From an uncultured Actinomycetes bacterium (GTDB taxonomy: Bacteria > Actinomycetota > Acidimicrobiia > Acidimicrobiales > RAAP-2): a stretch of 32,644 nucleotides of DNA. Under the pieces are notes generated by a model. The model was given only the letters and a program-made list of their open reading frames with translations, was not told where the DNA came from and made no database searches. The translations under genes and the position numbers were made by a program. The DNA lies in contig CAIUMH010000029.1 of NCBI GenBank assembly GCA_903900235.1, positions 1-32,644 on the forward strand, written 5' to 3'. Within the stretch, counting starts at the first letter, position 1. Each line of letters begins with the position of its first letter. Positions 1-32,644 of this stretch are shown in pieces.

Positions 1-154
1 CCACGAGGCCGCACAGGGCGGCGAAGAGATCCTCGCTCATCACCTCGTCGCGGGCCGCATCGAGGAGGTCCGAGTGGGTCACCGCTCCGCCATCATCTCC
101 AGCGGCCTGAATCAGCGCATCGATGCGCTCGATCGTGCCAAGACCCATCGACAT
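1..154 (-). CDS. Probable sigma factor, N-terminal fragment (RpoD region 1.1-like)
   Basis: This is the 5' end of a minus-strand gene that runs off the left edge; 51 codons are visible. The product contains TIERIDALIQAAGDDGGAVT followed by SDLLDAARDEVMSEDLFAAL. That looks like the short helical region 1.1 of a primary sigma factor. Position supports it, because rpoD commonly follows dnaG in actinobacteria. I start it at the ATG ending at 154. GTG codons at 157, 187 and 199 are in frame and equally possible, and the reading frame is open right up to the dnaG stop codon. The characteristic sigma regions 2-4 lie outside the window, so the identification rests on weak sequence similarity plus synteny. 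It could be another small-domain regulator. Confidence 0.5.
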   Translation of the reverse strand, partial: MSMGLGTIERIDALIQAAGDDGGAVTHSDLLDAARDEVMSEDLFAALCGLV

Positions 155-199
155 CACCGGTTCAGCCCCCCGGCCATCATCGACCACCTGATCCCCCAC

Positions 200-2071
200 C
201 TAGCCCCCTCGTCTGGAGAGCCAACCTACCAAGGCCTTCTCGGCTTCACGACGCGCCAGGTCCTGATCGAGTTGTCCGAGCCATCGCTGTACCTCGGTCA
301 CCTGGCGACTCCCTTCGACGGGGTCGACCTCTCCCCGACGAACCTCTGCCTGAAGCCCCATCAGGCCAGAGCGAGCGGCCGTGCGCACCAACTGGGCAAG
401 CACCATGTCGACAGGGTCCCCCATCTCATTGGGTTCGATATTGAGCTCTTCGACCGCCACCTGACGCAGCAGGGCTGCCGCCGCCGGTGATGCCTCGTCA
501 ACCGCCTCTCGAAGGCTCTCCGCCGCCAGGAGTGCCTCGAGCGCAGCACGTTGGTCAGGATCCGAGAACAAGAAGGGCTCAATACGGTGCGCAACCAGCT
601 CGGGACGGTGGACGCAGATCCGGAGTGCCTCAAGGCCGGGGCCCGGTCGCTCCGATCCGCGGGTCGCCACCGGGCCGGGACCCTCATCCATCGGGTCCTC
701 AGGAGGTGGAGGGATATCGTCGTCGACCTCTCGCACCCGGCGCTTCTCGGGACCCCGAGGGGTTCGGGTTCCAGCCACGAACTCCGCGAGCTCTTGACGG
801 ACCAGATCAGGCCCGAGATGGCAACGATCGGCGATCCCCATCACGTACTGGTCTCGCACCAGCGCATCGGGATGCTCGGCCACGGCGGCCAGTGCGCTCT
901 CCGCTCCCCTCGCTCGGCCCTCGGCCGTGGACAGATCAGCAGTGTCGAGCGCTCGGTCGACACGGAACTTGAGGAAGGGCTTGGCCTCAGCCACCGCTTG
1001 GGCGAGTGCCCCAGGGTCAGTCTTGGCGAGCTCGGCGGGATCCATACCTTCGGGCAGAGAACAAACGACCACGTCCACTGCGTGTTGACGCTCCCACTCG
1101 TACACCCGAAGTGTGGCGCTCTGGCCGGCAGCATCACCGTCGTAGGCCAGCACGATCCGCTTAGCGAAGTTGCGCATCGTGGTGAAATGCTCCTCACCGA
1201 GCGCGGTCCCGCACGTCGCCACTGCTCGAGGGAGGCCAGCCTGGAAGAAGGCGATCACGTCGGTGTAGCCCTCGCAGACGATGATTTCGTTGGTCTCGAT
1301 GATGCTCTTCTTGGCCCAGTTGAGCCCATAGAGGGTACGGCGCTTCGAGTAGATCGCCGTCTCGGGAGAGTTCTTGTACTTGGGCTCATGCCGCTCGGGT
1401 GGTGGAGCGCCCGGTGCCGGAGGCAGGATTCGGCCTCCGACGGCGATCGGGCGACCTCCGGCATCGAGGATGGGGAATACGACACGGCCGCGCAGGAAGT
1501 CCTGTGCCCGACCCCGCTTGTTGATGAAGCCAAGGCCCGTTCCCTCAAGGACCTTCTGCGAGGCCCCAAGGTGCCGGCAGAGCTGATCCCAGTCGTCGGG
1601 AGCCCAGCCAATGCGGAATTGTCGGACGATCTCCGCGTCATAGCCACGACTTCGCAGGTAGCTGCGAGCCATACCGGCGTCTGGGGCATTGAGGAGGCGG
1701 TCGTGGAAGAACGCCACCGCCCGCTCCATCGCCTCGAGAAAGGCCGTCCGATCCTTGCCGTCGGTCCCGCTGCCCTGATCCTCGTGCAGGGTGATCCCCG
1801 CTCGGTCGGCGAGCATGCGCACGGCATCGATGAAGGGCAGACCCTGGGTCTCTTGCACGAAGGCGATGGCATCGCCGGAGACCTGGCAACCAAAGCACTT
1901 GTAGTAGCCCGTGGTCGGACTCACGTTGAATGACGGCGACTTCTCCGAGTGGAAGGGGCATAGCCCCACCCAGTTGCTGCCGACCTTCTTGAGCCCCACG
2001 AGGTCACTGACCAGACGGACAAGATCCGTAGCCGTGCGGACCTGATCGATCTCTTCGCGCGGGATGCTCAC
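200..2071 (-). CDS. dnaG: DNA primase DnaG
   Basis: DnaG makes the short RNA primers used by the replication fork. The 623-residue protein has the full family layout. The N-terminal CHC2 zinc finger has Cys38, His41, Cys59 and Cys62 (CPFH and CFGC). The primase core ends in a TOPRIM domain with the acidic motifs EGYTD (267-271) and DGDAAG (311-316) and a following EGMDPAEL. A proline- and acid-rich linker near residues 445-475 leads to a C-terminal helicase-binding-type domain. Length is normal for actinobacterial DnaG. The start is GTG at 2071; it lacks a Shine-Dalgarno sequence but has TAGGTT six bases upstream. ppdK lies 44 bases upstream and the probable sigma-factor gene follows directly. 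Confidence 0.97.
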   Translation of the reverse strand: MSIPREEIDQVRTATDLVRLVSDLVGLKKVGSNWVGLCPFHSEKSPSFNVSPTTGYYKCFGCQVSGDAIAFVQETQGLPFIDAVRMLADRAGITLHEDQGSGTDGKDRTAFLEAMERAVAFFHDRLLNAPDAGMARSYLRSRGYDAEIVRQFRIGWAPDDWDQLCRHLGASQKVLEGTGLGFINKRGRAQDFLRGRVVFPILDAGGRPIAVGGRILPPAPGAPPPERHEPKYKNSPETAIYSKRRTLYGLNWAKKSIIETNEIIVCEGYTDVIAFFQAGLPRAVATCGTALGEEHFTTMRNFAKRIVLAYDGDAAGQSATLRVYEWERQHAVDVVVCSLPEGMDPAELAKTDPGALAQAVAEAKPFLKFRVDRALDTADLSTAEGRARGAESALAAVAEHPDALVRDQYVMGIADRCHLGPDLVRQELAEFVAGTRTPRGPEKRRVREVDDDIPPPPEDPMDEGPGPVATRGSERPGPGLEALRICVHRPELVAHRIEPFLFSDPDQRAALEALLAAESLREAVDEASPAAAALLRQVAVEELNIEPNEMGDPVDMVLAQLVRTAARSGLMGLQAEVRRGEVDPVEGSRQVTEVQRWLGQLDQDLARREAEKALVGWLSRRGG

Positions 2072-2077
2072 GGCAGG

Positions 2078-2083
2078 AACCTA
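2078..2083 (-). promoter_or_regulatory. Candidate -10 element of dnaG (leaderless start)
   Basis: On the minus strand TAGGTT is followed by six bases (CCTGCC) and then the dnaG GTG. This spacing would place the transcription start at or next to the start codon. No convincing -35 hexamer is visible. The same arrangement recurs before several other genes in the window. Confidence 0.45.
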
Positions 2084-2094
2084 CCGCGCCGTCC

Positions 2095-2108
2095 GGGCGA
2101 AGGCGCCC
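2095..2108. terminator. Small GC hairpin between ppdK and dnaG
   Basis: GGGCG and CGCCC can pair around a four-base loop, 8-21 bases past the ppdK stop codon. There is no T-run, so it would be a weak or U-tract-free terminator, or simply a chance GC hairpin. A second perfect inverted repeat (AGGTCC, TCA, GGACCT at 2110-2124) spans the ppdK stop codon itself. Confidence 0.25.
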
Positions 2109-2115
2109 GAGGTCC

Positions 2116-4854
<2,739 letters not shown>

Positions 4855-4961
4855 GAGGGTTCTCTTCAGGTAGACGACACGGTGAGTGAAGGAGTCATCC
4901 TAATGGCCCGACGGAGACCACCGAGGATCCCCGGCTGCTGCCACCCTCACCATCCTCCCGA

Positions 4962-4967
4962 TAGCCT
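4962..4967 (+). promoter_or_regulatory. Candidate -10 element of the DrrA-like gene (leaderless start)
   Basis: TAGCCT is followed by seven bases and then the ATG at 4975. The preceding sequence holds no Shine-Dalgarno motif. This supports the ATG at 4975 over in-frame upstream codons, which would give an N-terminus rich in Pro, His and Arg unlike the family. No clear -35 is visible. Confidence 0.45.
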
Positions 4968-4974
4968 TCAACTC

Positions 4975-5985
4975 ATGTCCCAAGAGATCGCCGTCAGCGC
5001 CCACGGGCTATCGAAGACCTTCCGCAATGGCGAGGTGGTGGCCCTCGATGGCTTCGACCTCGAAGTCCCCCGTGGCCAGGTTGTCGGCCTGCTCGGACCC
5101 AATGGATCAGGCAAGACCACTGCAGTGCGAATCTTGTCGACGATCCTGCGCCCAGACGCCGGGGTCGCCTCGATCCTGGGCTTCGACGTCGCCAAGGATG
5201 CCGCCAAGGTCCGCCGCGTCATCGGGCTGGCCGGCCAGTACGCCACGGTGGACGAGAACCTCACTGGTGCCGAGAACCTGACGATGGTCGGTCGACTCTG
5301 CCACCTTTCAAAGCCCGAGGTCCGGCGACGGATGACCGAGTTATTGGAGCAGTTCGGTCTCTCCGACGCCGGTGGTCGCCCGGTCAAGACCTACTCCGGC
5401 GGCATGCGCAGGCGGCTCGATCTGGCAGCCTCGCTGGTCACAGCGCCACCGGTGCTCTTCCTCGATGAGCCGACCACCGGGCTCGACCCGCAGAGCCGGC
5501 TCGCCCTCTGGGATGTGATCGATGCCCTCGTCGAGTCGGGCACCACGGTGCTGCTCACCACGCAGTACCTCGAGGAGGCCGATCGTCTCGCCAGAGACAT
5601 CGTGGTGATCGATCATGGCCGGGTGATTGCCAAGGGCACCCCGGCAGAGCTCAAGGCCGACCTCGGCAGCACGGTGCTCGAGCTCACCCTCGAGAGCCCT
5701 GAGTCCGCCAGCTCCGCCGCCTCACTCTTCGCCGACCTCTCCACGAAGCCCCCCCATGTCGACGGACCGACCGTCGGCCTCACGGTCGACGCTGGACCCT
5801 CAGTGGCAGCCGAGGCCCTTCGAAGAATCGACGCCGCTGGGTTCGACCTGATCGGCCTCAACCTCCACGAGCCCAGCCTCGATGACGTGTTCCTGGCCCT
5901 CACGGGTCGCAAGGCGGAAGTCGATCCTGACGCCATCGCCCAGACCTCCGGCCGCAAGAGCCGCCGCACCAAGGAGTCCGCATGA
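4975..5985 (+). CDS. ABC transporter ATP-binding protein, DrrA (daunorubicin-resistance) family
   Basis: This cytoplasmic ATPase subunit powers an exporter formed with the next gene. The 336-residue protein has Walker A GPNGSGKTT (41-49), a Q-loop region AGQYATVDENLTG near 88, signature YSGGMRRRLDLA (140-151) and Walker B VLFLDEPTTGLDP (160-172). TTQYLEEAD at 195-203 has Gln where many ABC proteins carry the H-loop His, which is typical of the DrrA group. A C-terminal accessory domain of about 100 residues follows, with LDDVFLALTG near the end. Its stop overlaps the permease start by four bases (ATGA). DrrAB relatives export antibiotics or lipids; nothing nearby identifies the substrate. Confidence 0.93.
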   Translation: MSQEIAVSAHGLSKTFRNGEVVALDGFDLEVPRGQVVGLLGPNGSGKTTAVRILSTILRPDAGVASILGFDVAKDAAKVRRVIGLAGQYATVDENLTGAENLTMVGRLCHLSKPEVRRRMTELLEQFGLSDAGGRPVKTYSGGMRRRLDLAASLVTAPPVLFLDEPTTGLDPQSRLALWDVIDALVESGTTVLLTTQYLEEADRLARDIVVIDHGRVIAKGTPAELKADLGSTVLELTLESPESASSAASLFADLSTKPPHVDGPTVGLTVDAGPSVAAEALRRIDAAGFDLIGLNLHEPSLDDVFLALTGRKAEVDPDAIAQTSGRKSRRTKESA

Positions 5986-6788
5986 CCGACCTCGCAGCCC
6001 TCCCCTCGGCGGCCTCCTCGCTCCGGTGGGCCATCACCGACACCGTTACCATCACCAAGCGAAACCTGCTGGCCACGATCCGGATCCCCGAGGCCCTGTT
6101 CTTCTCGGCGCTCCAGCCGATCATGTTCGTCCTGCTGTTCCGCTACGTATTCGGCGGCGCCATCCCCATCCCTGGTGGCATCAGCTATGTGAACTATCTG
6201 ATGCCGGGCATCTTCGTGCAGACCATCTGCTTCGGCGCTGCATCCACGGCCATCGGTCTTGCAGAGGACCTGCAGAAGGGTCTCATCGAGCGGTTCCGTG
6301 CTCTGCCGATGAGTAGATCGGCTGTGCTCGGCGGTCGCACCACCGCGGACCTGGTTCGCAATGTCTTCGTGATCATGCTCATGACTGCAGTCGGTCTCGC
6401 CGTCGGGTTCCGTCCCGTGGCCTCGGTCCCCGATTACGCGCTCGCCTGTCTCGTGATGCTGGTGTTCTCGTTCTCGCTCATGTGGGGCTTTGCCTTCATC
6501 GGCTTGCGCGCTCCGACCTCTGAGGCGGCCCAGCTCATGACGTTCCCGCTGCTGTTCCCGCTGACATTTCTCTCCACGGCCTTCGTCCCACTGCACGCTC
6601 TCCCCGGGTTTCTCCAAGGGTTTGCCCAGCATCAGCCGGTATCCGTGTGCGTCAATGCCGTGCGCTCACTGATGGTCGGTGGGCCATTCCACAACCCAAC
6701 CGCAGTCTGGGGTTCCGTGGCCTGGAGCATCGCCCTGCTGGGGGTGCTCGCACCGCTGGCAGTGAGGACCTACCGCCGTCTGAACTGA
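5982..6788 (+). CDS. ABC-2 type permease, DrrB family
   Basis: This is the membrane partner of the preceding ATPase. The 268-residue protein begins with a cytoplasmic amphipathic stretch (ITDTVTITKRNLLATIRIPE) that leads into about six hydrophobic segments: near residues 42-58, 70-90, 122-142, 153-172, 180-200 and 238-256. The conserved pattern of an ABC-2 exporter is present, including GLAEDLQKGLIERFRALPMS between the second and third segments and an FPLLFPLTFLSTAFVP segment. It starts at the ATG in the ATGA overlap with the ATPase gene, which indicates translational coupling and equimolar production. It is convergent with glyS, with only ten bases between the two stop codons. Confidence 0.92.
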   Translation: MTDLAALPSAASSLRWAITDTVTITKRNLLATIRIPEALFFSALQPIMFVLLFRYVFGGAIPIPGGISYVNYLMPGIFVQTICFGAASTAIGLAEDLQKGLIERFRALPMSRSAVLGGRTTADLVRNVFVIMLMTAVGLAVGFRPVASVPDYALACLVMLVFSFSLMWGFAFIGLRAPTSEAAQLMTFPLLFPLTFLSTAFVPLHALPGFLQGFAQHQPVSVCVNAVRSLMVGGPFHNPTAVWGSVAWSIALLGVLAPLAVRTYRRLN

Positions 6789-6798
6789 ACCGCGGGGG

Positions 6799-8118
6799 CT
6801 AGCTACCCTGCGTCCGTCGGATCAGCTCGGCGATAAGGCCGTCAATGGGGACGCGTACCTGCTCGGTGGTGTCGCGATCGCGCACCGTGACCGCTCGGTC
6901 CTCGATCGTGTCGAAGTCGACGGTGATGCACCACGGCGTACCCACCTCGTCCTGGCGGCGGTACCGCTTTCCAATGGACTGGGTCACGTCGTAGTCGCAC
7001 TGGAAGTGCGGCTGAAGCAGGGCCAGCACCTCGCGGGCGGTCGGCTCGAGCTCTGGCTTCTTCGATAGGGGCAGGACGGCCACCTGGTTCGGGGCCAGTC
7101 GCCAGTCGAGCCGCAGGACGGCCCGCTCCTCTCCGCCAACCGTATCGGTCTGATAGGCAGCGAGCAGGAAGGCCATCATCGTGCGTGTGGCGCCGGCAGC
7201 CGGCTCAATCACATAGGGCGTGTAGCGCTCATTGGTCGACTGGTCGAAGTACTCGAGCCGCTCGCCCGAGGCCGACGCGTGCGCCTTCAAGTCGTAGTCG
7301 GTCCGATTTGCGACTCCCTCAAGCTCACCCCAGCCCCATGGGAACAGGAACTCGATATCGGTCGTCCCGGCTGAGTAGTGACTCAGCTCATCGGCATCAT
7401 GAGGGCGCAGGCGGAGCATCTCCGCGGGAATCCCGTAGTCCTGGTACCACGCGAAGCGCTGATCGACCCAGTAGTCGAACCACTCTCCCGCCTCTGCCGG
7501 CGGCACGAAGTATTCCATCTCCATCTGCTCGAACTCGCGCGTTCGGAACACGAAGTTCCCTGGAGTGATCTCGTTGCGGAAGGACTTTCCCACCTGAGCG
7601 ATACCGAAGGGTGGCTTCTTGCGGGTGGTGGTGGCCACGTTCATGAAATTGGTGAACATGCCCTGGGCTGTCTCGGGCCGCAGGTAGGCCACCGAGCCCT
7701 CATCCTGAACCGGGCCGGCATGGGTCTTGAACATCAGCTGAAAGTCGCGAGCCTCGGTCAGGTCCGTGCTGCCGCAGTTAGGGCAGGTGTCGGCGATGTG
7801 ATCGGCGCGATGGCGCTCCTTGCAGTTACGGCAGTCCACCATTGGATCCGAGAAGGTGGTGAGGTGCCCCGAAGCACCCCAAATTGCCGGCGGCGACAAG
7901 ATGGCGGCATCGAGACCGACGACATCGTCGCGCAGCTGCACCATCGATCGCCACCAGGCATTCTTGACATTGCGAAGCATGAGGACGCCGAGCGGACCAT
8001 AGTCATAGGTAGACCGGAAGCCTCCGTAGATCTCGGCCGAGGGAAAGACGAAGCCCCGGCGCTTGGCCAGGTTGACCACGTCGTCGAAGAGGGTGCTGTC
8101 GGGGGTGGGCTCGCTCAT
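6799..8118 (-). CDS. glyS: Glycyl-tRNA synthetase, dimeric class II type
   Basis: The enzyme charges tRNA-Gly with glycine. The 439-residue protein has the motif 1 region (GGFRSTYDYGPLGVLM), a zinc-ribbon insert with Cys pairs at about 96/99 and 112/115 (CRNC and CPNC), motif 2 (GKSFRNEITPGNFVFRTREF), motif 3 (YVIEPAAGATRTMMAFLLAA) and a C-terminal anticodon-binding domain (LAPNQVAVLPLSKK). This is the single-chain alpha-2 form, not the alpha/beta tetramer. I chose the ATG at 8118. An in-frame TTG at 8127 adds only three residues, and TAGGTT overlapping the hemW stop codon lies eight bases before the ATG. It follows hemW by 11 bases. Confidence 0.96.
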   Translation of the reverse strand: MSEPTPDSTLFDDVVNLAKRRGFVFPSAEIYGGFRSTYDYGPLGVLMLRNVKNAWWRSMVQLRDDVVGLDAAILSPPAIWGASGHLTTFSDPMVDCRNCKERHRADHIADTCPNCGSTDLTEARDFQLMFKTHAGPVQDEGSVAYLRPETAQGMFTNFMNVATTTRKKPPFGIAQVGKSFRNEITPGNFVFRTREFEQMEMEYFVPPAEAGEWFDYWVDQRFAWYQDYGIPAEMLRLRPHDADELSHYSAGTTDIEFLFPWGWGELEGVANRTDYDLKAHASASGERLEYFDQSTNERYTPYVIEPAAGATRTMMAFLLAAYQTDTVGGEERAVLRLDWRLAPNQVAVLPLSKKPELEPTAREVLALLQPHFQCDYDVTQSIGKRYRRQDEVGTPWCITVDFDTIEDRAVTVRDRDTTEQVRVPIDGLIAELIRRTQGS

Positions 8119-8126
8119 GGGCCTCA

Positions 8127-8132
8127 AACCTA
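8127..8132 (-). promoter_or_regulatory. Candidate -10 element of glyS overlapping the hemW stop codon
   Basis: TAGGTT on the minus strand begins with the TAG stop of hemW and lies eight bases before the glyS ATG at 8118. It could start a leaderless glyS message independent of hemW. The spacing is slightly longer than in the other cases in this window, so support is weaker. Confidence 0.3.
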
Positions 8133-9233
8133 GCGGGAAGCCTCAACCGCACCGGAAGACACCACCAGACGAGCCAGCACCGCGTCGGCCAGCAGGCGAC
8201 CACGCAGGGTCAGCACCCATCGATCGTCCTCGAGCTCAAGCAGTCCTTCGAGGTCGAGCGGCGGCTCGATCCACGAGGTCGGGACCCCCCTGCGGGTCCG
8301 CAAGCGAAGTGCGACCGACTCGAAGGTCCGCTGCTCGCCGGCCACGACCTCGCAACCGGCTTGAGCCGTACCTCCCGACTCGATCGCCTCAAGGTAGGCA
8401 GTGAGATTGGCAACGTTCCAGCTGCGGAGCCCCGATCGATGGCCGTGGGCAGCTGCGCCGACGCCCAGGTAATCCCCGCCGTCCCAATAGAGCTGGTTGT
8501 GTTGACAGTCGTGCCCGGGCCTCGCCCAGTTCGACACCTCGTACCAGCCATAGCCCCGACCCGCGAGCTCGGCATCGAGTAGTTCATAGCGATGAGCCAG
8601 CACCTCCTCGTCAGGATGACGCGACGTATCGCGGCTGAGCGGCGTCCCCCGCTCCACCGTCAACAAGTAGGCGCTCACGTGGGGAGGAGCATCGTCGTGG
8701 TCGAGGACGTCGACGAGCGTGGTCAGGAGGTCGTCGTCGGTCTCACCTGCCGCTCCGGCAATCAGATCCATCGACCATGTCTCGAGGCCCGATGCCGCCA
8801 CCACGGCGCACAGATCCCGGACCGCCTCTCCACGGTGGGTGCGGCCCAAGCTGGCCAATACGTGCGAGGCCGTCGACTGGATCCCGATCGAGACCCGGGT
8901 CACTCCGGCAGCCACCATGGCCTCGAGGCGATCCGCCGAGACGTCTTCGGGGTTCATCTCCACCGTCACCTCCGCTGAGGGGGCGAGGTCGAGAGCCCCC
9001 AGGATCTCGACCAACATCTCGATCGGCAGATGCGAGGGCGTCCCACCACCAAAGAAGGCGCTGGTCGCCGGCGGAGTTCCGGTTCCTGTGGCTCGGCCCA
9101 GCTCGGTGATTACCGCATCGACGTAGCGCTGTTCGAGGTCCTCGGCATCGGTGTAGGTGACGAACGCGCAGTAGTCGCACCGCTGGGCACAGAACGGAAT
9201 GTGAACATAGACACCGAAGGCCGAATCGCTCAC
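8130..9233 (-). CDS. hemW: Radical SAM heme chaperone HemW
   Basis: HemW is a radical SAM protein that binds heme and delivers it to respiratory enzymes; it was formerly called HemN-like coproporphyrinogen oxidase. The 367-residue sequence opens with VYVHIPFCAQRCDYCAF, where Cys15, Cys19 and Cys22 form the CxxxCxxC iron-sulfur motif. The fourth position is Phe rather than the extra Cys of true HemN, which favours HemW. GGGTPSHLP (62-70) and a SIGIQSTASHVLASLGRTH segment are further family marks. The start is GTG at 9233, overlapping the photolyase stop by four bases (GTGA). In many actinobacteria hemW sits between lepA and hrcA; here it has moved next to the photolyase gene. Confidence 0.94.
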   Translation of the reverse strand: MSDSAFGVYVHIPFCAQRCDYCAFVTYTDAEDLEQRYVDAVITELGRATGTGTPPATSAFFGGGTPSHLPIEMLVEILGALDLAPSAEVTVEMNPEDVSADRLEAMVAAGVTRVSIGIQSTASHVLASLGRTHRGEAVRDLCAVVAASGLETWSMDLIAGAAGETDDDLLTTLVDVLDHDDAPPHVSAYLLTVERGTPLSRDTSRHPDEEVLAHRYELLDAELAGRGYGWYEVSNWARPGHDCQHNQLYWDGGDYLGVGAAAHGHRSGLRSWNVANLTAYLEAIESGGTAQAGCEVVAGEQRTFESVALRLRTRRGVPTSWIEPPLDLEGLLELEDDRWVLTLRGRLLADAVLARLVVSSGAVEASR

Positions 9234-10639
9234 TCGGCCTTCGTTTCGTCGAGCCGGCGCAACGCCTCAATGCGCTCAGCCCCGAGATCGATCATCGCCG
9301 CCGGATAGTCAGCCGAGCTGAGCAAGTCCACTCCACCGCCGGGCTGAAGCACTCGAGGAGCGGGGATCTCCGAAAGCTCAGGAATCTGGGCGTGGACGAA
9401 TTGGGCGTCGGGATCGAAGCGCTCAGCCTGAGCGAGCGGAGAGAAGATCCGGTAGAAGGGCGAGGCATCAGTACCCGTACCTGCCGTCCACTGCCAGCCA
9501 TGGGTGTTCGAGGCCAGGTCACCGTCGATGAGCCGCCACATGAACCAGCGCGCACCCCACCTCCAGTCAAGGTGGAGGTGCTTGACCAGGAAACTCGCCG
9601 TGAGCATTCGGCCACGATTGTGCATCCATCCCTCCGCAAGGAGCTGGCGCATCGAGGCATCAACGAGGGGGATCCCGGTCTCACCGCGAGCCCAACGACG
9701 GAAGCGCTCCTCCGCGGCTGGACCGGCGTCCACACGCAGGCGGGCCATCTTCGGCTGGAGTGGCTCGCTCACCGAATCGGGGTGGTGATGGAGCACGTCG
9801 GCATAGAACTCGCGCCAGGCGATCTCGGAGCGGAAGGTGGTCGCCCCCTGGTCCGCCCCAGCGGCCGCAGCGAGGGCAGTGCGCGGGTGGAGGCTGCCAA
9901 AGCGGAGGTGGGGACTCAGGTGGCTCGTACCTGGCGTGGCGAACACATTGCGGTCGTGGTCGTAGCGGTCGATGGGGCCCTCACAAAATCGCTCGAGGAG
10001 TGACATCGCCTCACTCTCGCCGGCCGGCGGAAGCACGATAGGCGGCGCATCCGGCAGATCTGCGAACAGCGCCGGACGACGGGTGCCCGCCCGCTTCGGG
10101 ATCTCGTCGAGGGCCGCCAATGACGGAACGTTCACCCACGAGACATCGGGCACCGGGAGCACCACGTGAGGTCCGATGACCTCCCACCGTCGACGGAAGG
10201 CAGTGAAGACCTTGACCGGACCACCTGACGCGCCTCGAACGGTTCCGGGGTCGACGCAGTAGGGCGATGACACACGATGCAGAGCAATGCCATGGTGCCC
10301 AAGCGCCTCGGCCACCGCGTCGTCTCGAGCCGAACCTGACGGGCCGAAGTCGCCAGAGACCACCACGTGAGCGACACCGAGCCCCTCCGCCAGCTCCGTC
10401 ACTGCGGTGACTGGATCGCCGGCCAGCAGACACAAGGGTGACCCCATTGAGGCCTCGAGTGCTTCGAGGCTCGATCGAAGGAAGGAAGCCCGAGTGGGTC
10501 CAGCCGGGGCGAGGAACGTCTCGTCGAGCACGAAGAGCGGGACTACCCCATCAGCACCCCCAAGCCGGACTGCTTCGTGGAGGGCGGGGTGATCGCTGAG
10601 GCGTAGGTCGCGCCTGAACCACAGAATGCTCGGAGCCAT
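9230..10639 (-). CDS. phr: Deoxyribodipyrimidine photolyase (cryptochrome/photolyase family, class I)
   Basis: Photolyase uses blue light and FAD to split UV-induced pyrimidine dimers. The 469-residue protein has the N-terminal antenna-chromophore domain (ILWFRRDLRLSDHPAL) and the C-terminal FAD domain: SHLSPHLRFGSLHPR (239-253), AWREFYADVLHHHP, DASMRQLLAEGWMHNRGRM and LIDGDLASNTHGWQW. By visual alignment with the Escherichia coli enzyme, Trp316, Trp359 and Trp382 match the electron-transfer triad. The start is ATG at 10639, nine bases after recO, with TAGATT six bases upstream. Its place between recO and hemW groups two repair genes. The sequence alone does not separate CPD repair from other photolyase activities. 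Confidence 0.94.
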   Translation of the reverse strand: MAPSILWFRRDLRLSDHPALHEAVRLGGADGVVPLFVLDETFLAPAGPTRASFLRSSLEALEASMGSPLCLLAGDPVTAVTELAEGLGVAHVVVSGDFGPSGSARDDAVAEALGHHGIALHRVSSPYCVDPGTVRGASGGPVKVFTAFRRRWEVIGPHVVLPVPDVSWVNVPSLAALDEIPKRAGTRRPALFADLPDAPPIVLPPAGESEAMSLLERFCEGPIDRYDHDRNVFATPGTSHLSPHLRFGSLHPRTALAAAAGADQGATTFRSEIAWREFYADVLHHHPDSVSEPLQPKMARLRVDAGPAAEERFRRWARGETGIPLVDASMRQLLAEGWMHNRGRMLTASFLVKHLHLDWRWGARWFMWRLIDGDLASNTHGWQWTAGTGTDASPFYRIFSPLAQAERFDPDAQFVHAQIPELSEIPAPRVLQPGGGVDLLSSADYPAAMIDLGAERIEALRRLDETKAE

Positions 10640-10645
10640 GGGGTG

Positions 10646-10651
10646 AATCTA
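10646..10651 (-). promoter_or_regulatory. Candidate -10 element of phr overlapping the recO stop codon
   Basis: TAGATT starts with the TAG stop of recO, then six bases (CACCCC) lead to the photolyase ATG. No Shine-Dalgarno sequence is present. This suggests that the photolyase and hemW pair can be transcribed separately from recO as a leaderless message. Confidence 0.4.
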
Positions 10652-11374
10652 GAGACCGGCGGTGGTGCGCGTGGCGCGCAGGCGACGATCAAGGTGGGCT
10701 TCCATGGCCTCGGTGGCGACGGTGGCCACCTCGCTGGCACCCTCAGGAGGCGACCCCGCCAGCACTGCTGCCAGGTCGCCTCCGAGGATCCGCTGCATCA
10801 GCACCAGTGCCTCGCTCGATAGTGGTCGACCCCGTCGGCACGAGGTGCACAGCACCCCACCAAGTGACATGTCGAAGGCCACGAAGGGACCATCGGCCCC
10901 ACAGGACGCACAGCTGTCGAGGACCGGGCTTGCTCCCTCGAGGTCGAGGATGCGCAGGAAGAACGCCGGTGCCACCATTGGATGCTGGCGATCGGCATCA
11001 TCGAGCACCCTGAGTGCCCGCACCAAGGTGTCGACCACCCGGGGGTCGGCGTGGCCCTCCTGAGAGATCTGGTCGACCACCTCGAGCATCGACAGGCCAG
11101 CGTTGAGTCGATCGAGATCATCGCGGATGGACCAGAAGCGTTCGATGACGTCGACCTGATTGATGGTGGCCAGCGAGCTGCGACCCTGCCAGAAGAGGAT
11201 CTGGACGTGGGTCAGCGGTTCAAGACGCGACCCGAAGCGAGACCCGGTCTTGCGCACCCCTTTGGCCACTGCACGCACCTTGCCGTGGGCCTTGGTCATG
11301 AGCACCACGATCCGATCAGCTTCGCCGAGCTGGTAGGTGCGCAGCACCACGCCCACGTCGCGCTCTTGGGTCAC
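10649..11374 (-). CDS. recO: DNA repair protein RecO
   Basis: RecO acts with RecR and RecF to load RecA onto single-stranded DNA at gaps. The 241-residue protein has the N-terminal OB-fold (VVLRTYQLGEADRIVVLMTK and GKVRAVAKGVRK), a helical body, and a zinc module formed by Cys155, Cys158, Cys176 and Cys179 (CASC and CTSC). The length is normal. The start is GTG at 11374 in a GTGA overlap with the upstream small membrane-protein gene, so it belongs to the uppS transcription unit. The stop codon overlaps the putative -10 of the photolyase gene. Confidence 0.94.
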   Translation of the reverse strand: MTQERDVGVVLRTYQLGEADRIVVLMTKAHGKVRAVAKGVRKTGSRFGSRLEPLTHVQILFWQGRSSLATINQVDVIERFWSIRDDLDRLNAGLSMLEVVDQISQEGHADPRVVDTLVRALRVLDDADRQHPMVAPAFFLRILDLEGASPVLDSCASCGADGPFVAFDMSLGGVLCTSCRRGRPLSSEALVLMQRILGGDLAAVLAGSPPEGASEVATVATEAMEAHLDRRLRATRTTAGL

Positions 11375-11607
11375 GGGGTGCCCTGATCGCCCTCGTCGCT
11401 ATTGCGCCGATCGAGGTGTTCGAACTCCGGCGACTTGCGCTTGATGCCGAACCAGTCATTGAGCCAGTTGCCAGCCGCCACCAGCACGGCCAGGGCCACG
11501 ACGGCGATCACCGGTGCACGCAGCGGCGAATCGCTGATGGTGATGATGAACAGCACGATCAGCGCCACCAACACCCCCAGCACCTTGCCCACACGGACCC
11601 AGCTCAC
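11371..11607 (-). CDS. Small membrane protein with two transmembrane segments, function unknown
   Basis: I do not recognise a family for this 78-residue protein. Two hydrophobic helices (about residues 8-25 and 30-47, VLGVLVALIVLFIITIS and APVIAVVALAVLVAAGNWL) are followed by a charged tail of about 30 residues with KRKSPEFEHLDRR. The charged tail is probably cytoplasmic. It is certainly translated as part of the operon, because its GTG start overlaps the uppS stop by four bases and its stop overlaps the recO start by four bases. Placement beside uppS could hint at a role at the membrane in cell-wall precursor handling, but that is only guilt by association. Confidence 0.8.
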   Translation of the reverse strand: MSWVRVGKVLGVLVALIVLFIITISDSPLRAPVIAVVALAVLVAAGNWLNDWFGIKRKSPEFEHLDRRNSDEGDQGTP

Positions 11608-12365
11608 TCCTCGAGCCCCCCGTAGCGCCGCTCACGCCGCTGGAACTCAACCACGGCCTCATAGAGGTCACTCCTCCGGAAGTCTGGCCAGAGGACTTCG
11701 GGGAACACCAACTCGGAGTAGGCGATCTCCCACAGCAGATAGTTGCTCACCCGATGCTCGCCTGAGGTCCGGACCACCAGGTCAGGGTCTGGCATGTCGG
11801 GCCAATAGAGGTGTTTGCGCAGTTCCTTCTCGGTGATCTTGTCTGCCTTGATCCCCGAGGCCACCATGGCCTTGACGGCATCGATGATCTCCGCCCGACC
11901 TCCGTAGTTGAACGCCATGGTCAAGGTGCAGCGCCGGTTGGCCTTGGTCAACTCGGCCGCTTCGTCCATCCGCCGCAGCACGCGGCGCGGCACACGCCAG
12001 TCTCTGCGACCGGCGAAGCGAATCCGCACGCCCTTGTCGTTGAGCTCGTCTCGACGACGCATCAGCAGCGACTCGTTGAAGCCCATCAGGTAGCGAACCT
12101 CGTCGACGGGTCGACGCCAGTTCTCGGTCGAGAATGCGTACATGGTGATCCACTCGATCCCGAGCGCCAGCGCCCCGTCGACGGCATCGACGAGCGCCTC
12201 TTCCCCGGCGCCATGACCCTCGGTCCGAGGGAGGCCTCGGGCATTGGCCCATCGTCCATTGCCGTCCATCACACAAGCCACATGGGTCGGGATGTTGGAC
12301 CGATCAAGCTCGGCGGGGATCAACGGGTCGTCGAAGGGTGAGGGGCCTTGAGGGTTCGGTGCCAC
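11604..12365 (-). CDS. uppS: Isoprenyl transferase (undecaprenyl/polyprenyl diphosphate synthase)
   Basis: This cis-prenyltransferase builds the polyprenyl diphosphate carrier used for peptidoglycan and other surface glycans. The 253-residue protein has the signature HVACVMDGNGRWANARG (28-44, catalytic Asp34), AFSTENWRRP, and the C-terminal signature DPDLVVRTSGEHRVSNYLLW followed by AYSELVFPEVLWPDF. The chain length of the product cannot be read from the sequence; actinobacteria often have both short- and long-chain enzymes. The start is GTG at 12365, with TAGGTT six bases upstream. It heads a unit with the small membrane protein and recO, and is divergent from the DinG-type helicase. Confidence 0.95.
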   Translation of the reverse strand: MAPNPQGPSPFDDPLIPAELDRSNIPTHVACVMDGNGRWANARGLPRTEGHGAGEEALVDAVDGALALGIEWITMYAFSTENWRRPVDEVRYLMGFNESLLMRRRDELNDKGVRIRFAGRRDWRVPRRVLRRMDEAAELTKANRRCTLTMAFNYGGRAEIIDAVKAMVASGIKADKITEKELRKHLYWPDMPDPDLVVRTSGEHRVSNYLLWEIAYSELVFPEVLWPDFRRSDLYEAVVEFQRRERRYGGLEE

Positions 12366-12371
12366 GTCCGC

Positions 12372-12377
12372 AACCTA
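12372..12377 (-). promoter_or_regulatory. Candidate -10 element of uppS (leaderless start)
   Basis: On the minus strand TAGGTT is followed by GCGGAC and then the GTG start of uppS. The hexamer is identical to the one before dnaG. The 70-base divergent gap to the helicase gene would hold both promoters. Confidence 0.45.
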
Positions 12378-12422
12378 CCGCCCGCCGGTGCCATCGTCAG
12401 CCACCTCACCTGCCACTCCCAC

Positions 12423-12428
12423 TACGGT
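12423..12428 (+). promoter_or_regulatory. Candidate -10 element of the dinG-like gene (leaderless start)
   Basis: TACGGT is followed by seven bases (GCCACCC) and the ATG at 12436. This is the main reason for preferring that ATG over an upstream in-frame GTG at 12388. No Shine-Dalgarno sequence and no clear -35 are visible. Confidence 0.4.
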
Positions 12429-12435
12429 GCCACCC

Positions 12436-14370
12436 ATGGTCTCGCCCGAGCAGCCCGCCCCTGCTGGCCCACTGACGGCTGTCGAAGCGCTGGCGCGTGT
12501 GACCTCGGCCCTGCCCGGTGGTGGCGAGACCCGGCCCGGCCAGGCGGCCATGGCAGAGGCCGTCGCCGATGCCCTCGCCGAACACCACCACCTGATCGTC
12601 CAAGCGGGCACTGGGACCGGTAAGTCGCTCGCCTATCTCGTCCCCGCCGCGCTGTTGGGCCGGACGGTGGTCGTCGCCACCGCCACCAAGTCACTTCAGG
12701 AGCAGCTCGCCAGTCGCGACGCTCCGCTCGTCGCCGAGGCCCTCGGCGACGTCGTGGTGACGGTGCTCAAGGGCCGGTCGAACTACCTCTGTCGCCAGAA
12801 GGCTGCGGAACTGGCTGACGGCGGCATTCAAGCACCACTCGACTTCGACGGTCGGCCATCGGTCGGCCGCGACGGCGGACTCATCGCACAGGTTCGCTCG
12901 CTGCTCGACTGGGGGAACAAGACCGCCACCGGTGACATGTCGGAACTCGGGGCGCAGATCGGCCCCCAAGCCTGGTCGATGGTCTCGGTCGGGACCAATG
13001 ACTGCCCCGGGGCCAACCGTTGCCCGCAGGGCCACCACTGCTTCACCGAGATGGCCCGAGCTGCCGCCCGGGAGGCGGACATCATTGTCACCAACCTCCA
13101 CCTCCTCGGTGCCCATCTCGCCAGCGATGGCCAGGTGCTGCCCGACCACGATGTGGTGATCGTCGACGAGGCCCACGCCCTCGAGGACGTCATGACCCAG
13201 TGCCTCGGGATCGACCTCGGAGCTGGGCGGATCCGAGCCCTGGCCACCGAGGTGAAAGGCCTTGGGATCGAGTCCGTCGCCGATGCAGCCACCAGCCTCG
13301 CCGGCACCGCCGATGGCCTCGCCGACGTCCTCGAGGCCACGTCTGAGTCCGAGCAGATCGAACTCTCTGCCCAAGGAGACCTCGAAATCGTCCTCCGCCA
13401 AATCGATATCGCAGCCCGGAAGGTTCTGGGGGCGCTCCAGGGTCTCGAGGAGGACGCCGACGCTGCCGCCATTCGAGCCGTCAGCTCGGCCACTCGTCTC
13501 GTCGAGGACCTGAGCCGCCTGAGTAGCCCCGAGGTCGGTGAGGTGCTCTGGTCCGGAGGGAGCCGCCGGTCCCGCACCCTGACGCTCTCTCCGCTGGCGG
13601 TAGGTCCGGCGCTCGAGCGCAGCCTCTTCAGTCAGGCCTCCGTGGTCCTCACCAGCGCCACCATCCCCCTCGGCCTCGGCGCACGGCTCGGCCTCGACTC
13701 GGCCGAGTCGAAGGTCCTCGACGTGGGCTCCCCGTTCGACTTCCGCGCCCAGAGCCTGCTCTACGTGCCTGAGGGCATCGGCGATCGACGCTCCGACGGC
13801 GCCGAAGAGCGAATCGCCGATGAGCTGGCCTCACTCATCGAGGCCGCCGGCGGGAGGACGCTGGCCCTGTTCACCTCGTATCGGGCCATGAACGCCATTG
13901 CTGACATGGTGGCCAACCAGATCTCGCATCCAATGCTGCTGCAGGGCCAAGCATCCTCTGACGCGCTGATCGAGCAGTTCCGCTCAGCCGAGGATGCCTG
14001 TCTGTTCGCCACGATGGGCATGTGGCAGGGCATCGACATCCCCGGCCGCAGCCTCTCGCTCGTGGCCATCGACCGCCTCCCCTTCGGTCGACCCGACGAC
14101 CCCCTCCTCGAGGCGCGCCGTGAGGCCGCCGGCGACGACGCCTTCATGACCATCGATGTCCCCCGGGCCACGACGATGCTCGCCCAAGGCGTCGGTCGAC
14201 TGATCAGGACCGCGAGCGACTCAGGGGTGGTGGCGGTCATGGATGATCGCCTCGCCACCAAGCGCTATCGGTCGCACATGCTCGATGCCCTCCCACCGAT
14301 GAAGCGCACACGGAACAAGTCCGAGGTCATCGACTTCCTCGAGGCCATCCGCGACTCCGCCGAGGGCTGA
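12436..14370 (+). CDS. ATP-dependent DNA helicase, DinG family (XPD-like, iron-sulfur)
   Basis: DinG-type enzymes are superfamily 2 helicases that unwind 5'-tailed duplexes, D-loops and R-loops. The 644-residue protein has Walker A AGTGTGKS (57-64), motif Ia ATATKSLQEQL, and four cysteines placed as in the XPD/DinG iron-sulfur domain (about Cys119, Cys190, Cys196 and Cys202; NYLC, NDCPGANRCPQGHHC). It also has the DEAH box VIVDEAHALED (244-247 for DEAH), TSATIPLG, MGMWQGIDIPGRSL and motif VI QGVGRLIRTASDSGVV. No exonuclease domain is fused. It is the only plus-strand gene between two minus-strand blocks and converges on trmO with a 29-base gap. Confidence 0.93.
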   Translation: MVSPEQPAPAGPLTAVEALARVTSALPGGGETRPGQAAMAEAVADALAEHHHLIVQAGTGTGKSLAYLVPAALLGRTVVVATATKSLQEQLASRDAPLVAEALGDVVVTVLKGRSNYLCRQKAAELADGGIQAPLDFDGRPSVGRDGGLIAQVRSLLDWGNKTATGDMSELGAQIGPQAWSMVSVGTNDCPGANRCPQGHHCFTEMARAAAREADIIVTNLHLLGAHLASDGQVLPDHDVVIVDEAHALEDVMTQCLGIDLGAGRIRALATEVKGLGIESVADAATSLAGTADGLADVLEATSESEQIELSAQGDLEIVLRQIDIAARKVLGALQGLEEDADAAAIRAVSSATRLVEDLSRLSSPEVGEVLWSGGSRRSRTLTLSPLAVGPALERSLFSQASVVLTSATIPLGLGARLGLDSAESKVLDVGSPFDFRAQSLLYVPEGIGDRRSDGAEERIADELASLIEAAGGRTLALFTSYRAMNAIADMVANQISHPMLLQGQASSDALIEQFRSAEDACLFATMGMWQGIDIPGRSLSLVAIDRLPFGRPDDPLLEARREAAGDDAFMTIDVPRATTMLAQGVGRLIRTASDSGVVAVMDDRLATKRYRSHMLDALPPMKRTRNKSEVIDFLEAIRDSAEG

Positions 14371-14378
14371 GCCTTGAG

Positions 14379-14394
14379 CGTGCCCCAATGCACG
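14379..14394. terminator. Possible bidirectional hairpin between convergent dinG-like gene and trmO
   Basis: CGTGC (14379-14383) pairs with GCACG (14390-14394) around a six-base loop in the 29-base gap between the two stop codons. The stem is short and has no T-run, so support is modest. Confidence 0.3.
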
Positions 14395-14399
14395 GAGCG

Positions 14400-14864
14400 C
14401 TAGAAGTAATCCCGGGTCACGACCGATACCCAGGCTGGCTCGCGAACATCACCTCGTGGGCCGAAGGCGGCAAACCAAGGTTTCATGTCGAGCACTGGTG
14501 TCTGGTCGATGGCGTCGAGTCCTCGCACGCTGACCGAGCGAGGAGCGACGGATATCAGCTCGCACCTCGAGAGGCCGATCCGGCCGATTCGGTCCTTGTG
14601 GCGCTGCGCCAGCACCCCCACGGGATCGAGCTCGGCGATCCCCCGGGGACGCCGCTCGGCCTCAGAGTGGCCGGGGTCGACGGCTCTGTCGAGCAGGACG
14701 ATCACCTCAAGATGGCTGAAAGCCTCGAGCCCGACCAGCGCCCCATCAGGCACATGGTCGGCGAGCACGATCTCCGCCTCGACCTCCGCCCATCGGTCGT
14801 CGCCGTTCTCGACGCGCCCCCCGACCACCGTGGCAAGTGGGACGAGCTCGATCGGAAGGCTCAT
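14400..14864 (-). CDS. trmO: tRNA (N6-threonylcarbamoyladenosine-37-N6)-methyltransferase TrmO-like (UPF0066)
   Basis: TrmO methylates t6A at position 37 of certain tRNAs, using S-adenosylmethionine. The 154-residue protein carries UPF0066/TrmO hallmarks: ELVPLATVVGGRVENG at the start, DGALVGLEAFSHLEVIVLLD, RRPRGIAELDPVGVLAQR, DRIGRIGLSRCELI, VRGLDAIDQTPVLDMKPWF and FGPRGDVREPAWV. I chose the ATG at 14864 because it overlaps the era stop by four bases (ATGA) and gives the normal family N-terminus; a longer frame reading back into era is a shadow. It is the last gene of the ybeY/era unit, so tRNA modification is translationally tied to ribosome assembly genes. Identification is by motif recognition only. 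Confidence 0.85.
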   Translation of the reverse strand: MSLPIELVPLATVVGGRVENGDDRWAEVEAEIVLADHVPDGALVGLEAFSHLEVIVLLDRAVDPGHSEAERRPRGIAELDPVGVLAQRHKDRIGRIGLSRCELISVAPRSVSVRGLDAIDQTPVLDMKPWFAAFGPRGDVREPAWVSVVTRDYF

Positions 14865-15772
14865 AGACCGAATCGGTCGAGCGACTCGGTGCGTCCCTGC
14901 CAGTTCTTCTCCACCTTGACCACCAGCTCGAGATGGGTGCCCTCTGGGAGCTGGGCGCGCGCCGCCGTCCCTACCTCCTTGAGCATCTCGCCACCCTTGC
15001 CGATCACGATGCCCTTCTGTGAGTCTCGCTCGACGAGGATCTCGACCGTGATGCGGTTGTCCTCCCACTCCGAGACCCGGCAAAAGATGGCATGGGGCAG
15101 CTCGTCGCGGGTTCGGCTCAGCAACTGCTCTCGGACGAGCTCCGCGATGTGAGCGGGCTCGCTCTGGTCGCTGATCATCTCGCTGGGATAGAACTGCGGA
15201 CCTTCCTCGACCAAACTCGAGACCTTGGCCAGCAATGCCGGAACCCCTCGGCCGGTCTTGGCGGAGATCGGGAACAGCTCGACGTCCTTGGCCGCCTGCG
15301 CCGCCCGATCGCCGAGCTGAGTGCCGATGCGTTCGATCTCCGCCAGGGCGGCCATCAGCTGCTGAGCCGTGCGGGCTGGGCCAGCCTTATCCATCTTGTT
15401 CACCGCCACGAGCAGCGTCGGCCCGCCTTCGCTACCGGCGGCCGCCAGGCATCGGCTCAGCACGTTGCGGTCGCCGGGCCCGATGCTGGCGCTGGCCTCA
15501 ATCAGCGGGATCAGGACGTCAACCCCATCGACGGCGGCCAAGGCGCTCTCATTGAGTCGCTCCCCGAGCCGGGTCTTGGGCCGATGGATCCCAGGGGTAT
15601 CGACGAACACCAACTGGAGTTCATCACTAGTCAGCACGCCACGGATCTGGTGCCGGGTGGTGTTCGGCCGAGACGAGGTGATGGTCACCTTTTCGCCGAT
15701 GATCGTGTTGATCAGCGTCGACTTGCCGACATTCGGCCGGCCGACGATGGCGACGAAACCCGAGCGCATCAT
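14861..15772 (-). CDS. era: GTPase Era, 30S ribosome assembly factor
   Basis: Era binds 16S rRNA near its 3' end and helps mature the small subunit. The 303-residue protein has G1 GRPNVGKS (11-18), G3 DTPG (58-61), G4 NKMD (125-128), G5 SAK (170-172) and a C-terminal KH domain with VIGKGGEMLKEVG (GKGG at 258-261). Length matches the family. The first of two adjacent ATG codons (15772) overlaps the TGA of the upstream CNNM/CBS gene by four bases. The second (15769) would remove one residue. The stop overlaps trmO by four bases. Confidence 0.97.
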   Translation of the reverse strand: MMRSGFVAIVGRPNVGKSTLINTIIGEKVTITSSRPNTTRHQIRGVLTSDELQLVFVDTPGIHRPKTRLGERLNESALAAVDGVDVLIPLIEASASIGPGDRNVLSRCLAAAGSEGGPTLLVAVNKMDKAGPARTAQQLMAALAEIERIGTQLGDRAAQAAKDVELFPISAKTGRGVPALLAKVSSLVEEGPQFYPSEMISDQSEPAHIAELVREQLLSRTRDELPHAIFCRVSEWEDNRITVEILVERDSQKGIVIGKGGEMLKEVGTAARAQLPEGTHLELVVKVEKNWQGRTESLDRFGL

Positions 15773-17076
15773 GGGTCATCCTGCGCGTTGCGCCCATTGC
15801 CGAGCGATGGATCGATTCGCTCGACTCGGACGCGCTCGACCCGTCGACCGTCCATCACGAGGACGGTCAGGCGGAACCCGTCGACCTCGGCCGACTCGCC
15901 CTCCTCCGGTACTCCCCCAACCTCATCGAGCAAGAGGCCGCCGATCGTGTCCCATGACCCCTTGGGCATCTCTGATCCCACGAGGTCGTCCACCTCATCG
16001 ATGGGCATTCGGCCCGATACCTCGAAGGTGTCGGCATCGATCCGCTCTACGGTTGCCTCCTCGACGTCGAACTCGTCCACGATCTCGCCGACGAGCTCTT
16101 CGAGAACATCCTCGAGGGTGACAAGGCCCGCCGTGCCTCCGTACTCATCGACCACGATCACCTGGTGCACCTTCTTCTCTTGCATCTGGCGCAGGAGGTC
16201 CGGCACCGGCTTGCTCTCGGGAACAAAGGTCACCGCTCTCACATGAGACTCGATGGCCTCAGCCCCTCGACCCTCTCGCTCGAGGCGGATCAGATCCTTC
16301 ATGTAGACGATGCCCACCGCGTCATCGATCGAACCTGCATAGACGGGGAGGCGCGAATGGCCCGCCTCGAGGGCGGCAACAAGGCCAGCGGAGACTGTGG
16401 TTCGGGACTCGAGGGCGCGCATGTCAGGCCGGGGCACCATGACCTCGCGCACCACGGTGTCGCCGAACTCGATCACCGAATGGATGAAGGCTCGCTCCTC
16501 GGGGGCGATGACGTCTTCGCCCTCGGCCACCTCGGCCATGGCCAGAATCTCTGATTCGGTGATGAGTGCCACGTGACTGGCCTCGCCCCGGCGGCCCAGG
16601 ACGAGATCAGCAAGTCCGATCAGGAGACCAGCCATGGCCCGAATCGGTGGGAAGGCGATGATCCAGCGGATCACCGGCGCGCTCAGCAGCGCTGCTCGCT
16701 CTGGATGATGGACGGCCCAGTTTTTCGGCACCGCCTCGAAGAACACGAAGATCACCACCACCTCGAATGCGGTGGCGGCGACCACGCCCCAGGCGCCGAG
16801 CCACTGATCAGCCAGCAGGCCGATGAGCGTGGCTGACACCAGTTGGCAGATCAAGATGAGCAGCAGGAGCGGATTCAAGAATCGCTCGGGCCGTTCGACC
16901 AGCTCGACGAGCGCCGGAGCACCCCGGTGCTTGTCCACCGCCAGCGAGCGAGCCTTGACCCGAGACATCCGCACCAGGCCGGTCTCCGCCAACGCCAGAG
17001 CTCCGGAGACCACCAGGAGGATCACCACGACGACACCGAGGGCCACGTCCGTGCCCGCGCCAAAGGTGGCGATCAC
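15769..17076 (-). CDS. CNNM/CBS-domain membrane protein (HlyC/CorC family)
   Basis: This family is linked to magnesium and cobalt transport or efflux. The 435-residue protein has an N-terminal CNNM (DUF21) membrane domain with about three to four hydrophobic segments (VALGVVVVILLVVSGALALA, LNPLLLLILICQLVSATLIG, VVAATAFEVVVIFVFFEAVP). A pair of CBS domains follows (VREVMVPRPDM, HSRLPVYAGSIDDAVGIVYM, VIVVDEYGGTAGLVTLEDVL). It ends with a CorC/HlyC-type C-terminal domain (ADTFEVSGRMPIDEVDDLVG). I start it at GTG 17076, in a GTGA overlap with ybeY. Earlier in-frame codons lie inside ybeY and would add a basic, non-membrane stretch. Despite the hemolysin name used for relatives, nothing suggests toxicity. 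Confidence 0.92.
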   Translation of the reverse strand: MIATFGAGTDVALGVVVVILLVVSGALALAETGLVRMSRVKARSLAVDKHRGAPALVELVERPERFLNPLLLLILICQLVSATLIGLLADQWLGAWGVVAATAFEVVVIFVFFEAVPKNWAVHHPERAALLSAPVIRWIIAFPPIRAMAGLLIGLADLVLGRRGEASHVALITESEILAMAEVAEGEDVIAPEERAFIHSVIEFGDTVVREVMVPRPDMRALESRTTVSAGLVAALEAGHSRLPVYAGSIDDAVGIVYMKDLIRLEREGRGAEAIESHVRAVTFVPESKPVPDLLRQMQEKKVHQVIVVDEYGGTAGLVTLEDVLEELVGEIVDEFDVEEATVERIDADTFEVSGRMPIDEVDDLVGSEMPKGSWDTIGGLLLDEVGGVPEEGESAEVDGFRLTVLVMDGRRVERVRVERIDPSLGNGRNAQDDP

Positions 17077-17564
17077 CGCGCCCGATCCGTCGAGCGGCCA
17101 AAGCGGCTGAGGTGCACGGCTTCGGCGGCTTCCATAGCCTCGGCCTCGTCGTCGACCTCGTGATCCCACCCGAGCAGATGAAGGCAGCCGTGCACCACGA
17201 GAAGCTCAAGCTCAGCCGCCAGCGATACCTCGTGCTCGATCGCATTGGTGGCCGCCACCGCGGGGCAGATCACGATGTCGCCGAGGAGGATCACCTGATC
17301 GACATGACCTTCATCGCCATCGTCGATGGTGAAACTCAAGACGTCAGTTGGTCCTTCCTTGCCCCGGTGCTCGGCGTTGAGTGCGGCCATCTCCTCGATG
17401 GGAACCATGACGAGAGAGACCTCAGCATTGTCAGCGACCCCCTCGGCCGCCAGCACCGCCTCCGCCAAGGCCACGAGACCGTCCAGGTCGACCAGGTGGT
17501 CGTCCTGCTCGTCTGAGCCCTGGACCTCAGCCACGTCGGGTCGCTGCACCGTCAGCGCGCTCAT
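17073..17564 (-). CDS. ybeY: Endoribonuclease YbeY (rRNA maturation factor)
   Basis: YbeY is a zinc-dependent RNase involved in 16S rRNA 3' maturation and ribosome quality control. The key metal motif HGCLHLLGWDH near the C-terminus supplies three histidines, and GPTDVLSF and LLGDIVI are also conserved. The start is uncertain. The only ATG is at 17564 (163 residues) and overlaps phoH by 38 bases. GTG codons at 17549 and 17534 are in frame. The one at 17534 overlaps phoH by eight bases and would place the conserved DEQ near residue 8, which may be closer to relatives. It precedes the CNNM/CBS gene with a GTGA overlap. Confidence 0.93.
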   Translation of the reverse strand: MSALTVQRPDVAEVQGSDEQDDHLVDLDGLVALAEAVLAAEGVADNAEVSLVMVPIEEMAALNAEHRGKEGPTDVLSFTIDDGDEGHVDQVILLGDIVICPAVAATNAIEHEVSLAAELELLVVHGCLHLLGWDHEVDDEAEAMEAAEAVHLSRFGRSTDRAR

Positions 17565-18513
17565 AGGCGTCAACGATATCTGCGACGATCTTGTGCCGGA
17601 CGACATCTCGGCGATCGAGATGGATGAAGCTCAAGTCGTCGATGCCATCGAGCACCTCCTCGAGGCCCACGAGACCCGAGCGTCCCCCGATCACATCGAC
17701 CTGGGTCATGTCGCCAGTGACCACGCAGCGTGAGCCGAAGCCGATTCGGGTGAGGAACATCTTCATCTGCTCGGGGGTGGTGTTCTGTGCCTCGTCGAGG
17801 ATGATGAATGATCCGTTGAGCGTCCGCCCCCGCATGAAGGCCAGGGGTGCCACCTCGATGGTGCCCTTCTCGAGCAGTCGCTGGGCACCCTCAGGCTCGA
17901 GCATGTCGAAGAGCGCGTCATAGAGGGGTCGCAGATACGGATCGACCTTGGCCATCAGGTCACCCGGCAGGAACCCGAGCCGCTCGCCGGCCTCGACGGC
18001 TGGACGGGTCAGCACGATGCGGGCAACCTCCTTGGTCTGGAGTGCCCGGACCGCCTGAGCCACCGCGAGGTAGCTCTTGCCCGTTCCTGCCGGTCCGATC
18101 CCGAAGGTGATTGTCGAGGTGGCGATGGCGTCGCAGTAGCGCTTCTGCCCGGCCGTCCTTGGCCGCACCGTCTTGCCTCGAGAGGCCCGCATGACCGTCG
18201 ATCCGAGCACTTCGGAGGGTCGAAGGTTCTGCCGAGCCATGTCGATCGTGCGACGTACGGTCACCTCGTCGAGGACTTGGCCGACCTCGAGGAGAATGAC
18301 GAGCTCGTCGAACAGCTGGGTGATGCGGTCGGCCTCGGGACCGATGACCGAGATCTCATTGCCCTGCACCACGATCCGAGCGGCCGGGAATGCCGCCTCG
18401 ATCAGGCGAAGCAGCTCGTCTCGCGAGCCGAGTAGCGCCGCCATCAGGTGCGTGTTGGGGACTCGGGTCGAAGAGATCGGCGGCGGGCCCGTCTCGGTGC
18501 CAGTGGAGCTCAC
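17527..18513 (-). CDS. phoH: PhoH-like ATPase
   Basis: PhoH-family P-loop ATPases, often encoded next to ybeY, are thought to act in RNA metabolism or ribosome quality control. The 328-residue protein has an N-terminal KH-like stretch (ARIVVQGNEISVIGPEADRI), Walker A GPAGTGKS (140-147), VLTRPAVEAGERLGFLPGDL, Walker B FIILDEAQNTTPEQMKMFL (acidic pair near 240) and CVVTGDMTQVD. I chose GTG at 18513, because it overlaps the HIT stop by four bases (GTGA), the rule for this block. An ATG at 18525 would add four residues and overlap by 16 bases. Confidence 0.94.
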   Translation of the reverse strand: MSSTGTETGPPPISSTRVPNTHLMAALLGSRDELLRLIEAAFPAARIVVQGNEISVIGPEADRITQLFDELVILLEVGQVLDEVTVRRTIDMARQNLRPSEVLGSTVMRASRGKTVRPRTAGQKRYCDAIATSTITFGIGPAGTGKSYLAVAQAVRALQTKEVARIVLTRPAVEAGERLGFLPGDLMAKVDPYLRPLYDALFDMLEPEGAQRLLEKGTIEVAPLAFMRGRTLNGSFIILDEAQNTTPEQMKMFLTRIGFGSRCVVTGDMTQVDVIGGRSGLVGLEEVLDGIDDLSFIHLDRRDVVRHKIVADIVDAYERADGAATRRG

Positions 18514-18869
18514 CCTGGGGGCCATGTCATCGATCGTCCGCCGAGCACGTGGAGGTGGAGGTGAGGGACTGAGTTGAGGGCATCTTCCCCGACGTTCATC
18601 ACCAGGCGAAACCCTCGGTCCGAGCTAGCGATCCCCTCGAGCGCAGCCACCCGCTGCGCCGTGAGGATCATGGCGGCAAGCACCTCGGCGTCATCGGCCG
18701 ACACCTCGGCGGCATTGGTGATGTGGCGCCTCGGGATGACGAGCACATGGGTCGGTGCCTGCGGAGAGATATCCCGGAAGGCCAGCGTGTGCTCATCGTG
18801 ATCGACCACCTCGGCCGGGATCTCTCCAGCCAGGATCTTGCAGAACAGGCAGTCGTCCACCGTGCTCAC
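18510..18869 (-). CDS. HIT family protein (histidine triad, purine nucleotide hydrolase-like)
   Basis: This is a small cytoplasmic histidine-triad protein; relatives hydrolyse nucleoside phosphoramidates or adenylated compounds. The 119-residue protein has CLFCKILAGEIPAEVV at its start with a zinc-type CxxC (Cys7 and Cys10), HVLVIPRRHI, and the triad HLHLHVLGGR near its end. It starts at GTG 18869, overlapping rsmE by four bases, and overlaps phoH by four. The dnaJ, rsmE, HIT, phoH order is common in actinobacteria. Confidence 0.93.
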   Translation of the reverse strand: MSTVDDCLFCKILAGEIPAEVVDHDEHTLAFRDISPQAPTHVLVIPRRHITNAAEVSADDAEVLAAMILTAQRVAALEGIASSDRGFRLVMNVGEDALNSVPHLHLHVLGGRSMTWPPG

Positions 18870-19606
18870 TGTCGGCGCCCTTCGTCGAGGTCATGGTTCA
18901 CTGGCCTGACCGTACCCGCACGGAGCGCACTGAGGAGCACACCGGCGGCCACGGCGGCTGTCTCGGTCCTCAGCACCTGGCCCGCAAGGCCCACCGGAGT
19001 GATCCCTCGGTCTGTCTCTTTGTCGCTCCAACCTCCCTCGGGGCCGATGGCGATGATCTGTTCGCCACCAGTGAGCGGTGGGCCCCCGATTGTCCCAAGC
19101 GCCATCGGGGCACCCTCGGCGACGAGGTCATCGATCCGCAGTGGACCTTCGATGACCGGCAGCCAGACCCGACGGGCCTGACAGGCCGCCTCTCGAGCGA
19201 TGCGGCGCCACCGTTCGAGCGCTCGTTCAGCGGCCTCGGGCCTCCACCGCACCGTTGCTCGGTCCGTGACCAGCGCCACGATGCGATCCACGCCGAGCTC
19301 GGTCAGCTTGGCCACCGCCCAGTCGGAGCGATCGCCCTTGACGGGGGCGAAGGCCACCGTCGTCGGCGGCCCGCTCCGCTCTTCAACGATGTGCTCGCCG
19401 ATCGGGCGGACATCACCCTCGGCCACCTCACCGAGGCGCCATGAACCACGCCCGTCGGTGAGGACGACATGCTCGCCGTCACGCAGGCGTCGGACCACCA
19501 GGAGGTGCCGACGATCCTCCTCATCAAGCACCGGTGCATCGAGGTCCTCGACGATGGCCTGCGCCGCAGCAGCCGCACGCCTCTCAAGTCCAGTCAGGGC
19601 CGTCAA
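18866..19606 (-). CDS. rsmE: 16S rRNA (uracil-1498-N3)-methyltransferase RsmE
   Basis: RsmE is a SPOUT-fold enzyme that methylates U1498 of 16S rRNA. The 246-residue protein has an N-terminal PUA-like domain (HLLVVRRLRDGEHVVLTDG) and SPOUT motifs AKLTELGVDRIVALVTDRA, REAACQARRVWLP, IAIGPEGGWSDKE and GQVLRTETAAVAA (knot). The start is an uncommon TTG at 19606. It is chosen because it overlaps the dnaJ stop by four bases (TTGA), in line with the other junctions in this operon. The stop overlaps the HIT gene by four bases. Confidence 0.94.
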   Translation of the reverse strand: MTALTGLERRAAAAAQAIVEDLDAPVLDEEDRRHLLVVRRLRDGEHVVLTDGRGSWRLGEVAEGDVRPIGEHIVEERSGPPTTVAFAPVKGDRSDWAVAKLTELGVDRIVALVTDRATVRWRPEAAERALERWRRIAREAACQARRVWLPVIEGPLRIDDLVAEGAPMALGTIGGPPLTGGEQIIAIGPEGGWSDKETDRGITPVGLAGQVLRTETAAVAAGVLLSALRAGTVRPVNHDLDEGRRQ

Positions 19607-20709
19607 CTGAAGGCTGACCGGATCCGTGACACCACACCCTTGTGACGCTCGGGCGGAGCGAGATGCTCCCCACGAATGGCGGCGAGCTCGCTGAGCAACT
19701 CCACCTCACGGTCGGTCAGGTCCTCAGGAGTCGCCACTTGGACGTGGACATGCAGGTCGCCACGTCCCCGGCCTCGCAGGTGGGTGACGCCGAGTCCTCG
19801 CTGTCGCAGGATCGTTCCCGACTGCGTGCCCGGGTCAATCGCCACGTCCACCGTGCCGTCAAGGGTCTCGACGGCGATCTCGGTGCCAATCGCCACCTGG
19901 GCCATCCCGAGGTGGACCACTGAGTGCAGATCATCCCCGACGCGCTCGAATCGCGGGTCCGGAGTCACGTCGACGTGGACGTACAGCGACCCCGGTGGTC
20001 CGCCTCTCGGCCCCGCCGCTCCTCGTCCATCGAGCCGCAGGGTCGTGCCGCTCTCGACCCCGGCCGGGACGTCGATGGTCAGGGTCCGCTCCTCGGTCAC
20101 CCGTCCATCGCCGCGACAGCGGCCACAGGGCGACCCGATGATCTGTCCCATCCCCTGGCACCGTCCGCAGGGCGAGGACGTAATCATCTGGCCGAGCAGC
20201 GACTGACGTACCCGTCGCACCTCGCCAGCGCCTCCGCACTCGGCGCACACCTCAGGGGTGGTTCCGGCCTCCGCCCCTGAACCACCGCAATCTCCGCACG
20301 CCACCGGGACCCGGATCGTGAGGTCCTCGGCGGAACCGAATGCCGCCTCTGTCAGCGTGAGGGTGACCACTGTCTCCATGTCAGCACCGGCCATGGGGCC
20401 ACGGCGACCCTGGTTGGGGTGCGCCTGCCCGAAGAAGGCATCGAAGATGTCGCCGAAGCCACCGCCTGCTCCGAAGGGGTTGCCGCCCATCTGGGGGCCA
20501 CCGTCTCCGTAGCGGTCATACTGCTGCCGCTTGGCGGGATCAGAGAGGACCTCGTAGGCAGCGGAAACCTTCTTGAACCGATCTTCGGCCGCTGGATCAG
20601 GGTTGGCATCAGGGTGGAGTTCTCGCGCCAGCCGCCGATACGACTTTTTGATCTCCTCAGGGCTGGCATCGGACGCCACCTCGAGGAGCTCATAGAGCTC
20701 AGCCGGCAT
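19603..20709 (-). CDS. dnaJ: Chaperone protein DnaJ (DnaJ2 type)
   Basis: DnaJ stimulates the ATPase of DnaK and delivers unfolded substrates. The 368-residue protein has a J-domain (LYELLEVASDASPEEIKKSY, HPD at 32-34), a Gly/Phe linker (PFGAGGGFGDIFDAFFG) and four zinc-binding repeats (CGDCGGSG, CAECGGAG, CGRCQGMG, CGRCRGDG). It ends with the C-terminal substrate-binding domains. It starts at ATG 20709, overlapping the end of hrcA by 11 bases. Pairing with hrcA is the usual context of actinobacterial dnaJ2. It should be controlled by the HrcA/CIRCE operator before hrcA. Confidence 0.96.
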   Translation of the reverse strand: MPAELYELLEVASDASPEEIKKSYRRLARELHPDANPDPAAEDRFKKVSAAYEVLSDPAKRQQYDRYGDGGPQMGGNPFGAGGGFGDIFDAFFGQAHPNQGRRGPMAGADMETVVTLTLTEAAFGSAEDLTIRVPVACGDCGGSGAEAGTTPEVCAECGGAGEVRRVRQSLLGQMITSSPCGRCQGMGQIIGSPCGRCRGDGRVTEERTLTIDVPAGVESGTTLRLDGRGAAGPRGGPPGSLYVHVDVTPDPRFERVGDDLHSVVHLGMAQVAIGTEIAVETLDGTVDVAIDPGTQSGTILRQRGLGVTHLRGRGRGDLHVHVQVATPEDLTDREVELLSELAAIRGEHLAPPERHKGVVSRIRSAFS

Positions 20710-21781
20710 CGGTCGTCCCTTCGCTGCGGTGCTGGTCCTCACCAAGGTGTCGGCTCAGTTGTCGTCCGACGACCTCTGCGGCGGCCATGGCCGCGGGGTA
20801 GTTCATCCGGGTCGGGCCGAGGAGCCCGACGGCACCGGCCTGCTGTCCTTCAAGGTGGACCGGAGCAACAACGACCGCGCATGACGCCAGGGGCTCAAAT
20901 CCATGCTCGGAACCGATGGCCACCGACAGCCCGGACTCAAGGACGTCGCGCAGCAGTGACACCACCACGAGCTCTTGCTCGAGGATCGACAGCACACCCC
21001 TGACAGTCTCAATGGCGTCGAACGAGCCCGCCAAACGGGAGGGTCCGCCGACGAAGAGCGGCTCGTGGTCAGCCGAACGGCCCACTCCGGCGATCAGCGC
21101 GGCAGCTCGCTCACAGATGATGTCAACCGAAGGGTCACCACTCGCCGGTGCTGCCGCAAGGTCATGGAGTGCGGTGCCATTCCACGCCGCATCGAGGATC
21201 TGGGTGGCCCGCTGGAGTTCCTCTGACGTCACCGTCTCCGATATCTCGATGGCCCGATTCTCGACTCCCCCATCGGAGAGGACCAGCACCACGGTGGCCC
21301 GGATCGACGAGAGACCCACCACCTGCACCGAGCGGACGGTGGCCTGTTCGTGCGATGGACCCACCACCACGGCCGCGTAGGACGTGAGGTCCGAAAGCAG
21401 CGAGCTCGTGCGCTCGAGCATCTCCTCAATTCCCCCTTGGGCCTCAGTGAAGAAGGTCGAGACCTGCTGGTGCTGGGCAGGACCGAGCACACCGGGAGTG
21501 CTGAGGTGATCGACGAAGAAGCGATATCCCTTGTCAGTCGGGATCCGTCCGGCCGAGGTGTGCGGCTGAACCAGATAGCCGTCACGCTCGAGCGCCACCA
21601 TCTCGGAGCGGATGGTGGCGGAAGAGACCGCCACTCCGGAGGCCTGCGCCACATGGCTCGATCCCACGGGTTGAGCGGTGCCGATGTACTCAGTGACGAT
21701 CGCCTCGAGGATGGCAGCCTTGCGGCTGTCGAGTTCCTCGGGCTCGCGCTGAGCTCTGTGGGTGGGGTCAGGTGCGGTCAT
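20699..21781 (-). CDS. hrcA: Heat-inducible transcription repressor HrcA
   Basis: HrcA represses heat-shock genes by binding CIRCE operators, and its folding depends on GroEL. The 360-residue protein has an N-terminal winged helix (RKAAILEAIVTEYIGTAQPV, SSATIRSEMVALERDGYLVQ, HTSAGRIPTDKGYRFFVDHL). A GAF-like regulatory domain follows, with LGPTRMNYPAAMAAAEVVGR near the C-terminus. The start is ATG 21781. A CIRCE-like inverted repeat lies 8 bases upstream of that ATG, so the hrcA/dnaJ unit is probably autoregulated. No groES or groEL gene lies in this window. Confidence 0.96.
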   Translation of the reverse strand: MTAPDPTHRAQREPEELDSRKAAILEAIVTEYIGTAQPVGSSHVAQASGVAVSSATIRSEMVALERDGYLVQPHTSAGRIPTDKGYRFFVDHLSTPGVLGPAQHQQVSTFFTEAQGGIEEMLERTSSLLSDLTSYAAVVVGPSHEQATVRSVQVVGLSSIRATVVLVLSDGGVENRAIEISETVTSEELQRATQILDAAWNGTALHDLAAAPASGDPSVDIICERAAALIAGVGRSADHEPLFVGGPSRLAGSFDAIETVRGVLSILEQELVVVSLLRDVLESGLSVAIGSEHGFEPLASCAVVVAPVHLEGQQAGAVGLLGPTRMNYPAAMAAAEVVGRQLSRHLGEDQHRSEGTTDAG

Positions 21782-21789
21782 GGCGTGCT

Positions 21790-21816
21790 CTGGCAGTCGA
21801 GTCTACCGAGTGCCAG
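21790..21816 (-). promoter_or_regulatory. CIRCE-like HrcA operator with a -10-like hexamer in its spacer
   Basis: Read on the minus strand the site is CTGGCACTC, nine bases, GACTGCCAG. The consensus CIRCE is TTAGCACTC, N9, GAGTGCTAA. The two arms differ from a perfect inverted repeat at one position, and the spacer is exactly nine bases. Thirteen of the 18 arm positions match the consensus. The spacer (GGTAGACTC) contains TAGACT, a plausible -10, so bound HrcA would cover the core promoter. It sits 8 bases before the hrcA ATG. Confidence 0.8.
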
Positions 21817-21854
21817 ACCAGGCGGCACCAGCACCCAGGCGGGCCTCGTCCCGC

Positions 21855-23669
21855 TCAGTCCTCAAGACGGAGTGCAGAGATGAAGGCCTCCTGAGGGACC
21901 TCTACGCGTCCGATGTTCTTCATCTTCTTCTTGCCCTCCTTCTGCTTCTCGAGGAGCTTGCGCTTCCGGGTGATGTCCCCGCCGTAGCACTTGGCCAGTA
22001 CGTCCTTGCGCTTGGCCTTCACAGTCTCGCGACTGATGACCCGCCCGCCGATGGCTGCCTGGATCGGCACGTCGAACATCTGGCGCGGGATCAGCTCCTT
22101 CAGTCGCTCGGCCATCCGCTTGCCATAGGTCTCTGCCGAGGAGCGGTGCACGATGGTCGAGAAGGCATCCACAGAGACATGGTTGATCAAGATGTCGACG
22201 CGGACGAGGTTCGAGGTCTGGTAGCCGGTGCGCTCGTAGTCGAGGCTGGCGTAGCCCTTGGTGCGGCTCTTGAGCTGGTCAAAGAAGTCGAGGACCACCT
22301 CGGCCATGGGGATCGAGTAGATCAGTTCGACCCGCTCAGGGCTCAGATAGTCCATCCGGTCCATCTCAGCTCGCCGACTCTGGCAGAGCTCCATGATCGC
22401 CCCGGTGTGCTCCGACGGGGAGAGAATCGTAATCTTGAGCATCGGCTCGTCGATGTGGTCGATTCGGCTCGCCTCAGGCAGCTCAGTGGGGTTGTCGACC
22501 ACCTTCTCGGTCCCGTCGGTCATGAAGGCCCGGTACACGACCGAGGGAGCCGTAGCGATGATGGAGAGGTTGAATTCCCGATCGAGGCGCTGCGTGATGA
22601 TCTCCATGTGGAGTAGCCCGAGAAAACCACACCGGAATCCGAACCCAAGCGCATGGCTCGACTCTGGCTCGAAGGTGAAGCTCGAGTCGTTGAGCTTGAG
22701 CTTCTCGAGCGAGTCCCGAAGGTCCGGGAGGTCGTCGCCGTCGATCGGATAGAGGCCGCAGAACACCATGGGCAGCGGATCCTGATAGCCAGCCAATGGT
22801 TCGTCAGACCCGTGATGGGCCGTGGTTACCGTCTCGCCCGAACGGGCTTCGCCGACGTCCTTGATGCCGGCAATCAGGTAGCCGACGTCGCCAGGGCCGA
22901 GGCTGGGCATCGGGATCGGCTCGGGGGTGCGAACCCCCATCTCTTCCACGTCGTGCACCGCTCCGGCCTGCATGAACCGCAGTCGATCCGTCGAGCGCAT
23001 GGTCCCCTCGACGATGCGAATCGACGAGACGACCCCGCGGTACTGATCAAAGCTCGAGTCGAAGATCAATCCCTGCAGCGGGGCGGTCGGATCGCCTGTC
23101 GGGGCCGGGATCCGCTCGATGATGGCTCGGAGTAGCTCAGGGATCCCTTCACCCGTCTTGGCGGAGATGGTGAGGATCTCTGCGGCATTGAGGCCGAGGA
23201 CCTGCTCGATCTCGGCCGCACAGCGCTCCGGGTCAGCGGCCGGCAGGTCGATCTTGTTGAGAACCGGAATGATCTCAAGGTCGTTCTCGAGGGCGAGGTA
23301 GCAATTGGCCAAGGTCTGGGCCTGGATGCCCTGAGAGGCGTCAACGAGCAGGACTGCCCCCTCGCACGCCGCCAGCGACCTCGAGACCTCGTAGCCAAAG
23401 TCGACGTGACCCGGGGTATCGATCAACTGGAGAGCGTGGCCCTCGAAGACGACCCGAACGTTTTGCGCCTTGATCGTGATCCCACGCTCGCGCTCAATAT
23501 CCATCGAGTCGAGGTACTGGGCACGCATGTCTCGGGCGTCGACCGCACCCGTGATCTCGAGGATCCGATCCGACAGCGTCGACTTGCCGTGGTCGACGTG
23601 GCTGATAATCGAAAAGTTCCGGATCTTCTCGATTTCGAAGGCATTGGCAGCAGGACGAGAGGGAGTCAC
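21855..23669 (-). CDS. lepA: Elongation factor 4 (LepA), ribosomal back-translocation GTPase
   Basis: LepA is a translational GTPase that affects initiation, back-translocation and 30S biogenesis. The 604-residue protein has G1 SHVDHGKS (23-30), switch I ERGITIK (61-67), G3 DTPGH (84-88) and G4 NKID (138-141). It ends with the LepA-specific C-terminal domain ([20 protein letters not shown] followed by a Lys-rich run). The start is GTG at 23669, with no good Shine-Dalgarno sequence; TACGCT nine bases upstream could serve as a -10. It is divergent from rpsT and separated from hrcA by 73 bases. Confidence 0.97.
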
Positions 23670-23695
23670 GATGGCCCAAGCGTACCGGTGCCGGC

Positions 23696-23729
23696 GAGGG
23701 TCGCCGACCTCGTGGTGAGGGTCGCCGAC
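23696..23729. repeat. Pair of 13-base direct repeats between lepA and rpsT
   Basis: GAGGGTCGCCGAC occurs at 23696-23708 and again at 23717-23729, so the copies are offset by 21 bases (two helical turns). A partial third copy, TCGCCGAC, is at 23760-23767. They sit in the 186-base divergent promoter region of lepA and rpsT and do not belong to either coding sequence. A protein-binding role is an inference. Confidence 0.6.
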
Positions 23730-23855
23730 ACCAGATGATGCTTCCCGTTCCCAAGTCGATCGCCGACTCCAGCCAGTACTGCTACCATTGGACCTTCGCA
23801 GCCGCCGGCAACGACGGCCTGCTCCCCCAGCTGGAACAAGAACTTCGAGGATCTC

Positions 23856-24119
23856 GTGGCAAACATCAAGAGCCAGATCAAGCGCAACCGTCAGAATGAG
23901 CGTCTTCGCCTCGCCAACAAGGCGGTTCGCTCCGAGATGAAGACCCGCACCAAGGCCGCCGTGGCAACTGCCGAGGCTGGCTCTGAGGAGGCCGTTGAGG
24001 CCCTGCGGCTGGCGGTCAAGCGCATCGACAAGGCTGCCGCCTCAGGCGTCATCCACAAGAATCAGGCGTCCAACCGCAAGCGCCGCCTGATGCGTCAGAT
24101 CAACTCAATCAGCGCCTGA
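23856..24119 (+). CDS. rpsT: 30S ribosomal protein S20
   Basis: S20 is a primary 16S rRNA-binding protein of the small subunit. The 87-residue protein is basic and helical, with the family start [20 protein letters not shown] and end [16 protein letters not shown]. The start is GTG at 23856, preceded by a good Shine-Dalgarno sequence (GAGGA at 23847-23851). Unlike many genes here it therefore has a leader. TACCAT at 23783-23788 is a possible -10 giving a leader of about 60 bases, in which S20 autoregulation could act. The gene is followed at once by a perfect eight-pair hairpin. Confidence 0.97.
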
Positions 24120-24123
24120 TCCA

Positions 24124-24142
24124 ACGTCGCCCTTGGCGACGT
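24124..24142. terminator. Hairpin terminator of rpsT, shared with the convergent sulfotransferase
   Basis: ACGTCGCC (24124-24131) pairs perfectly with GGCGACGT (24135-24142) around a CTT loop, five bases after the rpsT stop and directly next to the stop codon of the convergent sulfotransferase gene. There is no T-run, but strong hairpins lacking one are common in high-GC actinobacteria. The hairpin can act on both strands. Confidence 0.7.
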
Positions 24143-24143
24143 C

Positions 24144-25043
24144 TCAGCGGTAGCCGTACCACTGCCGGAGCGGCGTCGTGATTCTCTCCACCTTGCGCCT
24201 CGCGTCCTGGCTGAGTTCCGTTCTCCAACGATCATCGAGCGCGATCACCCGCTCCCTTCGCTCGAATCGACCAGGGTTCCCCCCCGTTGAGTGTGTTGCC
24301 TCAAGCAGCACCGTCGATGGCGCGACAAACGCCGGGGAGCCGGTCGGTTCCCCGAGGAAGCTCAGCAGCTGATCAACCACCGCCTCGGGTTCGACAGCGA
24401 AGCGCTCATAGGACTCCCTCAGGTAGGTGTCGGCCCCCCTGCGGACGAAGGTCTCGGTGGCTAGGGCTCGAGTCATCCATGCCCTCGCCACGGCACCAGG
24501 ATCCCTCGTTTCGAGATGGTGGGTCCCGGACGGATCAACCTTGCGACTCCCCCACGACGCTGCGACTGCCCTCGGGTCCCTCGTCAGATGCACGACACGC
24601 ACGTCGAGGTCGCTCATCGACTCGACCACCATCGCCGGGCCCGGCATCTTCGAGCTATCGACGATCACGCGAGCACCCGTCACGTCGACGATTGCTGCAT
24701 AGAGCCGCGCGAGCCGATCGGCATAGGCATCTATGCCGGCGCGCCCCATGCGCAACTGCGTCCAGAGCTTCGCCGAACCACGAGCTCGGCCGATCCTGGC
24801 GATGGTGGCGAGCATTACCGGATCAGGGTCGAGGACGCCGGGAGCCGCATCGGCCACCGCCCCCCAGAACCGGCAGTCGACCAGTTCACTACCGCAGCCA
24901 CACCGACGACCGGGCTCTCCAATCACTCGCCAGACCTTCCACACCTCGCCCACGTCGACGACACCTTGCGACTGACCCAGCACTGAGGCAAGCAGCGTCG
25001 ATCCAGACCGTCCGGCACCCGCGATGTAGAGGATGCTGGTCAT
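24144..25043 (-). CDS. Sulfotransferase family protein (PAPS-dependent type), copy 1
   Basis: Sulfotransferases move a sulfate group from PAPS to hydroxyl or amino groups. The 299-residue protein has the 5'-phosphosulfate loop YIAGAGRSGSTLLASVLGQ (8-18 core), a RCGCG motif (48-51) with Cys57 just before FW, and the 3'-phosphate region VIVDSSKMPG plus VVHLTRDPRAVAASWGSRK. It ends in WYGYR. The start at ATG 25043 overlaps the glycosyltransferase stop by four bases (ATGA), so the two are co-translated. A longer in-frame reading through the glycosyltransferase is a shadow. A clear paralogue lies at 26754-27671. The substrate cannot be read from sequence; a glycan or lipid made with the neighbouring glycosyltransferase is plausible. 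Confidence 0.85.
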   Translation of the reverse strand: MTSILYIAGAGRSGSTLLASVLGQSQGVVDVGEVWKVWRVIGEPGRRCGCGSELVDCRFWGAVADAAPGVLDPDPVMLATIARIGRARGSAKLWTQLRMGRAGIDAYADRLARLYAAIVDVTGARVIVDSSKMPGPAMVVESMSDLDVRVVHLTRDPRAVAASWGSRKVDPSGTHHLETRDPGAVARAWMTRALATETFVRRGADTYLRESYERFAVEPEAVVDQLLSFLGEPTGSPAFVAPSTVLLEATHSTGGNPGRFERRERVIALDDRWRTELSQDARRKVERITTPLRQWYGYR

Positions 25044-26011
25044 GCTCCCCCCCGGCGAACCAGAGGCGGCCATGACGGCCGCCAGGCCGGCAGCGGCCAG
25101 CACAGCAGGCCCCAGAGCGAGAATCCACCGGCGATGGCCAGGTCGAGAAGGCCGACAAGCCCACTCTTGGGACCTCCACCCGTCGACACCGAACGAAGAC
25201 GTGGCAGAACGAGGCGCAGGTAGGCCTGACCCTGGGCGCGGCCGACCTCCGGCCGAAATGACCGTGGCATCTGTCGCACGATCCCGAGCCTCGTTATCAG
25301 GCGATGACGAGTATTCCGTTCGATGGTGGAGCGTGATCCGGGTCGTTTGAGATATGCCAGAACTGCCGCATCGACGACGGCGATCGGCCCTTGGGTGGCC
25401 GAGCGCATCACCATTTCGAAGTCCTCGGAGCGTCCGACGCCTGACAGGCCCTCGTGCCAACCCCCTACGGTCCAGACTGCCTCGGCATTGAGCAGTATTG
25501 CTCCCGGGGGTGGATTGAACGTCCGACGAGGGAGGAGACCGAGGTCCAGAGGGCGCTCCGGGTAGCGGCGGAAAGCATCAGCCCGGTCGACCAGCCACGA
25601 AGAGGTCACGTCCTGGCCAGCCTCATCGACGTGGCGGAAGCCACCAAACACCCCGACAACCCCCTCGGATACACCGGCCAAGAGCGCTGCAAGGCCGCCA
25701 GGAAGAAGTTGATCGTCGCCGTCGAGAAACACCACCCAGGGAGCACTGGCCTCTTCGAGACCTGTATTTCGAGCCCCGCAGACCCCCTTGGCTCGCCGGT
25801 TCGCCACGATGCGAAGCCGCGGTTCAGAGGGGAACGCGGCCTGCAGGCGCGCGATCCCGTCATCAGGACTGGCGTCGTCAACGACGATCACCTCGAGCGA
25901 TACCGATTGGCCCAATGCGCTGGCGACACCATCTACGAGCCATTCGGCCACCCCGAAGGCAGGGATCACGACGGAGACATCGGGCACCGAACCCATCGCT
26001 CCAGCATCCAC
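25040..26011 (-). CDS. Glycosyltransferase family 2
   Basis: GT2 enzymes transfer a sugar from a nucleotide donor to a glycan or lipid acceptor. The 323-residue protein has VSVVIPAFGVAEWLVDGV near its N-terminus, VIVVDDASPDDG (42-52), CGARNTGLEEA (78-88) and the metal-binding DGDD (97-100). A downstream segment WHEGLSGVGRSEDFEMVMR carries the usual catalytic-type ED. A hydrophobic stretch near residues 285-312 could anchor it to the membrane. The start GTG 26011 has AGGAGGG nine bases upstream; an ATG at 25996 is the alternative. It is coupled to the following sulfotransferase by an ATGA overlap, suggesting that the sugar product is sulfated. Confidence 0.87.
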   Translation of the reverse strand: MDAGAMGSVPDVSVVIPAFGVAEWLVDGVASALGQSVSLEVIVVDDASPDDGIARLQAAFPSEPRLRIVANRRAKGVCGARNTGLEEASAPWVVFLDGDDQLLPGGLAALLAGVSEGVVGVFGGFRHVDEAGQDVTSSWLVDRADAFRRYPERPLDLGLLPRRTFNPPPGAILLNAEAVWTVGGWHEGLSGVGRSEDFEMVMRSATQGPIAVVDAAVLAYLKRPGSRSTIERNTRHRLITRLGIVRQMPRSFRPEVGRAQGQAYLRLVLPRLRSVSTGGGPKSGLVGLLDLAIAGGFSLWGLLCWPLPAWRPSWPPLVRRGGA

Positions 26012-26223
26012 GGCCCTGAACCCTCCTCATCGCTCCGCCGCCTCCCATGACGGACGCTGGTGAGTCTTGCACCTCATGGGCGTTCGCCTCTGATCATCGA
26101 ATCATCCACCTTGGGCTTTCACCGAGCGCGTGATGCTCCCGAGGTCACCCTGAGTTGGTCGGTCGGCCAGCCAGATCCGAAGCCGGTCCAACAATTTCGG
26201 CCAGGTGTCGACTCTGAGAGCGT

Positions 26224-26488
26224 GTGATCCATCTTGCGAGCGAGTCAGAAGTCACGACCGACATCATCACGTCGTGGCCTCTTCGCGTGACCCCACCCAT
26301 TCCCAGTGGACATCTGTCTCGGTCCATCTCGAACCCCGCGATGGCCGAACTCGCTCCCCAGATCCCCTCCAAAGCCACGTGGCATGGGGTCAAGGTCAGA
26401 GTGGCGGACCTCTTCGTGTGGGGACAGCAACGTGGTTATCGACCGCGACCTCAATGCGGCCATCACCCTGGCCCATTGGCAGCCCTAG
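26224..26488 (+). pseudogene. Decayed tnpB (IS200/IS605/IS607-type accessory nuclease) fragment
   Basis: In one frame the sequence reads EVTTDIITSW, then GHLSRSISNPAMAELAPQIP and SKATWHGVKVRVADLF. TnpB proteins have TTDI, RxLAR-I-D-GMAEF-RQ and YK-W-G-VADRF at this point. From about 26420 the similarity continues one frame over as NVVIDRDLNAAITLA, the usual TnpB C-terminal block. About 29 residues that would carry the zinc finger (CxxC pairs) between these two blocks are missing, and the reading frame changes there. The N-terminal RuvC half is not recognisable. It is therefore a non-functional C-terminal remnant. The family call comes from my own visual comparison with typical TnpB sequences. 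Confidence 0.7.
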
Positions 26489-26560
26489 GAGCCCACGCTC
26501 GGGAGGCGAGTGGAATCTCGGAGTGCCTAGCTAGTCGCAAGAGCCTGATCACATAGGAAC

Positions 26561-26581
26561 CTGCACTGCGAAGCGGTGCGG
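26561..26581 (+). repeat. Hairpin downstream of the tnpB relic
   Basis: GCACTGC and GCGGTGC form a seven-pair stem (one T-G wobble) around a GAA loop at 26563-26579, extendable by two weaker pairs. IS200/IS605 elements end in subterminal hairpins and tnpB 3' ends carry structured guide RNAs, so this could be a relic of the element's right end. It could equally be a chance structure. Confidence 0.3.
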
Positions 26582-26753
26582 ACGGAGCGGATCGTCACCC
26601 GCACAATGTCACGGAGACGCGGAGGACTCGTGGTCGGAACCGAGTACTCAGAAGGCACATCGGTCGGAGACGTCGGACCGTGAGCAAACGCCGCTGGGCC
26701 TCGTCGCTCCGTTGGTCACGGCAAACCAGTGAGTCCACCGAGGACACAGGCGG

Positions 26754-27671
26754 TCAGCGGTAGCCGTAGGCCCGGGCCAGCGGCCACGTGGCCACCTCGA
26801 CCATGCGGCGGGTACCAGGATCGAGCTCGCTTCGCCAGCGCTGCTGGTCGCCAATGGTGCGCTCGGTCCCCCCTAGTCGATCAGGGTTTCCTGCGATGGA
26901 GTGTGTCGGCTTGGTCACCACCGTGGTGGCCGAGGTGAAGGGGAGCACCGCATCGGCATCACCCATCCACGCGACGAGCCGCTCAACAACCGGCTTCGGC
27001 TCAGCCGCAAAGTCCTCATACGCCAATCGCAGAAACCGTTCGTCAGGCACCCGACGGCGCAGGATGAGGCTCGTCGCCGCCGACTGCGCCATCCAGTCGA
27101 AGGTCGATCGGCTGGGCCGCATGGCGAACAATTGCTCGTCGGGGAACTGTGCGCTGGACTTCGGGTGGAGCCACGATGTCACCACCGCCCGGGGGTCCCG
27201 CGTCAGCTGGAGGAGTGACACGTCACCCTTCCCTGCAGCGGTCGCAACCAGCCCTGAAGGTGGCTGCTTGGAGGAGTCGACGATGATCCGGCAGCCGGTC
27301 ACCTCAGCGATTGCTGCGTAGAGATCAGCAAGCGCATCGCACCACTGGACGAAGGCCGCGTCGTGTCGTCGCTCACGCACGACAAGACCGAACCACTGCG
27401 AGGTGGCGCGCGACCGATAGACGAGGTCGATCACCGCCTGGTCGAGGTTGCTGGCCTTCGGTGCCCGCTCTGCGACCTCCGACCAGAATTCGCACTCGGC
27501 CAACAAGGCACCACACCCACACGACCTTGTCGATGTCGGCGTGCGGTTGCGCCAGAAGAACATCAGTTCGCCCACATTGGCCCAGCCCTCTATCTGGCCA
27601 AGGATGTCGGTCAACAGAGTGGATCCAGATCGTCCAGGTCCGGCGAGATAGAGGATTTTTGCATCCAACAT
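26754..27671 (-). CDS. Sulfotransferase family protein (PAPS-dependent type), copy 2
   Basis: This is a paralogue of the gene at 24144-25043, 305 residues long. It has the same motifs in the same order: YLAGPGRSGSTLLTDILGQ (P-loop 10-20), RSCGCGALLAECEFW (Cys51, Cys53 and Cys60), RIIVDSSKQPPSG and LQLTRDPRAVVTSWL. Both proteins end in YGYR, and the DNA around both stop codons shares TCAGCGGTAGCCGTA. The ATG at 27671 is chosen because GGAGGG lies seven bases upstream; a GTG at 27677 is the alternative. It follows holA with a 65-base gap and is separated from the glycosyltransferase by the transposon-relic gap. The substrate is unknown. Confidence 0.86.
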   Translation of the reverse strand: MLDAKILYLAGPGRSGSTLLTDILGQIEGWANVGELMFFWRNRTPTSTRSCGCGALLAECEFWSEVAERAPKASNLDQAVIDLVYRSRATSQWFGLVVRERRHDAAFVQWCDALADLYAAIAEVTGCRIIVDSSKQPPSGLVATAAGKGDVSLLQLTRDPRAVVTSWLHPKSSAQFPDEQLFAMRPSRSTFDWMAQSAATSLILRRRVPDERFLRLAYEDFAAEPKPVVERLVAWMGDADAVLPFTSATTVVTKPTHSIAGNPDRLGGTERTIGDQQRWRSELDPGTRRMVEVATWPLARAYGYR

Positions 27672-27736
27672 CCCCACTCCCTCCGTTAGGCGCCTCAGGC
27701 GCTCGTGACCCTATCAGCGGCCATCGTCTTCATCGC

Positions 27737-28732
27737 TCAGCGACCCGAAGCACAGAGATAGGCCAGGCGTGACACAAGCACCTCGATGATCAGCCGCTCA
27801 TCAAGGAGCGATCCGCCCTTCAGCGCCAAGTCGGCCTCGCCGATCAGGTCCATGCCGCGCTCCACCCCCTCGGGGCTCATCCGGTCATTCAATGTGACAA
27901 GTTTCTTGGCCACGTAGGGTGACCCGCCGATCGCCGCCACGACATCGTCGGCCGAGCGCACGTCGACGCCGTCGAGGCGCGCCAGTTGGCGGAACCGGTT
28001 CTCGAAACTGACGATCAGGACGTGAGCCGAGATACCGCCGGGACCCATCATCCGGGCGACCACCTTGAGTGCTCCGTCGGCATCACCCTGTTCAACCAGG
28101 TCGGTCAGATCCCAGATGGGCACTTGCCCCTTCTGACCGAGGTAGGGAGCGAGCATGGACGCGTCGATGGACACGTCGGTGCCATAGGCCGATGCCAGGG
28201 TCTCGAGAATTCCATTGATTCGGCCGAGGTCGTCGCCGAGGTGGTCGGACAGGAGCTTCGACGCCGCCGAATTGAGGCGCACCGGTGCGTGACGGAGATG
28301 GTCGGCGAGATAGGCCTTCTTCTCCCCTTGCGTCTTGGTCCCGATGGTGAGGACCTCACCGACAGCCGCCACTGCCTTCTTGAGCGTGGGGGTCGTCGTC
28401 CCGCCATCGCCCGAGAGCACCAGCACCGCACCAGACGGCGGTGAAGCCAGTGCCGCGGCAATCTGTCGCGAGGCATCGGCCGTCAGCTTCCCTGCCCGAC
28501 GCACGATCACGATCCTCAGGTCGACAAGGAACGGCGGCGTCATGAACGCATCGATGATCGGTCCTGGATCATCCTCGACGAGCGAGTCGACCGACTGCTC
28601 CTCCACCACCAAGGAGCTGTCACGATCGCCGACGATCTCCGCCACGAGATCGTGGACCTCATTGGCGATGAGGACCTCGTCGGATCCGGTGACGAGATAG
28701 GCCGACCCCGGCGACGTACTCCTCTTGGTCAC
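27737..28732 (-). CDS. holA: DNA polymerase III delta subunit HolA
   Basis: The delta subunit opens the beta sliding clamp as part of the clamp loader. The 331-residue protein has the delta-family N-terminus (AYLVTGSDEVLIANEVHDLV), TPPFLVDLRIVIVRRAGKL, a LVLSGDGGT segment in the AAA-like fold and a helical C-terminal collar domain. The start GTG 28732 overlaps the FolP2-like gene by four bases (GTGA). holA often lies near rpsT and lepA, so the sulfotransferase islet appears to be inserted between holA and rpsT. Confidence 0.92.
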   Translation of the reverse strand: MTKRSTSPGSAYLVTGSDEVLIANEVHDLVAEIVGDRDSSLVVEEQSVDSLVEDDPGPIIDAFMTPPFLVDLRIVIVRRAGKLTADASRQIAAALASPPSGAVLVLSGDGGTTTPTLKKAVAAVGEVLTIGTKTQGEKKAYLADHLRHAPVRLNSAASKLLSDHLGDDLGRINGILETLASAYGTDVSIDASMLAPYLGQKGQVPIWDLTDLVEQGDADGALKVVARMMGPGGISAHVLIVSFENRFRQLARLDGVDVRSADDVVAAIGGSPYVAKKLVTLNDRMSPEGVERGMDLIGEADLALKGGSLLDERLIIEVLVSRLAYLCASGR

Positions 28733-29586
28733 GGTGCGCTCAGTAGCAGGTCGATGGCGTCGCGGACCCGCACGGTCCCCTCCACATCGTGGACCCTCAG
28801 AACCCGACAGCCTCGAAGGATTCCGATGGTGGCGGCAGCAAGCGAGGCCTCGATGCGCTGGTCGACCTCGAGGTCGAGCAGGACACCGAGACAGGTCTTG
28901 TTCGAGACCGAGAGCAGAAGCGGGAAGCCGAGGTCGGCCAGCGCCGCCGAGTGCCGCAGCAGCTCGATCGACTGGGCCGCGGTCTTGCCGAGATCAAGGC
29001 CCGCATCCACGATCACCCGCTCAGCAGGGATCCCCGCGGCCAAGGCCTGGCTCGCCCGATCGACAAGGAACTCGCTCACATTGGCCACAACGTCGGGATA
29101 GACCGGGTTCGGATCTGGCACTCGGGGCCGGAGGCGGATATGGGTGGCCACCACCGATGCCCCGGCAGCCGCCGCCACGTGCACATAGTCAGGATCGCCG
29201 AAGCCGCTGATGTCATTGCCCACCACCGCTCCGGCGGCAAAGCACTCCTTCGCCACGCTGGCTCGCCAGGTGTCGATGGAAATCGGTGTGTCGAACCGCT
29301 CAGCGAGTGCCGCCACCGCTCTGACCACACGGTCGAGTTCCTCGGCTTCGGTGACCTCTTCCCCGGGTCCAGCTTTGACGCCACCGACGTCGAGCAGGTC
29401 CGCTCCGGCGAGCACATGGCGCTCCGCCTTGGCCAGGAACTCGTCGAATCCCCAGGTGGCTCCCTTGTCGTAGAAGGAGTCCGGCGTCCGGTTGAGGATC
29501 CCCATCACCAGGGCGCGGGTGGTGATATCGAAGGATGTGGAACCAAGGTCGAGTCGTGTCGCCGAGATCGGCGAGGTCAGCGCCAC
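28729..29586 (-). CDS. folP2: Dihydropteroate synthase paralogue, FolP2 type
   Basis: The TIM-barrel fold is that of dihydropteroate synthase, which joins pABA to the pterin in folate synthesis. The 285 residues carry ALVMGILNRTPDSFYDKG (26-42), LLDVGGVKAGPGEEVTEAEE (64-83), ISIDTWRASVAK (102-113), NDISGFGD, DAGLDLGKT (194-202), SVSNKTCLG and VLRVHDVEG. True DHPS has GGESTRPGA in place of VGGVKAGPG and SRK in place of SNK. Those differences match the mycobacterial FolP2 proteins, which are reported not to act as DHPS. I therefore call it a paralogue whose reaction is unknown. GTG at 29586 is the start; it sits three bases after the thioredoxin-like gene and overlaps holA by four. Confidence 0.85.
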   Translation of the reverse strand: MALTSPISATRLDLGSTSFDITTRALVMGILNRTPDSFYDKGATWGFDEFLAKAERHVLAGADLLDVGGVKAGPGEEVTEAEELDRVVRAVAALAERFDTPISIDTWRASVAKECFAAGAVVGNDISGFGDPDYVHVAAAAGASVVATHIRLRPRVPDPNPVYPDVVANVSEFLVDRASQALAAGIPAERVIVDAGLDLGKTAAQSIELLRHSAALADLGFPLLLSVSNKTCLGVLLDLEVDQRIEASLAAATIGILRGCRVLRVHDVEGTVRVRDAIDLLLSAP

Positions 29587-29589
29587 CGA

Positions 29590-30297
29590 TCAGAACAGCC
29601 TGGCGGCAAGCGCCTTGCGATAGGAGGCGGTCAGCGGGTTGGTGGCTCCGAGCGTCTCGAGAAGGTCGAGGTACTCCTGCCGGGCACCTTCGTCGGCCGC
29701 CACACGCTCGAGCAGCTCATCGAGCTTCGGCACGATCTCGGCCTCCGCTGTCGACACGTTGGCCTCGGCGAGACGAGCCTCGGCGTTGAGGGCATGGACC
29801 TCAGGTGTCTCGGGGATCCGAGCCAGCATCTCGAGCGCCTCGGTCGGGCGAGCAGAGTCGATCATCAGTCGGGCGAGGGCAGAAATGGCCACCACGTGAC
29901 CGGGGTCGAGTTCGAGAGCTCGTCGCAAGGAGTCCTCGTCGCCCGCTGCCGCCAACTCATCGGCCTCTGTGGGCGGAGGTACGAGCTGCTCCACGAAGGC
30001 CTGGACCTCAGCGGGCGACACGGGGCCGGAGAATCCGAGATAGGGCTTGCCCTCGACTACCACGAAGGCCGCCGGCACCTCTTCGACCCGGAAGGCCTCA
30101 GCGATCTTGGGGTTGGCATCGATATCGATGGCCACGAGGCCCACCGCATCGCCACGGGCCGCAATCAGTGCCTCGAGCAGCACGCCGAGCTCATTGTCCT
30201 CGTCAAAACGAGGTGACCACAGCTCGACCACCACCGGCCGCGTCATGGAGGCCTCGATGACCTCGTGCTGGAAGCTGGCCTCGGTCGCGTCGTTCAC
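29590..30297 (-). CDS. Thioredoxin-fold/TPR co-chaperone-like protein without cysteines
   Basis: The protein (235 residues from GTG 30297) combines a thioredoxin domain with a C-terminal TPR-like region, as in CnoX/YbbN co-chaperones. The thioredoxin fold is seen in PVVVELWSPRFDEDNELGVL, VGLVAIDIDANPKIAEAFRV and VPAAFVVVEGKPYLGFSGPV. The active-site CxxC is replaced by SPRFDED, and there is no Cys anywhere in the protein, so it cannot do disulfide chemistry. A holdase or scaffold role is inferred. The C-terminal half has Ala/Leu/Glu-rich paired helices. GTG 30297 is preferred over GTG 30306 because TAACGT lies seven bases before it. It heads the unit with the FolP2-like gene and holA. Confidence 0.85.
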   Translation of the reverse strand: MNDATEASFQHEVIEASMTRPVVVELWSPRFDEDNELGVLLEALIAARGDAVGLVAIDIDANPKIAEAFRVEEVPAAFVVVEGKPYLGFSGPVSPAEVQAFVEQLVPPPTEADELAAAGDEDSLRRALELDPGHVVAISALARLMIDSARPTEALEMLARIPETPEVHALNAEARLAEANVSTAEAEIVPKLDELLERVAADEGARQEYLDLLETLGATNPLTASYRKALAARLF

Positions 30298-30304
30298 GCT
30301 CTCC

Positions 30305-30310
30305 ACGTTA
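30305..30310 (-). promoter_or_regulatory. Candidate -10 element of the thioredoxin-like/folP2/holA unit
   Basis: TAACGT is followed by seven bases (GGAGAGC) and the GTG at 30297. The GGAG in that gap might instead be read as a close Shine-Dalgarno sequence. It shares a 47-base divergent gap with the -10 candidate of the kinase-like gene. Confidence 0.4.
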
Positions 30311-30344
30311 CCGGGAGGCCGATACCCCCGGGCCGCCGAAGCGA

Positions 30345-30350
30345 TAGCGT
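30345..30350 (+). promoter_or_regulatory. Candidate -10 element of the kinase-like/PAC2 unit
   Basis: TAGCGT is followed by GCCGAGC and the ATG at 30358, seven bases in all. No Shine-Dalgarno sequence is present. Together with the DrrA-like gene start (GATAGCCT before ATG) it illustrates the recurring leaderless arrangement. Confidence 0.45.
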
Positions 30351-30357
30351 GCCGAGC

Positions 30358-31410
30358 ATGGCAGACCAGACCTCCGCACCCATCGGGATCAACGTCGAGA
30401 ACGTCAGTGAGTGGCTAGGGGCCAATGTTGACGGTCTCGTCGGACCCTTCACCTTCGACCTCGTGGCCGGAGGACGATCAAACCTGACGTACCGGGTCAC
30501 CGACTCCACCGGGCGGTCGGTGGCGCTGCGTCGACCGCCGACGAGCCACGTCCTGCCCACCGCCCACGACATGGTGCGCGAGCACACCATCTTGTCGGCC
30601 CTTGGCCCGGCAGGAGTGACCGTGCCAGCCACCTACGGCCTCTGCGTTGACGAGTCGGTGAACGAACGCCCCTTCTACGTCATGGAGTTCGTCGAGGGGC
30701 ACATCCTGCGTGATGCAGCTATCGCCGAAGCTGCCTTCAACGTTGAGCAGCGCCGCCAGATTGGACCGAACCTCGCCACCACGCTGGCCGCCCTCCATGC
30801 CGTCGATGTTGACTCCGTAGGCCTCGGTGACCTCGCCCGCAAGGAGGGGTACATCGAACGTCAACTGAAGCGCTGGCGAGGTCAGTACGAACAGATGGCC
30901 GTCGACGGAGTCGACCACGGAGGGCTTGTTGAGGCCGTCGGTGACCAACTCGCCGCCTCCATCCCGGCTCAGCAGCGGGCCACCGTGGTCCACGGTGACT
31001 ACCGCCTCGATAACACGGTCCTCGATGACAACGGCCGAGTGTCGGCCATCTTGGACTGGGAGATCTGCACGCTCGGTGACCCACTGGCCGATCTCGGCCT
31101 GCTGCTCGTCTACTGGGCCGAGCCCTCCGACGGCGCCGTGGCACTGCTTGGTGCCGCCCCGACGGTGGCTGAGGGATTCTCGACTCGCGCTGAGGTCCTC
31201 GCCGCATACGAGGCTGCGTCCGGCCTCGATGTGAGCAAGGTGGCGTACTACCAAGCCTTTGGCTACTGGAAGCTGGCCTGCATCCTCCAGGGCGTCTTCG
31301 CCCGCTACATGGCCGGTGCCACGGCTGGAGATGCCAGCAGCGTCGATTCCTTCCCTGAGCACGTCGCCCTCCTCGCCAGGACTGCCGCTTCAACCCTTGA
31401 GACGCTCTGA
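30358..31410 (+). CDS. Phosphotransferase family protein (APH/ACAD10-11-like kinase fold)
   Basis: This is a small-molecule kinase of the aminoglycoside-phosphotransferase/choline-kinase fold. The 350 residues hold a Gly-rich loop region AGGRSNLTYRV (37-47), a conserved RRPP after SVAL, the hinge FYVMEFVEGHIL (106-117), the catalytic loop VVHGDYRLDNTVLDD (HGDYRLDN at 212-219) and the metal site AILDWEICTLGDPLADLG (230-247). Bacterial relatives often accompany acyl-CoA dehydrogenases and may phosphorylate hydroxyacyl compounds; here the neighbour is a PAC2 protein, so the substrate is open. It is unlikely to be an antibiotic-resistance gene. The stop is three bases before the next gene. Confidence 0.88.
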   Translation: MADQTSAPIGINVENVSEWLGANVDGLVGPFTFDLVAGGRSNLTYRVTDSTGRSVALRRPPTSHVLPTAHDMVREHTILSALGPAGVTVPATYGLCVDESVNERPFYVMEFVEGHILRDAAIAEAAFNVEQRRQIGPNLATTLAALHAVDVDSVGLGDLARKEGYIERQLKRWRGQYEQMAVDGVDHGGLVEAVGDQLAASIPAQQRATVVHGDYRLDNTVLDDNGRVSAILDWEICTLGDPLADLGLLLVYWAEPSDGAVALLGAAPTVAEGFSTRAEVLAAYEAASGLDVSKVAYYQAFGYWKLACILQGVFARYMAGATAGDASSVDSFPEHVALLARTAASTLETL

Positions 31411-31413
31411 TCC

Positions 31414-32301
31414 ATGGCCTTCGACGACGAGTCCATCTACGACATCGTCAGCGAGCCTGTGCTCGCTGAGCCGGTGCTCATCGTCTGCCTTGAAGGGTGG
31501 GTCGATGCCGGCCTCGGTGCCTCATCGGCCATCGCCTCGATGCTCGAGACCTCGTCCACTGAGCTTGTGGCCACCTTCGACGGCGATGTCCTGCTCGACC
31601 AGCGGGCCCGTCGGCCGATGGTGCGGATCGTCGACGGGGTGACCACCTCGCTGACCTGGCCAGAGATCCAACTGCGGGCTGGGGTGGACCTCGCTGGGCG
31701 AGACATCCTCTTCCTCATCGGCCCTGAGCCTGACGTCCATTGGGGAAGCTTCGTCGAAGCTGTCTATGAGCTGATCATCCGCTTCGATGTGAACCTGGTC
31801 ATCGGTCTCGGTGCCTTCCCAGCTCCGGCACCCCACACCCGACCCATCAAGCTCGCCGCCACCGTGCCCTCCTCATCGATCAGGCTGCTCGAGCACGTGG
31901 GCCTCGTGCCCGGCGAGCTCGAAGTCCCGGCCGGTGTGACCTCGGCGCTCGAGATGCGCCTCGACGATTCCGGCATCGACATGATCACCCTCTGGGCGAG
32001 AGTTCCGCACTACGTGGCAGCTATGCCGTTCCCCCAGGCCGCAGCGGCCCTCATCGAGGGTGCGGCCAACGTCGGCGGGTTGTCGCTGAGTGCCGGCAGC
32101 CTCCTTGCCGCAGGCGACTCCTCTCGGCGCCAGGTCGACGACCTCGTCTCTTCCAACCCTGAGCACTTGGCCATGGTCAAGGCACTTGAGGTGTCACTCG
32201 ACGCCACCGAGGGCAATCCACTTGGCGTGGACCACATGCCCACCGGCGATGAGCTTGCCGCCGAGCTCGAGCAGTTCCTTCGGGGTGCCGACGAAGCGTG
32301 A
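31414..32301 (+). CDS. PAC2 family protein (proteasome assembly chaperone-like)
   Basis: The 295-residue protein resembles the PAC2 family, whose archaeal and eukaryotic members act in proteasome assembly; bacterial members are of unknown function. Recognisable parts are VLIVCLEGWVDAGLGASSAI near the N-terminus, DILFLIGPEPDVHWGSFVEA, LVIGLGAFPAPAPHTRPIKL, GVTSALEMRLDDSGI and VPHYVAAMPFPQAAAALIEG. It follows the kinase-like gene with only three bases between stop and ATG, so they form one transcription unit. It is convergent with the metallopeptidase gene. Actinobacteria that have a proteasome often carry such a gene, but no proteasome gene lies in this window. Confidence 0.85.
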   Translation: MAFDDESIYDIVSEPVLAEPVLIVCLEGWVDAGLGASSAIASMLETSSTELVATFDGDVLLDQRARRPMVRIVDGVTTSLTWPEIQLRAGVDLAGRDILFLIGPEPDVHWGSFVEAVYELIIRFDVNLVIGLGAFPAPAPHTRPIKLAATVPSSSIRLLEHVGLVPGELEVPAGVTSALEMRLDDSGIDMITLWARVPHYVAAMPFPQAAAALIEGAANVGGLSLSAGSLLAAGDSSRRQVDDLVSSNPEHLAMVKALEVSLDATEGNPLGVDHMPTGDELAAELEQFLRGADEA

Positions 32302-32323
32302 GGTTCCGATTTCTCGCTTTGAT

Positions 32324-32644
32324 CTAGAGGTCGAAGCGGGCCTGGGCCTCAGTGGATCTCTGGTCGGAGCGGGGCCGAACAGTTGATCTCGTCGGATCAT
32401 CAGGCTCGTCGCCAGGCTCCGTACCCTCCTCAGATCGACTCCGACCCTCGAGGCCGATCTGGAGGCCGTCGAGGAAGAGGCCAGCGTCTCGCTGACGAGG
32501 ATGACGATTGGCAAGTGCGTGGAACGCCGCCGAGTGATCAGGCACGGCGAGATGCGCGAGCTCGTGGACCAACACGGCATCGAGGACCCACGATGGCGCC
32601 ACTCGGAGCCGATCGGACAGTCGGATCACCCGGCTCTCCGGCGA
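32324..32644 (-). CDS. YgjP-like zinc metallopeptidase, C-terminal part
   Basis: This gene enters from the right edge on the minus strand, so only the last 106 codons are visible. The reading is open from the window end with SPESRVIRLSDRLRVAPSWV, then LDAVLVHELAHLAVPDHSAA. HELAH is the zinc-binding HExxH motif of the YgjP/DUF45 (M48-like) domain, and the DxVLVHELAH context is typical. The last 40 or so residues (from EGRSRSEEGTEPGDEPDD onward) are charged and probably disordered. The N-terminal strand and RWGSC-type motif lie outside the window. Confidence 0.8.
   Translation of the reverse strand, partial: SPESRVIRLSDRLRVAPSWVLDAVLVHELAHLAVPDHSAAFHALANRHPRQRDAGLFLDGLQIGLEGRSRSEEGTEPGDEPDDPTRSTVRPRSDQRSTEAQARFDL

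Follow-up and report, generated by a model that had tools for sequence, protein, structure and literature searches.

Within the window, that is, the whole 32,644-nucleotide stretch of DNA analysed here, lepA, hrcA and dnaJ follow one another in this order on the minus strand, with lepA ending 73 bp upstream of hrcA. The interval 21782-21854 is the entire lepA-hrcA gap, and a putative CIRCE operator occupies 21790-21816 of it. The names of the nearest relatives place the window in the class Acidimicrobiia. The features of the locus are as follows.

21855..23669, minus strand: lepA (elongation factor 4), assigned from TIGR01393 and its coordinates
21790..21816, minus strand: predicted CIRCE operator of hrcA, CTGGCACTC-N9-GACTGCCAG, arms 8/9 paired
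21798..21807, minus strand: putative extended -10, GGTAGACTCG, fitting Corynebacterium glutamicum sigma-A GNTANANTNG at six of six defined positions
21800..21805, minus strand: TAGACT, inferred -10 hexamer of hrcA, CIRCE spacer positions 3-8
21792..21794, minus strand: putative start of hrcA transcription, placed 7 nt (+/-1) past the -10 hexamer
20699..21781, minus strand: hrcA, heat-inducible transcriptional repressor (NCBIfam TIGR00331, 266.4 bits, cut-off 197.2)
19603..20709, minus strand: dnaJ (TIGR02349, 378.5 bits, cut-off 377.2)

Read on the minus strand from 21816 to 21790, the operator is CTGGCACTC-GGTAGACTC-GACTGCCAG, and 8 nt (AGCACGCC) separate it from the hrcA ATG at 21781. Its arms are complementary at 8 of 9 positions (row L017 in the alignments); an earlier note on this DNA had given the same pairing and the same distance to the ATG, and both were reproduced on recomputation. 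The TIGR02349 score of dnaJ was obtained for the reading from a TTG at 20745, while the reading from the ATG at 20709 is MPAELYELLEV. This ATG overlaps the 3' end of hrcA at 20699, and dnaJ is probably co-transcribed with hrcA.

The classic CIRCE consensus is TTAGCACTC-N9-GAGTGCTAA (PMC7464140), which we loosened to YTRGCACTC-N9-GAGTGCYAR. The site in the window has one mismatch to this loosened form and a spacer of exactly 9 bases, and the genome encodes HrcA, with TIGR00331 above its cut-off. A search of the window with CTGGCACTC-N9-GAGTGCCAG, allowing three mismatches, returned this site as its one match (1 mismatch); the mean in 100 dinucleotide shuffles of the window was 0.04, with at least one match in 4 of the 100. 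The same pattern and threshold were applied to the window's genome (2.4 Mb, 157 contigs), where eight places matched, compared with five for the reversed control, so that the count alone is weak evidence. Five of the eight adjoin chaperone genes, namely, hrcA, groES on contig C25, groES on C105 (two sites) and groEL on C81. CIRCE thus precedes two groESL pairs (C25 and C105) and a lone groEL (C81). The remaining places, on C15, C55 and C78, have three mismatches each and were set aside as likely chance matches. The earlier note had claimed a CIRCE-like operator and had proposed a genome scan for it, taking the lack of a similar site before groESL as evidence against the claim. That scan was run and CIRCE was found before groESL, which supports the claim. 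On the basis of its sequence and of the CIRCE sites that accompany chaperone genes elsewhere in the genome, the 27-bp element is supported as a CIRCE operator and predicted HrcA site.

Several further observations were made on the chaperone genes. Of the three groEL copies in the genome (C81:12868, C25:3002 and C105:2494), two belong to groESL pairs and one stands alone, and every copy has a CIRCE of its own. A third Cpn10-like gene, on C5, is a weaker match, and no site within three mismatches of the genome-scan pattern was found for it. Two CIRCE-like sites lie 28-49 bases apart in several groES promoters of relatives (L066, L067, L068, L069, L071, L083, L090 and L091), and the genome of the window has such a pair too, at C105:2494 and 2542; the upstream member is often the more degenerate. 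No CIRCE was found within 500 bp before the dnaK of this genome (L196), where every place had at least 5 mismatches. An AT-rich stretch with one CTTGAG half-site lies before this dnaK and might indicate HspR-type control.

The position of TANNNT in hrcA operators was compared across the class. Genes for HrcA were collected from 31 near genomes (found in 30 of 31) and from 60 class genomes (47 of 60); the best 30 loci were kept from each set, giving 56 distinct loci. From named genomes, the best 80 of at least 586 confirmed hrcA loci were kept, and the nearest 40 of these 80 were joined to the 56 to make 96 class loci. This grouping leans on similarity and on the HrcA tree: many of the named relatives are Acidimicrobiales, Acidimicrobiaceae or Ilumatobacteraceae, others are titled no more closely than Actinomycetota, and two bear the name Bifidobacterium breve, which is probably a mislabelling. 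The operator scan ignored the spacer and accepted sites within two mismatches of the loosened consensus.

A CIRCE site was found in 65 of the 96 class hrcA loci, and in 59 of these 65 sites TANNNT falls exactly at spacer positions 3-8; the class rows are related to one another, and such counts are not independent tests. With three doubly represented genomes counted once, the figure is 57 of 63 sites in 93 loci. The placing was found in 33 of 34 sites from the window's order (40 loci), 7 of 10 from the rest of the class (16 loci) and 19 of 21 from the nearest named loci (40 loci). Among cultured species, Acidithrix ferrooxidans (L136) and Aciditerrimonas ferrireducens (L100) have sites of this spacer type. 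Every other TANNNT offset between -44 and 40 was represented in at most 3 of the 65 sites. Across the 63 distinct sites, the information content along the spacer was 1.39 (G), 1.14 (G), 1.54 (T), 1.45 (A), 0.52, 0.45, 0.52 and 1.60 (T) bits, the two bases preceding the hexamer usually being GG. The flanks are unconserved, at 0.01-0.43 bits for bases -59 to -1 and 28 to 52; base 0, which adjoins the arm outside the operator, has 0.59 bits. TANNNT was not at spacer positions 3-8 in six of the 65 class sites (L039, L055, L059, L064, L124 and L134), and in L134 TAGACT is shifted one base further on. L039 and L124 have kept CIRCE and carry GGTAGCAT about 16 nt beyond the operator, a possible third register.

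The arms themselves vary. Of the 65 class hrcA sites, 41 have G and 24 have A at position 3 of the arm, and all 15 sites of other Actinomycetota hrcA have G there. The CTGGCA arm of the window had been described as a departure from TTAGCA that may reflect a lineage-specific consensus; the departure stands, whereas G at position 3 proves to be a wider actinobacterial variant and is not particular to the lineage. At positions 7 and 21, the class sites have C-G (45), C-C (11), G-G (7) or G-C (2 of the 65), a variation that accounts for the departure GAC in the right arm of the window. Bases pair at arm positions 3/25 in 39 of 65 class sites and at 7/21 in 47 of 65, with G-U not counted. These figures bear on the idea that the palindrome arose by chance, or that it forms a terminator or attenuator hairpin in RNA spanning the lepA-hrcA gap. 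The arms could indeed pair in a read-through transcript, but pairing as incomplete as this suits a protein-binding site better than a hairpin, and no terminator-like site was found in a scan of 21600-22100. Chance is opposed by the 0.04 matches expected per window and by the CIRCE sites near chaperone genes elsewhere in the genome. We regard either origin as extremely improbable.

Operators of other genes and other lineages served as controls. In the groES control, matches were found in 31 of 31 near genomes, mostly two in each, and the best 30 loci were kept, one per genome. CIRCE-like sites were present in 29 of these 30 groES loci of relatives, with 40 sites at two mismatches or fewer. None of the 40 has TANNNT at spacer positions 3-8; its last base is instead operator base 1 in 25 of them and base 2 in 3 (28 of 40 together). 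In the window's genome, likewise, TANNNT ends on base 1 at both groES genes, and the lone groEL has neither register. Among other Actinomycetota, 22 hrcA loci yielded 16 sites, of which 0 carried TANNNT in the spacer. Fifteen of the 16 were re-examined, leaving out L158, which is Firmicutes-like and grouped with Firmicutes in the tree. In 11 of the 15, the last base of TANNNT is operator base 1, and in the other 4 it is base 2, which makes a second fixed register (loci within L142-L174). In Firmicutes and one Dehalococcoidia (18 loci), 1 of 18 hrcA sites had TANNNT at the spacer place (L145), and in the 17 Firmicutes sites TANNNT occurred at varied upstream places, its first base lying most often 17-20 bases ahead of the operator. 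Separately, in a Pseudonocardiales-like HrcA clade (L160, L163, L164, L172, L173 and L176), the 400 bp preceding the hrcA match contained no CIRCE at up to two mismatches.

As 0 of 40 groES sites and 0 of 16 sites of other Actinomycetota carry the spacer motif, the motif is not required by HrcA. Class hrcA therefore has an operator register of its own, 16 bp different from the groES register of the same cells.

Of the 31 class loci that have no operator, 20 carry GGTANNNT within 160 bp before the HrcA start, or 19 of 30 once L052 and L137, which are one genome counted twice, are merged; it was not found within this distance in the other 11 of the 31. First-order resampling gave a chance level with a mean of 1.8 and a maximum of 7, and 0 of 500 resamplings were as high as 20. 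The start codon follows closely after the hexamer in some of these loci (6 nt in L122; 7 nt in L127; 9 nt in L123, L125 and L128; 12 nt in L108 and L117) and lies far from GGTANNNT in others, e.g., L023 and L052. L125, where the arms are missing, belongs to Ilumatobacter nonamiensis. In three genomes whose hrcA has no operator (G023, G029 and G030), CIRCE-like sites are still present before groES (L086, L065 and L069). Promoter and operator appear to separate in evolution, as would be expected if sigma reads the one and HrcA the other.

The conserved TANNNT at a fixed place, its absence from groES sites and its survival without arms together lead to the -10 reading. The earlier note's proposal that TAGACT in the spacer is the -10 of hrcA draws support from the 59 of 65 class sites, the 0 of 40 groES sites and the 20 of 31 operator-less loci, and this assignment is strongly supported by comparative sequence evidence. 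Conservation of GGTANNNT inside an HrcA site could also arise if it were a specificity determinant read by HrcA and not by sigma. Such a determinant would be expected neither to be missing from the spacer place of all 40 groES CIRCE sites of relatives nor to persist before hrcA where the operator is gone, and we consider this explanation very unlikely.

The promoter features of the site agree with a -10 in the spacer. The sequence GGTAGACTCG agrees with the extended -10 of C. glutamicum sigma-A, GNTANANTNG (PMC3917453), at six of six defined bases, and the right CIRCE arm begins with its final G; a complete GNTANANTNG match was found in only 29 of the 65 class sites. No conserved -35 was found in the alignment of class hrcA sites, nor was a TTGNCA -35, as in actinobacterial sigma-A promoters, found for hrcA of the window. 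Because the -35 is unidentifiable in many C. glutamicum promoters (PMC3917453), it was not treated as required. A scan of 21600-22100 for sigma-70 consensus promoters gave no match. The lack of this match and of a conserved -35 would fit a real CIRCE whose gene is transcribed mainly from lepA or from a promoter further upstream, with HrcA acting as a roadblock and the spacer not being a promoter; lepA ends only 73 bp upstream on the same strand, and read-through from it could transcribe hrcA. On this explanation, however, the spacer T, A and T would not be expected to be conserved with the spacing of a -10 between unconserved flanks, nor GGTANNNT to be kept without arms in 20 of 31 loci. We therefore consider a roadblock unlikely and retain the -10 in the spacer.

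Transcription typically begins about 7 nt after a -10 hexamer. For the window, this predicts an hrcA start near 21793 and a leader of approximately 11-13 nt. In relatives whose hrcA ATG lies 0, 1 or -1 nt from the operator (e.g., L010, L016, L021, L024, L026, L038, L047 and L110), the leader would be only a few bases long. As hrcA start codons are often so close to the -10, very short leaders or leaderless mRNAs are to be expected. In Deinococcus-Thermus, TANNNT a few bases before the open reading frame drives leaderless transcription (PMC12340547); that group is another phylum, and an operator around the -10 is not described in the available text of that source.

Taken together, the sequence data make it highly probable that the CIRCE operator lies directly over the hrcA core promoter and that HrcA and RNA polymerase would compete for the same bases. 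The 9-base spacer GGTAGACTC would hold the extended -10 with the hexamer TAGACT. If the last T of TAGACT is taken as -7, the operator would reach from about -23 to +4. Once on both arms, HrcA would then cover the -10 and the start, denying sigma the -10, and this direct competition would shut off hrcA and probably also the overlapping dnaJ. Conditions that lower active HrcA would free the promoter. We infer HrcA binding, competition with RNA polymerase, the start site, co-transcription of dnaJ and the very short leader from the arrangement of these elements. Autoregulation of hrcA and dnaJ would follow naturally. The operator alone is not proof of it, because Phrc of Campylobacter jejuni has an HrcA site and was reported not to be deregulated in an hrcA mutant (PMC7464140).

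The distribution of the arrangement was followed on a quick HrcA tree of 134 of 136 loci, from which two were dropped as their readings were under 150 residues. All spacer-type rows fall in one 86-row clade (SH-aLRT 97), with the exception of a single Firmicute row, L145. This clade comprises 59 spacer-type rows, 18 with a -10 only, 6 with neither and 3 with CIRCE alone. CIRCE lacking a spacer -10 is seen in three deeper members of the class, L055, L059 and L064. The spacer-type state is probably old in the 86-row clade, although many inner forks of the tree are weak and gain and loss are not separable by this method.

A strict pattern, GCACTC-NNTANNNTN-GAGTGC, which misses even the window's own site with its GAC arm, was searched in 296 genomes of the phylum and matched in 18; the reversed control matched in one (G268). 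Eight of the 18 loci have an HrcA profile match, and five of these are in the class (L179-L183). Outside the class, the site lies before hrcA on the same strand in L178 and L184, while in L193 the hrcA open frame has the operator at its beginning, but with TANNNT on the opposite strand. Nine further loci are near groEL or groES homologues (L185-L189, L191, L192, L194 and L195), and L190 has no gene match among the matches listed. Thirteen of the 18 genomes are therefore outside the class, three with hrcA, nine near groE genes and one without a match among those listed (L190). Spacer-type CIRCE thus occurs outside the class, also at groE genes, and we claim for it neither an excess over chance nor exclusivity to the class.

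CIRCE and repression overlapping a promoter are already known. The Firmicutes CIRCE/HrcA system (TTAGCACTC-N9-GAGTGCTAA) has the same inverted repeat, the same N9 spacer, the same place before hrcA and an encoded cognate HrcA, but its TANNNT lies mostly upstream of the operator and not in the spacer. Candidate CIRCE elements have been reported at groEL, groES and hrcA of bifidobacteria (PMC9004370). Other Actinomycetota hrcA (Nocardioides, Actinomadura and others) and the groES genes of relatives also have a -10 touching the operator, and G at position 3 is common there. In these, the last base of the -10 is operator base 1 or 2, whereas at hrcA of the class the operator is shifted 16 bp upstream with respect to the -10, which thereby fills the spacer. 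At heat shock promoters of C. jejuni and Helicobacter pylori, the HrcA footprint covers the core promoter or start, as would the site in the window, and a steric block has been proposed (PMC7464140). C. jejuni differs in having HrcA on the start site and HspR upstream, and the available text of that source (PMC7464140) mentions no -10 within the N9 spacer. What appears to be new is that, across a class, the -10 has one set position inside the spacer. Such a class-wide register was not found in the open-licence literature, and older subscription papers could hold it.

Across the class, we consider it reasonably likely that operator and promoter are interlocked in one 27-bp unit, in which sigma would read the spacer and HrcA the arms, and that hrcA mRNA is very short-leadered or leaderless. 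As part of the same reading, the register would be old in the main clade and 16 bp off the groES register of the same cells, and loss of the arms would leave a bare -10, freeing hrcA while groES stays under HrcA. A single guess thereby becomes a class-wide, testable promoter architecture. For hrcA, it yields a -10 and a start site by computation, and it is of help in assigning start codons. The two operator registers, at groES and at hrcA, offer a comparison within the same genome of repression against the position of the operator over the -10.
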